This document shows positions 1 through 64,000 of a DNA stretch of 64,000 bases, one piece after another. Origin of the DNA: Bowmanella denitrificans. GTDB taxonomy: Bacteria; Pseudomonadota; Gammaproteobacteria; Enterobacterales; Alteromonadaceae. How positions within the stretch are numbered: the first letter of the stretch is position 1; each line of letters begins with the position of its first letter. The position numbers and the translations under genes are program-made. A model generated the notes under the pieces. That model searched no databases. It was not told where the DNA came from and saw only the letters and a program-made list of their open reading frames with translations. The stretch lies in assembly GCF_002887595.1 (NCBI RefSeq), contig NZ_PEBU01000004.1:310001-374000 (forward strand), in the 5' to 3' direction.

Positions 1-972
1 GCGGCGCTGAGGCAAAAAAAACGCCTGTTCGACGAGAAAAACTTACTGGTTCACAGTTTAATCAAGCAGTTGGACAGCCCGGTGCTGCTGCTGGATGAAG
101 AGCGAAAACTGGTGCACGGCAATCAGGCCCTGTCGCGCTGGCTGGGTAAAGACTGGCGACTGGTGCGACTGAGCAAGGCAAAATCGCTGGGGCTGGTGCA
201 AAGCGCATCGGGCTGGTTAATTGCCGATAAGCAACAGGCCAGGCAATTTAATATTCGCTCCAGCTTTTATAAGGACGAAACCGGTGAGCACCAGTTACTA
301 ATTTTTACCGATATCAGCCATGAACTGCGGGAAATGCAAATTCACTCCTGGCAGCAGATTGTCAGGGTGCTAAGCCATGAGATTAAAAACTCCTTAACCC
401 CGATTAAATCACTGGCGCAAACTCTGGCCGAATTCAGCACCCATCAGGTGCAAAAAGACATGCTTGAAGTGATTAACCAGCGTAGTCAGAAGCTGACCGA
501 ATTTGTTGGTCGCTATAGCCAGTTAAGCCGCCAATATGCTATCCATCCGCAGCATATAGACCTGCCCGGCATGCTCGGCTCGGTCATGGCCATGTACAGC
601 GATATTACCTTCGAGCTGCAACTGGACAGCACCCAGGTGGTCGCCGACCCGGTGCTGCTGGAACAAGTGCTGATTAACTTAATTACCAATGCACGCCAGG
701 CCATTGCTGAGAACACGGGGGAAGGTGTGATTAAAGTCCATTGCTATAGCGCAGCTGGCGCAGTGCTTATCAGCCTGAGTGATAACGGTGTGGGTATTCA
801 AAACCCGGATAATGTATTTGTACCCTTTTACACCACCAAGCGGGGTGGGCAGGGCATTGGTTTATTGCTGTCCCGCCAGATTATTGAGCAGCATGGCGGC
901 CAACTGACGCTGGAAAATAATGCTGATGGAGTCGGCGCTGTTGCTTTGATTCGTTTGCCGGTGGGGTGTTGA
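1..972 (+). CDS. Sensor histidine kinase, NtrY-like (5' end outside window)
   Basis: The frame is open from base 1, so the true start lies to the left; the TTG at 70 is internal. The visible 323 residues hold a PAS-like segment (DSPVLLLDEERKLVHGNQAL), then a HisKA helix with the phospho-acceptor His in SHEIKNSLTPIKSL (codon 376-378), then an HATPase domain with N box NLITNARQAI, G1 box DNGVGI and G2 box GGQGIGLLLS. The SHEIKNSLTPI form is typical of NtrY-type kinases that pair with sigma-54 activators. The partner regulator is not in the window and would be expected upstream. The input signal is unknown. Confidence 0.9.
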   Translation, partial: AALRQKKRLFDEKNLLVHSLIKQLDSPVLLLDEERKLVHGNQALSRWLGKDWRLVRLSKAKSLGLVQSASGWLIADKQQARQFNIRSSFYKDETGEHQLLIFTDISHELREMQIHSWQQIVRVLSHEIKNSLTPIKSLAQTLAEFSTHQVQKDMLEVINQRSQKLTEFVGRYSQLSRQYAIHPQHIDLPGMLGSVMAMYSDITFELQLDSTQVVADPVLLEQVLINLITNARQAIAENTGEGVIKVHCYSAAGAVLISLSDNGVGIQNPDNVFVPFYTTKRGGQGIGLLLSRQIIEQHGGQLTLENNADGVGAVALIRLPVGC

Positions 973-1588
973 ATCTTTGATATCCTGTTGCTTATAACGC
1001 GACAGTCTCACTTCATTGATTTTCCTTAAGTAAATGAGACTGAAAGACCAAATTTTCTCGAAAGATTTTGGGCAGCTTTATGCTGGTGCGGCAGAAAAGC
1101 CGCTGGGAGGTGGCATCAAGGGGCCTAGCTGGATCTCAACGTCAGTCCAGCGCAAAGTCGGTTGCCGATACGACGTACCCTACGCGTCTCCCACTCAACC
1201 CTATCCCAGCAAGTTACCAGTCTTTTAGTAGCCCCGGAATCGATTGGAAACATCAAGCGGAGTCAAAGTGTCTTAAATCATTTCAGAGAGAGTTTCAGTC
1301 GCGCCAACACTTCACACTCTGTCCATAAATACTATGTTCTAAAAGTTCCAATAACCTCATAACCACCTCTCAATAGATAAATTTACTTTGCAGACATGCG
1401 ACTATGAACGCTTGAAATTAGATGACTGAGGTAAGGCGGCTCGCTACACAATGATGAAGTTATTCTTATATTTTAGTGAGAGAAAATCAATCGGTACGAC
1501 ACTTTCTCCAGAATGTATCATGTTCTATTGATGCATTCCGGAAAAAGTAGTCATTATTTTAGTAAGCAGTCATTATTGAGGTGTTGAT
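973..1588. other. Gene-poor stretch with an operator-like palindrome
   Basis: Only short ORFs without recognisable protein features occur between the kinase and the zinc-ribbon gene. Close to the next gene there is a near-perfect inverted repeat (GAATGTATCA at 1511-1520 against TGATGCATTC at 1529-1538, one mismatch). Two direct copies of AGTCATTATT follow, at about 1549 and 1568. This could be the promoter and operator of the methyltransferase module. No RNA gene was recognised. Confidence 0.4.
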
Positions 1589-1870
1589 ATGGGTTGTAAA
1601 TGTTGTGGAAGGAAATTAAATGTTGGTATGATTCACAAAGTTGATGTAAACACAGGACAGAAATTTAAGTCCTGTCCGCACTGTTCTGATGCTAATGGTA
1701 GTGAACATGTTTTTCACCCTTATCCTGCGGCATTCGGTAAAACTCCCGCACGAAAGACGGCTAGAAACCCTGAAGGGTTTCAAAGCTATTGTTATGACTG
1801 CAGAAGCTTACCGAAAGGTGTCACTTCTCGTGCACATGTGAATGGAAAGTTTTGTAGTAGTTTAGATTAG
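1589..1870 (+). CDS. Small cysteine-rich zinc-ribbon-like protein
   Basis: 93 residues with cysteines at 3, 5, 6, 29, 32, 68, 71 and 89. The pairs C29-x2-C32 and C68-x2-C71 look like metal knuckles. The segment with FGKTPARKTARNPEGF followed by C-x2-C resembles the zinc ribbon that precedes many phage-type HNH domains, but no HNH catalytic motif is present. GAGG lies 8-11 bases before the ATG. Only 7 bases separate its stop from the DNA methyltransferase start, so the two are probably co-translated. It may be a DNA-binding accessory of the methyltransferase; its function is unknown. Confidence 0.7.
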   Translation: MGCKCCGRKLNVGMIHKVDVNTGQKFKSCPHCSDANGSEHVFHPYPAAFGKTPARKTARNPEGFQSYCYDCRSLPKGVTSRAHVNGKFCSSLD

Positions 1871-1877
1871 GTTTTGA

Positions 1878-2552
1878 ATGAATATTTTTCGAGATGATGC
1901 CGTCTCATGGTTATCTACGCTGGCTGATTCCAGCGTAGACCTTATTATCACTGACCCCCCTTATGAGTCATTAGAGAAGCATCGAAAAATTGGTACGACA
2001 ACAAGATTGAAAATTAGTAAGAGCTCTAATAATCAGTGGTTTGAAATTTTCCCTAATCATCGATTTGAAGTCTTTCTTAAAGAAATATATCGCGTACTAA
2101 AAAGGAACTCACATTTCTATATTTTTTGTGATCAGGAAACAATGTTTGTCCTCAAGCCTATAGCAGAAAAGATAGGGTTTAAATTCTGGAAGCCTATTGT
2201 ATGGGATAAAGTGAGTATTGGAATGGGATATCACTATAGGGCAAGGTATGAGTTCATTCTTTTCTTTGAAAAAGGAAAAAGAAAATTAAAAGATCTTAGT
2301 GTTCCAGATATATTGGAGTCAAAAAGAGTTTACAGAGGATATCCTACAGAAAAACCCGTAGAGTTATTGGAAATTTTGATTTCACAAAGTTCAGAATCAG
2401 GTGAAATTGTGGTTGACCCATTTTTTGGCTCTGGCTCTACTTTGATCGCCGCTCAAAACCTTGGAAGAATAGCTTATGGGTGCGATAAATCTTCACTGGC
2501 TCATGATTTTCTTGCTGAAAGGCTATTAAAATTGATGCCAATTGTTCAATAA
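1878..2552 (+). CDS. Site-specific DNA methyltransferase (N4-cytosine/N6-adenine type), orphan
   Basis: 224 residues. The catalytic motif DPPY is at 26-29 and the SAM-binding motif DPFFGSGST at 180-188; DPPY first and FGSGST last is the beta-class order. YPTEKPVELLE sits shortly before the SAM motif, as in phage and type II enzymes. The protein is short, leaving little room for a target-recognition domain. No restriction endonuclease gene is adjacent, so it is an orphan here, preceded by the 93-residue cysteine-rich protein. Base composition is clearly more AT-rich than the flanking housekeeping genes, consistent with transfer. The modified base and target are not predictable from this sequence. 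Confidence 0.88.
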   Translation: MNIFRDDAVSWLSTLADSSVDLIITDPPYESLEKHRKIGTTTRLKISKSSNNQWFEIFPNHRFEVFLKEIYRVLKRNSHFYIFCDQETMFVLKPIAEKIGFKFWKPIVWDKVSIGMGYHYRARYEFILFFEKGKRKLKDLSVPDILESKRVYRGYPTEKPVELLEILISQSSESGEIVVDPFFGSGSTLIAAQNLGRIAYGCDKSSLAHDFLAERLLKLMPIVQ

Positions 2553-2913
2553 CGATAGGCCATAGCAGGTAGGCTTCTGCTTATCAGGGGCAGGGTCATT
2601 GATATTGGTAACTGGTGAGCTTGGCCAAAGCTTTGAGCAAAGTGGCTTGGGCCGCTTAAGGGGTGCATAGATCTATTTAACAATTAATTGGGCCATGTAC
2701 GAACAACCAACTTTTGGCTGTAGCAAGTGCGAGGATTTTGGCGCATATGTCACTTTGTGATAACGGATTTAAGCTGTGTTAGTAAAGTTTCAGATATGGA
2801 GCGGTAGAACGGCAAAGGTACTGAACATCGCAGCTTCGCCGTCTAATAATATTGTTAGCCGGTCAAGGCAGCTTAAGCGCACATCATTAAAAACCAATAA
2901 ATGAGGATATGAC
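2553..2913. other. Intergenic region ending in a cassette-boundary-like site
   Basis: No gene is visible. GTTAGCC at 2854-2860, 54 bases before the deiminase start, is the exact reverse complement of GGCTAAC at 4856-4862 just after that gene. This looks like the R' end of an attC recombination site. ATTTAAC at 2675-2681 fits the R'' consensus, but the 170 bases between it and 2854 do not form a convincing attC hairpin. The stretch probably also holds the deiminase promoter. Confidence 0.4.
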
Positions 2914-4851
2914 ATGGAATCTAACCACTTTCTCTCACGCGGTGAGAGTGTACGAGTCAACTTTAACATCCAGTCGGGGTCTTTGATTCTCGAAAGTTTG
3001 CATGGACTTAAGATATTTCACGTTGAAAGCAACGCATGGAAAGAATTTATTATTAATACGCCAGTTCAAGCCCCTCTCCCGTATGAAGGTTTGGTTCGAA
3101 TTCAAGCGCTAGAGGCTGGTAAGAGCAAAGCCACGCTGATCCATGTTAATACTGACGGAGATGAAATAGATAGAATTGAAGTCAATGTCGATGTTTGCAG
3201 GGTTTCTATAAGGAATGATAGTGATCGCGATGGGGATATAGATTTAATTGACACAGGAAATGATAGTTGGGTGTGGGGTAACAACCAAAGAGGTGCAATA
3301 GCCCTAGTAAATAATGATCTAGAAATCAACGAACATGACCCGTCAGGTAGCTACTATTCAGAATGGTCTAAATTAATAGTAGAAGATACGCTACTTGATG
3401 AGTTTCCTCAGGATGTATTTCTGACTCTGGCAACAACTGAGGGTGCCGCCTCAAGGTTTACGGTTTATGCCAAATCAAGTAATGGGGATTATGAAAGGAT
3501 TTTAGGAGTAGACCCGTCTGGAGAAAATGAAACACTAATATACTCGCCTCCGCTTTCTACGAAAGGCCAAGACCTGTATCTAGAGGCACATGAATATCCC
3601 AGTGCAAACTTTGAAGGGTTGATCACATTAGAAATATTGTTGGTGAAAGGGCAGAACGTCATTTCAAGTGACTCTGTAGTTTATAGGGTTGCTCCATGGA
3701 TTATGACTCCCAACACACTCCCACCTGTTCGTGTATTTACGTGCAGGATTGTTAGTGGGGAAAATACAAATGAAAAGTTTTTAGAAAGTCTCACTGAAGC
3801 TTTAGATAATATCAATGTCCCTTTAACGATAATTGAGCCACAGGACCATCTTGGAGACAGGTGGATTCAAGATGAAATTGAGTTTGGTTATGTTCAAGGG
3901 GCTACACATGTGTTGCCAGTGGTTATGGATAGCCCGAGAGATCGAGGATTAGATGGATTTCCTGAAAAAGAGCTATTAGGTGAGGACTTTGGTCATTTTC
4001 AAGTCGGCGGGAGCGCTCCGAATTCTCTAGATTCATTTGGCAATTTAGAAGTTAGCCCACCAGTTTCAGTCAATGGAAGAAATTATCCTTTCGGCAGAAT
4101 TGTGTTTGGCGGCAAGAAATATGGAGATTATTCTGATTCTAATAGGCAAATGATGCCTCAATTAAGGAAATTTTTATATTCTCAAAAAGTCCAATCACCT
4201 TTCGAGGTGTATACAGATTGGTTAACGGTTGGGCATGTTGATGAAATTGTCTGCTTCGTTCCCGCTGTGAATGACATAGGTTTTCAGGTTCTAGTGGCAT
4301 CTCCAGGGAGAGCAAAAGCTATTTTAGAACGGCTGTCGCTTAATGGGTACGGAAGCGTCACCATGTTTGAGGGAATGAAGCGAGGTGAGCCAGGAAGCCC
4401 TGAATCTGCTGAAATCACTGTTGATGAACTGCTAAATGATGGAGTGTTTTGGCAGAATAATGACAATTATCAAAATATCATGGATACCAACATCTCAATC
4501 ATTAAACGTGAATTAGGGGTTGATGATGTTCATGTGGTACAGATACCCGTTCTTTTCCACCCTACTGGAGCCAACAGAACTGCAGCATATTTCCCTGACA
4601 TGGTAAATCACCTTGTCATCAACAATGTAAGCATAGTCCCAAAGCCACACGGGCCTATTATTGATGGTGAGTGTATATTCGAAAAAGCATTTAAGGATGC
4701 AGTTCCGGAACGAGATGTTGTGTTCATAGAGGATTGGTATTCTTATCATGAAATGCTTGGCGAGGTACATTGCGGTACAAACATTCAGCGCAAGCCATTT
4801 AATAATAAGACTTGGTGGTCATATAAGCCAGATGGTGGTTATGACATATAA
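2914..4851 (+). CDS. Protein-arginine deiminase, vertebrate-type
   Basis: 645 residues, close to the length of animal PADs (about 665), with no signal peptide. PADs convert peptidyl-arginine to citrulline and need calcium. The middle domain has the calcium-site segment DSDRDGDIDLID and GAIALVNND. The catalytic domain starts near YRVAPWIMTPNT and continues through DSFGNLEVSPP. Catalytic residues can be aligned to human PAD4: Asp320 in DRWIQDE (D350), His441 and Asp443 in VGHVDE (H471, D473) and Cys620 in EVHCGTN (C645). All are present, so an active enzyme is expected. GAGGAT precedes the ATG. The gene is flanked by matching GTTAGCC/GGCTAAC motifs and followed by an attC-like hairpin. Its target and benefit to a bacterium are unknown. 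Confidence 0.95.
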   Translation: MESNHFLSRGESVRVNFNIQSGSLILESLHGLKIFHVESNAWKEFIINTPVQAPLPYEGLVRIQALEAGKSKATLIHVNTDGDEIDRIEVNVDVCRVSIRNDSDRDGDIDLIDTGNDSWVWGNNQRGAIALVNNDLEINEHDPSGSYYSEWSKLIVEDTLLDEFPQDVFLTLATTEGAASRFTVYAKSSNGDYERILGVDPSGENETLIYSPPLSTKGQDLYLEAHEYPSANFEGLITLEILLVKGQNVISSDSVVYRVAPWIMTPNTLPPVRVFTCRIVSGENTNEKFLESLTEALDNINVPLTIIEPQDHLGDRWIQDEIEFGYVQGATHVLPVVMDSPRDRGLDGFPEKELLGEDFGHFQVGGSAPNSLDSFGNLEVSPPVSVNGRNYPFGRIVFGGKKYGDYSDSNRQMMPQLRKFLYSQKVQSPFEVYTDWLTVGHVDEIVCFVPAVNDIGFQVLVASPGRAKAILERLSLNGYGSVTMFEGMKRGEPGSPESAEITVDELLNDGVFWQNNDNYQNIMDTNISIIKRELGVDDVHVVQIPVLFHPTGANRTAAYFPDMVNHLVINNVSIVPKPHGPIIDGECIFEKAFKDAVPERDVVFIEDWYSYHEMLGEVHCGTNIQRKPFNNKTWWSYKPDGGYDI

Positions 4852-4855
4852 AATC

Positions 4856-4917
4856 GGCTAACAAAACCATCCACCGGACGCGCCAAAGGCGCGCGCCGGT
4901 GATGGTAAACGTGAGCC
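4856..4917 (+). other. Candidate attC-like recombination site
   Basis: GGCTAAC (4856-4862) and GTGAGCC (4911-4917) pair at 6 of 7 positions and enclose an extended imperfect hairpin. ACCATC and ACCGG pair with CCGGT and GATGGT, and CGCGCC pairs with GGCGCG around an AAA loop. A bulged C and a bulged A resemble the extrahelical bases of attC sites, and unpaired A-rich spacers follow both outer boxes. It starts 4 bases after the deiminase stop and runs in the same direction as the gene, as in integron cassettes. The G in place of the second T of the core GTT would be expected to impair recombination. A simple transcription terminator is the main alternative, although no T-run follows. Confidence 0.45.
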
Positions 4918-4959
4918 TGCAGAAAAAAATCGGAAGAATTTTTGAGCCAATAGCAGAAA

Positions 4960-5274
4960 CTAAATTCCAGTAAAAAGAAAATCCAGCGCGGAAATAATAT
5001 CGTCTCTGTTGAGCAGCAAGCTACCTTCTTTACTCTTTAAAAAAGATAATGAAACCGTTGTGATTTGATGGGTAAGCAATGCAAATGGCTGGTTATTGAT
5101 CTCAATAATTGGACAAAGGTTTTTCGGAAACGAGTTGGCATCCAGGGCTGGGGAAATCGGAATTACAACCCGGCTGTTAAGCTCTTCAAGCAGGCCGGTT
5201 TGTACGTCAACAAAATAGGGGTAGGTGTTTCGGCTAGCTGGATCTGTGTTGGCATATAAGTCGTATTGCTTCAT
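4960..5274 (-). CDS. ccdB: CcdB-family type II toxin
   Basis: 104 residues beginning MKQYDLYANTD, with YPYFVDVQTGLLE and the IPISP segment characteristic of CcdB. The C-terminus DIISALDFLFTGI matches the family end that contacts GyrA. CcdB toxins poison DNA gyrase. The ATG overlaps the antitoxin stop as ATGA, the usual ccdAB arrangement. Length and ends look complete, so the module may be active. It lies immediately behind the cassette-like deiminase and could stabilise the island. Confidence 0.9.
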   Translation of the reverse strand: MKQYDLYANTDPASRNTYPYFVDVQTGLLEELNSRVVIPISPALDANSFPKNLCPIIEINNQPFALLTHQITTVSLSFLKSKEGSLLLNRDDIISALDFLFTGI

Positions 5275-5519
5275 CAGAATCCACGATGCTTATCGGCAAA
5301 CAGGCCATTTGCTTCGGCTAAGGTATTACAGTTTTCAATCGCCTGCTTATTTTCAGCCTGCCATGCCCGCCGCTTGCTTTGTCTGACTTCTGCTTCCAAT
5401 GCCCGTTCCATTGTGGCAGACAGATTGACTTTTAAACTTTTGGCTTCAGCTAATAAGCTACTGTTTATGCTTAAGTTTGTTGCCTTTTTAGGGGCATCTT
5501 TATCAAATAATTCACGCAT
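5274..5519 (-). CDS. ccdA: CcdA-family antitoxin
   Basis: About 81 residues from the ATG at 5519, which has GAGG 8 bases upstream; a longer reading from 5576 is less likely. The N-terminal part (KKATNLSINSSLLAEAKSL) is a ribbon-helix-helix DNA-binding segment. The C-terminal part (RRAWQAENKQAIENCNTLAE) is the helical toxin-binding tail typical of CcdA. It should neutralise the downstream CcdB and autoregulate the pair. Confidence 0.88.
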   Translation of the reverse strand: MRELFDKDAPKKATNLSINSSLLAEAKSLKVNLSATMERALEAEVRQSKRRAWQAENKQAIENCNTLAEANGLFADKHRGF

Positions 5520-6130
5520 CGCCAGTGCCTCGCATAATAAATGCGTATAAATTATGCGCATGGTAGCAAGGGGCAATTAACTAGGCAAGGCTGAGCCCCC
5601 CCATGCACTTGTTTTGTTAATAGCTCTTGAGCCAACCAAGACCGTGATGCATAGATTTCAGTGTGCCCAAATGGAAACATGGCTTATCACAGAGAATGGT
5701 CTATTTAGGACTTAATTGTAGGTAGTTACTCGCTACTTTGCTCATAAACCACTGCATGCTCAGCCCTAAAGCCTCCATAGGATAAGTTACTTTTGAAATA
5801 GAGACTAAGTTAACTTTTGGTTAGAAATTAAAAATTTTCATTGACAGCGATGTCATTGGTGATTAGGTTAAAAAAACACCAGTGTTGATGGGTTGGATAT
5901 CACAACTCTCTATTGGTATGAAGTATGGTGGTTGGCTTCTAGAGCCTATCATTTTATGGCTAGGGCAGGCTGATAGTAATCAGTTCGTTTATTTTATGCC
6001 CATCTCTAAATGTAACAATTCTACTGAATAGATTCTAATTCTCTACAACCTGAAAAATGCAAGACATTTGTCTGCAGGATTAGCAACGACAAAGTTGATA
6101 CGTAAATATAAAGTTTGTTTGAGGGAAGCA
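5520..6130. other. AT-rich intergenic stretch, nothing recognised
   Basis: About 600 bases between the ccdAB promoter side and the PEP-CTERM-like gene. No ORF with coding character, no tRNA-like fold and no clear repeat was seen. It must hold the divergent promoters of ccdA and the next gene. The AT-rich composition continues the accessory island. Confidence 0.4.
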
Positions 6131-6811
6131 ATGATGAATTCAATAAAGAAAATCTCCTTTGCATTAACAGCGTTTGTTTCATTAAGTACACATGCAGCAA
6201 TAATCCAACATACCAATGTTCAGTCATTCTACGATACAGTTGGCAGCGGAGTGATTGAACAAAATTTCGAAAGTTATGCTTCTGGTAGTTTATTGCCCAA
6301 TGGAGCAGCAATTGGAGATTATGAGCTCCACCATAGTATGACTAGTTTTGAGTTAGTTGTTGAAAATGTTTGGGATACATCATCAGGCGGTAACTATTTA
6401 GGAACAACAGATGGTGGTGTTTTTCAAGATTTGTTTGGTGTTCTAGAGTTTAGTTTTTTTGAGCCCATTGATGCATTTAGTATTTTCCTCAGTATGTCTG
6501 ACTATCCATGGCCAGGCGAGTGGTTCTTGTCTGTTAATGGTATATCGTATGGGTTAGATCCTGCATCCGTTATTCAACAATATTCTGATGGAGGATATGG
6601 CGTTCATTTGTCAATAACAGCAAGTGCTGGGGATTCATTCAAACAAGTCTCGCTTCGCACGGTAAACGATGGTCAAAATAATGGAAATGCGGTTGTTGAG
6701 AAAACAAAACACCGGATCGCCGTCAACATATCTGAACCCGGTAATGTATTTGTAATCGGTATCGGCCTGATCCTATTGATGACCAGGTATCGCAGTTTAT
6801 TTGAAAGATAA
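6131..6811 (+). CDS. PEP-CTERM-like exported protein
   Basis: 226 residues from the ATG at 6131, chosen because GAGGGA lies just before it. It has a signal peptide (KKISFALTAFVSLSTHAA). The body begins with IEQNFESYASG, a motif common at the start of PEP-CTERM proteins. The C-terminus has EPG, a hydrophobic stretch (VFVIGIGLILLMT) and a basic end RYRSLFER, the three-part PEP-CTERM sorting signal. The usual first proline of PEP is serine here. Such proteins are processed by exosortase and placed at the surface or in exopolysaccharide; no exosortase gene is in the window. Low GC indicates accessory origin. Confidence 0.7.
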   Translation: MMNSIKKISFALTAFVSLSTHAAIIQHTNVQSFYDTVGSGVIEQNFESYASGSLLPNGAAIGDYELHHSMTSFELVVENVWDTSSGGNYLGTTDGGVFQDLFGVLEFSFFEPIDAFSIFLSMSDYPWPGEWFLSVNGISYGLDPASVIQQYSDGGYGVHLSITASAGDSFKQVSLRTVNDGQNNGNAVVEKTKHRIAVNISEPGNVFVIGIGLILLMTRYRSLFER

Positions 6812-6870
6812 AATTCTGTTTGAAAATATCGACACTTAAATTTCTATATGTCTTACTTAAGGGAAATAAT

Positions 6871-7374
6871 ATGAAGAAGGCAATATTAATAGCGACATTG
6901 CTGCTGGGCCATGTTTCAGTTTCTGATTTGGTAAATGCACAAGAACGCCCCAGTGTTCAGGGGAATTACGATAAAATCAATGCTCTTACAGATAGACTTG
7001 ATGCTCTTGAGCACCAAGTTACTCAGATGCAAGACATTGTTGACAACGTAGCTATTGGGGGGCCAAGAACTTGGAGTGATGTTACCGCTTTACGAAACTG
7101 GAATGTAGAATATACCAACGATACCCTTGGTGATATGGTTGTAGCCATACTTGTCAGTCAAAATGGATGCTGTGAGGGGCAGGATGTTGTTTATTTTGAG
7201 GTAAGGGATCCTAGTAACAGTAGTTATCAAAGATTGTCTCACGCAAAGGTATCGAGACGATTTAATGAGCAAGGTGATTCTTTGATTGGTGTAGTACCAG
7301 CAGGGTACTACTACAGACTGCTCAGAGCGACGTCCCGCGCTAGTCTTGATAAATGGCATGAGTTAAGTCACTAA
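6871..7374 (+). CDS. Small exported protein of unknown function
   Basis: 167 residues from the ATG at 6871, with AAGGGA upstream; longer readings lack a signal peptide. It has an N-terminal signal sequence (KKAILIATLLLGHVSVSDL) and a short coiled-coil-like helix (KINALTDRLDALEHQVTQMQ). A beta-rich C-terminal part follows with a Cys-Cys pair (NGCCEGQD). It lies 59 bases after the PEP-CTERM-like gene and is followed by a strong terminator, so the two may form one transcript. No family was recognised. Confidence 0.65.
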   Translation: MKKAILIATLLLGHVSVSDLVNAQERPSVQGNYDKINALTDRLDALEHQVTQMQDIVDNVAIGGPRTWSDVTALRNWNVEYTNDTLGDMVVAILVSQNGCCEGQDVVYFEVRDPSNSSYQRLSHAKVSRRFNEQGDSLIGVVPAGYYYRLLRATSRASLDKWHELSH

Positions 7375-7390
7375 ATAGATTTTCGAGACA

Positions 7391-7420
7391 AAAAAGCCTG
7401 CTGATAAGCAGGCTTTTTTG
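7391..7420 (+). terminator. Rho-independent terminator
   Basis: AAAAGCCTGCT and AGCAGGCTTTT pair around a GATA loop, followed by further T residues. It ends the 6131-7374 transcript. The symmetric A/T runs mean it may also act in the opposite direction. Confidence 0.85.
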
Positions 7421-7488
7421 TACAAGCAGTTTCTGCTAGGACGATAGTTAAAACGAAATACCGCCTCAATTTCTTATAGGGCTAAGCG

Positions 7489-7515
7489 CCTCACACCTAA
7501 CCCCTCACACCTAAC
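7489..7515. repeat. Two tandem 14-base units (CCTCACACCTAACC)
   Basis: CCTCACACCTAACC at 7489-7502 is followed directly by CCTCACACCTAAC at 7503-7515, immediately downstream of the lipA stop. The units are built from heptamers similar to the CCTCACG heptamer repeated at 14514-14562. Confidence 0.6.
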
Positions 7516-7518
7516 AAT

Positions 7519-8484
7519 CTACTTCACTTCTTCCCCGGCAGCCTGGCGGTCAGCATGGTAGCTGGAGCGTACCATTGGGCCACAGGCGGCGTGGCTGAAG
7601 CCAAGCTCGTAGGCGGTGTCGCGCAGGGCGTCAAATTCACTGGGGTGCACGTAGCGTTTCACCGGGAAATGGTGGCGGCTGGGTTGCAGATACTGGCCGA
7701 GGGTCAGCATATCGACGTTATGCTCACGTAGGTCTTTCAGAACCTCGGCCATTTCCTGCTGGTCTTCGCCCATGCCCATCATCAGGCCGGATTTGGTCAT
7801 AATCTCTGGGTGCTGCTCTTTAAACTTACGCAGCAACTCCAGTGACCATTTGTAGTTAGCGCCCGGGCGGCATTCACGGTACAAGCGTGGAATGGTTTCC
7901 AGGTTGTGGTTAAACACATCGGGTACGCCGTTTTTAAAGATTTCCAGCGCGGTGTCCATACGGCCGCGGAAGTCCGGCACCAGTACTTCAATTTTGGTGC
8001 TGGGGCTGTGTTTGCGGATGGCGTTAATACAGTCAACAAAGTGCTGGGCACCGCCGTCTCGCAGATCGTCGCGGTCTACCGAGGTGATCACCACGTATTT
8101 CAGCTTCATTTCGGCAATCGTGGTGGCCAGCTTTTCCGGCTCTTCGGCACTGGGTGGCAGTGGTTTACCATGGGCTACGTCGCAGAATGGGCAACGGCGG
8201 GTACAGATGTCGCCAAGGATCATAAAGGTGGCGGTACCGTGGGTAAAACACTCAGACAGGTTAGGGCAACTGGCTTCTTCACAGACCGAGTGCAGGTTGT
8301 TCTTGCGCATAATGTTTTTTATGCGGTCGATCCCTTCGGTACTGGAAGGCAACTTGATTTTGATCCAGTCGGGCTTGCGCAGCATCTGCTCCCGCTCGGT
8401 GGGGATGATGGTGACAGGGATATGTTTCATTTTGTCTTCGTCGCGCAGTTTTACACCTGCTTCGACACGTACTGCTTTAGTCAT
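7519..8484 (-). CDS. lipA: Lipoyl synthase
   Basis: 321 residues from the ATG at 8484, the same length as E. coli LipA. Radical-SAM enzyme that inserts two sulfurs into octanoyl-lipoyl domains of 2-oxoacid dehydrogenases and GcvH. The auxiliary cluster cysteines are C68, C73 and C79 and the SAM-cluster cysteines C94, C98 and C101 (CTRRCPFC), identical in numbering to E. coli, which fixes the start. The C-terminal RSSYHAD motif supplies the conserved serine ligand. The start overlaps the end of lipB by 8 bases; the order ybeD-lipB-lipA indicates one operon. Confidence 0.98.
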
Positions 8485-9127
8485 CAAAACCTTCCCGATA
8501 GTCTGTCTGTTCAATCTTGATTAGCCGGCAAAATGCCTGGCTTAACAACTTACCTGCCTCTGGCAGATTGTCCGGCCCGCCGAGTTGCGCGCAGTGTATC
8601 ATTTCCAACCCGGCATAGCCGCATGGATTTATACGCTGAAACGGCCCCAGATCCATATTGATATTTAGCGCCAGGCCGTGAAATGAGCAGCCCTTGCGAA
8701 TGCGCAGGCCCACGGAGCAAATTTTACGCCCGTCTACATATACCCCTGGGGCATCGGCCTTGGGGTAGGCGTTTACACCATAAGGTTTTAGCAATTCCAC
8801 CACGGATTGTTCCAGCGCGGTTACCAGATCGCGCACGCCGATTTTCAGGCGTTTGAGATTCAGTAGTACATACATCATTTGCTGGCCGGGGCCGTGATAG
8901 GTAACCTGGCCGCCGCGGTCTACTTTTACCACCGGAATATCGCCGGGAGCCAATAGATGTTCTTCCTTACCGGCCTGGCCCTGGGTAAACACCGCGTTAT
9001 GTTCAACCAGCCAGATTTCATCCTGCTGCTCGACACCGCGTTGGTCGGTAAAGTTTTGCATGGCATGCCAGATGGGCGCGTAGTCCTGGCGCCCCAACTG
9101 ACGAATAATCAGGCTTGGCGTACTCAC
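8477..9127 (-). CDS. lipB: Octanoyl-[ACP]:protein octanoyltransferase
   Basis: 216 residues. It transfers octanoyl from acyl carrier protein to lipoyl domains, the step before LipA. Catalytic Lys135 ([14 protein letters not shown]) and Cys169 (INPCGY) fall at the same numbers as in E. coli LipB. The motif [12 protein letters not shown] is present. It starts 3 bases after the ybeD stop and overlaps lipA. Confidence 0.98.
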
Positions 9128-9130
9128 GAT

Positions 9131-9394
9131 TTAGAGTACCATCCGTACCAGTTCCAGTTTGCCCAGTTCGATATACACCGACTCCATATGCTCCTTGCTG
9201 GTCACACGTACATCAATGGACACCGAATGGTAATTGCCCTTAGTGCTGGGGCGGATGCTGGGATTATAGTCATCCGGTGCCAGTAGCTGCAGGCAGGCCA
9301 CCACATCCTCAGGCAGGCGCTCATGGGCAACACCCAGCACTTTAAAGGTTTGATAGCAGGGGAACTCCAGCAGTTCATCAAAACGGGTTTCCAT
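9131..9394 (-). CDS. ybeD: YbeD/DUF493 family protein
   Basis: 87 residues, the usual family size, beginning METRFDELLEFPCYQTFKVLG. A small ferredoxin-like alpha/beta protein conserved upstream of lipB in gammaproteobacteria; its exact role is unknown, though the context suggests a link to lipoate metabolism. It is the first gene of the minus-strand lip cluster. In related bacteria dacA often precedes it. Here the repeat array and a GxxExxY gene lie upstream instead. Confidence 0.95.
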   Translation of the reverse strand: METRFDELLEFPCYQTFKVLGVAHERLPEDVVACLQLLAPDDYNPSIRPSTKGNYHSVSIDVRVTSKEHMESVYIELGKLELVRMVL

Positions 9395-9436
9395 TTAAGG
9401 CTCCAATCAAATCGCAATGGCCTGTAAATGGCGACG

Positions 9437-9463
9437 CCGGGCCTGGTTATCAAGCCCGGTTTT
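9437..9463 (+). terminator. Terminator-like hairpin
   Basis: CCGGGC (9437-9442) pairs with GCCCGG (9454-9459), followed by TTTT. No plus-strand gene feeds into it, so it may be a remnant left when the region upstream of ybeD was rearranged. Confidence 0.35.
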
Positions 9464-9630
9464 GCTGTTACAGGGATAGTGGGCGAAGTATACCTAAAAG
9501 GCGCGAATTGGCCCAGCCCGGCCAGCGGACATAGTAGGCAGGTTGTCAGCTTTGCTTGTCAGTGGAATCATTTTTACCACGAAATATACGAAGGGATCAT
9601 ACCATCTCAATTCAAAGACACTTGTCATCT

Positions 9631-9907
9631 TCATGTTCTTAGTGTCTCTCCTGGTGAGAAAAAAACGCCAATTAAACCACGAAGAGCACGAAGCACACGA
9701 AGGGGGGAGTCGCCATCATTATAGAAACGGCCTTTTACTTCGTGTTCTTAGTGTCCTTCGTGGTTAGTAAAAAACACCAATTAAACACCAAGAACACGAA
9801 GGGCAGAAGTTGTCGCCATGCCGACTCATTTCATCTTAGTGTTCTCTGTGTCCTTCGTGGTGAGTAAAAAACGCTAACTAAACCACGAAGCACGAAGTAC
9901 ACGAAGG
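9631..9907. repeat. Left block of hairpin repeats (three units)
   Basis: Three degenerate units start near 9631, 9738 and 9841. A unit reads as an arm CTTCGTGTTCTTAGTG, an A-rich middle with CCAATTAAAC, and a complementary arm CACCAAGAACACGAAG (15 of 16 pairs). Then comes a conserved tail including GCCGACTCAT. The block ends directly at the 3' end of the GxxExxY gene. Spacing is irregular and units diverge, so this is not a CRISPR array. Confidence 0.85.
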
Positions 9908-9908
9908 G

Positions 9909-10280
9909 TTATAGGACGAATCTTTTCAGGCCATCTTTTAGTTTCAGAGCGTTGAAATTTATCAATAAACCTTTCTTGATATTGGCCAGTCTCATGTAGG
10001 TAAGTAGTTGAGCTTTGTGAATGTCCTTGACCTGTTCAACGCTCTTAAGCTCAAGGATAAGCTTGTTATCTACCAACATGTCGATTCTGTACCCACAATC
10101 TAGACAAAAGCCTTTGTATTCGATCGGCAATTGATGTTGAAGCTTGAATTCTACGCCGTTTAAACGCAGTTCGTGAGCTAGGCATTGCTCATAGGTTGAT
10201 TCAAGCAAGCCAGGTCCGAGTTCCTTGTGTACTTCGATTGCGCAACCAATCACCTTGTTTGAAAGTGTTTCGAATTCCAT
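9909..10280 (-). CDS. GxxExxY protein (PD-(D/E)XK nuclease-like fold)
   Basis: 123 residues, the normal family length. The naming motif is GLLESTY within GPGLLESTYEQC. YRIDMLV followed by ELKSV provides the Asp...Glu-x-Lys arrangement of PD-(D/E)XK nucleases, so a DNA-cleaving or DNA-binding role is plausible but unproven. The start MEFETLSNKVIGCAIEVH is standard. The gene lies alone between two blocks of the same hairpin repeat (9631-9907 and 10362-10812), which suggests a functional link between the protein and the repeats. Confidence 0.92.
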   Translation of the reverse strand: MEFETLSNKVIGCAIEVHKELGPGLLESTYEQCLAHELRLNGVEFKLQHQLPIEYKGFCLDCGYRIDMLVDNKLILELKSVEQVKDIHKAQLLTYMRLANIKKGLLINFNALKLKDGLKRFVL

Positions 10281-10361
10281 TTTCTTAGTTCCTTTTTGGC
10301 TTAGTATCTAGTGCTCGGTAATTCACGCTCTAACATCCACAAAGAGCATGATGAAGATAGT

Positions 10362-10812
10362 GGCTTTCGTGGTGAGTAAAAAAACACCAATTAAACATCA
10401 AGAACACGAAGCACACGAAGGGCAGAAGTTATCTCCATGCCGACTCATTTCATCTTAGTGTTCGTGGTAAATGATAGATGCTTTTATAAACATGAGGGGC
10501 TCGAAGCACTTGATGGAATGTCGTTTTCTCTGTTTTAAGACGTCTTTTACTTCGTGTTCTTAGTGTCCTTCGTGGTGAGTAAAAAAACGCCAATTAAACC
10601 ACCAAGAGCACGAAGCACACGAAGGGCAGAAATTATCGCAATGCCGACTCATCTCATCATAGTGTTCTCTGCGCTCTTCGTGTTCTTAGTGTCCTTCGTG
10701 GTGAGTAAAAAAACACCAATTAAACACCAAGAGCACGAAGCACAGAATTTATCGCCATGCCGACTCATCTCATCATAGTGTTCTCTGTGCTCTTCGTGTT
10801 CTCTGTGGTTAG
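10362..10812. repeat. Right block of hairpin repeats (three units plus a partial)
   Basis: Units start near 10362, 10550 and 10676, with a truncated unit at 10792-10810. The last full units are spaced 126 and 116 bases. They share the arms, the CCAATTAAAC middle and the GCCGACTCATCTCATCATAG tail with the left block. The partial unit stops about 15 bases short of the stop codon of the glutamate synthase-like gene. Confidence 0.85.
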
Positions 10813-10825
10813 ATCACAAGGGCTA

Positions 10826-12436
10826 TCAGCAGCGGTGGCAGAGATAGTTGTCTGGCATAAAGTGTTCGCTGCTGGCTTCCTGAATATAAGGCCGGTAGCT
10901 GGCCGGGTAGGGCGCCTGTAAAAATGCCCCGGCGGTAGGGTAGGGAAACAGTTCATCCAATCTGGCTACCCGTTGCTGGTCAATACGCCGCTGCACATGG
11001 CTGCGATTAACCATTGAAGGGCTGGCAAGGCCCGCCGATGAGGCAATATCCACCGCCGCATGCACGGTCTCTTTATGAAAACGGGCCACCCGATGGCCCT
11101 TATCCTGCACATCCAGGCCCTTAATCAGTTTAGGATTTTGTGTGGTAATGCCGGTCGGGCAGCGGTTGCTATTGCATTCCAGCGAATGCACGCAGCCCAG
11201 CGCCAGCATCATACCGCGGGCGCTGTTGCAAAGGTCGGCCCCCAGGGCCAGATTGCGTACCAGGTGAAAGGCCGAAAAGACCTTGCCCGAGGCAATAATG
11301 CGAATGTCGTCGCGCAGGTTAAAGCCAATCAGGCAATCTTCCACAAAGGCAATGGCATCGCGTAGCGGCATGCCCACCGAATTACTGTATTCCAGCGGCG
11401 CCGCACCGGTGCCCCCTTCGCCGCCATCCACGGTAATAAAATCCGCTTGAATACCGGTTTCTACCATGGCCTTGCACAGGCCGATAAATTCACTTTGACG
11501 GCCAATACACAGCTTAAAGCCGACCGGCTTACCGCCGGATTTTTCCCGCAGCAGGCGGATAAAATGCATCATCTCAATGGGGGTGGAAAAGGCCGAATGG
11601 GCCGAAGGTGAAATCACATCGGTATGGGCCTGTACATGGCGAATCCGGGCAATCTCATCGGTATTTTTACTGGCTGGCAATATACCGCCATGGCCGGGTT
11701 TAGCGCCCTGACTGAGCTTGATTTCAATCATCTTAACCACGTCCTGCCCGGCCTTTTCGGCAAAAGTGTCGGGGCAGAATTTGCCTTCACTGTCACGGCA
11801 CCCAAAATAGCCGGTACCAATTTGCCAGACCAAGTCGCCACCATGCTCCAGATGATAATCAGAAATGCCGCCTTCGCCGGTGTTGTGGTAAAAGCTGCCC
11901 ATCTTTGCGCCCTTATTCAGGGCGCGGATGGCATTATTACTCAGCGCGCCAAAGCTCATGGCAGAGACATTTAAAATGCTGGCCGAATAGGGCTTAAGGC
12001 AGTCTTTGCCGCCAATCTTTACTCTGGGCGAGCAGTCCAGCTCATGAATATTGCGCGCTGCAATGGAATGGCTGATCCATTCATAGCCGGACTCATAGGT
12101 ATTGATTTTGGTGCCGTAGGGCAGGGTGTCCAGGTCGCCCTTGGCGCGCTGATAGACAATGCTGCGAAACATGCGATTAATCGGCGTGCCGTCCAAATCA
12201 GATTCAATCAGATATTGGCGGGCAAAGGGCCGCAGGCTTTCCATCATCCAGCGGCCGCGGCCAATCAGCGGGAAATTGCGGCGAATACTGTGCTCGGTTT
12301 GCAGCATATCCTGAAGGCCGATGGCGAAGGTCAGCGCCAGAGGCACCAGCAACCAGATAACCCAGCCCCAGCTTTGCGCCAGTAGCAGCAGGGCAATCGC
12401 CATTAACAAATGTGAGACAATAAAGGCACTACGCAT
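10826..12436 (-). CDS. FMN-binding glutamate synthase family protein, membrane-anchored
   Basis: 536 residues from the ATG at 12436 (GGAAAG upstream); a TTG at 12478 is less likely. Two hydrophobic segments (about 5-20 and 24-42) suggest an N-terminal membrane anchor. The rest is the glutamate synthase FMN/2-oxoglutarate domain: DVISPSAHSAFSTPIEM, DFITVDGGEGGTGAAP, and the 3Fe-4S cysteines in CVHSLECNSNRCPTG. The glutaminase and NADPH subunits of GltBD are absent, as in the stand-alone group of archaeal and bacterial homologues. Its physiological reaction is uncertain. It appears to be transcribed alone. Confidence 0.9.
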   Translation of the reverse strand: MRSAFIVSHLLMAIALLLLAQSWGWVIWLLVPLALTFAIGLQDMLQTEHSIRRNFPLIGRGRWMMESLRPFARQYLIESDLDGTPINRMFRSIVYQRAKGDLDTLPYGTKINTYESGYEWISHSIAARNIHELDCSPRVKIGGKDCLKPYSASILNVSAMSFGALSNNAIRALNKGAKMGSFYHNTGEGGISDYHLEHGGDLVWQIGTGYFGCRDSEGKFCPDTFAEKAGQDVVKMIEIKLSQGAKPGHGGILPASKNTDEIARIRHVQAHTDVISPSAHSAFSTPIEMMHFIRLLREKSGGKPVGFKLCIGRQSEFIGLCKAMVETGIQADFITVDGGEGGTGAAPLEYSNSVGMPLRDAIAFVEDCLIGFNLRDDIRIIASGKVFSAFHLVRNLALGADLCNSARGMMLALGCVHSLECNSNRCPTGITTQNPKLIKGLDVQDKGHRVARFHKETVHAAVDIASSAGLASPSMVNRSHVQRRIDQQRVARLDELFPYPTAGAFLQAPYPASYRPYIQEASSEHFMPDNYLCHRC

Positions 12437-12480
12437 GGTCTTTCCGGGTATTGCTTTTTTGCCCAGCTTAAACGGCAAAG

Positions 12481-12496
12481 CCTTGGTGTGCCAAGG
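12481..12496. promoter_or_regulatory. Short palindromic hairpin upstream of the glutamate synthase-like gene
   Basis: CCTTGG-TGTG-CCAAGG lies about 45 bases upstream of the chosen start at 12436. It could be an operator or leader hairpin; no factor can be assigned. Confidence 0.3.
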
Positions 12497-12529
12497 GTTT
12501 ATGAGTTATTTAGATTGATGCAGAACAAT

Positions 12530-12554
12530 AAAAAGCCCGCGAAAGCGGGCTTTT
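12530..12554 (-). terminator. Rho-independent terminator after asnB
   Basis: AAAAGCCCGC and GCGGGCTTTT pair around GAAA, 18 bases past the asnB stop on the minus strand. Confidence 0.85.
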
Positions 12555-12571
12555 AGAAAAATAGCTACAGA

Positions 12572-14248
12572 TTACTCCGCCAACGCGTCGCTATGTACGC
12601 CGCGCATAGCACGGCCGGATGGGTCAGCGTTATTGGTAAAGCTGGCATCCCAGGCCAGGGCTTCCACCGTGGAGCAGGCAATAGACTTGCCGCTGGGCAC
12701 GCAACGTGCCGCGCTTTCCTGCGGGAAGAAGCTTTCAAAGATAGTGCGGAACAAATAGCCTTCTTTGGTATCCGGGGTGTTAACCGGGAAGCGGAAGGCG
12801 GCGGTTTTCATCTGCTGGTCGGTGACCTGGCTGGCGGCATAGTCTTTTACCGAATCAATCCAGGAATAGCCTACACCGTCACTGAACTGCTCTTTCTGAC
12901 GCCACAATACTTCGGCCGGCAGATATTCGCCGTTATCAAAGGCGGCACGCAGTACATGTTTTTCCATTTTGCCGTTGCCGCACATTTTATCTTTTGGATT
13001 CAGGCGCATGGCCACATCCATAAATTCCTTATCCAGGAAAGGCACCCGTGCTTCCACACCCCAGGCCGAGGTGGATTTATTGGCGCGCAGGCAGTCAAAC
13101 ATATGCAGGCGATCCAGTTTACGCACGGTTTCCTCGTGGAATTCCTTGGCGTTTGGCGCTTTATGGAAGTACAGATAACCGCCGAAAATCTCATCCGAGC
13201 CTTCACCTGACAGCACCATCTTAATGCCCATGGCCTTGATCTTACGCGACATCAGGCTCATTGGCGTGGCGGCACGAATGGTGGTGACATCGTAGGTTTC
13301 CAGGTGATAGATGACATCCTTGATGGCATCCAGACCTTCCTGAATAGTGAAATGAATTTCATGGTGCACGGTGCCAATCATATCGGCCACCTTACGGGCC
13401 GCGATCAGATCCGGTGCGCCTTCCAGGCCTACGGCAAAGGAGTGCAAACGTGGCCACCAGGCCTGGGTTTGATCGTTATCTTCCACCCGCTTAGCGGCAT
13501 ATTTGGCGGCAATGGCCGACACTAGTGAGGAGTCCAGCCCGCCTGACAGTAATACCGCATAGGGCACGTCAGACATCAGGTGGCTTTTCACCGATTTTTC
13601 AAAGGCGATTTTCAGGTCTTCCAGGCTGGTGTGGTTGTCTTTGACATTGTCATAGTCCATCCAGTCGCGCTGATAATACTTGGTCAGCTCGCCGGATTTA
13701 CTCCACAGATAATGGCCAGGAGGGAATTCCTTAATGGTTTTGCACACCGGCGACAGGGCTTTTAGCTCTGACGCCACATAGAAGTTGCCGTGCTCATCAA
13801 AGCCGGTATACAGCGGAATAATACCAATATGATCGCGGGCAATCAGGTAGGCATCTTCGGCTTCGTCATACAGGATAAAGGCAAACATACCCTGCAGGTC
13901 GTCAATAAAGTTCACACCCTTTTGTTGGTACAAGGGCAGAATCACCTCACAGTCAGACTTGGTTTTAAACGCATAGGGCGTTGCCAACCCCGCTTCCAAC
14001 TGCTTGTGGTTATAAATTTCACCGTTTACGGCCAGGATCTGCTGATTATTATTCGAGATGAGCGGTTGTGCACCATTATCAAGGTCAACGATGGCCAGAC
14101 GTTCGTGGCAGAGGATGGCATTATTATTATTCCAAATCCCTGACCAGTCCGGGCCGCGATGGCGCAATAACTTGGAAAGCTCCAGTGACTTGGAGCGTAG
14201 CTCGGTGACATCCGTCTTGATGTCGAGAATACCGAATATACCGCACAT
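12572..14248 (-). CDS. asnB: Asparagine synthase (glutamine-hydrolysing)
   Basis: 558 residues from the ATG at 14248, preceded by AGGAGAG. Processing leaves the nucleophilic Cys2 (MCGIFGI), which fixes the start. The N-terminal glutaminase domain has RHRGPD and GEIYNH. The synthetase domain has the ATP pyrophosphatase loop LLSGGLDSSL and SGEGSDEIFGGY. The enzyme makes asparagine from aspartate, glutamine and ATP. Length matches E. coli AsnB (554). It appears monocistronic, with its own terminator. Confidence 0.97.
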   Translation of the reverse strand: MCGIFGILDIKTDVTELRSKSLELSKLLRHRGPDWSGIWNNNNAILCHERLAIVDLDNGAQPLISNNNQQILAVNGEIYNHKQLEAGLATPYAFKTKSDCEVILPLYQQKGVNFIDDLQGMFAFILYDEAEDAYLIARDHIGIIPLYTGFDEHGNFYVASELKALSPVCKTIKEFPPGHYLWSKSGELTKYYQRDWMDYDNVKDNHTSLEDLKIAFEKSVKSHLMSDVPYAVLLSGGLDSSLVSAIAAKYAAKRVEDNDQTQAWWPRLHSFAVGLEGAPDLIAARKVADMIGTVHHEIHFTIQEGLDAIKDVIYHLETYDVTTIRAATPMSLMSRKIKAMGIKMVLSGEGSDEIFGGYLYFHKAPNAKEFHEETVRKLDRLHMFDCLRANKSTSAWGVEARVPFLDKEFMDVAMRLNPKDKMCGNGKMEKHVLRAAFDNGEYLPAEVLWRQKEQFSDGVGYSWIDSVKDYAASQVTDQQMKTAAFRFPVNTPDTKEGYLFRTIFESFFPQESAARCVPSGKSIACSTVEALAWDASFTNNADPSGRAMRGVHSDALAE

Positions 14249-14602
14249 AAAAAGTGGTCTCTCCTGGTTAAACAGATTGGCGCCGACTCCTGTTGGAGCG
14301 GCTGATATCAGGCAATTCCCTGGCCTGGGCGGCAATGTCCGATTTGCCGGTTTTGTTACTAAAACGTGAAAAAACAGGGCGTTAGTAAAAAACTTTTGCC
14401 GAAAGCCGCTTTTTTGTGAAATAAAGCTTTCGACCCCCCGACTCTGCCAGTATGAGCAAAAAATGCAAGATGATTCTGTAATAAACTTACTAATTTAGGC
14501 ATATGCTTGCTGGCGTGAGGCGTGAGGCGTGAGGCGTGAGGCGTGAGGCGTGAGGCGTGAGGTGGAGCCGGTCGCTTATCGGGCAACCGGCTTGTTGCGG
14601 GT
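14249..14602. other. Intergenic region with asnB promoter side and a heptamer repeat
   Basis: This stretch holds the leader of asnB and, nearer the methyltransferase end, the CGTGAGG tandem repeat (annotated separately). No gene or RNA was recognised. TTTTTTCACG-like and other A/T-rich patches around 14370-14420 may hold promoter elements. Confidence 0.4.
14514..14562. repeat. Seven tandem copies of the heptamer CGTGAGG
   Basis: A perfect 49-base run of CGTGAGG (CCTCACG on the other strand) lies 41 bases downstream of the exported methyltransferase stop. A related heptamer pattern (CCTCACA/CCTAACC) follows lipA at 7489-7515. Perfect identity of the units suggests recent expansion by slippage. 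Confidence 0.95.
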
Positions 14603-15472
14603 TTAGTGGGTGACTTGTGTAAGTTGCTGATTTGCCACTTTGATAAATTTCAGCGTCATGCGGTCTGATTCACCAATGGCCAGGTATTTGTCCTGGTCTT
14701 GCTCTTTCAGCGCCAGGGTAGGGGGTAACGTCCAAACGCCTTTAGGGTAATTTTGCTCGTCTTTGGGATTAGCGTTAACCTCAGAACTGTCGACCAGTTT
14801 AAAGCCATGGGCCTCTATCATGGCGATGACCTGGGACTGTTTAAAGCGGCCATTCTTTGCGGCTGTTTCGGCATCCAACGCTGATGATTCGTTCAGCCTG
14901 TGCTGCACAACGGCTAAGGTGCCACCTGGTTTGAGGATTTGCCAGCTTTGCTGCAAACCGGGTTCCATACGCCCCTGGTTTTGCCAGTTGTGCAGGGTAC
15001 GCACGATCAGCAGTACATCGACGGAGTTTTCTTCAACCGGCAGACCTTCCGGCATGGGTAACCAACTGGCACTGGCACGATCGCCATACAGCTCAGGTTG
15101 TTGCGCAACCTGTTCAGGATAAGCGGCCAGCTTAGCCGCCCAATCTGGCCATTTACCGTAGTAGGCCGGATGATGCTGTAAACCAACATAGTTACCTTGG
15201 TCTTTTAACAGTGGCGCCAGAATATGGGTATACCAACCGGCGCCGGGGGCAACTTCCGCCACACGATCGGTTGCCTTGATATTAAAAAAGCGCAGTACTT
15301 GTTCCGGATGCCGGTACTGATCTCTGGCTATCTCGCTTTCACTGCGATGCGGGTTGTTATTCACCGCTGTCCATATGGCATCTTTGGCCATGTCAGCGCT
15401 AAGCGCAATCTGACTTGTCAGAGCAAGCAGGGCGACGCTTGTGAGTTTCAACAGTGCGTGGGGTTTCATCAT
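14603..15472 (-). CDS. Exported class I SAM-dependent methyltransferase-like protein
   Basis: 289 residues with a clear signal peptide (LLKLTSVALLALTSQIALS, likely cut before ADMAKD). The body has a Rossmann methyltransferase fold: VAEVAPGAGWYTHIL as the SAM motif I and VDVLLIVRTLHNWQ as motif IV/post-I. This combination occurs in a family predicted to be periplasmic, where the source of SAM is unclear. Substrate unknown. The neighbouring gene upstream on the same strand is the OsmC protein, 99 bases away. Confidence 0.8.
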   Translation of the reverse strand: MMKPHALLKLTSVALLALTSQIALSADMAKDAIWTAVNNNPHRSESEIARDQYRHPEQVLRFFNIKATDRVAEVAPGAGWYTHILAPLLKDQGNYVGLQHHPAYYGKWPDWAAKLAAYPEQVAQQPELYGDRASASWLPMPEGLPVEENSVDVLLIVRTLHNWQNQGRMEPGLQQSWQILKPGGTLAVVQHRLNESSALDAETAAKNGRFKQSQVIAMIEAHGFKLVDSSEVNANPKDEQNYPKGVWTLPPTLALKEQDQDKYLAIGESDRMTLKFIKVANQQLTQVTH

Positions 15473-15570
15473 TGTCAGTTCCTTTGTATCGTTTTTTTGC
15501 CTAATTTTACGCCAGTACTATCAAGTAATAATCAAACACATGTCAATAAGTGTTCATCTGCTGGGGGTAT

Positions 15571-16020
15571 TTAACCGCCAAGCAGCAACTTGCCGCTGGC
15601 ATCACACACCTTAACTTGCACATCAATACCCTGGCGGACACTCTGAGTAACCACGCAGAAGTCTTCAAACTGGCCGAGCGCCCGTTCAAGGTGGGGAATA
15701 TTGGCGCCCTCATTACCCAAAGTGAGTTGCACCTGCAGCTGACCGATACGCCATCTGCCATCCTGGCGCTCCATGGTGCCCTGTACTTGTGCTTTAACCT
15801 CGCCAGGCTCTTCCTTAAATTTACGAATAGCAAACATCAGACTTGCAGCCAGACAATTGGCGACCGAGGCAGCCAGCAAACGCGAGGGATTGGGCCCTTG
15901 TCCCTGGCCCAGTGGCTGGGGTTCATCGCTGATAATCTGGCCAAACTCACCAAAGTCCACCTCGAACTTGTAGCCTTCCAATAACTGCAATTGCACACTG
16001 AATGTTTGCGATTCCGCCAT
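15571..16020 (-). CDS. OsmC/Ohr family protein
   Basis: 149 residues from the ATG at 16020, preceded by AAGGAG; an upstream TTG reading is rejected. The two redox cysteines of the family are present in ASVANCLAASL and in FEDFCVVTQSV. Such proteins reduce organic hydroperoxides or related thiol-reactive compounds. The gene is divergent from the DUF3365 haem protein across a 90-base region and near katG, giving a redox-related neighbourhood. Confidence 0.9.
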   Translation of the reverse strand: MAESQTFSVQLQLLEGYKFEVDFGEFGQIISDEPQPLGQGQGPNPSRLLAASVANCLAASLMFAIRKFKEEPGEVKAQVQGTMERQDGRWRIGQLQVQLTLGNEGANIPHLERALGQFEDFCVVTQSVRQGIDVQVKVCDASGKLLLGG

Positions 16021-16110
16021 AATAAGGCTCCTTTTCTGATCCAAAACAAAATTACTGTGGTTCTGAACACTATAGTAGTGGTAGTGAAGCTGATATTAAA
16101 AGGGGCGGGT

Positions 16111-16689
16111 ATGTGGGGAGCAAGAGTAAGGCCGGGGATAGTTGTTGGGCTATTAATGGCGCTGGGCTCAGTTGCCGCCTTGGCCAGTGAGCCTCAAGCG
16201 CAAAGAGCCCAGATGGAAGCGGAAGCTATGCAACGCATCCGGCTATTTGCCACTGAACTCAAAACTACCTTAAGCCAGGCTATTGAGCAGGGTGGGCTTA
16301 GCCAGGGGATTAACGTTTGTCGTGAAATGGCACCGCACATTGCCAAACGATACTCCACAGACGGTTGGTATATCGGCCGCACCAGTCATAAGGTGCGTAA
16401 CCCGGATAATCAGCCGGACAGTTGGGAAGCTGAACAGATCCGCTACTTTCAACAGGCTCTGGCTGCTGGGGAAAAAGCCTCGTCATTAATCGCCATACAA
16501 CTGGATAAGCAGCAGTTCAGGCTGGCCAAACCCATAATGACCGAAGGCCTTTGCTTATCCTGCCATGGCAGCCAGTTAGGGGATGACGTTAAGGCCGCCT
16601 TGCAAAGTCATTACCCGGCGGATCTGGCCACGGGCTTCAGCCCGGGTGAGCTGAGGGGGATTTTAACCCTGAAGAAAATGCTGCCTTAA
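16111..16689 (+). CDS. DUF3365 (Tll0287-like) exported haem-binding protein
   Basis: 192 residues from the ATG at 16111. It has a signal peptide (GIVVGLLMALGSVAALA) and the c-type haem motif CLSCHG near the C-terminus. NVCREMAPHIAKRYS and WYIGRTSHKVRNPDNQPD are typical of the DUF3365 domain found alone or in haem-based sensors. Likely periplasmic and redox-active. It is transcribed divergently from the OsmC gene and sits upstream of katG. Confidence 0.85.
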   Translation: MWGARVRPGIVVGLLMALGSVAALASEPQAQRAQMEAEAMQRIRLFATELKTTLSQAIEQGGLSQGINVCREMAPHIAKRYSTDGWYIGRTSHKVRNPDNQPDSWEAEQIRYFQQALAAGEKASSLIAIQLDKQQFRLAKPIMTEGLCLSCHGSQLGDDVKAALQSHYPADLATGFSPGELRGILTLKKMLP

Positions 16690-19109
<2,420 letters not shown>

Positions 19110-19132
19110 TCAATAAAAAGCGAGCCAATAAA

Positions 19133-19158
19133 AAAGCGCCGAACGGTCGGCGCTTTCT
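19133..19158. terminator. Terminator between katG and the convergent phospholipase gene
   Basis: AAAGCGCCGA and TCGGCGCTTT form a perfect 10-base stem with an ACGG loop, preceded by A residues. It ends katG and may also serve the convergent gene. Confidence 0.85.
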
Positions 19159-19228
19159 AACAGGTGCCGTCTACAGTGACGGCATTGTTATTTGTGGGTC
19201 ATAAAAGCGTTGTGGCTTTTGCAGGCAT

Positions 19229-20422
19229 CTAGCAATCAGCGTTAACAGGGTTGCAGCGAAAATCCGCCTCAGCGTCCTGCGGCAAGGTGACATGATAATC
19301 GGTGCGGTAAAGATTGCCGGGTTTATAAAAGTCCGTTGAGATAACCTGTGCACCGCTGCTAAAGGCTGCCCGGGCGCGGCTTTGGTCGTTGACCTTTGCC
19401 TCATAGGTTTCAATGTCCGAGCGGGTACGCACTAAGTAGCCTTGTTTAACCAATGCCTGAATATCATCTTGTCTGACGATAGCGTTGTCCATTAACACAA
19501 AAGCGGAATAGGTGCTGCCGGGGCTAGAGCGTAAAAATGCCACCCTGCCTTCAAGATTGGGGCGGGATGCGGCGTAATAGCCAAGGTCACTGGTATCGCC
19601 AGCTGCGATCAGCATAAACACAAATTTCCCTTTGCTGTTTGCCAGCGTTGGCCAGTTATGTGCGCGGACCGCCGCCTCCAGCGTATGATAGCTGCCGCGG
19701 ACATCATCCGGGGTGATAACACGCTCGCGCCCTAAGACCTGAATAATGTCATGGTCCATGCTGGCATATGCTGCCTGGTCAAAGCGCAGAACTTCGGTGG
19801 CGCCAGGAAACCCATCCAAGCCCTTACCTTTGGCTTCCAGCATAACAAAAATGGGGGCATGCGAGGGGTTGGCATCGGACCATTGTTTCATTTCCTTCAA
19901 GCAACGGGTAAATAAGTTGCAGCTACTGCGAAAATCAAGATCCGCCATATGCAACACTTTTAAGCCCGGCTTTTGCAGATCCGTCTTGTCATGGGGCAAG
20001 AGTGAGTCTTGTTGTAGCCCTTGCGCGGTCAGCATGGCGTACCCGGCTGGATGCATAAAACGGCCTCCTTCAGGATCCCGGTGCAAGTCTATTTCTAATC
20101 CCCTGACACCATGGTTAAGTTGGTCAGTCAGCGACGTAAAGCCGTAGTTAAATCCTTCAGCAAAGTTCATCGGATTGGGATGTTCTTCCTTAAACACGGC
20201 GATTTGCTCGGGGCTCATATTGCGCATAAAGCCAGCCATTTTGCTATCTGCCGTCTTGGCCAAGGCTGCCAGCAGCTTGGGCTCGACAAAACCGGAGTAA
20301 CTGTTGTGGGTGCCCAGTACCTGGATCTGATTCAGCTTAAGTTGTTGTTTTGCAGGCGACTGTTGGGTGTGAGTACAGGCGCTTAATGCGATTACAGCGA
20401 AGGCTAAAGTTAACTTTTTCAT
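19229..20422 (-). CDS. Phosphoinositide phospholipase C (Ca2+-dependent, PI-PLC-C1)-like lipoprotein
   Basis: 397 residues with a lipoprotein signal (AVIALSAC, lipid Cys16). His39 in QVLGTHNSYSG and the second catalytic His in GVRGLEIDLHRDPEGG match the PLC phosphodiesterase TIM-barrel. FVMLEAKGKG and STDFYKPG are further family patches. It would act on phospholipid or inositol phosphodiester headgroups outside the inner membrane. The start lies 16 bases after the stop of the interrupted TonB receptor gene on the same strand, so the two were probably one operon. The exact substrate is uncertain. Confidence 0.85.
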   Translation of the reverse strand: MKKLTLAFAVIALSACTHTQQSPAKQQLKLNQIQVLGTHNSYSGFVEPKLLAALAKTADSKMAGFMRNMSPEQIAVFKEEHPNPMNFAEGFNYGFTSLTDQLNHGVRGLEIDLHRDPEGGRFMHPAGYAMLTAQGLQQDSLLPHDKTDLQKPGLKVLHMADLDFRSSCNLFTRCLKEMKQWSDANPSHAPIFVMLEAKGKGLDGFPGATEVLRFDQAAYASMDHDIIQVLGRERVITPDDVRGSYHTLEAAVRAHNWPTLANSKGKFVFMLIAAGDTSDLGYYAASRPNLEGRVAFLRSSPGSTYSAFVLMDNAIVRQDDIQALVKQGYLVRTRSDIETYEAKVNDQSRARAAFSSGAQVISTDFYKPGNLYRTDYHVTLPQDAEADFRCNPVNADC

Positions 20423-20438
20423 GCTCTGGTTCCTTTAT

Positions 20439-22700
20439 TCAGAAGAATTCGGCGCGAAAGCGCACACCATAAAAACGCGGGTTGCCGCGAATTGCGGTGG
20501 AGGTGCCAAACAACTTGCCTGCGTTGCCAATATCGCGTACCCACTGTTCATCCAGTGCATTTTCTGCAAAGAGTTCTATTTTGTAGCCGCGGGTGTCATC
20601 TTCCAGGCCAATACGAACGTCTAACAAGCCAAAACCGTCCTGCCGCTCATTTGCCAGGTTGTCGTTGTTAAAGAAGTAGTCTGAACGATAGGCATATTGG
20701 GTATTGGCAAACCAGCGCCAACTGCCGCTTAGTGAGGCCGATGCGTCCAGCCCGATACTGAAGGTGTTTTTCGGGGCTAAACGGAATCGATTGCCTGACA
20801 AATCAACAGGCTCGCCATTGAGGGTATCGAAGAAGTTAACGTATTCGGTATCAATGTAGGCGTAGTTGGCAAAGCCGCCCAGCCAGTCGGTGAACTCGGC
20901 ACTGATCAGGCCTTCGAGTCCCCAGGCTTTAGCCTTACCCGCGTTTGCTGCACCCTCGGTGATATCCAGGCTGACGGTTTGAAAGTCTTGGTATTCGTAG
21001 CTGTATAAAGCCAGGTCAAAGTACAGGTTACTGGTTTGCCCTTTGGCGCCTATCTCGTAGGAGGTCAGCGTTTCATTACCAATCTCTTTAGTGCTGAAGC
21101 TGACGCTATCCACCGTAGGGTTTTGGATGCTGATATCCGGGTAACCGGCACGTTTGCCAATAGACATACCGCCGTAAACATTAACCGTATCGCTTAACCT
21201 GTAGGTTAGGGCTACGCGTGGTGAAAGCATATTGAAGTCGGCATCTGTGCTGTGCATTTCAGCAAAGCTGTTGCCCAGAAAACCATTCGGCAATACAAAA
21301 GAGCCGACGCCGTCCAAAGTAAAGGCGTCACCCGATCTTGCCAGTGTGGCCCGGTCCCAGGTGTAACGCAGACCTGCGTCCAAGGTCCAGTGAGTATTCA
21401 GATCCATATTCAGATTGGCAAACACCGACTGACTATGACGTTTGTTTTCGGTGTAACTGCGTGACACATTGGCTTCGTTGAGTGGCACGGAAACGCCGGG
21501 CGCTACCGGTAATTCGGGGAGCGGGGTTAACACATTGGGAAAACCGCCCAGTAAGTACTGTTCGTTAATAACAAAATCAAAACCACTGCTGGCTTCATCC
21601 CGGTAGTAGCTGGCACCAAATGTAATGGTGGCCGACTGGCTGGCATAGGCAAGACGCAGCTCCTGGCTGATGGCTTTTTGCCGGTCATATTCTATACCTG
21701 CAAAGGCGTTGTAAGTGGTGCCATCAATATCAAACGCATTATCAAACCAAAGTTGCCGGTGGCCGGTAATAGATGACAGTCGCCAGTCCTGATTGATATC
21801 CCAGTCAACCAACAGGGTGTAACCATTCTGACGACGGGCCTGATCTTTTAGCTGTTTGTTTTGTCCGGCATGAGTGAAGGGCGAGGTATCACCGCCTGGG
21901 GACGCAGCAATAATGGACTTGGTGGACACACCATAGTCTTTGTCATTTTGATGATCGTATATTAAGTCCAGGTAAATGCTGTCACTGGGCTGCCAGCGCA
22001 TTGAAAAACGTGCGGCGGCCATATCATCGTCATTAAGTTTTCGCTCTGGTTCACCAAGGTTAAACACATAGCCATCGCGTTTGCGGCGACTGCCCGCCAC
22101 ACGAATCCCCAGTTCATCGTTAACGACCAGGTTGTAGGCTCCGGTCAGACTATATAGGTTGTAGTTACCCAGTTTGCTCTCAACAAAACCACTGTTTTCC
22201 TGCGTATCGGCTTTGCGGGTATGGATGGCTATCGCACCGGTAGAGGCCCCGCGACCAAACAGTGTGCCCTATGGGCCTTTGACCACTTCCACCCGTTCTA
22301 TGTCATACAGTTCCTTCACCGCACCGCGGGAACGAGAGGAGTCCACACCGTTGTAAAATATGGAGATAGTGGGTTCGGCTGCCGCGCCGGTGCCGGCCGC
22401 TTCAACACCGCGGATCACAAAGCTGGCGGAGCTGTCGGTTTGCTGCTGGCTGATAAAGCCCGGTGTCAGTGCCGCTATGCGTTCAAAGTCGGTCAGGTTC
22501 ATCTTTTCCAGCTCTTTGTTGCTGAAGGCCGACAATGCCACCGGCACCTCGGTGATAACCTGATTTTGTTGTTGCACGGTGACCACAATTTCTTCGATGC
22601 GATGCTCGGTTGTTTGTGGACTTTGGGCATACGCCACGTGGGGCAGAGACATTGAAACTAACAATGCCAGGGGGCGTATACTCGGTTGAGAGCAGTTCAT
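20439..22700 (-). pseudogene. TonB-dependent receptor interrupted by an in-frame TAG
   Basis: Start ATG at 22700 (AAAGGATCG upstream) with signal peptide PLALLVSMSLPHVAYAQ and plug domain (TonB box region EEIVVTVQQQ). The frame is open over 754 codons except for TAG at codon 144 (22269-22271). Around it the protein reads VEVVKGP-stop-GTLFGRGAS, where receptors of this family have KGPQGTLFGR; CAG to TAG is a single base change. The remaining 609 codons of beta-barrel end in FYGVRFRAEFF with no other lesion. Recent nonsense mutation, amber suppression or a sequencing error are the options. It is followed by the phospholipase gene. Confidence 0.85.
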
Positions 22701-22861
22701 AAGGCGATCCTTTGTGTAAAATTGCACAGGGATAGTGAAATGCAGCGATGACAGTTCAGTTAAAGCGAGATTGATGTCGGGCTTATGGATGTCTATTAGT
22801 TGTAGGTTATTGTTTATTAATGTTTTTTCTCTTTGATGGCGAAGTGACAATTCAGATTGTT

Positions 22862-24028
22862 TTATCTGTTGCTGATAAGAATTTGAGGTATATCCACCGC
22901 AATTCGATGTGCAAAGCGGCCACTGCGGATGTCTCGTTTCGACTCAAACAAATAAGGTTCGGCCAGCGCTTCCCCTAACACCGCGCAGAGGGTTTCTCGA
23001 ATACGATTGCGGTTTTGGTCTAGTTTTTTGGGCGTGAGACCGTTTTGTTCAAGATCGTTAATCGCACGGCTATGTCCTTGATGTGCGCGCATAAAATTGG
23101 CCAAGACAGCACCAGTCGGTAAGTCAGCTTTGTTGGTGGCCGGGTTTAACAACCATCCTTCATCCAGGTTTTGCCAACGCTGCTGCGCATACCAGCGGTA
23201 ATACAACAGGGGCGTCTTTGCCATTGGGATCACCAATCCATGTATTTGCACCTGCTGAGGCATAAAAACGAGTTCTGCCGGCGCACAAGCGATAGACATA
23301 GCCTGTTCGGCCGAGCATTCTGGTTGGTTTAAGGCGCATAGCAGCCAATCAAATTGAATGGTGGTCAAACTGTAAAAGCGGCTATCCAACAGACAGGCCT
23401 GCAACTGCGAATCCTTTGAGGAATTGCTGGCGAGTTCTATGCTAAGCCATTGATATTGCTGTGCAGACAGTGCTGAGATTCTGGCCAGACTGACCTGCAT
23501 TGTGTTGCGATTAAGCAAAGGGCCAATGCGCAGCTGCCAGTCCCGCTGGCGTGCGCTTAACGGCTGCGGAAACAACAGCAAAAATATCAACAGTAGGGCA
23601 GCTAACAAGCCCTGAAGCTGCAGCCATTTAACTGTGTCTAATTGCAAACTTAGTTTGAACTGCATCTGGTGATGTGCCGGGCCAGAATCCCATTGCAAGT
23701 TGAGCGTATCCGGCCCGCCCTGAGGTAGGGGGTTATTGGTTTGCCAGTCCAACAACGTCAATTGTCCGCTTAAAAAGTGACCGGCCACAGCTTGAGTTCG
23801 CCACTGCGAGATGTGCTGATTAATTTGTTCGACAATAAACCGGCGGTTATTGAGATCATGAATACTTGATTGCAGCGCATCGTTCACGTGCATCGTTAGC
23901 GATTCCTGCAGATAGGCGTTCAACTGCTGCCTGACACTTAATAAGGCGGTGTAATAGCTGCACGGCAAAGACAACACAACCAGCGCACACCATATCGCCA
24001 GCCGTCTGTGGTACTTAGCACTGAGCAT
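22862..24028 (-). CDS. Two-helix membrane protein, possible transmembrane regulator
   Basis: 388 residues. Hydrophobic segments at about 10-30 and 136-154 enclose a periplasmic loop of about 100 residues; the C-terminal 230 residues should be cytoplasmic. The last part (QVQIHGLVIPMAKTPLLYY and LDQNRNRIRETLCAVLGEAL) has the look of a winged-helix regulatory domain, but no family was identified with certainty. It overlaps the upstream substrate-binding-like gene by 14 bases, so the two act together. It lies 161 bases upstream of the interrupted TonB receptor on the same strand and may control it. Confidence 0.6.
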   Translation of the reverse strand: MLSAKYHRRLAIWCALVVLSLPCSYYTALLSVRQQLNAYLQESLTMHVNDALQSSIHDLNNRRFIVEQINQHISQWRTQAVAGHFLSGQLTLLDWQTNNPLPQGGPDTLNLQWDSGPAHHQMQFKLSLQLDTVKWLQLQGLLAALLLIFLLLFPQPLSARQRDWQLRIGPLLNRNTMQVSLARISALSAQQYQWLSIELASNSSKDSQLQACLLDSRFYSLTTIQFDWLLCALNQPECSAEQAMSIACAPAELVFMPQQVQIHGLVIPMAKTPLLYYRWYAQQRWQNLDEGWLLNPATNKADLPTGAVLANFMRAHQGHSRAINDLEQNGLTPKKLDQNRNRIRETLCAVLGEALAEPYLFESKRDIRSGRFAHRIAVDIPQILISNR

Positions 24029-24881
24029 AAATGGTTGCCTGTTTTGCGTAGTTTTTTATCACCTCAGCGTACACTGTGTTGGCTCGCACAAACTCACACA
24101 GGATCTCCGGGGTACCGCTGATTTTTTTGCTGGCAAACCAACTGCTGCTGGCGACCTCCCAAGCTTGCTGTGAGTGGTATAGCGGATAATCCTGCTGATG
24201 GGCCTGCAACTGGCTCGGCAGTTGAGCCGACGCCATTATCATATCCACATGGCCTTCGGCAAAAGCCTGTAACAGCGTATCTGGGGTGGGGAGTATAACC
24301 AATTGTTCGTCTGACAACTGGATCCCGGCATCAGCCAGGGATTTCAGCGGTATCAGATAATAAGGGTGGCTTTCGGTATTACTGGTGACGCCAATCCGTT
24401 TATGCTGGAAAAACGCAGGGGTAAGTTGTGGGGGCGCGCTTTTACTCCACCAAAAAATGGGTTGTAACGGATATTCAATAATTTTCTGATACAGCTCGTC
24501 AATGTCGTTGAGCAACCCCTTAAGATTATGGTGACGATTGAGTACAAAGTCATATTCCTGCGCTAACAGTGACTTAGCGGTAATTTGTCCTGCAGGTGGC
24601 CAACTGATCTCAATGTATTGATAACCTTGTTTCGCCATAATATCAGAGTGACACAATTGCCTGGCCAGATCGATGGACAGATTGGACACCACATTGCGGA
24701 TCCGTAGGATGCGGTCAGCGGTTGGTGCTTGTAACTGGCAGCGGTAGGTATACAGATTATCAATGTCTGGGGGCGTTAGCTTATGGACAGAAAGTAACAG
24801 TGACATTGCCAGGTAAAGTGCGAAAGCAAACATAAGTAGAGCAAGGTTAACGGCGGGAGTTCGGATAACAGCGAGTGACAT
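24015..24881 (-). CDS. Membrane-anchored periplasmic binding protein-like (PhnD/SBP type)
   Basis: 288 residues. A single N-terminal hydrophobic helix (about 10-32) is followed by a type 2 periplasmic-binding fold: KRIGVTSNTESHPYYLIP, ILPTPDTLLQAFAEGHVDMIMAS and SWFASKKISGTPEILCEF are characteristic. No ABC permease or ATPase gene is adjacent, so a sensing role is more likely than transport. It is the first gene of the minus-strand locus continuing into the membrane protein, the receptor and the phospholipase. The ligand is unknown. Confidence 0.65.
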   Translation of the reverse strand: MSLAVIRTPAVNLALLMFAFALYLAMSLLLSVHKLTPPDIDNLYTYRCQLQAPTADRILRIRNVVSNLSIDLARQLCHSDIMAKQGYQYIEISWPPAGQITAKSLLAQEYDFVLNRHHNLKGLLNDIDELYQKIIEYPLQPIFWWSKSAPPQLTPAFFQHKRIGVTSNTESHPYYLIPLKSLADAGIQLSDEQLVILPTPDTLLQAFAEGHVDMIMASAQLPSQLQAHQQDYPLYHSQQAWEVASSSWFASKKISGTPEILCEFVRANTVYAEVIKNYAKQATIYAQC

Positions 24882-25300
24882 TATGGCTCTGGCGAAAAAG
24901 CAGTAGGCAGAGGCTATTAAAAAATTATGACAGATTAATTAAACGCCTTGCCAGAGTGGTCGCTAAAGCGATTGGGTGAATAGCAGATACTAACGTTCTG
25001 ACTCAGGGATGGCCAGCCAGTTACGCTGATCCAGTTGTTTTGATAAAGAAGGCGTATGTCTGTTAAGGGAGAATCTGCCTTATCTTGCCAAGCGCAAGTT
25101 GTATAGAAGTTGGTGATTCAACAAACCGGCCATCAATATGGCAAGAAACATCCAAAGGCACACAACCCATACCGTATAAAACTCCAGCAGATTGCCCATC
25201 ACTCGCCCAGACTGAACAGATTATCGGCAAACGATCTTTTTTCTGTCATCTGGGCATTGCAAAGCCAGGTAAAATAAGTAAACTTTGCAGCCTCTTCAGT
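24882..25300. other. Intergenic stretch upstream of tRNA-Pro
   Basis: 419 bases with no recognisable gene or repeat. It should contain the tRNA promoter close to 25260-25300 and, on the other strand, the promoter of the binding-protein-like gene. Confidence 0.4.
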
Positions 25301-25377
25301 CGGCGTGTAGCGCAGCTTGGTAGCGCACTGTCATGGGGTGTCAGGGGTCGGAGGTTCAAATCCTCTCACGCCGACCA
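25301..25377 (+). tRNA. tRNA-Pro (anticodon GGG)
   Basis: 77 bases with encoded CCA. The acceptor CGGCGTG pairs with CACGCCG, the D arm is GCGC/GCGC, the anticodon loop ATGGGGT gives GGG, and the T arm is GGAGG/CCTCT-like with TTCAAAT. The anticodon stem has a T-T mismatch also present in the E. coli proL product. The 3' end is duplicated 192 bases downstream. Confidence 0.95.
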
Positions 25378-25389
25378 TTTTCTCTCTTT
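25358..25389 (+). repeat. Direct repeat copy 1 (tRNA-Pro 3' end and flank)
   Basis: A 32-base segment covering the T-arm end, acceptor strand, CCA and 12 flanking bases is repeated exactly at 25550-25581. This fits attachment-site duplication by a tRNA-targeting integrase. Confidence 0.85.
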
Positions 25390-25743
25390 CTGATACCCAA
25401 TTAATTCTTAAATTTTCCACAGCTTTCAACGAATCTACGACATAAGCGCGCTAGCGGTTACAGTCGGAGTTCACCAATGCGTCAGGAATGCATTGGAACA
25501 TCGGAGGGACGACGATGGCCCGAAGGGCGAAGGGTAGGACGCCCGGAGTAAATCCTCTCACGCCGACCATTTTCTCTCTTTGTTGTATCCATAGTTTCTA
25601 TATAACTTCAGGATTTAAGCGATTACTTTTATCAAGTGTGTTGGTTACTAGCCAAGTGATGTGCCAGAAATCAGTGTATTGGTCAAACCTTCTTAAATAT
25701 CGATTTAGTGGTATTATTTTTCTAGTTCCACAGGAGTGTATAT
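25378..25743. other. Putative integration footprint downstream of tRNA-Pro
   Basis: No protein gene is supported. The 160 bases between the two direct repeats contain an inverted CAATGC/GCATTG motif near 25475-25494 and a G-rich stretch (25500-25545). After the second repeat the sequence becomes AT-rich up to the toxin-antitoxin pair. Confidence 0.45.
25550..25581 (+). repeat. Direct repeat copy 2 of the tRNA-Pro 3' end
   Basis: Exact 32-base match to 25358-25389, without the rest of the tRNA. It probably marks the distal end of an excised or degraded element, or the entry point of the sequence beyond. Confidence 0.85.
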
Positions 25744-25965
25744 ATGTCAGATGCGTTAAGAACCATGCTCGAATATATCGGGAAGCTCAACAATAAAGAG
25801 AAGGCTATTGCTGCTCACTGTCTTCTTACGGCAATGAATGAAAAATCTGATTGTGATGTGGATGCTGATTGGTTGAAGCTTGCTGAGTTACGCAGTGCTG
25901 AACTCGAATCAGGAAAGGTCGAAGGGCGGTGCTGGGCTGACATTAAAAAAGATATTGTCGGTTGA
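25744..25965 (+). CDS. Addiction-module antitoxin (small acidic, RelB/PF09720-like)
   Basis: 73 residues with CAGGAG ahead of the ATG. The C-terminal ELRSAELESGKVEGRCWADI closely resembles the addiction-module component family, where ...R..E...G......W.....I is the signature. The stop overlaps the toxin start (TGATG). It should bind and neutralise the ParE-like toxin next to it. The pair lies just beyond the duplicated tRNA-Pro end. Confidence 0.85.
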   Translation: MSDALRTMLEYIGKLNNKEKAIAAHCLLTAMNEKSDCDVDADWLKLAELRSAELESGKVEGRCWADIKKDIVG

Positions 25966-26258
25966 TGTTACCTTTAGTTTTTCACCCGGATGTGAAAACA
26001 GAAATATTCCATTCTTTCCAATGGTACCAAGAGCAGTCCTTGGGATTAGGTCATGAGTTCATAAACGAACTGGAAGAATCTTTTAGCTCAATTCAATCTT
26101 TGCCATTCACCTGGCCTAAGATGGGTCAATGCCATCGGCGCTTTGTTCTAAGCCGCTTTCCTTTTTCAATAATCTATAAAGTACAGGGTAGCAAAGTTAT
26201 CTATGTTATCGCTGTGATGCATAATCATAGAAAACCTGGCTACTGGCTAGAGCGCTGA
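25965..26258 (+). CDS. RelE/ParE-family toxin
   Basis: 97 residues from the ATG at 25965. Features of the ParE group: an N-terminal helix hairpin (EIFHSFQWYQEQSLGLGHEFINELE), IQSLPFTWPKM, then beta strands RRFVLSRFPFSIIYKV and IYVIAVMHNHRKPGYW. ParE-type toxins act on gyrase and RelE-type on translation; this sequence looks closer to ParE. Translationally coupled to its antitoxin. Confidence 0.88.
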   Translation: MLPLVFHPDVKTEIFHSFQWYQEQSLGLGHEFINELEESFSSIQSLPFTWPKMGQCHRRFVLSRFPFSIIYKVQGSKVIYVIAVMHNHRKPGYWLER

Positions 26259-26291
26259 TCATTAATTTCTTTATCAGGTAATGGACTCAAG

Positions 26292-26882
26292 TCAATTTGC
26301 TTTCGCCAAAAAACCACCCGCCAATACCCGAAATGCCTCAATGGCCTTAGGCAATACCGTTTTAGGCTCTGGGCTGGCTGCAACCCAAAGGGCGGCATTG
26401 AGTGCGGCCCCATTTAGCAGTCGGGCGGCAGCTTCGGCATCAACTTGTTGCATGGTGCCATCGGCAATCAGCTTTACCACTGTTTGCCGGGTGGATTGCA
26501 GGCAACTGCTCTGGCTTGGCCATTGTGACGGATCGCCCAGTACCGCCGGGCCATCCAGTAAAACGATCCGCTGCACTTCCGGGTTTAGGGCCATTTCGAT
26601 GTAGGCGGTACCTTCGACCAGCAATCCCTGCCAGGCATCGCCAGCCTGTGCGCCTAATTGATGGGCATAATCCGCCATTTCTGAATCAATCTGATCCACC
26701 ACCGCGCTCAACAATCCCTTTTTATCACCAAAGTTGTGGTAAAGCGCTCCTCGGGTTAAGCCCACGGATGAGGTCAGCTCATCCATAGACGCAGCGGCAT
26801 AGCCGTGCGCTGCAAAGGCTTTACGTGCAGCGGCTAATAATTTGGCCCGGTTCTCGGCCATACTTTCGGCGCGTTTTTTCAT
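26292..26882 (-). CDS. TetR-family transcriptional regulator
   Basis: 196 residues from the ATG at 26882 (GGGAG upstream). The helix-turn-helix is SMDELTSSVGLTRGALYHNF, with the following DKKGLLSAVVDQI typical of TetR. It is divergent from a RidA-family gene, and three copies of the palindrome ATACGARYTGTAT lie between them, close to its own start. It very likely represses itself and ridA. The C-terminal ligand domain gives no hint of the inducer. Confidence 0.93.
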   Translation of the reverse strand: MKKRAESMAENRAKLLAAARKAFAAHGYAAASMDELTSSVGLTRGALYHNFGDKKGLLSAVVDQIDSEMADYAHQLGAQAGDAWQGLLVEGTAYIEMALNPEVQRIVLLDGPAVLGDPSQWPSQSSCLQSTRQTVVKLIADGTMQQVDAEAAARLLNGAALNAALWVAASPEPKTVLPKAIEAFRVLAGGFLAKAN

Positions 26883-26903
26883 TATGCTCCCAATGATTTT
26901 CAT

Positions 26904-26968
26904 ATACGAGTTGTATTTGAAATTTGACATACGAACTGTATGCCAGATATTCTGTATACGAGCTGTAT
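26904..26968. promoter_or_regulatory. Three palindromic operators for the TetR regulator
   Basis: ATACGAGTTGTAT (26904-26916), ATACGAACTGTAT (26929-26941) and ATACGAGCTGTAT (26956-26968) share ATAC-N5-GTAT symmetry. Their spacing is 25 and 27 bases. They lie in the divergent tetR-ridA promoter region, the expected place for autoregulation. Confidence 0.75.
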
Positions 26969-27057
26969 GTGAAATGTGCTGTTTGCATCATACCGCAAAT
27001 CCAGCCTGAAGATGCAATCGGCATCAACAGGCTCAAGCAATCAAGTGAGGTTTATTT

Positions 27058-27456
27058 ATGATTAAGGGTCAAGCTATCTTTCCTGCCAACCGACATGCAC
27101 TTTATGAGCAGCATGGTTATTCGGCGGCTATTCAATCCGGGGATTTACTCTTTATATCCGGGCAGGTGGGTAGCAGTGAAGACGGCAGCCCGGAGCCTGA
27201 CTTTAAACGTCAGGTTGAGCTGGCGTTTGAAAACTTACAGGCGGTTCTGGCTGCAGCGGGTTGTACGCTGGCTGACATTGTTGATGTAACCAGCTTTCAT
27301 ACCGATCCGGAAAATCAGTTTGCCACCATTATGGCGGTAAAAGCGCAAATCTTTAACCAGCGCCCTTATCCAAACTGGACGGCGCTAGGGGTAAACTGGC
27401 TGGCGGGGTTTGATTTTGAGATTAAGGTCATCGCCAGAATTCCCGGCCAGGTATAA
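27058..27456 (+). CDS. RidA family protein
   Basis: 132 residues of the RidA/YjgF fold: GDLLFISGQVG, FENLQAVLAAAGCTLADIVDVT and the C-terminal FEIKVIARIP. RidA members deaminate reactive enamines or imines. The canonical catalytic Arg-containing motif near the end (usually RxE) is replaced by sequence around NWTALGVNWLAGF, so this is more likely a RidA subfamily with another substrate. Its partner is the divergent TetR. Confidence 0.9.
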   Translation: MIKGQAIFPANRHALYEQHGYSAAIQSGDLLFISGQVGSSEDGSPEPDFKRQVELAFENLQAVLAAAGCTLADIVDVTSFHTDPENQFATIMAVKAQIFNQRPYPNWTALGVNWLAGFDFEIKVIARIPGQV

Positions 27457-28151
27457 ACATCCCGACGTGCCGCTTGTGGCAGGATGCCACATGCCCTTGC
27501 TGCTTAACGACATTCTTAATACGCATTGCCCTACAAGGCACTAATACGCTGGCGCAGCCGCGGCGCGGCAAAATCTAAAAAGCTGCGCATTTAGATCAAC
27601 AGCGATCAACCGGATCAACAGGCTAAGGTTCATTGATGATATTGGTAATGAGGCAACCGAGCCAAAGCTTCGCCCTCAAGCGTCCCAAGTTGCTTTAGCT
27701 CCGCTTAAAATTCCCTGTCGGGTCGAGGCGCTGCTAAAAGGTGGGCAATTTGCTGGGAGAACATCGAGTGGAAAGCGTGTCTCGGATGGCTTCGCTCAGA
27801 ATCAGAAGTTTAATGTTGCGTGCCTGATACCAAAAGCCACCCCCGGTTCTCTCAAGTCATTCTTTTTCTGCCACAAAGGGCATGAAGAACAAGAAGAGTG
27901 GACAATCTCTATTGTCCTTCGTGCTCTTCGCGCCCTTTGTGGTGAAGAATATTTGGGGAAAAGTCTGGTCAGGAACCAGATTGAACAGCTTCAACTGGCC
28001 TGAAAAGCAACAGACAGGACGCTCGAGTGGGATTGGCGCGCCACGGAGGGTGTGTCATATAAGACATGGACAGTTCTCCTTAACAGTTGCCACTTGAGTT
28101 TGGCAAAACGCTGGAAAGAGGGAATCCATATTATCCGTTATACGCAATGAG
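27457..28151. other. Intergenic region with a solitary hairpin repeat
   Basis: 695 bases without a supported gene. It contains a large inverted repeat at 27871-27942 (listed separately) related to the GxxExxY-associated repeats. A stretch around 27631-27710 is faintly similar to 2595-2660. Confidence 0.45.
27871..27942. repeat. Solitary inverted repeat related to the 9631-10812 family
   Basis: CCACAAAGGGC at the left end pairs with GCCCTTTGTGG at the right end, and the inner GTGGACAAT pairs with ATTGTCC. The right arm TTCGTGCTCTTCG resembles the CTTCGTG-type arms of the main repeat family. Confidence 0.7.
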
Positions 28152-28442
28152 TCAGAATAACTTTTTAACATCCCGATAAAAATTCTCATGCGAACCGAGT
28201 GCGATCAATTCAAGTATTACAGTGCCATCTTCGTAACTGTAACCAAGTAAAGTCAACTGTTTGACCATCTTGAACTTGTAGACGCGAAGAAAAGACAGGT
28301 CACCTTTTTTCTGCTCGCCCAGCAATGGCTCTTGCATCAGTGCCTTTACCGCTTTATCCAAATCATTTTTCTGATTCTGATGTAACTTCTTAACTGCTCT
28401 CTTAAAATTAGCTGTCTGTAAAACAGTGGTAATATCAGCCAA
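28152..28442 (-). CDS. RelE/ParE-superfamily toxin (YafQ-like)
   Basis: 96 residues, starting with TTG at 28442 inside the end of the antitoxin gene. FKRAVKKLHQNQKNDLDKAV, FLRVYKFKM and the C-terminal LELIALGSHENFYRDVKK match short mRNA-interferase-like toxins. The GSHENFYRDVK ending is frequent in this family. It pairs with the ParD-like antitoxin upstream. Confidence 0.85.
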   Translation of the reverse strand: MADITTVLQTANFKRAVKKLHQNQKNDLDKAVKALMQEPLLGEQKKGDLSFLRVYKFKMVKQLTLLGYSYEDGTVILELIALGSHENFYRDVKKLF

Positions 28443-28656
28443 AGTCGTAAGGCTCCAATTTCCCCGCCTCTTTTTCAGCTTTAGATATTATTGCCTGTTT
28501 GACGAACTCGTAAGGCAAATCTGGATTATCTTCCATCATTTCACCTATTTTCGCCCAGTGCTCAATCTGTTTAGGCATAGTGCGGTTCAGCGCTTTGCCC
28601 ATAATGGTAGCTTTCTCAACTAGATCTAGGTCAAGTCTTACGCTCGCTGTCGCCAT
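28435..28656 (-). CDS. ParD-like antitoxin
   Basis: 73 residues from the ATG at 28656 (AGGAG upstream); a longer frame to 28791 is rejected. ATASVRLDLDLVEKATIMGKALNRTMPKQIEHWAKIG has the beta strand and two helices of a ribbon-helix-helix domain. TMPKQIEHWAKIG is typical of ParD-like antitoxins. It overlaps the toxin by 8 bases. A palindrome at 28684-28704 just upstream is the likely autoregulatory site. Confidence 0.87.
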   Translation of the reverse strand: MATASVRLDLDLVEKATIMGKALNRTMPKQIEHWAKIGEMMEDNPDLPYEFVKQAIISKAEKEAGKLEPYDFG

Positions 28657-28683
28657 AATATGTCTCCTGATAACAACAAATGA

Positions 28684-28704
28684 ATTGTAGCGAAGTGCTA
28701 CAAT
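28684..28704. promoter_or_regulatory. Palindromic operator of the ParD-like module
   Basis: ATTGTAGC-GAAGT-GCTACAAT is a perfect 8-base inverted repeat 28 bases before the antitoxin start. A further half-site (TTGTAGC) follows at 28704-28710. Confidence 0.6.
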
Positions 28705-29018
28705 TGTAGCAAGTTGCGTACCCGGCAAATGGCGGCGCTGTCTGCGATTCATCAAGTTAGTGGAAGACAACTCCCAATTTATCATTGCCACGCATTCCCC
28801 TATATTACTGGCTTATCCCTGATCGAAGATCTATCGGTTCTCGGAAAGTGGCATATATGAGGTAGCCTATGAAGACACGGAGCATTTTGCTGTTACCCGG
28901 GATTTTCTAAACCGGCACAGGCTGATGATGCAGATTCTGATGGAAGAGTGACGGGCGGCAGGGCGATACAAGGTATGAAGGTGTCACAACGTCGGCTTTT
29001 TTAAATTCAAGGACAGCA
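28705..29018. other. Intergenic stretch with a possible gene remnant
   Basis: A short plus-strand frame ending at the TGA near 28951 reads IYEVAYEDTEHFAVTRDFLN and continues for 12 residues. It is gene-like but has no start and a stop shortly upstream, so it may be a degraded fragment. The promoter of the acetyltransferase gene should lie between it and 29019. Confidence 0.3.
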
Positions 29019-29825
29019 GTGTATCTGGCAAGACTTTCAAAAAAGGCTGGCCAGTTTAGTGTTGCTGAACTCACAGGTAAGGGGGTGACCTTGCTCAGAC
29101 AAACGGATGGAGTGTCGATGATGGAAAAGTTTGAATGTGTTTGGTCAGATTTCTACTTTAGCGGTGAGCCTAGTGTAACAGGGCTTGATATGGATATTTA
29201 TATTCATCATGAACTTGCTGAAGATGAAAAAATCACCATTTTGACCTGCGGCCAGGGTAAAACCAGGGTAAGTATTGCCCCTCAAATGGCAGCGCAGTTG
29301 TGCTTGGAGCATACATCCGCAGTGAATGACCTAGGCTCATTCAGAACGCGCCTGTCAGAGGCAGGTATTGAGGTGCACAGTCCGGACCGGGTGTATTTTT
29401 CTGAACAGCCTGTCACGGTCAATTTGGCTGGTAGCAATATTGAGATTCGCAGTTTAAGTGAGGCAGATACACAGCTTTATGCAGAATTTAAACAGGACAT
29501 TGATGATGACGAGTGGGACAACGCCTGGGTAGAGTTGGACCATTGGCAGGTTTTTGGATTGTTTTTGCACGATAAACTTATCTCGGCCTGTAGCCTGTAT
29601 CCATGGCGGCAAAGCCATATTGCCGATTTGGGCGTGATTACGGCACCTGCTTTTCGGGGGCAGGGCATGGCTAAAAAACTCGTTAATTATGCTCATGGGG
29701 AAATTGCAAAACACGGCTACATTCTGCAGTATCGAACGCAAGTGGATAACGAGCCATCGATAAAGCTGGCGGAGTCACTTGGTTTGAGGTTTTACGGTAC
29801 CTGGGAATCGGTTATTGATAGCTGA
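29019..29825 (+). CDS. GNAT-family N-acetyltransferase with an extra N-terminal domain
   Basis: 268 residues from GTG at 29019, with AAGGA 6 bases before. The C-terminal half is GNAT: VFGLFLHDKLISACSLYPW, DLGVITAPAFRGQGMAKKL (acetyl-CoA loop RGQGMA) and NEPSIKLAESLGLRFYG. The first 125 residues look like a substrate-recognition region with no distinct motif. The substrate is unknown. The following small membrane-protein gene begins 30 bases later. Confidence 0.85.
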   Translation: MYLARLSKKAGQFSVAELTGKGVTLLRQTDGVSMMEKFECVWSDFYFSGEPSVTGLDMDIYIHHELAEDEKITILTCGQGKTRVSIAPQMAAQLCLEHTSAVNDLGSFRTRLSEAGIEVHSPDRVYFSEQPVTVNLAGSNIEIRSLSEADTQLYAEFKQDIDDDEWDNAWVELDHWQVFGLFLHDKLISACSLYPWRQSHIADLGVITAPAFRGQGMAKKLVNYAHGEIAKHGYILQYRTQVDNEPSIKLAESLGLRFYGTWESVIDS

Positions 29826-29855
29826 ACGAGCCGATGTCGGCGGTTAAGGGATGCA

Positions 29856-30065
29856 ATGAACAATATCAACAATACAGCTAAGCTGCCGCCAACGATTCGC
29901 CTGATTGTAGCGCTTGCCGCTGTTCCATCGTTATTACTGGCGGTGATGATTGTGATCAGTGCCTTTGATCAAGGCATCACCAGCATTGGCGCATTTGAGG
30001 TGCTTTACTCACTTGTGGGTGTGCTTGCCTTGTATATTGCCATAACAGGTAAGCGATTGTTTTAG
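29856..30065 (+). CDS. Small two-helix membrane protein
   Basis: 69 residues with AAGGGA before the ATG. Two hydrophobic segments (about 15-38 and 46-65) are separated by a short polar turn (DQGITSIG). No family recognised. Probably co-transcribed with the acetyltransferase. Confidence 0.65.
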   Translation: MNNINNTAKLPPTIRLIVALAAVPSLLLAVMIVISAFDQGITSIGAFEVLYSLVGVLALYIAITGKRLF

Positions 30066-30172
30066 CAGTATTAGTTGCATACCAGGTGGTGGCGGCATCG
30101 CCGGGCCTAGGTGTTTTACCACCTGGGCCCAGGGGCTGCAGACATTGCCAGCCGAGCGCTTAGGGGTAAAAA

Positions 30173-30874
30173 TTACAAGCGCTTCAACTGAATATCAATT
30201 TTATCGTAATACAGGGTGGTTTTGCCTTCATAGCCGGAGTCTGTACCGACAAACAACCAAATGCTGCCATCCTGGTTGGTGGTAAACTCAATACGGCTGT
30301 CATTGTTGCTGGCCAGCACTTTTTCTACATATTTGCTGCCTTCGCAGTTGGCGCCGCTGGCGGCAATATCGCCGATAATTTTAGCGTTTTTGCCGTTATT
30401 GTTTTGCGCGCCTTTGTCCAGGTTCAGGTAGTAGTCGGCCTGTTTGGGCTCCTGCTCACCAAAACCAAATTTCATCCACACTGATTCGCCAGGGGCGCCG
30501 CCTATTCCCATGCAACCTTCACCGGCATTGGTTAGCAGGTTCACGCTGATACTGGCCTGATAACGGCTGCTGGGCTCCAGGCCGGTGAATTTACCTTTAA
30601 TATACATAAACAAATCGTCACTGCGATTATGGCCTGACAGCATAAACCCTTGCTTCTGGCTGTCGGTAGGCAACGCCTTAAGACCGGAGCTGAGTTCGTG
30701 GGTGTCGGGATCATCCGGTGGATAATCGGAAAAGCCAGCGCTCCAGCCATGGTCGTTTTGTTCAAAGTCAAAGCTAAAAGCCGGATCTTCCTTATTGCCG
30801 TCGCTGCTCAGGTCCAGCTTACAGCCGCCTAGCAGCAGGCCTAATGCCAGTACTGCGGTGATCTTGTTATACAT
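30173..30874 (-). CDS. Lipoprotein of unknown function
   Basis: 233 residues from the ATG at 30874 (GGGAG upstream). The lipobox is LLLGGC with lipid Cys at about 18. The mature part FSFDFEQNDHGWSAGFSDYP, followed by beta-strand-rich sequence ending TTLYYDKIDIQLKRL, resembles jelly-roll carbohydrate-binding-like folds. No enzymatic motif was found. Transcribed alone, divergent from the TraB/GumN gene. Confidence 0.75.
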   Translation of the reverse strand: MYNKITAVLALGLLLGGCKLDLSSDGNKEDPAFSFDFEQNDHGWSAGFSDYPPDDPDTHELSSGLKALPTDSQKQGFMLSGHNRSDDLFMYIKGKFTGLEPSSRYQASISVNLLTNAGEGCMGIGGAPGESVWMKFGFGEQEPKQADYYLNLDKGAQNNNGKNAKIIGDIAASGANCEGSKYVEKVLASNNDSRIEFTTNQDGSIWLFVGTDSGYEGKTTLYYDKIDIQLKRL

Positions 30875-31066
30875 AGGGTCTCCCGTTGGTGAATAACGTA
30901 AAAAACTCAACTGCCCATATGCTATGTAAGGGGGAACTCGCTGACTGTATCAGTTGTTAATCGGCTGCCGTCAATTTGTAAAAGCTTGCTGGTATTCGCC
31001 GCACTTTGTTTTTCCCTTGTTACCGGCACTTGGGGTAAAGTCGGCTTTTTTATAAAAGGAATATCA

Positions 31067-31918
31067 ATGAAGCATTGGTTGCTGTTGTTATGCTGCTTGT
31101 CGTCACTATGTCAGGCCGATGGTGCCGTATGGCGGGTGTCAAAAGCCGGGAGCCAACTGTATTTGGGCGGCACCCTGCATTTACTGAGTAAGGCCGACTA
31201 TCCGCTGCCAGACGGTTTTGACCAGGCCTATCAAAACGCCGCTAAAGTGGTGCTGGAAACCGATATCCGTTTGATGCAGGAACCGGCCTTTATGCAACAG
31301 ATAATGGCGCTGATGACTTTACCGGCCGGACAGAGTCTGGCAGACAAATTGTCCCCTGCCACATTCACCAAACTGCATGATTATTTACAGGCCCACGGCA
31401 TGCAGGCAAAACCGCTGATGGGTTATAAAGCTGCCATGCTGGCGCTGATCCTGACCAAACTGGAAATGCAAAAGCTGGGGCTGGATCAGCTTGGCGTCGA
31501 TTCCCATTATCTGCTTAAGGCGTCAGAAGATGGTAAGGCACTGGGTTTTTTGGAAACACCGGAGCAGCAGATGGGGTATCTGGCCGACATGGGCGCGGGG
31601 CAGGAAGACGAACTGGTGCTGTATACCCTGGAAGACATGCAAAGCCTGCCGGATATGCTGACCAAGCTGCGCCATGCCTGGCGTGAAGCGGATATTAAAG
31701 CGCTTGAGAAAGAGGGCATACAGCCTATGCTGGAAAGTCACCCGGCCTTATACACCAGCCTGCTGAAAGCCCGTAACGATAACTGGCTACCGCAACTGGT
31801 TAAGATGTTACAGGATAAAGAAGTGGAACTGGTACTGGTGGGAGCATTGCATCTGGTGGGCCCGGATGGTTTGCTGGCACAACTGGCAGCGCGGGGATAC
31901 CAGCTCGAAAAACTCTGA
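31067..31918 (+). CDS. TraB/GumN family protein
   Basis: 283 residues from the ATG at 31067, with a signal peptide (KHWLLLLCCLSSLCQADG) and AAAGGA upstream. The family motifs are the N-terminal YLGGTLHLL (GTxH) and the C-terminal LVLVGALHLVGPDGLLAQL (GxxH). These are shared with the Tiki/TraB metalloprotease-like fold, so a periplasmic peptidase or protein-processing role is possible. The substrate is unknown. Confidence 0.9.
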   Translation: MKHWLLLLCCLSSLCQADGAVWRVSKAGSQLYLGGTLHLLSKADYPLPDGFDQAYQNAAKVVLETDIRLMQEPAFMQQIMALMTLPAGQSLADKLSPATFTKLHDYLQAHGMQAKPLMGYKAAMLALILTKLEMQKLGLDQLGVDSHYLLKASEDGKALGFLETPEQQMGYLADMGAGQEDELVLYTLEDMQSLPDMLTKLRHAWREADIKALEKEGIQPMLESHPALYTSLLKARNDNWLPQLVKMLQDKEVELVLVGALHLVGPDGLLAQLAARGYQLEKL

Positions 31919-32064
31919 AGGCTATTGTTAACTAACGAAAAAGCCTGAACCTAGTCAACCACTTCACTGGTCAGTGGCTGCTTTAGGGTAAAAGTGTCTG
32001 AGTGCTTTCGCTTTAGCCAAAATACCGTTAGTCTGGGTGTACAAGAACTATCCAGGTGACGGCC

Positions 32065-32721
32065 ATGGCCAGTAAAACAGCACAACGGATTTTGTTTACC
32101 AGTCTGGAATTGTTCAATACCCATGGCGAGTCTGCGGTGACCAGCGTAGATATCGCCATGGAGTTGGATATCAGTCCGGGCAATCTTTATTACCATTTTA
32201 AAGGCAAGGAAGTGATTGTCCTGGCCTTGTTTGAGTTATACCGGGAGCAAATGCATCCCCTGCTTATTGCTCCGCAGCAGACACTGGAGCTGGACGAGTT
32301 TTTCTACTTCTTGCATTTGCTGCTGGACGTCAATCTGACCTTTCGCTTTCTGTACCGTAATCCGGTTGATTTACTGGAAAAATACCCTGGATTGGTTAAG
32401 CCATTTCGTTTGCTGCTTAAGCAGCAAGACCAGCTTTTAGAAGACTGTCTGAATCAGTTTATTGGGCAGGGGCTGCTTAGTCTTGAACCTTCCGACGTGC
32501 CGCTGATGTTGCAGCAACTGGGGTTGGTATTCAGCCAGGCTGGCAACTATGCTCTGTTAAAAGCGCAGGAGCTGGACGCTCAGGCTTTTGAGCAGCAGTG
32601 TATGAGCAATATGTTGTTTCTACTTAGACCTTATATGCAGATCGAACCGGGCGCATGGCAAGATTTACAGCAGACCGTGCGTAGCGGGCAACGGGAACAG
32701 AACAGGGAGCATGCAGAGTGA
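32065..32721 (+). CDS. TetR-family regulator of the wax-ester synthase operon
   Basis: 218 residues from the ATG at 32065. The HTH is TSVDIAMELDISPGNLYYHF, with FKGKEVIVLALF following, as in TetR regulators of lipid metabolism. Its stop overlaps the GTG start of the WS/DGAT gene (GTGA), so the regulator and enzyme form one operon and it probably senses a fatty-acid derivative; that last point is inference from context. Confidence 0.92.
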   Translation: MASKTAQRILFTSLELFNTHGESAVTSVDIAMELDISPGNLYYHFKGKEVIVLALFELYREQMHPLLIAPQQTLELDEFFYFLHLLLDVNLTFRFLYRNPVDLLEKYPGLVKPFRLLLKQQDQLLEDCLNQFIGQGLLSLEPSDVPLMLQQLGLVFSQAGNYALLKAQELDAQAFEQQCMSNMLFLLRPYMQIEPGAWQDLQQTVRSGQREQNREHAE

Positions 32722-34217
32722 CGCGAAAGATTAGTTTTCTTGACCGGGCGTTTTGGATAACAGAATCCGACAGTAACCCTAAACATGTAGCCTGTCTGCA
32801 ATTGCTTGAATTACCCGCAGGGGCCGGCGAAGACTATCTGCCTAATCTGGCCGAACAGTTTCGTCGTTTTGATAAGCCGTCCAGCCCGTTTAATACCATA
32901 GTTGAACAGATGCTGGGTTTTCCACTGCGACTGGTGACCGTGCGGGAGCTGGATATGCAGTATCATGTGCAACTGCATATTATCGATGATGTGGGTGACA
33001 AGGCCGGCTTAAACCGCTTTGTTGCCAAATTACATGAGCCTCGTCTGGACAGAGACAAGCCCCTTTGGCAGTACCATCTGATTCAAAGCCGGCAGGGCGG
33101 GCATTTCGCCATTTATGTGAAAATTCACCATATGTATGGTGATGGTGCCGCGTTGATCCGCTGGTTTCAGGCTGGTTACCGGGAACAACCTGATATCGAT
33201 GGCTTTACTCCGGTTTGGGCGCTGCCGCAACCTTTTCGCCAGCGCCGTCCCAAGCACTGGCTGTCTGGACTGATATCCAGTGCCTGGCATTTTCTGCGCA
33301 CCGTGGTGGACCTGTTTTGGATCCTGTTTCGTTTGCTTGTAAAGCTGGTGCGTATTAATGATCACTATATGCCTATTCCGTTTTCCGGCACACGTACGGT
33401 GCTGACCGGCCAGGTCAAGCCAGGCAGGGTAGTGGCGGTGGCGGATTTAGACTTTACCCGTGTGCAGGCGCTGTCGAAGCGCATGCGTGCGTCGGCCAAT
33501 GAAATTTTACTCTGTTGTTTCGACATCGGCGTGCATCGTTTTTTAAAGGACTACGGCCACCATAGCTTTAAAAAGGCGCTGTATACCAATATGCCGATTA
33601 ACCTGCGTAAGCCGGGTGAGCAGACCGGTGGCAATAAGATAGCTATAGTGCCGGTCAAACTGGCGCACGGTGAAATGGACCCCTACCTGCGTTTGCGGCA
33701 GATTATTGAAAACCACCGCATCGTTAAAAATGCGGCGAAACGCTCAGAGCCAGGCGCTTTTAGCTACTACACCATCTTGATTCAGGCGGTGGCGCTGGTG
33801 GTGGAGTTGCTGCATTTGTCGGATTGGTTTAAGCCCATCGCCAATATCCTTATTTCCAATGTGCCAGGGCCAAGCCAGACCCGCTATTTGCGCGATGCCA
33901 AACTGCTGGCGGCTTATCCTATTTCCACTATTACGCCGGGGGGCGGGGTGAATATCACCTTGCTGACCTATGGCCAGACCGCCAACATTGGTCTTGTGTG
34001 TTGCAACACCCATATCAGCTCGCTGGACAGCATGGCTCATTATTTTGTGGAAGCCTTTGAAATGCTGGATAAATGTGCCGACGACCCAAGCCTGAATATT
34101 GAAGATATTGGTGAGTGGGTGGATGATGAGGTAAAGTCCATTGTCGACGATGAGCTGAAACATGCTCAGGACGAAGCCCTTGATAAAGAACTTGCCCGCG
34201 AACCAATGGTGCACTAA
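32718..34217 (+). CDS. Wax ester synthase/diacylglycerol acyltransferase (WS/DGAT)
   Basis: 499 residues from GTG at 32718, with AGGGAG upstream. The catalytic HHxxxDG motif is H137-H138-M-Y-G-D142-G in KIHHMYGDGAALI. ISNVPGP and the N-terminal FLDRAFWITES are also conserved in WS/DGAT enzymes. These enzymes esterify fatty alcohols or diacylglycerol with acyl-CoA to make wax esters or triacylglycerol stores. Nearby genes for beta-oxidation and an alcohol oxidase fit lipid turnover. Confidence 0.95.
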   Translation: MTRKISFLDRAFWITESDSNPKHVACLQLLELPAGAGEDYLPNLAEQFRRFDKPSSPFNTIVEQMLGFPLRLVTVRELDMQYHVQLHIIDDVGDKAGLNRFVAKLHEPRLDRDKPLWQYHLIQSRQGGHFAIYVKIHHMYGDGAALIRWFQAGYREQPDIDGFTPVWALPQPFRQRRPKHWLSGLISSAWHFLRTVVDLFWILFRLLVKLVRINDHYMPIPFSGTRTVLTGQVKPGRVVAVADLDFTRVQALSKRMRASANEILLCCFDIGVHRFLKDYGHHSFKKALYTNMPINLRKPGEQTGGNKIAIVPVKLAHGEMDPYLRLRQIIENHRIVKNAAKRSEPGAFSYYTILIQAVALVVELLHLSDWFKPIANILISNVPGPSQTRYLRDAKLLAAYPISTITPGGGVNITLLTYGQTANIGLVCCNTHISSLDSMAHYFVEAFEMLDKCADDPSLNIEDIGEWVDDEVKSIVDDELKHAQDEALDKELAREPMVH

Positions 34218-34528
34218 TGAAGTTGTTGAATGGTATTTTTCCTTTACTGGTTTTAAGTGGTTGTGCATCGGTGGAATCGGTGCCTGGCGCAGATGCTGTC
34301 GTGTTGCTGGAAAAGCATCAGCTTGCTGACTGTCAGCGCCTGGGCAGTGCCAATGCGCAGGTGCTGGATAGAATCGCCTTTGTCGAGCGAGACCAGGAAA
34401 AAATGGCCGCCGAACTGTTAAAGCTGGGCCAGAATGAAGCGGTAAAACTGGGTGGTAACGCCCTGACGGTGGACAGTGACATTCAACATGGCAGCCGCCG
34501 TTTTGTGGTATATCGCTGTCAGCGGTGA
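34217..34528 (+). CDS. DUF4156-like lipoprotein
   Basis: 103 residues whose ATG overlaps the WS/DGAT stop (TAATG). The lipobox is LVLSGC (lipid Cys16). The mature part has Cys at ADCQRLG, NEAVKLGGNALTV and a C-terminal Cys, resembling YjeI-like DUF4156 proteins. Role unknown; third gene of the WS/DGAT operon. Its last 10 bases overlap the convergent next gene. Confidence 0.82.
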   Translation: MKLLNGIFPLLVLSGCASVESVPGADAVVLLEKHQLADCQRLGSANAQVLDRIAFVERDQEKMAAELLKLGQNEAVKLGGNALTVDSDIQHGSRRFVVYRCQR

Positions 34529-35226
34529 AACAAAAACACTAACTGCCCGTTCTGCACTTGCACCTCTTTGCCCAGGCGGGCAAACAGCCGTTCATCGGGC
34601 AGGTGTTCATCCAACTGATAATCCAGTTCGCCACTGGTCACCAGATCCAGCAACTGCTTTTCAATTTGCCCTTTGTGGTAATCCAATACTCTTTGCTTGC
34701 CGCCGCTAACATAAAGGTCCAGATAGGCGGCGGCGTCTTTATACAAGCCACCACTGAATACATCCAACGAAGCATTGACCCAACCTGAAATAGAGTCTGG
34801 CAGCAGGCGGGCCAGAATATCTCTGCTACTTTTAATCACCAGATAGTCATCCTGCAGTAGTTGGATTGTATCCAGGCTGACCTGCATGGGGCGAATAGTG
34901 GCACTTTGCTTAAGAAAGTGCGGCTTTCCCTGCACCGTGGCCAGTATATGTGCCTGGTAAATTCTGACCCCGCGCATCTCCACCTTGAATTCGCAGAGTA
35001 ACGCCATCTGCATTTTGTTGTCTGGCAGGCTGAGCTCCACACTCAATACGTTCAGCACGCCATTGCCGCCAGGGATCGCCAGGTTTAACTGAATTGGCAG
35101 ATTGGGCACCAGCAGGGCACTAACTTCGTCCACCGACATACTGAACTGACGCAGTCTGCCAAAGCGTACCAACCAAGCGTAAAGCCAGTACTTGGCACGT
35201 TGCAGGAGCTTGTCAGATGTCAGCAC
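34519..35226 (-). CDS. Conserved-looking protein of unknown function
   Basis: About 235 residues if it starts at the GTG at 35226, chosen because GAGAGGAAA precedes it. The ATG at 35295 would add a hydrophobic leader (MLVLYSVFSLITVSC) but has no ribosome site. It is rich in amphipathic strands (FSMSVDEVSALLVPNLPIQLNL) and ends in VQNGQLVFLFHR. The pattern recalls lipid-binding-like DUF1439 proteins, without certainty. It converges on the WS/DGAT operon. Confidence 0.55.
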   Translation of the reverse strand: MLTSDKLLQRAKYWLYAWLVRFGRLRQFSMSVDEVSALLVPNLPIQLNLAIPGGNGVLNVLSVELSLPDNKMQMALLCEFKVEMRGVRIYQAHILATVQGKPHFLKQSATIRPMQVSLDTIQLLQDDYLVIKSSRDILARLLPDSISGWVNASLDVFSGGLYKDAAAYLDLYVSGGKQRVLDYHKGQIEKQLLDLVTSGELDYQLDEHLPDERLFARLGKEVQVQNGQLVFLFHR

Positions 35227-35393
35227 AGCATTTCCTCTCTGGGCATTGTTGCAACTTACTGTTATCAAAGAAAAAACACTATATAAAACTAGCATTTGGC
35301 GGTTTTATCAACAATAGTTGATAGGCATAAACAAACAGCCTTCCGTTCAAGGCTATTCAGGATGGCTGACAACAACAGGGGTAGCAAGCAGAT

Positions 35394-36938
35394 ATGTTCA
35401 TTCCAAGTATTCTTCTAAAACAACTATATAACAGAGGCAGTTTAACCAATATGGGCAGCGGAGTGCGTTTCTCCCTGAAAAACCGCCTTAAGGATGCCAT
35501 CGTCCAGGAAGTTAGCGAGATACGCATAGGCGGTAAGGAAGTACCCAGGGATAAGATTTTTCTGCAACTGGCTGATGGGCAGACCTTACCGCTGGCAGAA
35601 TTTAACAGCATGGGCAGCCATGACTTTCCGCTCAAGAGTTCGTTGTTTGTACATATCGAGCAATGCCAGCCACTGCCACAGCAAAAACACAAAATACTGG
35701 TGAGCTTTAAAGCCTCACCCTTTGGTACATTGAAACTGGAAGTGGAAGATGTGGTGACCGAAAACAAGGTGGACCATAACAAAGTTCCCCGCTCGGACAC
35801 TGATGATTACGGCGAGGAGATTATTCAGGCTCGACAGCGCTTTTTTGAACAATTCAGTGATGCCAAAATCAATCATGTGGGCAAGTACAGCATCGACCCC
35901 CATAGTCTGCAGGGCAATATTGAACATTTTATTGGTGTGGCGCAGGTGCCTATCGGCATTGCCGGGCCATTCCGTATTAATGGCGAACACGCTCAGGGCG
36001 ACTTTATGGTGCCATTGGCCACTACCGAAGGCACGCTGGTGGCCTCGTATAACCGTGGCATGAAGCTGTTTAATATGAGTGGTGGAGTGAAAAGTACCGT
36101 GGTGGACGATGCCATGCAGCGGGCACCGGTATTTGTGTTTGATGACGCCAGAGGAGCGCGGGATTTTGTGCAGTGGATCAGGGAAAATCTCGACAGTATT
36201 CGTCATGAAGCCGAAGCCACCTCATCGGTTGCCAAGTTGACTTACATTGACCATTTTCTGTCGAATAAATTTGCTTTCCTGCGCTTTAACTTCCGCACTG
36301 GTGACGCAGCCGGACAGAATATGGTCGGCAGAGCCACTTTTGCCGCCTGTGGTTGGATCCTCGATCACTATAAAGGCATTCGCAATTTTTATCTGGAGTC
36401 CAACTTCGCTACCGACAAGAAAGCCTCGCAAATTAATATTATGCGCACCCGAGGTAAGCGGGTGGTCAGTGAAATCACCATAAAACGTGAACATTTACTG
36501 CAGGTGATGCGGGTTGAGCCCAAACAAATTGATTACCATGGTCGGGTGGCGGGTGTTGGCTCATTTCTGTCTGGGGTAAATAACACCGGCTTGCATTCTC
36601 CCAATGGCATCACTGCCATGTTTATTGCCACCGGGCAGGATGTGGCCAACGTATCTGAATCATCGGCCGGTATTCTCTACAGTGAGCTCACTGATGACGG
36701 CGATCTGTATCTGTCGCTGACCATTCCGTCGTTGATTGTGGCGACTTATGGCGGTGGCACCGGTATCGGCACACAAAGGGAATGTCTGGAATTAATGGAT
36801 TGCTATGGCCGTGACCGGGTGTACAAGTTTGCCGAAATTGTCGGGGCGGTGGCGCTGGCCGGTGAAATTTCCCTGGCTTCGGCGATTTCCTCCGCCGATT
36901 GGGTATCATCCCACGAGCAGTATGGCCGCAACCGGTAA
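35394..36938 (+). CDS. Hydroxymethylglutaryl-CoA reductase with an N-terminal extension
   Basis: 514 residues. The catalytic part has Glu212 (PLATTEGTLVAS), Lys342-343 (FATDKKASQ), Asp416 (GQDVANV) and the C-terminal His in SSHEQYGRNR, the class I HMGR set. It reduces HMG-CoA to mevalonate with NAD(P)H. The first 125 residues (FSLKNRLKDAIVQEV onward) form a separate beta-rich domain not needed for HMGR activity in other enzymes. No other mevalonate-pathway gene lies in the window. Confidence 0.92.
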   Translation: MFIPSILLKQLYNRGSLTNMGSGVRFSLKNRLKDAIVQEVSEIRIGGKEVPRDKIFLQLADGQTLPLAEFNSMGSHDFPLKSSLFVHIEQCQPLPQQKHKILVSFKASPFGTLKLEVEDVVTENKVDHNKVPRSDTDDYGEEIIQARQRFFEQFSDAKINHVGKYSIDPHSLQGNIEHFIGVAQVPIGIAGPFRINGEHAQGDFMVPLATTEGTLVASYNRGMKLFNMSGGVKSTVVDDAMQRAPVFVFDDARGARDFVQWIRENLDSIRHEAEATSSVAKLTYIDHFLSNKFAFLRFNFRTGDAAGQNMVGRATFAACGWILDHYKGIRNFYLESNFATDKKASQINIMRTRGKRVVSEITIKREHLLQVMRVEPKQIDYHGRVAGVGSFLSGVNNTGLHSPNGITAMFIATGQDVANVSESSAGILYSELTDDGDLYLSLTIPSLIVATYGGGTGIGTQRECLELMDCYGRDRVYKFAEIVGAVALAGEISLASAISSADWVSSHEQYGRNR

Positions 36939-37118
36939 CCTGCTGCGATTCAGGCACAAAATGCGGGCAGCCGGTCTCCTGGCTGCCCTTTCATCTTGCT
37001 GTCGCATTATGCATAAATAATGGACAAATCGTTATTAAAACCCCCTAACTTTCGGTGCGGGTGCTGAGAAATCTTTGGTAGACTCACTGGTACGATCAGT
37101 AATAACGCAGGTGGTCCG

Positions 37119-38735
37119 ATGGCGCAGATAAGACATTTTGATTTTATTGTAGTTGGCGCAGGGTCTGCCGGTGCCGCGCTGGCAGCCAGATTGTCGGAAA
37201 ATCCGGCCTGGCAGGTTTGCTTGCTGGAAGCCGGCAAGCCAGACACCAACCCCCTAATTCATATTCCTTTTGGCCTGGCACTGCTTAGCCGGTTTCGCTC
37301 TATCAACTGGAATTACACCACCGCGCCACAAAAGGAATTGCATAACCGCAGTCTTTACTGGCCAAGAGGCAAAACCCTGGGTGGCTCGAGCTCGGTTAAT
37401 GCTATGTGTTACATTCGCGGTGCCATGCAAGATTACGACAATTGGCAGGCGCAGGGAGCGGATGGCTGGGACTGGCAGTCGGTACTGCCATATTTTAAAA
37501 AAGCCGAAGACCAGGCCATGGGCGAAGATGAATTCCACGCGGTGGGCGGCCCCTTGTCGGTGAGTAACCTGCGCCATGTCAGCAGGCTGTCGCAGGATTT
37601 TGTGGCGGCCGGTCAGACGGCTGGTTTTGAACATCTGGCGGATTTTAACCGGGATCAGCGCCAGGGCGTGGGGTTTTATCAGGTGACGCAGCGCGAAGGG
37701 CAGCGCTGTTCTGCAGCCAAAGCCTATTTAAGCCAGGCTAAATCACGCAGCAATCTGCATATTGTTACCTCGGGCCAGGTTAATCGCTTACTTATTGAGA
37801 ATGGTCGGGCGCTAGGAGTGGAATTTGTGCAGCAGGGCCAGGTTCAGCATTGGCTTGCAGATAAAGAAGTGCTGCTCAGTGCCGGTGCGATTAACTCACC
37901 ACAGATTTTAATGTTGTCTGGTATTGGGCCCGCAGCACATCTGGCATCAAAGGGAATTAACGTTCTGCATGATTTACCCGGCGTGGGCGAAAACCTGCAG
38001 GACCATTTGGATGCCATAGTGCAATGCAAGAGCAGAAAAGTGGCTGGCTACGGCGTCGCACCAGGCGCGGTGCCCGGTTATACCCAGGGAGTGTGGCAAT
38101 ATCTGATGCGGCGCAGCGGCATGGGTTCGAGCAATATTGCTGAAGCGGGCGGCTTTGTCAGCAGCAGTTTGTCCAAGGGGATACCCGATCTGCAGTTTCA
38201 CTTTATTCCAGCCATATTGCAGGATCACGGTCGCAGCCTGGTGTGGGGCTACGGCTATGGGTTACACGTTTGTTATCTGTATCCTAAAAGTCGCGGCACG
38301 ATTCGTTTGCAGTCGGCCGACCCCGCGCAATCACCATTGATGGACCCCAACTATCTGAGCCATGAAGATGACCGACAGGCAATGTTGGACGGTGTTCGGC
38401 TGGCGCGCGAAATATTGTCACAACCTGCTTTTAGTCAGTACCAGCCAAAAGAATGGTTGCCTGGTGCAGACAAACAAACAGACCAGGATTTGCTGGAATT
38501 TATCCGTGCTAAGGCGGAAACCATTTATCACCCGGTAGGCACTTGTAAGATGGGGCAGGCTGATGATGCTATGGCAGTGGTGTGCCCGGCACTTAAGGTC
38601 AGAGGATTAAGTGGCCTGCGCGTGGTGGACGCGTCTGTTATGCCAAGTCTGATAGGTGGTAATACGAATGCGCCTGCCATCATGATTGCCGAAAAGGCCG
38701 CCGATTTGATTAAAGCGGAACATCAACCAGGCTAG
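37119..38735 (+). CDS. GMC-family FAD-dependent oxidoreductase
   Basis: 538 residues. The N-terminal FAD-binding site is [19 protein letters not shown]; the first GMC signature is [20 protein letters not shown]; and the second includes [17 protein letters not shown]. Catalytic His is in [11 protein letters not shown] and the Asn partner in [19 protein letters not shown]. It resembles choline and alcohol dehydrogenases of the family. In this lipid-oriented neighbourhood an aliphatic alcohol is a reasonable substrate guess, but sequence alone does not decide it. Confidence 0.93.
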
Positions 38736-38772
38736 TCCCGCTGATCTCAACCTGATGCACATAGGCTAGAAT

Positions 38773-38800
38773 TTGAATTTTGCTCGGCAAAGAGTACAAT
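38773..38800 (+). promoter_or_regulatory. Predicted sigma-70 promoter of fadI
   Basis: TTGAAT (38773-38778) and TACAAT (38795-38800) are separated by 16 bases, 37 bases ahead of the fadI start. Confidence 0.5.
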
Positions 38801-38807
38801 CCTGCCA

Positions 38808-38824
38808 AACAGGTCTGACCACTA
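38808..38824. promoter_or_regulatory. FadR-box-like operator of fadIJ
   Basis: AACAGGTCTGACCACTA contains the core GGTCTGACCA of the FadR operator (consensus AnCTGGTCnGACCnGnT). It lies just downstream of the predicted -10, where binding would block transcription until acyl-CoA releases the repressor. Confidence 0.65.
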
Positions 38825-38836
38825 AAAGGAAACAGA

Positions 38837-40162
38837 ATGCCAGGTAACCCATCCTCTGTCACCCGCAGCGTGACCACGCGCAGCGGAGATCGTATTGCCA
38901 TTGTGGCAGGTCTTCGCACTCCCTTTGCAAAAATGGCCACTTACTTCCACGGCGTACCGGCTGTGGATTTGGGTAAAATGGTGGTCAATGAAATGCTGGT
39001 TCGCAATAACCTGGACCCCAAGCTGGTGGAACAACTGGTGTATGGCCAGGTCGTGCAAATGCCGGAAGCGCCCAATATTGCCCGGGAAATTGTACTGGGA
39101 ACGGGCATGAACGTGCATACAGATGCCTACAGTGTATCCCGTGCATGTGCCACCAGTTTTCAGGCAGCAGTAAATATTGCTGAATCTATGATGGCAGGCA
39201 CTATTGAAGTGGGTATTGCCGGTGGGGCAGATTCCACCTCGGTATCTCCCATTGGGGTATCCAAAAATCTGGCCCGTGCACTGGTCGACCTACAAAAAAC
39301 CAAAACCTTCGGGCAGAAGTGGAATGTGATTAAGCGCCTCGGCTTTAAAGATCTGTTGCCGGTGCCACCTGCGGTGGCCGAATATTCCACCGGCCTGTCC
39401 ATGGGCGATACGGCGGAACAAATGGCTAAGAGTCATCAAATCAGCCGGGAAGACCAGGATGCGCTGGCGCACCGCTCGCATAGCAATGCGGCAAAAAGCT
39501 GGCAGGAAGGCAAACTTAGCGGTGAGGTGATGACCGCCTATGCCGAACCATACAAAGGGGCGCTGGAGCAGGACAACAACATCCGCTTTGATTCTAAACT
39601 GGAAGGGTATGCCAAGTTGCGTCCGGTATTTGACCGTAAATACGGTACGGTAACAGCCGCCAATGCCACGCCTTTAACCGACGGTGCCTCTGCGGTACTA
39701 ATGATGACCGAAAGTCGTGCCAAGGCCCTCGGCTACACGCCGCTTGGCTATATTCGCAGTTACGCCTTTGCTGCCATTGATGTCTGGGAAGATATGCTGA
39801 TGGGCCCGTCTTATGCTACCCCCATAGCGCTGGACAGAGCCGGTATGACGCTAAGTGATTTAACCCTGATTGAAATGCATGAAGCTTTCGCTGCTCAGAC
39901 CCTGGCCAATCTGAAAATGTTTGCCAGTGCTGACTTCGCCAAACAAAAGTTAGGCCGCGATAAGGCGATAGGCGAGATGGATATGGATAAGTTTAATGTG
40001 ATGGGCAGTTCCATTGCCTATGGTCATCCATTTGCTGCCACCGGCACACGTATGATCACCCAGATGCTGAATGAGCTGAATCGCCGAGGTGGTGGAACCG
40101 GGCTGGTTACCGCTTGTGCCGCCGGTGGTTTGGGCGCCGCCATGATCCTGGAAACAGAATAA
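38837..40162 (+). CDS. fadI: Acetyl-CoA C-acyltransferase FadI
   Basis: 441 residues, close to E. coli FadI (436). Thiolase catalytic Cys104 is in SRACATSFQ, His in [12 protein letters not shown] and the second Cys in LVTACAAGG. It catalyses the final thiolytic step of beta-oxidation, paired with FadJ 10 bases downstream. A FadR-like site precedes it. Confidence 0.97.
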
Positions 40163-40172
40163 GGAGAACAAT

Positions 40173-42296
40173 ATGACAGAATTGACCAGCGCATTTTCCC
40201 TGAGTCGCAGGGATGACGGTATCGCTATTCTGACCATGGACGTGCCAGGCGAGAGCATGAATACCCTCAAGGCGGAGTTTGCCGAGCAAATTGCCGCGCA
40301 GTTGGATGAGATTGAGAAAGATACCACCATCAAAGGCTTGGTATTAGCCAGTGGTAAACCCAGCTCGTTTGTGGCGGGTGCGGATATCAGTATGCTGGCC
40401 GCCTGCCAATCTGCAGATGACGCAGAAGCTTTGTCCCGTGCCGGGCAGCAAATGTTTAAGCGTATCGAAGATATGAAGATTCCGGTGGTCGCGGCGATTC
40501 ACGGCCCGGCTCTGGGCGGTGGACTGGAATTGGCACTGTGCTGTCACTACCGGATTTGTAGTCTGGATGACAAAACCGTGATGGGTTTGCCGGAAGTGCA
40601 GTTAGGTTTATTGCCCGGTAGTGGCGGTACGCAGCGTCTGCCAAAACTGATTGGTATCCAAAAAGCCATGACGATGATGCTGACGGGCAAGCAACTGCGC
40701 GCCAAGCAGGCCAAGAAAGACGGTCTGGTAGACGACGCTGTGCCCTTGTCTATTCTGCTTGATGTGGCCATTCAATTTGCTAAAAAGCACAAACCCAAGC
40801 GCCAGCCACCCAAGTTGAACCTGGTAGGGCAGGCCTTGGAGCGTACGCCCTTTGGCCGTAATTTCCTGTTTAACCAGGCGCGTAAACAGACCCGCAGCAA
40901 AACCCGCGGTAACTATCCGGCACCAGAGCGCATTATCGATTGTATTGAAGCCGGGGTTAACACCAGCCGCGGCTATGAGCTGGAGGCCCGCCATTTTGGT
41001 CATCTGGTGATGACGCCGGAGTCAAAACAGCTACGTAATATTTTCTTCGCTACCACCGAAATGAAAAAAGAAACCGGTGTAGAAGGGGTTAAACCAGCCA
41101 AAGTGCAGAAAACCGCGGTATTGGGCGGTGGCCTGATGGGCGGCGGTATCGCTTTTGTAACCAGCAGTAAAGCCGGTCTGCCGGTACGAATCAAAGATAT
41201 TCGCAGCGAAGGGATCGCGAACGCCATGAAATACAGCTATGACCTGCTGATCAAGAAGGTTAAGCGCCGTTTTATGCGTAAATCCGAGATGCAGAAACAA
41301 CTTTCGCTGCTGACCGGCAGTACGGATTATTCCGGCTTTGCCGATGTGGATGTGGTGATTGAGGCGGTGTTTGAGGATCTTAAGCTTAAACAACAGACGG
41401 TGGCGGACATAGAGGCCAATGCTAAAAAAGACACGATCTTTGCCACCAACACATCATCCATTCCAATTGGACAGATAGCCGAACAGGCAGCACGTCCGGA
41501 ACAGGTGATTGGCCTGCACTATTTCTCACCGGTGGATAAAATGCCGCTGGCTGAGGTGATACCCCATGCTGGCACATCTGCTGAGACTATTTCCACCACG
41601 GTGGATTTGGCCCGTAAACAGGGTAAAACCCCGATAGTGGTGAAAGACGGTGCAGGATTTTATGTTAACCGTATTTTGGCTCCCTATATGAATGAAGCGG
41701 CCTGTGTGCTGCTGGCCGGCGAGTCCATTGAGCAAATAGACCAGGCCTTGCTGAATTTTGGTTTTCCGGTCGGCCCCATGAAGTTGCTGGATGAGGTGGG
41801 CATTGATATCGGTGCTAAGATTGCGCCTATTCTGGTGGCGGAACTGGGGGAGCGTTTTCGTGCCCCGGATGCCTTCGACAAACTGCTGGCAGATGATCGC
41901 AAAGGCAAGAAAAACAAGCGTGGCCTGTACAAGTACAGCGGTAAAAAACCTGGTAAAGAGGTGGATGACAGCGTTTATTCTTTGCTGGGGATCAGCCCGT
42001 CGCAGAAATTCAGCCATGACCAGATTGCCGAGCGCTGCGCACTGCTGATGCTGAATGAAGCGGCACTTTGTCTGGCCGAGCAGGTTATTCGTAGCCCCAG
42101 GGACGGTGATATCGGCGCTATCTTTGGTATTGGCTTCCCGCCATTCCTCGGTGGCCCATTCCGCTATATGGACAGCCTGGGCATCAACCATGTGGTGGCC
42201 AGATTGGAACATTACCAGGGATTGTACGGGGATAAATTCAGCCCCGCGCCATTACTTAAAGAAATGGCAGAGCAACAAAAATCCTTTTATGCCTGA
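40173..42296 (+). CDS. fadJ: Fatty acid oxidation complex alpha subunit FadJ
   Basis: 707 residues, as in FadJ (714 in E. coli). The N-terminal enoyl-CoA hydratase has [17 protein letters not shown] and [19 protein letters not shown] with both catalytic Glu. The C-terminal hydroxyacyl-CoA dehydrogenase has the NAD loop [15 protein letters not shown] and [15 protein letters not shown]. It forms a complex with FadI. A terminator follows directly. Confidence 0.97.
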
Positions 42297-42302
42297 TAGA
42301 AG

Positions 42303-42327
42303 AAGCCCGCAAATGCGGGCTTTTTAA
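42303..42327 (+). terminator. Terminator after fadJ
   Basis: AAGCCCGCA and TGCGGGCTT pair around a short loop and run into TTTTT, 7 bases past the stop. Confidence 0.88.
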
Positions 42328-42674
42328 TTTATGCACTAATTATTCAGCAGTAATAAAGAACTCAAAATTATTATTTATGCGATAGAACGGAATAATTAAT
42401 CATATTGTCATATTTCTCGGCTAGTGCAGATTGAAATTTATCCAGCTTGATTTTCAATCGCTTTGGTTAGCGTGGTGTAAAATCTGTTTTTATTATGTTG
42501 CCCAGTCTTTTCAAAGCCACGTTTTTACTGCTGTTCGTCGGTTCTGCTGTTGACCCGATTAAGGCTTGCTGCTTATTATCCGCGCCCCCTGAAAAGGGAA
42601 CGAAAGAGTAAATAAAACTGCGTAAGCAGTGAAAAAATATTCACCCTCAAGTGGTAAAGTGGGAAGCACAATCA
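42328..42674 (+). promoter_or_regulatory. Upstream region of the large TonB receptor
   Basis: AT-rich region with an inverted GATTGAAA (42429-42436) and TTTCAATC (42452-42459) pair, a possible operator. No Fur box was found. No gene is supported here. Confidence 0.4.
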
Positions 42675-45542
42675 ATGTATTTAAACTCTAAAGTATCCAA
42701 TGCCGTGCGTTATGCGCTGACGGCCACAACATTTTTTGGATTTTCGGCACATTCCGTTGCCCAGGATAATACTGACCAAGCCGTTGCTGTTGAGAAAATT
42801 CAGGTAACTGGCTCCCGAATTCTTCGTGAAGGCGCCATTGCGCCTTCTCCTGTTACCGTGATTTCTGGCGCGGATCTGGTTGAAACCGGCGCCATGAACA
42901 TTGGTGAAGTGCTTAACGAACTGCCTTCACTGGCGGCCACCTTTTCACTGGGTAACTCCGGTCGCTCTATCGGCACCGCCGGCCTGAGCATTCTGGATTT
43001 ACGCGGTATGGGTACTTCGCGCACCCTGGTACTGGTTGATGGTCGTCGCCATGTGGCCAGCAGCGCCGGTAGCGCATCGGTTGACACTAACACTATCCCC
43101 ACCGCCTGGTTAGACTCGGTAGAAATTATTACCGGCGGTGCCTCCGCCGTATATGGTGCAGATGCGGTAACTGGTGTGGTGAATTTCCGTCTGAAGAAAA
43201 ACATCACCGGAGTGGACTTCTCTGCCACTAAAGGTAAAGGCGAAGAAGGTCCCTATAAGAACGACAAAGTGTCGTTGTCTTTTGGTCAGGACTTTGCCGA
43301 TGGTCGCGGTAATATCGCCTTTGCTGCCGAATACGCCAGCCAGGACGGTATGAACGCCAATGATCGCGATCAAACCCGCACCCCCTATATGTCGGTGCGT
43401 AACCCCGCCAGTAAAGATGCCCGTGATGAAAATGGCGTATTTGTGCATGACGGTATCGCCGACAACATTACTTTGTATAACACCGGCTGGCTGGATAACC
43501 TGCCAGGTGGCAATACCTACGTGGACGGTAATTGGTATGCCTTTGATCCAGACGGTTCGGTGCGTCTGCAGAATGTAGGGCAACTGGACAGCACAGGATA
43601 CAAGTGCACCGACTGCGAATTTTTGAACCTGACCCGTTATGTTGAGCTGCAGCCGACTTTCGATCGCATGAACCTGAATACCAAAGGGACTTTTGAGGTA
43701 TCTGAAGCACTGAATCTGTTTGCCGAGGCCAAATATGTGCGTACCCGTGGTCAGTCTATCGGCCAGCCAGCGTTTTATGATGCAACTAATGCTCCGGTAG
43801 TTATTCAGCGTGACAATGCCTTTATTCACCAGAGCCTGGCGACCCTGATGGATGCCAATAACCTGGATAGCATTGAACTGAACCGTTTCCTGGAAGATGC
43901 TGGCCGTCGTACCGAAGACAACACCCGTTCCACTAAGCGTTTTGTGTTGGGCGCTGATGGCGTGTTTGGTGATGACTGGGCGTATGAAGCCTATGGCTTG
44001 TTTGGTGAAACCCGTCTTAAGCAGTGGAACCGCAATAACCTGGTGCGCGATAACTTTGACAAAGCCACCGACGCTATTCGCCTGAGCAGCGGTGAAATAG
44101 TGTGTCGTGACGAAGCGGCCCGCGCCAAAGGCTGTGTACCTGTCAGTTTGTTCGGTGACGGCAGTATCAGTGAAGAAGGGCGTAACTGGATCAATACCAC
44201 GTCCTTTGGTCACAGCACCATTCGCCAGACAGTGTTTAACGCCAGTGTAAACAATAGCGCCCTGTTTGAACTGCCTGCCGGATTTATGGGTTTCTCCGCC
44301 GGTGTTGAATACCGCAAAGAAGAAAGCGAAACCGTACCGGATGCCTTTGCCTCCACGGGTGCGACTTTCTTTAACGCGTTCCAATATTCGAAAGGCGATT
44401 TTAACGTCAAGGAAGTGTTTGCGGAAATCTCTGCACCGCTGTTGACTGACTTGCCCTTTGTGGATGAACTGTTGTTTGACGCTGCAGTGCGTTACGCCGA
44501 TTACAGCACTATTGGTTCTGCCACCAGTTGGAAGGCCGGTTTGGACTGGACCATTACCTCTGAGCTGCGCATGCGCGCTACCTACTCTGAAGCACTGCGG
44601 GCGCCCAATATCGAGGAGTTATATGGTCCACAGGACCAAACCTTCTTCCGTAATATTGACGACCCTTGTGCTCTGGATAACAAGCAAACAGCCACCCGTG
44701 TTGCCAACTGTAAAGCACTGGGTATTGCTGAAGACTTTGTTCTCAATGATCCGGGTGCCAGCGTAGAAGGCTTAACTGGCGGTAACCCAAATCTGAATGC
44801 AGAGGAGTCGCAAAGCTACACTGTAGGTCTGGTATATCAACCTGAGTTTGTTCAGGGCCTGAGCCTGACCCTGGATTACTGGTCCATTGAAATTGACGAT
44901 GCCATTGATGCTGTGAAGGCACAGGACATCCTGAATAAGTGTGTGGACTCTGCCAGTGGTTTGAACAACCAGTTCTGTAGCCTGATTAAGCGCGATCCGA
45001 ACACCAAGCAGTTGGACCTGATCACCACTATCTACCAGAATGTGGCTGCACAAACCGCTAAGGGTGTGGACTTTGAGCTGGGCTATGATGTCGACGTATT
45101 CGGTGGCCGCTTAAACTCCAAACTGGTGGGTACTTACCTGGAATCCCGTCGTACCTATTCATTCCAGGACGCCCCTGGTGAATTTGAAGAGGAAGCAGGC
45201 ACAGAAGGTGATGCCCAGTGGCAGGCTAACCTAAGTCTGAAATACAGCCTTGGTGAGTGGTCAGCTTCCTGGCGCACCCTGTATGTGGATGCGGTATCCC
45301 GCTACTCAGAGCAGGACCTGGCTATCAACCCGGATCCGAGCGATAACATGGGCTATGGCAGTTACTTCCTGAGTAACGCCCAGGTTGCCTACCAGTTTGA
45401 CAACGGCATTAAACTGGCCGTGGGTATCGACAACCTGTTTGACCGCAACCTACCTAGCTTTACCCGTGGTACAACAGAGTTTACCGGCCTGTATAACAAT
45501 ATTGGCCGCATGTACTTCACTACGGCGTCATACAAGTTCTGA
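42675..45542 (+). CDS. TonB-dependent receptor (large, plug plus barrel)
   Basis: 955 residues from the ATG at 42675; the GTG at 42651 is less likely. Signal peptide AVRYALTATTFFGFSAHSVAQ, then EKIQVTGSRILREG and the plug (GMGTSRTLVLVDGRRHVASS, ITGGASAVYGADAVTGVVNF). The barrel ends with YFTTASYKF, the final Phe needed for assembly. The GSRI start and the VNF plug end are typical of large Alteromonadales and Xanthomonas receptors for sugars or peptides rather than siderophores. No binding-protein or hydrolase gene sits next to it to indicate a substrate. Confidence 0.95.
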   Translation: MYLNSKVSNAVRYALTATTFFGFSAHSVAQDNTDQAVAVEKIQVTGSRILREGAIAPSPVTVISGADLVETGAMNIGEVLNELPSLAATFSLGNSGRSIGTAGLSILDLRGMGTSRTLVLVDGRRHVASSAGSASVDTNTIPTAWLDSVEIITGGASAVYGADAVTGVVNFRLKKNITGVDFSATKGKGEEGPYKNDKVSLSFGQDFADGRGNIAFAAEYASQDGMNANDRDQTRTPYMSVRNPASKDARDENGVFVHDGIADNITLYNTGWLDNLPGGNTYVDGNWYAFDPDGSVRLQNVGQLDSTGYKCTDCEFLNLTRYVELQPTFDRMNLNTKGTFEVSEALNLFAEAKYVRTRGQSIGQPAFYDATNAPVVIQRDNAFIHQSLATLMDANNLDSIELNRFLEDAGRRTEDNTRSTKRFVLGADGVFGDDWAYEAYGLFGETRLKQWNRNNLVRDNFDKATDAIRLSSGEIVCRDEAARAKGCVPVSLFGDGSISEEGRNWINTTSFGHSTIRQTVFNASVNNSALFELPAGFMGFSAGVEYRKEESETVPDAFASTGATFFNAFQYSKGDFNVKEVFAEISAPLLTDLPFVDELLFDAAVRYADYSTIGSATSWKAGLDWTITSELRMRATYSEALRAPNIEELYGPQDQTFFRNIDDPCALDNKQTATRVANCKALGIAEDFVLNDPGASVEGLTGGNPNLNAEESQSYTVGLVYQPEFVQGLSLTLDYWSIEIDDAIDAVKAQDILNKCVDSASGLNNQFCSLIKRDPNTKQLDLITTIYQNVAAQTAKGVDFELGYDVDVFGGRLNSKLVGTYLESRRTYSFQDAPGEFEEEAGTEGDAQWQANLSLKYSLGEWSASWRTLYVDAVSRYSEQDLAINPDPSDNMGYGSYFLSNAQVAYQFDNGIKLAVGIDNLFDRNLPSFTRGTTEFTGLYNNIGRMYFTTASYKF

Positions 45543-45621
45543 TAAGCACTTTATTGAACCGATAAACCGGCTGGTATCAGCCGGTGACGTCAAACTGCTG
45601 TAAAGCAGCACTATCCAGATG

Positions 45622-45655
45622 AAAATCCGATGCTATCTGCCATCGGATTTTTTTT
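45622..45655 (+). terminator. Terminator after the large TonB receptor
   Basis: AATCCGATG pairs with CATCGGATT around an 8-base loop, followed by a run of T residues. Confidence 0.9.
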
Positions 45656-45789
45656 GCTTGTTCATCGCATTTCGATTTTTAGCAACAGGTCGTTGGGGTG
45701 TGAATTTACTTTACTCTTCATCGCTATTACCATTGTCAATCTTATTCATTCGCATTTGTATATGTAGTTTTGTTCACTAAGGCGATTAA

Positions 45790-46476
45790 GTGTTGAAACC
45801 TTCAATTCTGGTCATTGAAGATGATCTTACGTTGAATGCCTATTTGCGTGATCTGCTGGTCAAAGCGGGCTACCAAACTGAGCAGTGCTTTGATGGAGAA
45901 GCTGGTCTACACAGCGCGAAAAAGCAGCAGTGCCAGTTGATTGTACTGGATCGAATGTTGCCCGGATTAGACGGTGTCTCGCTGTTAAAAGCCCTGCGCG
46001 AAACCAGCCAGGTTCCGGTCATTATGCTGTCAGCAAAGGGAGCCGAAGAAGAACGGATCTTAGGTTTAACCCATGGGGCAGACGACTACGTCAGCAAGCC
46101 GTTTAATTCCCATGAACTACTTTTAAGAATAGAAAGCCTGCTGAGACGCTACCTGAACAATAGCCGTCCAATCCGGCAATATGAGATAAGCGTTGATGGT
46201 TTAACCTTAAATTCCACCAATCAAACAATCCACGTACACAACCAGGAAATAGAGTTTACCGCGATTCAGTTTAAGCTGCTGTGGGAATTAGTTTCTCAGC
46301 CTCATGATGTTGTAGCAAAAAATGAATTGTATCAATCAGTTCTGAATAAAAAAATGGCTGCTTATGATCGCAGCTTAGATATGCATCTGAGTCGGGTCAG
46401 AAGAAAACTCAATGAAGCAAACTGGCCGGGTGAAAGGCTACAAACTGTGCATGGCAAAGGATACTGCTTCAAATGA
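45790..46476 (+). CDS. OmpR-family response regulator
   Basis: 228 residues from GTG at 45790. The receiver has acidic pocket EDD (10-12), phospho-acceptor Asp54 (LIVLDRMLPGLDG) and Lys103 (YVSKPF). The winged-helix effector ends in DMHLSRVRRKLNEANWPG and TVHGKGYCF. It overlaps its kinase gene by 4 bases (ATGA). It could control the adjacent TonB receptors, but no direct sequence evidence shows this. Confidence 0.95.
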   Translation: MLKPSILVIEDDLTLNAYLRDLLVKAGYQTEQCFDGEAGLHSAKKQQCQLIVLDRMLPGLDGVSLLKALRETSQVPVIMLSAKGAEEERILGLTHGADDYVSKPFNSHELLLRIESLLRRYLNNSRPIRQYEISVDGLTLNSTNQTIHVHNQEIEFTAIQFKLLWELVSQPHDVVAKNELYQSVLNKKMAAYDRSLDMHLSRVRRKLNEANWPGERLQTVHGKGYCFK

Positions 46477-47810
46477 AAAGAACGCTGTTTTGGAAGTTTT
46501 TTGTGGTTCTGGCGACCGGTACGGTCGCCTTTTTTTACCTGCTGCATATATTAACCATTAAAACCGAAGAGAATATGAGTTTTATTGCAGAAAAGGATAA
46601 ACAAGAATTACAGTCCTGGGGAGCGCAAGCCGAAGCCTTTATTTTATCCAAACAGTTTGACGCATTAGATGCTTGGCTAACTGAGATAAAGAACAAAGAA
46701 AATACCTGGTTGTCGATAGCCAGTTTTGAAGCCTTACATATTGCCGGTGAGAATTTTGATAAGGATTTTGTCGGTAGTTATCATTTTGGTCGAAGTGTTG
46801 ACTGGAAAATCCATTTGTACTTTGCTGAAAATCCGGTCATGGAATTGCCGTTTACAACATTAAATGCCAGTTTGCTGGTAAAACTTCCTGAGCGGATGCG
46901 GCCCGGTACATATTGGTCAACCGCCAGATTTGTGATGCAAATTATGCTGCCAATGACGGTGCTGGCCTTGTTATCTTTTGTTTTATATCGTCATATTATG
47001 AGCCCTCTGCAGCGTCTCGACAAAGCCACTAAAGAGTTTAGCATGGGCAATTTTGAGGCCAGGGTTGGGAAATATTTAGGCAACCGCGACGATGAGTTGT
47101 CCCATCTGGCTGATACCTTCGACCAGATGGCTTGCCGCATCGGCGAGTTGATTGCCAGTCAGCGCCAACTGATTTCGGATTTATCCCACGAACTAAGAAC
47201 TCCTCTGACTCGTCTGGATATTGCGGTCAGCGGCTTTGACAATGCGAATAGTCAACAACATCTGATGCGTATCGGGCGTGAATCCCAACACATTCGCAAA
47301 CTGGTTGAAGACACCCTGACACTGGCCTGGCTGGATAACGAAAAACCCGTACTCCAGCAGGAACAGCTCGATTTGGTGGACCTGTTGGATGTATTGATTG
47401 AAGACGCCAAGTTCGAGTTTCCCGACCGTCATATTCATCTGGATTCCCCCGTCAATGCCATAGTGCAAAACAGCAGTCACCGGGCATTATGTCTGGCCAT
47501 AGAGAATGTCATCCGCAATGCCCTGCGTTATACCCCGCCCGGCAAAGTTGTGCACATTGCGCTGAATCAGGGGCAGGATAATTTTTGTATCCTGGTGAGC
47601 GATCAGGGGCCGGGCATCCCGGAGCAATATCTGCAAAAGGTGTTTGAGCCTTTCTTCAGAGTGGACGATGCGCGTCAGGGTGACAACCATAGTTTTGGAC
47701 TTGGCCTGGCACTGGCAAAGCGCCATCTGGCCAGTGTCAGAGCAAGCATCCACGCTGAGAACCGGGCCGGGGGCGGATTGCAGGTGGTGATTCGCATTCC
47801 TGCTGTATAG
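46473..47810 (+). CDS. Sensor histidine kinase of the OmpR pair
   Basis: 445 residues with two transmembrane segments (about 8-28 and 152-173) enclosing a 120-residue periplasmic sensor. A HAMP linker (about 175-228), HisKA with His239 (LISDLSHELRTPLTRL) and HATPase boxes (ENVIRNAL, DQGPGIPEQ, FGLGLALAKRH) follow. CpxA/RstB-like architecture. Coupled to the response regulator upstream; signal unknown. Confidence 0.94.
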   Translation: MKRTLFWKFFVVLATGTVAFFYLLHILTIKTEENMSFIAEKDKQELQSWGAQAEAFILSKQFDALDAWLTEIKNKENTWLSIASFEALHIAGENFDKDFVGSYHFGRSVDWKIHLYFAENPVMELPFTTLNASLLVKLPERMRPGTYWSTARFVMQIMLPMTVLALLSFVLYRHIMSPLQRLDKATKEFSMGNFEARVGKYLGNRDDELSHLADTFDQMACRIGELIASQRQLISDLSHELRTPLTRLDIAVSGFDNANSQQHLMRIGRESQHIRKLVEDTLTLAWLDNEKPVLQQEQLDLVDLLDVLIEDAKFEFPDRHIHLDSPVNAIVQNSSHRALCLAIENVIRNALRYTPPGKVVHIALNQGQDNFCILVSDQGPGIPEQYLQKVFEPFFRVDDARQGDNHSFGLGLALAKRHLASVRASIHAENRAGGGLQVVIRIPAV

Positions 47811-47910
47811 AGCTGAGTTTCAACGGAGTCTATATTCAAGAGATGGCCAGCCTTGATAGATCACGACAATATGTAACAAATGTAAAAGTGCTACTCTGTA
47901 GTCTTATTAA

Positions 47911-47925
47911 TGGTAATAATTCTCA
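47911..47925. promoter_or_regulatory. Fur-box-like operator
   Basis: TGGTAATAATTCTCA matches 12 of 14 defined positions of the 7-1-7 Fur consensus TGATAATnATTATCA, 35 bases ahead of the iron-type receptor start. It suggests repression when iron is sufficient. Confidence 0.65.
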
Positions 47926-47959
47926 TTTTGTTGATGTACCTAAAAATTGAGACGCTCAC

Positions 47960-50098
47960 ATGACTGCACATACAACCCCAACTCTTTACTTTAAAACCTC
48001 CATACTCAGCGCATTTGTTGCCGCAAGCCTAGGCATGCCCGCCTATGCTCAGGAACAGCAGCAAATTCAAGAAAAGAAAATAGAGAGAATCACGGTGGTG
48101 GGCGCCACAACCAACGCGGCGATTACCCCTGAAGAACTGGAAAGCTACCAGGCCAATGACCTGGAAGATATCTTTCGCCATACTCCCTCGGTGACCGTTG
48201 GTGGCTCTTTAGGTATTGCTCAGAAGATATTCGTGCGTGGCGTGGAAGATTCCATGGTCAATGTCACTGTGGATGGCGCGCCGCAAACCAGCACCTTGTT
48301 TCACCATATAGGCCGTGTGGCCATTGAACCTGAACTGTTGCGCAGTGTGGAAGTTCAGGCTGGCGCAGGGGAGGCCACGTCAGGCAGTGGCGCAGTGGGG
48401 GGAGCGATTCGTTTTAAAACCAAAACCGCAGAAGATCTGCTGACGGATGGAGAACGTTTTGGTGGTCTGCTTAAAGCCGGTTATTTTTCTAACGATGGGC
48501 ATAAAGAAAGTGTGTCTTTGTACGGACGTGTTACCGACGCAGTGAATGTGCTGGCATCTTATGTCAATGTCAGCCGCAATAATATGGATGATGGTGACGG
48601 ACAGGAGATCCCCGGCACAGCGGCGGATCAGACCCTGGGTTTTGCCAAAGTCCATGCCGATATTACCGAGCATCAGGAACTGACCTTAAGCTATGAACGC
48701 CGGAAAGAGGAAGGTCAATTTGGCAAGCAAACCAACTGGGCGCCGCTGGCAAGCGATCCGCTTTTTGCATCCTGGGGTGAGCGCGAGACCCTGGTGTTGA
48801 ATCATGGTTGGTATGCCAACGCCTTACTGAATCTTGAAACCACCCTTTATCAGACCGAGTCGTCCTTTAAACGTGAGTTATACACCTGGGACGCGTCAAT
48901 AAAAACCACCGGGTTTGATATTCGCAATAGCAGTGATATTGGTCGTCATGCCCTGACCTATGGCGTGGAGCACAAAAAGGATGAAGTGCACTCCCAGTCA
49001 TACGCTGATTTTGGCGGTATTTTTGACGAAGACGGCAGGGTAACCGCGCTATACGCCCAGGATCACTGGCAGATCACCGATGCGCTGCTACTCAGTCTTG
49101 GTCTTCGTTATGACGCTTATGAGCTTGACCACCAAGGTATTGAAGCCAACTGGATTAAAGTCGATGGAGTTTGGGTAATAGAGACTGATGCCAATGGCGA
49201 TCCTGTTACCTCCAGCAGCGCGTTTTCAACCAAAAAACAAGACGGGATAAGCAAGAATCTGGGCTTTACCTACAGTTTCACCGACAGCTTAAGGCTGACA
49301 GCGGGTTATGCAGAAGCGTTGCGCGGCAGGCAGGTGGCAGATGCGTTTACCGTGGGGGAGCTGACGCCTAATGAAAACCTGAAAGCCGAAGAGGTTGACA
49401 ACATTGAGCTGGGCCTTGAATACAATGACGGGACCTGGTTATTTGAAGCCTCGGTGTATCGCAGTGTGATCAACGATGTGGTGTTTGATAAGTTTAAAGG
49501 CAGCGAGGGGGTCTTTTACGAGAATATCGGCGATCTGGAGAGTAAAGGTCTGGAACTGGTAGCGGGTTATAAGGCCAGCAACTTTGATCTGTTGGTGAGC
49601 TACAACCACAATGATGTAGAACTGAATAACAGCGAATTCTTATGGCCTGATGCAAGTGATCCCAGCGGCGTTCGCCGGGTAAATTTAAGTGGTCTGCAAC
49701 TGGCCGCTTATGAATACGGTGGTTTGGGCAATGCGGTTGGAGATTCACTCAATGTGAGCGCAAATTACTGGCTGAGTGATGAGATTAAACTGGGCCTGAA
49801 TATCAACTATGTGGCCAGCCTGAACGATATCGAAGTCTTTCATCGTTCCATGGAACTTGGCTGGGTCACAGAGCTTGAAACTATTAATAAACCAAGTTAC
49901 CAGGTTGTTGATGTCTATATAAGTTACGAGCCGACAGCAAACTTACGTCTGGATCTGGCAGTACAAAATTTACTGGACGAGTCATATCGCAGCCACGGTA
50001 GTGTTGCCGACTATGGCCATATTCCTGGCTACGAGTCCGTGGTGGGAATTAAAGAGGCTGGCCGGGACATTCGTTTAAGTCTGGCCTATCGCTTCTAA
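47960..50098 (+). CDS. TonB-dependent receptor, haem/siderophore type
   Basis: 712 residues, the usual size of iron receptors. Signal peptide ILSAFVAASLGMPAYAQ, TonB box region IERITVVGA, plug motifs IFVRGVEDSMVNVTVDGA and GSGAVGGAIRF, and a barrel ending RLSLAYRF. A Fur-box-like site precedes it. It heads a cluster with DUF3649, PepSY and DUF3325 genes, a combination associated with iron-siderophore uptake. FNHxxL-type haem motifs were not clearly seen, so haem versus siderophore is open. Confidence 0.94.
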   Translation: MTAHTTPTLYFKTSILSAFVAASLGMPAYAQEQQQIQEKKIERITVVGATTNAAITPEELESYQANDLEDIFRHTPSVTVGGSLGIAQKIFVRGVEDSMVNVTVDGAPQTSTLFHHIGRVAIEPELLRSVEVQAGAGEATSGSGAVGGAIRFKTKTAEDLLTDGERFGGLLKAGYFSNDGHKESVSLYGRVTDAVNVLASYVNVSRNNMDDGDGQEIPGTAADQTLGFAKVHADITEHQELTLSYERRKEEGQFGKQTNWAPLASDPLFASWGERETLVLNHGWYANALLNLETTLYQTESSFKRELYTWDASIKTTGFDIRNSSDIGRHALTYGVEHKKDEVHSQSYADFGGIFDEDGRVTALYAQDHWQITDALLLSLGLRYDAYELDHQGIEANWIKVDGVWVIETDANGDPVTSSSAFSTKKQDGISKNLGFTYSFTDSLRLTAGYAEALRGRQVADAFTVGELTPNENLKAEEVDNIELGLEYNDGTWLFEASVYRSVINDVVFDKFKGSEGVFYENIGDLESKGLELVAGYKASNFDLLVSYNHNDVELNNSEFLWPDASDPSGVRRVNLSGLQLAAYEYGGLGNAVGDSLNVSANYWLSDEIKLGLNINYVASLNDIEVFHRSMELGWVTELETINKPSYQVVDVYISYEPTANLRLDLAVQNLLDESYRSHGSVADYGHIPGYESVVGIKEAGRDIRLSLAYRF

Positions 50099-50117
50099 AT
50101 TCCGGCTAGCTCAAAGT

Positions 50118-50148
50118 AAAAGCGCTGTACTTGTGCAGCGCTTTTATT
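50118..50148 (+). terminator. Hairpin terminator or attenuator after the iron receptor
   Basis: AAAAGCGCTG and CAGCGCTTTT pair around an 8-base loop. It lies between the receptor and the DUF3649 gene of the same cluster, so partial read-through may set lower expression of the downstream genes. Confidence 0.75.
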
Positions 50149-50162
50149 TGCATGGTGTATTG

Positions 50163-50459
50163 ATGATGTTTTTCAACAAATACGCGGGCGAAATAGCGAT
50201 TTCCCTAAGAGTGCTGCTGGCCTCGGTTGGTGGTTTTGTGCTGGCTAATCTGAGTGCCATCGCCATTGCCTCTGTGATGAAGGCCGATAAGGTAGATGGT
50301 ATTACCGCCGGTATGATGCTGAGCTTTATTGTCTACGCCATCGCAATACTGTTGGTTTTTTCGGTTAAATCCATCCGCCGTGCCGCTCTGAGCATTCTGC
50401 TGCCCTGTGTTTTATTGTTTGTCTGGCTCTTGGCTGTTGAAGGAGTGCTGTCGTTATGA
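50163..50459 (+). CDS. DUF3649-like small membrane protein
   Basis: 98 residues from the ATG at 50163. Three hydrophobic segments (IAISLRVLLASVGGFVLANL, MLSFIVYAIAILLVF, LSILLPCVLLFVWLLAV). In known clusters this family lies between an iron TonB receptor and a PepSY protein, as here. The stop overlaps the PepSY start (ATGA). Likely part of inner-membrane iron reduction or uptake; function unproven. Confidence 0.85.
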   Translation: MMFFNKYAGEIAISLRVLLASVGGFVLANLSAIAIASVMKADKVDGITAGMMLSFIVYAIAILLVFSVKSIRRAALSILLPCVLLFVWLLAVEGVLSL

Positions 50460-52030
50460 AACCCAGATTCAGGCAATCTATGAACTGGTTGCACACCTGG
50501 AGTGGCTTCATCTTTGCGTGGCTACTGTATTTTATCTTTATTACCGGTAGCGCTGGCTATTTTGAAAATGAGATTGACCGCTGGATGCAACCTGAGCGGG
50601 TGGTGGTACAAAAGCCAATGGATGATGCCGATATTCTGGCCATGGGGACCCGGCAATTAAGCCAATCAGCAGATGATGCGTCACAATGGTATATCAGTTT
50701 CCCGTCATCCAGAGACCCTTATATCGGCATTTCCTGGTTACAACCCGCAGATGCCAGTAAAGGAACCGTCAGGCAGTGGCTGGATCGTCATTTACACCCT
50801 GATAGCGGTGATATCATCTCAGCGCGTCAAACCAGTGGCGGAGAAACCCTCTACCGGTTGCACTACACCCTCTACTACATGCCATTGCAACTGGGCTATA
50901 TCCTGACCAGTGCCGCGGCGATGCTCATGCTGATAGCGCTGATTAGCGGTGTGATCATCCACAAGAAAATCTTTCTGGAGTTTTTTACCTTTCGTACGGG
51001 TAAGGGGCTGCGCTCCTGGCTGGACATACACAATATTTTCAGCGTGCTACCACTGCCATTTCACCTGATGATCACGTATAGCGGCCTGATGTTGCTGATG
51101 ACGGTGACAATGGCAACGGTTATTGATGTCACCTATGGGGAGGGAGAGCAGAAACATCGTCAATTCTATACTGCAGCGCAGGCCGAGATAACCACTGAGC
51201 AAGTTATCAGTATGTCGGCCGCTCAGTTGTCTCCCGAAGCTGCCCTGACAGATGCAAAAGCCAGATATGCCAGTCAACCTGTGAGCTATGTCGGGATTTT
51301 GGCACGCGGCACCGAAAACCAGCAGATAGAGGTGTGGTTTGCCAGCCAGCGCAGTATAGAGTTTGCGTCAATGCTCAGCTACCGCGAACAGGACGGACAA
51401 GTGGTGATGAGTCTTTCAGAAGGTAAAGCCGGGGCGGCAGCCAGGGTTTACGATGTGCTAGAACATTTGCATGAAGGCTTGTTCGCCGATATTTATTTGC
51501 GCTGGTTGTATTTTATCTGCGGTTTGCTGGGGGCGGGCATGATAGCCACCGGGGCCATCATGTGGCTGAAAAAGCGTTTAGCGAAAGGGCAGCATTCTGC
51601 CAGTTGCGCATTACGACGCCTGGCCAGCATTAATGCTGGCATGATACTGGGCATTCCGGTTGCCATTGCCTGTTACTTTGCCAGTAACAGACTGCTGCCC
51701 TTTGATATGGCCTTTCGCGCGGAATGGGAGCTGCATTGTTTGTTTATTGGTTTGCTGCTGAGCATTGGCTTGGCGGTTTGCAGCGCTGCACAGAGCGTCT
51801 GGCGAAATCTGTGCTGGCTTGCTGCCGTCATGTTTGGCTGGTTACCCCTGCTTAATGCCCTGACCACCGAGCACAATCTGCTCGTCAGCCTTATCCAGGC
51901 TGACTGGCTGATGCTTGGTTTTGACTTGTGCATGCTAGTGTTTTCAGCCGCATTTGTGTTGCTTGCCATCCGTTTATCTAAAACGACTGCTGCCACTCTC
52001 TCGGGTGACAACGTCACAAGGCCACTATAG
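50456..52030 (+). CDS. PepSY-associated TM protein (putative ferric reductase-like)
   Basis: 524 residues. N-terminal MNWLHTWSGFIFAWLLYFIF is the characteristic first helix with its conserved His. Further helices include LTSAAAMLMLIALISGVIIHK and those around 350-510. WLDIHNIFSVLPLPFHLMIT carries further histidines that could ligate haem. Family members act at the inner membrane in iron-siderophore reduction. Fourth element of the Fur-controlled cluster, followed 14 bases on by DUF3325. Confidence 0.92.
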   Translation: MKPRFRQSMNWLHTWSGFIFAWLLYFIFITGSAGYFENEIDRWMQPERVVVQKPMDDADILAMGTRQLSQSADDASQWYISFPSSRDPYIGISWLQPADASKGTVRQWLDRHLHPDSGDIISARQTSGGETLYRLHYTLYYMPLQLGYILTSAAAMLMLIALISGVIIHKKIFLEFFTFRTGKGLRSWLDIHNIFSVLPLPFHLMITYSGLMLLMTVTMATVIDVTYGEGEQKHRQFYTAAQAEITTEQVISMSAAQLSPEAALTDAKARYASQPVSYVGILARGTENQQIEVWFASQRSIEFASMLSYREQDGQVVMSLSEGKAGAAARVYDVLEHLHEGLFADIYLRWLYFICGLLGAGMIATGAIMWLKKRLAKGQHSASCALRRLASINAGMILGIPVAIACYFASNRLLPFDMAFRAEWELHCLFIGLLLSIGLAVCSAAQSVWRNLCWLAAVMFGWLPLLNALTTEHNLLVSLIQADWLMLGFDLCMLVFSAAFVLLAIRLSKTTAATLSGDNVTRPL

Positions 52031-52043
52031 GGCGTGAATCGAT

Positions 52044-52346
52044 ATGTTGATTTTAATGCTGTGCGTCCAGGTTTTTCTGGGATTCTACTGTTTGAGCCTA
52101 AGTTTAACGCGCCACTACACGCAGGTATTCGGAGCCACCAGACGGGCAACGCCTTTGCGCGTGCGTTTTTACCGGTTTAGCGGATATAGCATGCTACTCA
52201 TCGCGCTGTTTTATTCCGTCTCTATATGGGGGCTGGCACTTGGTCTGGTGTATGGACTGGGTACTGCCACTTTTACAGCGGCCATACTGGCATTGCTGCT
52301 GACTTACATGCCCAGGCGTCTGACATTCGGCCAGCACCCTGATTAA
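52044..52346 (+). CDS. DUF3325 family membrane protein
   Basis: 100 residues with three hydrophobic helices (about 2-20, 46-64, 68-88) and FYRFSGYSMLLIALFYSV between. It is the usual last gene of the TonB receptor-DUF3649-PepSY-DUF3325 cluster. Function unknown. Confidence 0.85.
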   Translation: MLILMLCVQVFLGFYCLSLSLTRHYTQVFGATRRATPLRVRFYRFSGYSMLLIALFYSVSIWGLALGLVYGLGTATFTAAILALLLTYMPRRLTFGQHPD

Positions 52347-52498
52347 CTTTTCTCTGTCGGTTCAAAAACAGGCGCAATCAACGGCTGAATGACGCTCTGC
52401 GTATATGCATTGTTAATATAATGTAAATTTATAAAGTGTGGTGTTTTTATCGCCAATGTGTATAATGCGCCATCCATTACCCATGCCCTGGAGTCGTT

Positions 52499-52696
52499 AT
52501 GTTGTTGGCCATTCTGGTTTCTCTGTTGAGTGCCTGGTTTTACTATGTAGAAGCATTCAGAAACGGTTTGAGCGCCAAGCATTGGGGTGTGGCTGGATTA
52601 CTATTCGGCCCACTGTTGTTACCGCTGTTCAGTGTTAAAAAGCAAATGGCGCTGCGCAAGGCGAGGGGATTTGGCTCGGTGTATATTCGCGCCTGA
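52499..52696 (+). CDS. Small membrane protein
   Basis: 65 residues with GGAG before the ATG. One hydrophobic N-terminal helix (LAILVSLLSAWFYYV), a second hydrophobic stretch (GVAGLLFGPLLLPLF) and a basic tail KKQMALRKARGFGS. A strong terminator follows, which supports a real monocistronic gene. No family assigned. Confidence 0.65.
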   Translation: MLLAILVSLLSAWFYYVEAFRNGLSAKHWGVAGLLFGPLLLPLFSVKKQMALRKARGFGSVYIRA

Positions 52697-52743
52697 CAAC
52701 CAATAGCAGGTATCAGCCGGTTTAATGCGGCAAACACAAAAAC

Positions 52744-52772
52744 AAAAAAGAGAGCCGCTGCTCTCTTTTTTC
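52744..52772. terminator. Rho-independent terminator
   Basis: AAAAAAGAGAG and CTCTCTTTTTT pair around CCGCTG. Symmetric A and T runs allow termination in both directions, between the 65-residue gene and the convergent 49-residue gene. Confidence 0.88.
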
Positions 52773-52847
52773 TGGAATACCGGCAATACTGCCTCCGGTA
52801 ACGTCATCCGACAGCCAATGGACTGTTGAACAACCTCTTATGCATTC

Positions 52848-52997
52848 TTATACACGTACTGAACGTGGCTTCCAGGCTTGCAGAGTCTGGGTAGTTTCTG
52901 CTTTGCTCTTAACTGGAGCTTTGGCACCCTCGGCGGCTTTGTCAGCGACAGGAGTGGCGGTGGTCAGTGCGATGGCAATGGCATAAGCTTTCAACAT
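52848..52997 (-). CDS. Very small exported peptide-like protein
   Basis: 49 residues from the ATG at 52997, preceded by AGGAGAG. A hydrophobic start (KAYAIAIALTTATPVAD) may be a short signal peptide; the remainder is charged (KAAEGAKAPVKSKAETTQ) and ends KPRSVRV. The good ribosome site and gene-like composition support it, but no family is known. A longer frame to 53159 is rejected. Confidence 0.45.
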   Translation of the reverse strand: MLKAYAIAIALTTATPVADKAAEGAKAPVKSKAETTQTLQAWKPRSVRV

Positions 52998-53327
52998 GTC
53001 TATCTCTCCTATTGGGTTAAGTTTTTCAGTAACAACCAGTTGGCTGTCCCACAGAGGATATAGCGAAAGCTGTGCCAGTTTTTTAAGTTGTTGAATTTTA
53101 AGTGTTTTTCGTTGTTTTATTGGCGTTGGGCGGCAACAGTCAATTTTTTGATTTGGCAATCCAAGGGCTCAACCGATAGATTGCGCCAAGGATTTGACTA
53201 ATTGGTGTTTTTAGACTTGTTGTCTGGGAAAGTGGCAAAAACATTGCCGGGTGGCGGTGAATTGCCGCGATTTGCGGCTGCTTAAAGCATCAGGCCGTAA
53301 ACAACGACTAGCGGCTGTAAACAGCCC

Positions 53328-56300
53328 CTAGTAGTTATTTTGTTTGATCAGTTTATTCAGGCGACGGTTTTCCTGCAGCAGATTGGTAAAGCGTTCACTG
53401 CTGAGCGGCTTGCTATACAGGTAACCCTGTAACATTTCACATTCGTAGCGGCGCAGTATGCTTAGCTGCTGCTCTTCTTCGACACCTTCTGCGACCACCT
53501 TTAACCCCAGATTGTGGGCAATAGTGATAATGGCGCTGGTCATGTGCCTGTCTACGGCACTGGTGGCAATATCATCAATAAAGGCTTTGTCTATTTTTAA
53601 CGTGTTAAGTGGAAAACGCTTCAAATAGGCAAGGGAAGAGTAACCGGTACCAAAGTCATCCAGGGCCAGGTGAATGCCCATCTCCCGTAGCCTCTGCATC
53701 AGCTCCAGTGATTGCTCAGGACGCTGCATCAGGGTGCCTTCGGTAATTTCGCATTCCAGATGCAAGGGGGACAGGCCGGTCTGACGCAATACCTGCTCGA
53801 TGCGCTGGTCAAGGTCTGGCAATTCAAACTGTCTGGCGGAGATATTAATTGCCACACGGCCACTGAATAAACCTTGTTTTACCCAGCGCTGGGTATCTTC
53901 ACAGGCCTTACGCAGGACAATATCGCCAATTTCGATAATTTGGCCGGTTTCCTCGGCCAAAGGAATAAATTGATCGGGGCTGACAATGCCTTTCTCGGGG
54001 TGTTCAAAGCGTACCAGGGCCTCCATGCTGACCAATTGTCCGGACGCGATATCTACCTTGGGTTGATAATAAACGCTGAACAGATCTTCTTTGATACCGT
54101 GTCGGATGAGGTTTTCGATTTGCAACTGACGAACGGCATTTTGATTCATTTCACCGCTGAAAAACTGGTATTTGTTACCCCCGGCATTTTTAGCGAAGTA
54201 CATCGCAGTATCCGCATTCTTAAGCAGTTCCTGCGGGCTGGCACCGTCTTCTGGATAAAATGCAATACCCAGGCTGCCACCCAATACAAATTCCTGGCGG
54301 CTGATAATAAAAGAGCGAGCCATTTCGTCCAGAATTCGTTGGGCTAAATGCGTGATACGGTGGATATCTGTACTGTTCTCAACCAGTACGCTGAACTCGT
54401 CGCCGCCCAGTCGATAGCAAGTCGCGTTGGTACCAGTGATTTTTTGCAGCCTGGCGGCAATTTGCTTAATCAACAAATCGCCGGTTTGGTGACCCATTGA
54501 GTCGTTGATTTTTTTAAAGTTGTCCATGTCCATGCAAAGCAGGGCATGGGGCATACCTTTACGCACCAGGTTCTGATGGCTGGCCTGGAAAAAGGAACGA
54601 TTTGGCAAGCCTGTCAGCGTATCGGTATTAGCCAGTTGTAACAGTTCTTTCTCGGTACGCTTGCGCGACGTGATATCGGAAAATACCCCCACGTAGTGGC
54701 TTATACTGCCATCGTCACTGTGGATTGCATCGATGTTCAAATCGATTTCATAGCGTTCACCATTTTGTCGCAGAGATTCAATTTCGCCGCTCCAGTTGCC
54801 TTTGTGTCGCAAGGTTTTACGGACTTCATCGGTAAACGCGGTGGGATACTGATGAAAGGACAGATAACTGGCCAGGGCTTGTTCGCGAGTTTCGCCGGTA
54901 TGGTTACAAAATGCCTGATTCACCGAAATAATCCTGAAGGTGGTATCGGTGATAAATACGCCGTCAGAAATAGTTTCAATGGAGCGTTTAAACAGTCTGA
55001 GTTGCTCCTCTGCCTGTTTAAGGTGACTGATGTTTTTTAATGTTCCAGTCATCCGTAGCGGGTTCTGATTGGCATCCCATGATACAACTTTGCCGCGATC
55101 CAGTATCCACTGCCAGTCGCCCTTGAAGTCTTTAACTCTGTAGGTGGTCTCATAGTATTCGGACTTGCCTTTAAGGTGCTGACTCAGGCAGTCTCTGACT
55201 CTGTCCAGATCGGCTTTATGAATATTGGACTCTAATTGGGTGGCTACCCGATGATTGTCCTGCGGAAAATCCAATACCCCCCAGATATTGGCTCTGGTCA
55301 CTTCGGCCTGCGCAATATCCCAGTCCCACAATTCGTCACCACTGCTCCAAAGGGTTAGCTTCAGCCGCTCTTCACTGTCTCTGACCCGGCGTTGAGTAAC
55401 CCGGCGCAACTTGTATTGACGGAACCAGTAACTGAGCAGTAAAAACGCTACCAGGCCGTAGGCCAGCAGGGCTGACTGGTGTAACCAGGTTGGAGCTTTA
55501 ATATGAATGGCCAGCTCCGCAGGCGGGGACCAAGGCCCATCTAACTCTCGGGCCTGTACGCGGAAATGGTAGTTACCAAAACCCAGATTAGTAAAGGTAG
55601 CCTGACGAATATGGTGGTCGGCTTCCAACCACTGGTCAGACAACCCCTGCATCTGGTAGCGATAATTGACCGAACGCGGATTAACAGGATTGATAAGTGC
55701 AAATGTCAGGGAAAACGGCGATGCTTTGTTTTCCAGTTCAATAGACTCAAGCTGATAAACCGGCCTGGTAAGGGGACTGTCTATTTCACCTACGCCGACC
55801 TCTTGGTTAAAGATACTTAGCCCGGTTACTTTGGGGGCTCGCACTGCCAGCTTGCTGACATTGGTCAGGCGATTAGGGTTAAATATGTGGAAACCCTTAG
55901 TTCCGCCGAATAACACATCACCTTTACGGGTAATAAGGCCTGCCGACTCATTTAATTCATTATAATCCAGCAGATCCTTAGGGATGTGTTGAACCAATTG
56001 ACCATTTTGCCTGGATATCTGGTCGATGCCCGCTGTTGTGGCAATCCAGACAGCGTTGTCATCCAGTAACATGGTTAAGACACCATTGTCTGACAGACCA
56101 TTGTCTCTGCTGTAATGCTGGACAATCTTGTAACTCTGCTTATCCAGTTTATACAGGCCGTTTTTGAAGCTGGAGACCCAAATAAAATCAGGCCCTTCCA
56201 GAATGGCGTTGGTGTCACCCAGAGGTAACTTCTCACCATTGATATTGAAGGCTGGCTGACTAAACTGGCCGTTATCCAGGTTGTAAAGGCTGATGCCGTC

Positions 56301-57824
56301 ATTGCTCGCCAGCCAGACATTGTTGTGGCTGTCCACCATATTAGGCTTGATCAATTGCCCCTGCTTGTTGGGTACAGGGATTTGGCTGAAACTGAAATCC
56401 GCTATGTTGATACTGGACAAGGTGCCGGTTGTCCAAATCCAAGCGAAGCCCCCTGACAGTTGAATACTATCGACAAGCTGACCGGGTAGCAGATGCTGTA
56501 ACTGCAATAGCTGCCCTTTATCATTCAGTTTAAATATAAAAATGCCGTCTATGGTTGCCAGCCATATCCGGTCCTGCTCGTCGAGGGCCAGATCCCAGAT
56601 AGAGTGGGGAAAATCAGACAGATAATGTTTGAATCCGGCGGACGTAGGTTCAAACAGGTTCAGGCCGCCAGATTGTGTGGCGATCCAAATGTTACCATTT
56701 TGCGCTTCAGAAAAAGCCCACACCATATTGTCTGAAATAGACACATCACTGTGAGGAATGGCCTGGTAATGTTTAATAAAGGCACTACGTTCATTGTACT
56801 GGTAGATTCCGCCGGTGAAACTGCCCAACCAGATGGAATCGTTGCTGTCTTTTAACAGTTTAAACACGTAGCGGTTATCCAGTGACACCAGTGCGTCATT
56901 GCGCTGGTCAATATTCAGGCTGGAGTAGCTTGTGGGGTTGACTATGCTCAGGCCTTCAGAGGTGCCCAGCCAGACATCGTTGTCAGCATCCTGCTCAATG
57001 CTCTGGACTAAATTGCTGACAATAGCCGGTTGTGAACCCGTGTGCAGGTGACGTAATAACTGTAACTGTTCGTTCAGAATATACACACCTTGCTCTGTAG
57101 CAAGCCAATACTGATTGTTAATGACTTTTATATCATGCAGGAAACTGGCATCAATCTGCAGCTCCCATGGATTTTGCCCATCTAATTTGTACAGGCTGTT
57201 GGAGTCGACCTGGTAGATCTGGATGCCGTGGCCGTAACTACCGAGCCACAGCCGGTCGTCTTTCACCAGGATGCTTTTGGTTTCCGGAAAAATTTCGGTA
57301 TTCGCCAGTCTGATGCGATGGAAATTTTGTTGTTTTTCATCGTATTCATACAAATGATTCTTGTCTGTAACCCAGAGTTTTCCGTCCAAGCCACGACTTA
57401 TGGCGACAATCAAATCATCTGCCAATTGAGTATTTTGGCTGTTGAAGCGGGTAAAGTTATCACTATGGGCATTGTAACGTGCCAGGCCGCCGTTGGTAGC
57501 GACCCATAAGGTGCCTTGCTGATCTACATATAGCTGACGTACGAATTTGTCGGGCAAACTGTTGGGATTGTTGGCGTCCAGATGATATTGCTTAAACTGA
57601 TAGCCGTCGAAGCGGTTTAGTCCATTGACCGTTGCGAGCCAGATAAAGCCTTGTTTGTCTTCGGCAATATCCAGGATGGTACTCTGACTGAGTCCATCAG
57701 ACACGGAATAGTTCTTGAATTGAATATTCGACAGATTGGTGGTGGCCCGGCTCCAGGGCGAAAAAAGCAGCCCGAGACAAAATATTGTCCCTAAAAAAGC
57801 CAACTTGACCGAATTAAGACGCAA
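53328..57824 (-). CDS. Two-component-type propeller sensor with PAS, GGDEF and EAL domains
   Basis: 1498 residues from TTG at 57824 (AAAGG upstream). Signal peptide (LAFLGTIFCLGLLFSPWSRA), about 650 residues of periplasmic beta-propeller repeats (IWLATVNGLNRFDG, LWVATNGGLARY, VWLGTSEGLSIV), a Y_Y_Y domain, a transmembrane helix near 786-806 (LLAYGLVAFLLLSYWF) and PAS domains. Then comes a GGDEF domain with YRLGGDEFSVLVE, and an EAL domain with EALVRFEHPEKG and DDFGTGYSS. Both catalytic signatures are intact. No RxxD inhibition site precedes GGDEF. It should make or break cyclic di-GMP in response to an external ligand. Confidence 0.95.
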   Translation of the reverse strand: MRLNSVKLAFLGTIFCLGLLFSPWSRATTNLSNIQFKNYSVSDGLSQSTILDIAEDKQGFIWLATVNGLNRFDGYQFKQYHLDANNPNSLPDKFVRQLYVDQQGTLWVATNGGLARYNAHSDNFTRFNSQNTQLADDLIVAISRGLDGKLWVTDKNHLYEYDEKQQNFHRIRLANTEIFPETKSILVKDDRLWLGSYGHGIQIYQVDSNSLYKLDGQNPWELQIDASFLHDIKVINNQYWLATEQGVYILNEQLQLLRHLHTGSQPAIVSNLVQSIEQDADNDVWLGTSEGLSIVNPTSYSSLNIDQRNDALVSLDNRYVFKLLKDSNDSIWLGSFTGGIYQYNERSAFIKHYQAIPHSDVSISDNMVWAFSEAQNGNIWIATQSGGLNLFEPTSAGFKHYLSDFPHSIWDLALDEQDRIWLATIDGIFIFKLNDKGQLLQLQHLLPGQLVDSIQLSGGFAWIWTTGTLSSINIADFSFSQIPVPNKQGQLIKPNMVDSHNNVWLASNDGISLYNLDNGQFSQPAFNINGEKLPLGDTNAILEGPDFIWVSSFKNGLYKLDKQSYKIVQHYSRDNGLSDNGVLTMLLDDNAVWIATTAGIDQISRQNGQLVQHIPKDLLDYNELNESAGLITRKGDVLFGGTKGFHIFNPNRLTNVSKLAVRAPKVTGLSIFNQEVGVGEIDSPLTRPVYQLESIELENKASPFSLTFALINPVNPRSVNYRYQMQGLSDQWLEADHHIRQATFTNLGFGNYHFRVQARELDGPWSPPAELAIHIKAPTWLHQSALLAYGLVAFLLLSYWFRQYKLRRVTQRRVRDSEERLKLTLWSSGDELWDWDIAQAEVTRANIWGVLDFPQDNHRVATQLESNIHKADLDRVRDCLSQHLKGKSEYYETTYRVKDFKGDWQWILDRGKVVSWDANQNPLRMTGTLKNISHLKQAEEQLRLFKRSIETISDGVFITDTTFRIISVNQAFCNHTGETREQALASYLSFHQYPTAFTDEVRKTLRHKGNWSGEIESLRQNGERYEIDLNIDAIHSDDGSISHYVGVFSDITSRKRTEKELLQLANTDTLTGLPNRSFFQASHQNLVRKGMPHALLCMDMDNFKKINDSMGHQTGDLLIKQIAARLQKITGTNATCYRLGGDEFSVLVENSTDIHRITHLAQRILDEMARSFIISRQEFVLGGSLGIAFYPEDGASPQELLKNADTAMYFAKNAGGNKYQFFSGEMNQNAVRQLQIENLIRHGIKEDLFSVYYQPKVDIASGQLVSMEALVRFEHPEKGIVSPDQFIPLAEETGQIIEIGDIVLRKACEDTQRWVKQGLFSGRVAINISARQFELPDLDQRIEQVLRQTGLSPLHLECEITEGTLMQRPEQSLELMQRLREMGIHLALDDFGTGYSSLAYLKRFPLNTLKIDKAFIDDIATSAVDRHMTSAIITIAHNLGLKVVAEGVEEEQQLSILRRYECEMLQGYLYSKPLSSERFTNLLQENRRLNKLIKQNNY

Positions 57825-58036
57825 AGGACACCTTTTAGCAGCGCCGCTGCTTTATAGTAATTATGTTTATCGGGTATTTTCTGCTGTCGGCCATCCCTGC
57901 CAAAATCATTGGCCAAATCGCTCAGCGATTGACCTGCAACTGGCTACCCTCCTGGCCTGCCAACGTCTTGTTGATTTCGTACGTTAAAATATGTCTGGGT
58001 TCAAGTCAAAGGGCTGGAGGTAGAAAAGGCTGACTT
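57825..58036. other. Intergenic region upstream of the propeller sensor
   Basis: 212 bases containing the promoter of the sensor gene (minus strand) and following the stop of the peptidase gene region. No gene or clear regulatory site recognised. Confidence 0.35.
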
Positions 58037-60796
58037 TTAACGAATCAGCCGTGCATTTGCCTTAAATTGCGGCAAATTGTCAATATGCACACCCTGCAGT
58101 GGCTGTGCCGATTGATCTGATTGGGTGCTGTACAGCAGTACTGAGCCAAACCCATTGCTGGCGTTGAACCCCTGGCAAAAATGCAATACCTGTTCGCGGC
58201 TTAAGGCCAGAATCTGTTTGCTGAGTCGCTGTGGCTGGTCAAAGTTAAGGTCTTCATTGCCTATGGCCAGCCACAAACGCTGACTGCGCATGGACAACCC
58301 AGTATCTTTGCTGATTAACTGCTTGGCGATGCCTTGTTTGATAGCTTGCCAGTCTGATTCTGAGATGGACGCGATGCCAGCCAGGCTTTGGTGCAGGAAG
58401 TCACGAATTTCGCTAACCAGGGTTGCATTGTCATATTGCGGCGATTGGATATAAAACCCCATGCCCGGATGCTGGTTATAAGGCATATAGCCACTTCCGA
58501 CTAAATAGCCCAACTGTTTCTGAGTGCGTAATTGATTGAAAAAGGGCGCGGCCAACAGTTGTTCGGTCAATATGGTTAGCGCGATACATTCCACGTCGGC
58601 ACAAGGTGTTTGGAAGTATAACAATACCGCATTGTCATCTGCCTGACAGGGTACCGCTAACTGATAATTGTCTGTCAGTGCTATCACCTGTCTTGGCAAT
58701 GTACCGATACACAGTTTTTCGGCCAATTCTTCTTGCTGCAGTGTTTGCGCAAATGCCTGTGTGTCTGACTCAGACCAGTCTCCATGTGCAAAGGCTTCCA
58801 GATGCAGGGCGGCCAGAAGATGGGCATGTTGATTTTGCATCTGGGCAAAATCTGCATCCTCAACCATAGGTAGCATATCTTCCATGGAAAAAGACAGCGG
58901 TTGCATCAGCACCGACAAATGGCTGAACAGCCGGTTTACCGGCTTATTGAGCAGACTATTTTGCATGGCCTGGATTTGTCTGGTTTTGGCTTGTTCAAAC
59001 TCATCACGGGTGTAATCAAATCTAACAATCTGTCTGAGCATCTGCTCAGCCATAGTAAATTGTTGGTGGCTGAAACCGCTGGTATGCAGGGAAAATCCAC
59101 CCTGATGTGCATAAAAGTGGAAGTGTAATCCAGCAATACTGGCCTGATAAAAATCCTGGTTCAAACGCTCCTGAACCATCGCTGTCCATATGCGTTTATA
59201 GGCACACAAATTGGCACCTTGCATGACTGCCTGACTATCAAAAGACAAATACAACTCGCCTTTGGGTTGTCGAAATTCATCGTCCTGACAAAACCAGAAA
59301 CTCAGGTTGTCAGTGCTGCACAGCTTAACCGGCAACAGAAAACGCTGATCTACTTCATTAAGTTGCGTATGCACGCTTAAGTATGGGTTGGGTTCCGGTA
59401 AGCGTAATTCGTCAATTTCCTTCGGCTGATGGCACTGCTTAATGAAGTCCGTTGGCAGGGGCGAAATAGAGTAGGGTGTTTGATACCAGCGCGCTGCTCG
59501 GTCAGTGACCTGATCGGGCAGGATCAGTTTCAGGCGCATGTTGTCAGGCGTCATTTGTTCCAACATGTGCTTTATCAATTCAGGGGCGAACGTATCCATC
59601 AGGTATTCGCCACTCAGCAAATGCTGAGGAGGATAAAAATGTAACTGGGTAGCCAGGTGCGAGGCCATATCCATAGCTTTAGGCTTATCATGAAAATCAA
59701 AGGCCATCTGGCCAAACGCCTGACGTTCATCAAAACGCCACTGTGTAATGCCCTGTTGGCGAATAAGTTGCAGGCAGGAGAACAACGCTTTAACGACTTC
59801 CTGCCAATGAGCAGCCCCTAGCGGAGTCAGTTGCATGCTGACATTGAAGTCTTTGAAATTACTGCCCTGAATTCCCCCGCCAGCACTGAGACTGGTCGCC
59901 CAGCCCTGGTTTCGTAAATAACATAACAGGCTGCCGGGGCCTTCATCGCCAATTAAATGGCTGATTAGATTCAGGGGTTTGCTCAGGTAATACTGGTGCA
60001 CATCCTCCAGCGCAAAACTAACGATCAGACGCCTGGCAGTCTTCAGCGGGGTAATATTAAGAATAACCCCCAACTGTTCGGGCAAGTACAAGGGAGGGTA
60101 GGCATTGGCCTCGTTTGTTTTGCCATGGGGCAGAGTAGCGAAATATCGCCTGCATAAGTCTTCTTGCTCATCAAGTGTCATATCTGACACCAAACTTAAA
60201 CTCATATTTCCGGCGCGGTAATATTTCTGATGTAATTGCATCAGCATCTGTTGCAATTGCCCGGCACTGAACTGGCCGAATATTTCCTGATTGCCGACCG
60301 AAAATTTGCTGAATGGGTGAGCGGGATTACAGGTCTCTTTGTGCACCTGATACAGGCGTCTGAGGTCGTCTTGTTGCTTCAGCCGGAATTCAGCATCAAT
60401 AGCGTTTAATTCACTGGAAATGGCTTGCGGATCAAATAACGGCTTGCTGAGCATCGCGCTGAATTGTTCAAGTGCATGGGCAAAACCGCTATTAAACGCA
60501 TCAAAGTAGAAACTGGATTGTTCTGTACCCGTCCAGGCGTTAACATGTCCGCCGTTTAACGACAGGTAGTCTGCCAGGTGGTTAGCAACAGGGTAGGATT
60601 GACTGCCAAGGAACAGCATATGCTCAAGCAAATGTGCCAGTCCCTGACAGTGCGTTGGATCCTGGAAATGGCCCATGGCTATCGCAGCACAGGCAGCAGA
60701 TTTTCGGCTGTCTGGATCTTGCACCAGCAGTACATTCAGACCATTGTCCAGTTTCAGGTGCCGATAGTGGCATCTATCATAGGTGCTGATGATCAC
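58037..60796 (-). CDS. M16-family zinc metallopeptidase (insulinase/pitrilysin type)
   Basis: 919 residues from GTG at 60796. The inverted zinc motif is H55-L-L-E58-H59 in GLAHLLEHMLFLG, with the downstream Glu in ELNAIDAEFRL. The second, inactive half and C-terminal domain (SGYMPYNQHPGMGFYIQSP) complete a pitrilysin-size protein. No signal peptide, unlike E. coli PtrA, so cytoplasmic location is likely. It degrades peptides; specific targets are unknown. Confidence 0.95.
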   Translation of the reverse strand: MIISTYDRCHYRHLKLDNGLNVLLVQDPDSRKSAACAAIAMGHFQDPTHCQGLAHLLEHMLFLGSQSYPVANHLADYLSLNGGHVNAWTGTEQSSFYFDAFNSGFAHALEQFSAMLSKPLFDPQAISSELNAIDAEFRLKQQDDLRRLYQVHKETCNPAHPFSKFSVGNQEIFGQFSAGQLQQMLMQLHQKYYRAGNMSLSLVSDMTLDEQEDLCRRYFATLPHGKTNEANAYPPLYLPEQLGVILNITPLKTARRLIVSFALEDVHQYYLSKPLNLISHLIGDEGPGSLLCYLRNQGWATSLSAGGGIQGSNFKDFNVSMQLTPLGAAHWQEVVKALFSCLQLIRQQGITQWRFDERQAFGQMAFDFHDKPKAMDMASHLATQLHFYPPQHLLSGEYLMDTFAPELIKHMLEQMTPDNMRLKLILPDQVTDRAARWYQTPYSISPLPTDFIKQCHQPKEIDELRLPEPNPYLSVHTQLNEVDQRFLLPVKLCSTDNLSFWFCQDDEFRQPKGELYLSFDSQAVMQGANLCAYKRIWTAMVQERLNQDFYQASIAGLHFHFYAHQGGFSLHTSGFSHQQFTMAEQMLRQIVRFDYTRDEFEQAKTRQIQAMQNSLLNKPVNRLFSHLSVLMQPLSFSMEDMLPMVEDADFAQMQNQHAHLLAALHLEAFAHGDWSESDTQAFAQTLQQEELAEKLCIGTLPRQVIALTDNYQLAVPCQADDNAVLLYFQTPCADVECIALTILTEQLLAAPFFNQLRTQKQLGYLVGSGYMPYNQHPGMGFYIQSPQYDNATLVSEIRDFLHQSLAGIASISESDWQAIKQGIAKQLISKDTGLSMRSQRLWLAIGNEDLNFDQPQRLSKQILALSREQVLHFCQGFNASNGFGSVLLYSTQSDQSAQPLQGVHIDNLPQFKANARLIR

Positions 60797-60932
60797 GTGC
60801 TGAGCCTGTTAGTTGGTATATAGGGTATCAAATAGGATAACGTGGCAAATTGCAACTGAGGGTGCCTGTCCTTTTTATTTGTTATAGTCGCGTGCCGATA
60901 TTTTCCAGGTATTTTGGGGAATTAAACTGTCA

Positions 60933-61397
60933 ATGCAAATTTTTGTAATGCGCCATGGTGAGGCGGAAAGTCGTTTTGTTGAAGACGCCAGCCGCAATCT
61001 TACCGATTATGGTGTGGCTGAAGCCAAGGGAAGCGGTGGTTGGCTGAAAGAGGTGGCGGGTCATATTGACTTGGTACTTGTCAGTCCTTACGCCAGAGCC
61101 ATTCAGACGTTGGATGCGGTTAAGACCATGCTACCAGTGGAAGTCACTGAGATTTGCAATGATGTTACCCCTAATGGTCAGGCTGAGCACTTCCATGCAT
61201 ATCTGCAGGCATTACTTGCCAGTCGACCCACTGTGCAGCGTGTGCTGATTGTTAGTCATATGCCTTTTGTCAGCGCCTTGGTGGATGAACTGAGTGGCCA
61301 TTTTTATTCGATGCTGTTTGCTACTGCAGGTATCGCGGTGCTGGACTATGAACCGGAAAATGGCCGGGCCTCGCTAGTCAGGCAGCATATACCATAG
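60933..61397 (+). CDS. sixA: Phosphohistidine phosphatase SixA
   Basis: 154 residues of the histidine phosphatase superfamily: catalytic RHG in MQIFVMRHGEAES, second Arg in LVSPYARAIQT and second His in VLIVSHMPFVS. E. coli SixA is 161 residues. It dephosphorylates phosphohistidine in phosphotransfer proteins. Divergent from the M16 peptidase. Confidence 0.94.
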   Translation: MQIFVMRHGEAESRFVEDASRNLTDYGVAEAKGSGGWLKEVAGHIDLVLVSPYARAIQTLDAVKTMLPVEVTEICNDVTPNGQAEHFHAYLQALLASRPTVQRVLIVSHMPFVSALVDELSGHFYSMLFATAGIAVLDYEPENGRASLVRQHIP

Positions 61398-61496
61398 AAA
61401 TCTGTGGCTGCTAGCTCACCTTGCCGGCAATGAAATTTCGATCTTGCCTTTAGCTTTTACGCATCTCTCCGATAATACTTGTGAGGAGGAGGAGAG

Positions 61497-61682
61497 ATGT
61501 CCGGTAAAAGCTTGCCTGCCTATTTACAGCAGGTATTAGAAAATCATTTGGAACAGTCAGATCTGGTCTACGACGATGAGTTGCAGGGCATCTTTGAGCG
61601 TTTGGGGCAACTCAATGACAAGGTTGAGCAATTGAAAGCCAATATTCGTCAAAAACGCCTGCAACAGGAAAAGCAGAAGTAA
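61497..61682 (+). CDS. Small coiled-coil protein
   Basis: 61 residues with a strong AGGAGGAG site before the ATG. ELQGIFERLGQLNDKVEQLKANIRQKRL is a probable coiled coil; the tail is highly charged. No family recognised. Convergent with the CorC gene, with an 18-base gap. Confidence 0.7.
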   Translation: MSGKSLPAYLQQVLENHLEQSDLVYDDELQGIFERLGQLNDKVEQLKANIRQKRLQQEKQK

Positions 61683-61699
61683 AGGCCAACAGGCTCTGG

Positions 61700-63001
61700 T
61701 TAGCCTGTCAGACTGTCGCCACGCGCAGGGTCGGGCTCCTTGTAATAAAGCGGCTTAACCCTGACCGTTTTGACCATGTTGTCATTTATTTCAATGATCT
61801 CCATAGGGTAACCTGCTAAGCGGCAACACACCTGCGTGGAAGGAATGGCCTCGAAATGTTCCAGAATTAAGCCATTAAGGGTTTTAGGCCCTTCGATGGG
61901 CAGGTTCCAGTCCATTTCCTTGTTCAGATCCCGAATGTTGGCACTGCCGTCGACCATCACACTGCCATCATCCTCGATGTTCACTTCCTTGCTATGGGTG
62001 GGCAGGATGGTAGTGGTAAAGTCGCCGACGATCTCCTCGAGAATATCCTCCAGCGTCACCAGCCCTTGAATATCACCGTATTCATCCACAACCAGACCAA
62101 TGCGCTCCTTGGCCGACTGAAACTTGTAGAGCAGGGTATGCAGTGGCGTCGTTTCCGGCGTGAAATAAATTTCCCGCACGGCGCGTAACAGATTGGCTTT
62201 GGAAAACTCGTCTTTGGCCAGCAGTCGCAGCGCATCCCGAGCATGTATAAAACCCACCGCATCGTCTATGGTGTCACGGTATAACAGCACACGAGTATGC
62301 TGGGAATGCATCAGTTGCTTCTGGATGGCTTTCCAATCGTCATTGATATCGATGCCGACGATTTCGTTGCGGGGGATCATAATATCCTCGGCCGTTACTT
62401 TCTCCAGATCCAGAATGCCCACCAACATATCCTGGTGTTGTTTGGGGATCATGGCACCGGCTTCATGCACCACGGTGCGCAATTCTTCGCGGCTTAAGCT
62501 GTCTTCATCACCGTTTTTGGGGCTGATACGGAACAGCACCAAGAAGGCATTGGTAAAGCCGTTAACAATAAACACCACCGGATAAAGCAGTTTCAGCATT
62601 GGCAGTAATATCACCGAGCTGGGGAAGGACACTTTTTCCGGGTAAAGCGCCGCCAGCGTTTTTGGAGTGACTTCGGCGAATACCAGGATCACCAGAGTCA
62701 GGGCAAAGGTTGCAATGGCAATACCCACATCACCAAACAAACGCATACCGATAATGGTGGCGATGGCCGAGGCGGCAATATTCACCAGGTTATTACCGAT
62801 CAGAATCAGACCAATCAGACGATCCGGTCTTAGCAGCAACTTGTGCACACGAATCGCACCTTTGTGTTCTTCTTTCACCAGGTGCTTGAGCCGATACCGG
62901 TTGATGGACATCATGCCGGTTTCGGAACTTGAAAAATAGGCGGATAACAATATGAGGATGGCAAGCAGAATAAACAGCGTGCCGGTAGATATGTCGTCCA
63001 A
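61700..63001 (-). CDS. HlyC/CorC (CNNM, YfjD-like) transporter
   Basis: 433 residues from TTG at 63001 (AGGAA upstream); the N-terminus MDDISTGTLFILL aligns with E. coli YfjD, supporting the start. DUF21 membrane domain with ISAYFSSSETGMM-like GMMSINRYRL and NNLVNI, two CBS domains (IMIPRNEIVGID and LVVDEYGDIQGLVTLEDI), and a CorC_HlyC C-terminal domain. Linked to divalent cation (Mg2+/Co2+) efflux. Next to YpjD, as in E. coli. Confidence 0.94.
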   Translation of the reverse strand: MDDISTGTLFILLAILILLSAYFSSSETGMMSINRYRLKHLVKEEHKGAIRVHKLLLRPDRLIGLILIGNNLVNIAASAIATIIGMRLFGDVGIAIATFALTLVILVFAEVTPKTLAALYPEKVSFPSSVILLPMLKLLYPVVFIVNGFTNAFLVLFRISPKNGDEDSLSREELRTVVHEAGAMIPKQHQDMLVGILDLEKVTAEDIMIPRNEIVGIDINDDWKAIQKQLMHSQHTRVLLYRDTIDDAVGFIHARDALRLLAKDEFSKANLLRAVREIYFTPETTPLHTLLYKFQSAKERIGLVVDEYGDIQGLVTLEDILEEIVGDFTTTILPTHSKEVNIEDDGSVMVDGSANIRDLNKEMDWNLPIEGPKTLNGLILEHFEAIPSTQVCCRLAGYPMEIIEINDNMVKTVRVKPLYYKEPDPARGDSLTG

Positions 63002-63092
63002 AGATGGGGTTCCTGTGTTGTCTTAACTTTTCCCTGCCGTCTTGTTTGTACAGCAAGGAATCATCCGACGCTCTAGTTTGCCAAACTCGTTT

Positions 63093-63887
63093 CTACATTC
63101 CCAGTAAAACTTCTTTGACAAAGCGACTACCAAAATAGGCCAGGGTTAATAACATGGCCCCAACCAGGGTTGTAATCACCACAGGGCGACCACGCCAACC
63201 AAAGCGATAATGTCCCGCCAACAGCAGCACAAACACCAGCCAGGCCAGGCTGGACAGTACGGTTTTGTGCACCTGATGCTGGGCGAACATATCATCCAGG
63301 AACATAAAACCACTTACCAGAGATAAGGTTAGTAGCACCGTGCCCACTAGCAGCAGCTTGAATAGAATTTGTTCAACAATCAGCAAAGGCGGCAAGGACG
63401 AATGCAACAATGAAAGTTGCTTGCGCTTCAGGCGAAAATTAATACAAGCCAGTTGTAAGGCGTACAGCATACTGATCATCAGGCAGCCATAGGCAAATAG
63501 AGCCAGGGTGATATGGGCAATCAGGGCCGGACGCATTTCAATATGCATCAGGTGCGTGTCGGGCACGAGCAGATTGAGCAACACAGTAATGGCAGAAAAT
63601 CCGTATACCACAGGCAGTAAAATGGCATTGGGTAAACTAAAGGAGGCGATGGTCATAGAAAGGGTTATCATCCAGGCGACCAATGAGGCCACATTGAGTA
63701 TGCTCATGTTCTGGCCTGGTTGGTTAAATATGCCTTCGCTCAGTAACCAAAGATGCAGCACCACCCCAAGCGTGCCGAGGAAGGCAGAGAACTTATGCCG
63801 CGGCCCTTCGTGATGAAACAACCGGCTGCCAATATGGATTGCCGCAACCAGATAGAGCAAGGTGACCATCAAACCTAACAGGAACAT
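63093..63887 (-). CDS. ypjD: YpjD-like inner membrane protein (CcsA/cytochrome c assembly fold)
   Basis: 264 residues with about eight hydrophobic helices, starting MFLLGLMVTLLYLVAAIHIG. The region HITLALFAYGCLMISMLYALQ and the HKTVLSSLAWLVF segment with conserved His match the cytochrome c assembly protein family. The position next to yfjD-type corC matches E. coli, where ffh follows divergently; that gene would start beyond the right edge. Confidence 0.92.
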   Translation of the reverse strand: MFLLGLMVTLLYLVAAIHIGSRLFHHEGPRHKFSAFLGTLGVVLHLWLLSEGIFNQPGQNMSILNVASLVAWMITLSMTIASFSLPNAILLPVVYGFSAITVLLNLLVPDTHLMHIEMRPALIAHITLALFAYGCLMISMLYALQLACINFRLKRKQLSLLHSSLPPLLIVEQILFKLLLVGTVLLTLSLVSGFMFLDDMFAQHQVHKTVLSSLAWLVFVLLLAGHYRFGWRGRPVVITTLVGAMLLTLAYFGSRFVKEVLLGM

Positions 63888-64000
63888 TGTTTTGCCTTAC
63901 TGATTAGCATCTGTTGTTAAGATTCCTTCCGAAACCAGGCCTCTGAACCCGGCTGACTTTGCCAAATGGCGCCCAAGTATATCTTTTCGTTGTTGGCTAA
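63888..64000. other. Right-edge upstream region of ypjD
   Basis: 113 bases likely holding the ypjD promoter and the divergent promoter of the next gene outside the window. No gene start is visible. Confidence 0.3.

Follow-up and report, generated by a model that had tools for sequence, protein, structure and literature searches.

The window analysed here, a 64,000-nucleotide stretch of Bowmanella denitrificans DNA, carries an intact open reading frame of 645 codons that begins with ATG and encodes a protein-arginine deiminase (PAD) of the three-domain type (Table 1). The gene is single-copy in the genome and sits between a histidine-kinase gene (70-972) and lipA (7519-8514, - strand), with a DNA methyltransferase gene and a CcdA-CcdB toxin-antitoxin pair as neighbours; other genes lie there in the two congeners examined (G001 and G002). 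The locus is AT-rich, as the initial annotation had noted, with GC of 0.375-0.42 over positions 1001-7000 compared with 49.0% for the whole window. Between 2500 and 5000, a promoter scan yielded nothing (3 sites versus 6.3 expected), as did a search for terminator-like sites (one, on the minus strand, versus 2.0 expected). Two open reading frames between the ccd pair and lipA (6068-7374; 247 and 184 aa) have no Pfam match over the cut-off, and the 247-aa product has a hydrophobic stretch and a basic tail at its C-terminus, by eye like a PEP-CTERM protein. An open reading frame at 9909-10280 (-) belongs to the PD-(D/E)XK_3 nuclease superfamily (E=2.9e-44).

Table 1. Features of the PAD locus in the window, of a cassette array in the same genome (L033, contig C2) and of three Methanophagales loci (L004 to L006).
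Feature	Locus	Position	Strand	Basis
N6_N4-type DNA methyltransferase (neighbour)	window	1878..2552	+	PF01555 E=3.7e-38
26-nt junction, same as entry of cassette array (L033 5535-5560)	window	2833..2858	+	sequence identity, ending inside GTTAG
GTTAGCC (R'), putative 5' cassette boundary	window	2854..2860	+	geometry and paired scans
GAGG, likely ribosome-binding site	window	2903..2906	+	direct reading; GAGG precedes both Vibrio copies too
Three-domain-type PAD, 645 aa	window	2914..4851	+	ORF, Pfam, PDB match, alignment, tree
Degenerate N-terminal PAD_N-like beta domain (predicted), about residues 1-95	window	2914..3198	+	profile and structural alignments
PAD_M calcium-binding middle domain, residues 96-244	window	3199..3645	+	Pfam PF08527; includes DSDRDGDID at 102-110
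PAD_C catalytic domain, residues 250-635	window	3661..4818	+	Pfam PF03068, alignment
VAPWIMTPNT linker, residues 259-268, marker of animal/cyanobacterial type	window	3688..3717	+	alignment; available text of PMC8826395
Catalytic codons Asp320, His441, Asp443, Cys620	window	3871-3873, 4234-4236, 4240-4242, 4771-4773	+	alignment
attC-type site	window	4856..4917	+	GGCTAAC (R''), 9-nt spacer, CACCGG, unpaired base, hairpin, CCGGTG, 9-nt spacer, GTGAGCC (R')
CcdA-CcdB toxin-antitoxin pair (neighbour)	window	4960..5576	-	Pfam CcdB 2.4e-28, CcdA 2.3e-27
Cassette 1, exact R'/R'' pair around 140-aa ORF	L033	GTTAGGA 5556 / TCCTAAC 5971	+	exact string
Cassette 2, exact pair around 866-aa AAA-domain protein	L033	GTTATAC 6051 / GTATAAC 8670		paired scan
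Next box, then third ORF	L033	GTTATGC 8719		
Transglutaminase; PAD frame	L004	4623-5675; 5938-7929	same	
Transglutaminase; PAD	L005	350-1303; 1692-3644	same	
Transglutaminase; PAD	L006	3642-4694; 5003-6955	same	assignment rests on G334 coordinates and ORF

In line with the initial proposal of horizontal transfer, the PAD gene looks horizontally acquired because it is absent from all 58 other related genomes (four congeners among them), has an atypical composition (4-mer distance rank 5 of 126 in the window) and occupies a lipA-adjacent spot that differs in the two congeners. At the nucleotide level the gene is 79.3% identical to its counterpart in Vibrio amylolyticus, which falls within the 79-87% identity of the lipA region between congeners, the yardstick used here. 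The PAD gene is under purifying selection, with dN 0.079 and dS 1.74 (NG86) or 0.070 and 2.58 (YN00) between the window and V. amylolyticus copies. In the vibrios, plasmid-type functions are found close to the gene: Replicase/PriCT, RadC and a group II intron in V. amylolyticus, where a transglycosylase SLT domain is also encoded nearby, and TrwC/TraI in V. ouci.

The ends of the gene suggest how it may have travelled. Downstream of the PAD reading frame lies an imperfect hairpin of attC type with R'', L'', L' and R' boxes, and its GGCTAAC box at 4856, 4 nt past the stop codon, is the exact complement of the GTTAGCC box that lies 53 nt before the start. The 26-nt junction upstream is the same as the entry of a clear cassette array on contig C2 of this genome (~291.5-295.1 kb; L033 5535-9124), and the two sequences part directly after GTTAG, close to where crossover is expected. 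For scanning we used an attC geometry that we take to be that of aadA-type 59-base elements. Applied to 398,091 bases, overlapping loci included, with 0.32 sites expected per 64 kb on both strands, this hairpin rule returned 14 rows at about seven distinct places. Five rows are the PAD site, counted again wherever loci overlap; the remaining rows were taken as chance except L033 8670-8725, and the rule alone is weak evidence. A paired rule, with a null of 0.1 per 64-kb strand (10 shuffles), was run on the window, on L033 and on two Vibrio loci (L002 and L003). It gave three rows at two sites in the window, where a further GTTAGCC, at 4051 within the gene, is a second partner for the PAD attC; the other site, 54903/56128, has two mismatches and looks like chance. 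The four rows in L033 were 6051/8670, two opposite-strand readings of the 8719 and 5556/5971 boxes, and 3451/3724, which was taken as chance. Two rows in L002 with one common R'' on the minus strand were likewise taken as chance, and L003 gave no rows. The hairpin geometry scan passed no site in L004-L006, nor any past the PAD gene in the two Vibrio loci. In the window no GGCTCAC follows position 4900 to close CcdA-CcdB as a cassette.

Two repeats upstream of the gene (1032-1274 and 2586-2858) were considered as attC arrays and rejected, being dispersed repeats that occur in either orientation and, in L032, between ordinary-looking open reading frames; only the last 26 nt of the second (2833-2858) coincide with the cassette junction. 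Both belong to one dispersed repeat, of which the genome has many copies and congeners a few; in some copies the two pieces adjoin.

The likely vehicle of the PAD gene, judging from these boundaries, is an integron gene cassette. The element is best called CALIN-type because the genome holds no integron integrase over the cut-off (best TIGR02249 match 76.5 bits, cut-off 265); the sub-cut-off match was rejected, as such matches occur in 14 of 14 control genomes. In the available text of PMC8618304, CALIN elements are described as attC clusters without an integrase, and cassette exchange within one environment is illustrated by Vibrio. The PAD element resembles those cassettes in its single open reading frame with an attC-type site, its complementary R''/R' boxes and the absence of an integrase over the cut-off, and differs in being a lone cassette at its locus. 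It is unlikely that the hairpin is instead a chance inverted repeat or a terminator and that the gene came by another route. A chance origin would fit the lack of an integrase, a right end (GTGAGCC) that departs from GTTRRRY, the single occurrence of the full site in the genome, and plasmid records that offer seven short partial matches to the attC region, none annotated as attC or integron; it would also fit the fact that, elsewhere in the window, the hairpin rule passes 10719-10814 (-) and the paired rule 54903/56128. Chance does not readily account for exact 7-nt complements flanking the gene, for equal 9-nt spacers or for an upstream junction common to an array with two exact R'/R'' pairs, and a terminator is disfavoured by direct reading of the + strand, on which no T-run follows the hairpin.

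Turning from the cassette to its cargo, Pfam matches both PAD (PF03068, E=3.6e-127) and PAD_M (PF08527, E=3.2e-17) in the encoded protein, whereas a search of NCBIfam at E 0.01 matches no family. All 27 sequences matched in a PDB search are PADs, with PAD1 as the best chain (E=9.9e-113). Among the 50 chains listed by Foldseek for the structural model, 49 are named PAD and the remaining one (9xrl_T) belongs to the mouse cytoplasmic lattice, a structure that contains PAD6. The initial annotation described the protein as full-length, which needs qualifying for the N-terminal domain. This domain is predicted to be degenerate because Pfam PAD_N is unmatched in all eight members of the clade described below. 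A trace of the domain may persist, in that positions 24-92 of profile A1 align to about 61-135 in the N-terminal region of PAD1, structural alignments begin at model residue 1 (PAD residue 10-18), and the N-terminal blocks of the model consist of strands only (mean pLDDT 63-87); the hhalign probability, however, is 32%. The model is poor overall (mean pLDDT 56.0, pTM 0.41), as are the N-terminal 120 residues folded alone (mean pLDDT 52.3).

The residues expected for catalysis are in place. Asp320, His441, Asp443 and Cys620 align with Asp350, His471, Asp473 and Cys645 of PAD4, so that all four catalytic positions are kept, as first claimed, although the numbers then quoted as those of PAD4 are the window protein's own. 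The segments singled out at the same time are also found, DSDRDGDID and VAPWIMTPNT in the domains given in Table 1 and DSFGNLEVSPP at residues 373-383. We compared calcium sites using residue lists that we take to be those of PAD4 in its own numbering; the switch residue and the linker come from PMC8826395 instead. The window PAD is identical to PAD4 at five of five Ca1 positions and at three of four Ca2 positions, Asn373 being replaced by Asp, and the Glu, Asp and Ser of Ca2 are found in 8/8 clade members. The calcium-switch Asp (PADI2 Asp389) is present in the window PAD and throughout the eight. The Ca3-5 loop differs in the MAFFT alignment, with Asp157 replaced by Glu, Asp165 by Gly, Asp168 by Tyr and Asp179 by Glu, and with Glu170 and Asp176 aligned to gaps. 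Part of the calcium network may therefore be altered, and calcium affinity may differ. The switch residue and the linker region serve as markers in the available text of PMC8826395, which also reports that the Cyanothece enzyme is active and strictly calcium-dependent.

Conserved residues, together with this reported activity of the cyanobacterial enzyme (cyanoPADI), point to catalysis under calcium control. In such a scheme, calcium bound in the middle domain and at Ca1 and Ca2 of the catalytic domain would order the active site. Asp320 and Asp443 would hold a protein arginine, whose guanidinium Cys620 would attack while His441 served as acid/base; ammonia would be released, leaving citrulline. 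Because cells normally keep little free calcium in the cytosol, the enzyme would stay inactive until an influx occurred, for example on envelope damage, and could act as a damage-triggered cytosolic switch fired by calcium entry. We infer the activity of the window protein, its calcium control and targets, and movement of its gene by an integron integrase. Taken together, we consider it probable that the locus encodes a soluble, probably cytosolic PAD of the three-domain type, predicted to be calcium-dependent, that arrived as an integron cassette of ~2.06 kb (2855-4911).

A different site of action, in which the PAD is exported or injected and modifies the proteins of other cells instead of home proteins, is improbable. 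Porphyromonas uses its own deiminase in this way, some Streptomyces copies have an apparent signal peptide on direct reading, and both Vibrio copies have genes of conjugation type in their surroundings (TrwC/TraI for V. ouci, transglycosylase SLT and Replicase for V. amylolyticus). By the same direct reading of the sequence, as opposed to a predictor, a secretion signal is not apparent at the N-terminus of the window protein, nor in the Vibrio and Methanophagales copies, and Pfam scans of the neighbouring genes named none for protein export.

Relatives of the window PAD were sought by a pattern scan of genome contigs, in which 7 of 20 stretches encoded a relative, none of them cyanobacterial. 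The copies in V. amylolyticus and V. ouci are 86% and 78% identical to the window protein, that of Paenibacillus amylolyticus 57%, three from Methanophagales 55-56% and that of Pseudorhodoferax 47%. The Paenibacillus frame (L007 5992-7596) begins mid-protein with no start codon nearby and looks truncated. Counting the seed genomes, a PAD occurs in 1/59 genomes related to the window genome and in 1/274 of its class, in both cases the genome itself, and in 2/398 of its phylum, the second being a two-domain-like copy (genome G1123); a third match in the phylum (E=6.6e-4) is below the cut-off. The corresponding frequencies are 2/227 for the genus group of V. amylolyticus, 3/58 for the class of Methanophagales and 1/398 (the seed) for the phylum of Paenibacillus. 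Four plasmid records carry a PAD (three Streptomyces and one Embleya), and the phages and viral contigs scanned carry none. The three-domain PAD is rare and patchy, forming one small clade across Vibrio, Paenibacillus, Pseudorhodoferax and Methanophagales. The window copy is therefore not an isolated oddity.

The archaeal copies bear on a published verdict. The available text of PMC8826395 placed one Methanophagales sequence (RCV64870.1) among cyanobacteria and judged it mis-binned, and two of the three assemblies share the name prefix CONS3730, so that their independence is perhaps incomplete. Cyanobacterial contamination is nonetheless a very unlikely source of these copies, which come from three assemblies and are 94-95% identical to each other as proteins. 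The PAD neighbours are FmdE, an rRNA adenine dimethylase and a dihydroorotate dehydrogenase fusion in L004, and PIN_9, EMC3/TMCO1 and a tRNA pseudouridine synthase domain in L005, genes that we take to be of archaeal character. GC content of the PAD genes is 43.5% in contigs of 42.2-43.6%, and their 4-mer distance ranks (20/25, 9/17 and 4/12) are ordinary, measured against short backgrounds of 7-14 kb that include the gene. In all three, a transglutaminase gene (PF20085; E=3.7e-98 in L004 and 1e-97 in L005) lies upstream of PAD on the same strand, and the L005 product matches the NCBIfam protein-glutamine gamma-glutamyltransferase over its cut-off. Across the 58 genomes of the class, this transglutaminase is found in 3/3 PAD-bearing genomes, on the PAD contigs, versus 0/55 others. 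PF20085 was not found in the window genome, both vibrios, Pseudorhodoferax or G1123, and Paenibacillus has two transglutaminase pieces on contigs other than that of PAD. A literature search on transglutaminase, peptidylarginine deiminase and archaea returned no report of the pairing, judged by title, and the available text of PMC9668308 on archaeal integrons has 0 mentions of Methanophagales, leaving a Methanophagales-integron link unsupported.

To place the window PAD among known enzymes, we built a tree of 15 sequences and 572 columns from the eight prokaryotic three-domain-type copies, human PAD1 and PAD4, and five other prokaryotic PADs, a set without cyanobacterial or fungal sequences. 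The eight prokaryotic copies form one clade (99.5/100), within which the window, V. amylolyticus and V. ouci sequences group at 100/100 and the branching among Methanophagales, Paenibacillus and Pseudorhodoferax has weak support (58-71 bootstrap). The eight together with the human PADs are split from the five other prokaryotic PADs at 97.7/99, and at 100 under Q.pfam+I+G4. Nothing suggests transfer from a vertebrate, as the prokaryotic sequences make up a separate clade next to the human PADs. Compared with human PAD1 and PAD4, the window PAD has an N-terminal domain predicted to be degenerate, an altered Ca3-5 loop and Asp in place of Asn373. The five comparators, two-domain PADs from three Streptomyces, one Embleya and one Pseudomonadota (L047), also have the four catalytic residues in 5/5, but are 25-31% identical to the eight, lack the APWIMTPNT linker and have Glu351 and Asp369 replaced in every case. 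RVAPWIMTPNT, the animal-type strand that connects PAD_M to PAD_C, is found in 8/8 clade members and is absent from 5/5 comparators, one of which (KN37) shows the triple histidine HHH. The calcium-switch Asp was considered as a separator of the two types and fails, as three of the five comparators have it. The closest description is that of cyanoPADI (Cyanothece sp. 8801 and SPM/NX-clade cyanobacteria), which, in the available text of PMC8826395, has PAD_M and PAD_C, a degenerate PAD_N, the animal-type linker and the calcium switch. The likeness is to that published description, and the window clade differs in its hosts, which are other bacteria and archaea, and the window copy in its putative cassette carrier. 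Pfam, alignment and tree agree with the initial placement of the protein with extended PADs and not with agmatine-deiminase-like families. That it is a free-arginine or agmatine deiminase-like enzyme of the Porphyromonas PPAD type merely resembling PADs is scarcely credible, as the PF04371 (PAD_porph) match to residues 538-623 (E=0.0047; 16.6 bits, cut-off 25) is ~125 orders of magnitude worse than that to PF03068, and the linker, middle domain, Ca1 and Ca2 residues and Foldseek matches of the window protein are those of PADs.

The animal-type PAD, as recognised by these sequence features, occurs outside animals and cyanobacteria, contrary to the published limits. In the available text of PMC8826395, three-domain PADs are limited to animals and late-branching cyanobacteria, and two other hits, one archaeal and one from Namao virus, were dismissed. 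Our literature search, which had subscription papers and preprints outside its scope, returned no further three-domain PADs beyond these groups and no report of a PAD on an integron cassette. That limited distribution underlies the published explanation of how animals acquired citrullination, and the copies in Vibrio, Paenibacillus, Pseudorhodoferax, the window genome and three archaeal assemblies challenge this premise. They also add new taxa to the phylogeny from which the donor of the animal PAD is judged. A cassette-borne copy is a plausible vehicle for the patchy distribution, and the presence of PADs in vibrios makes a prokaryotic role for citrullination testable there. A PAD/transglutaminase pair acts in vertebrate skin. 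It is interesting to speculate, as a possible but doubtful scenario, that three-domain PADs are an old mobile prokaryotic gene, moved between bacteria on integron cassettes and paired in Methanophagales with a transglutaminase as a module for deimination and cross-linking like that of vertebrate skin; the animal gene would then perhaps derive from a wider mobile pool and not from cyanobacteria specifically.

Two further loci are of interest in their own right. The Pseudomonadota comparator (L047, genome G1123) is an 804-codon frame whose product is a two-domain-type PAD (PF03068 E=2.5e-61), with MVARWIGNHHLQ at the linker. In Pseudorhodoferax (L008), a trypsin-like protease gene (4827-5942; Trypsin_2 E=1e-16) ends just before PAD, so that a possible arginine-cutting protease neighbours an enzyme that would remove the arginine charge.
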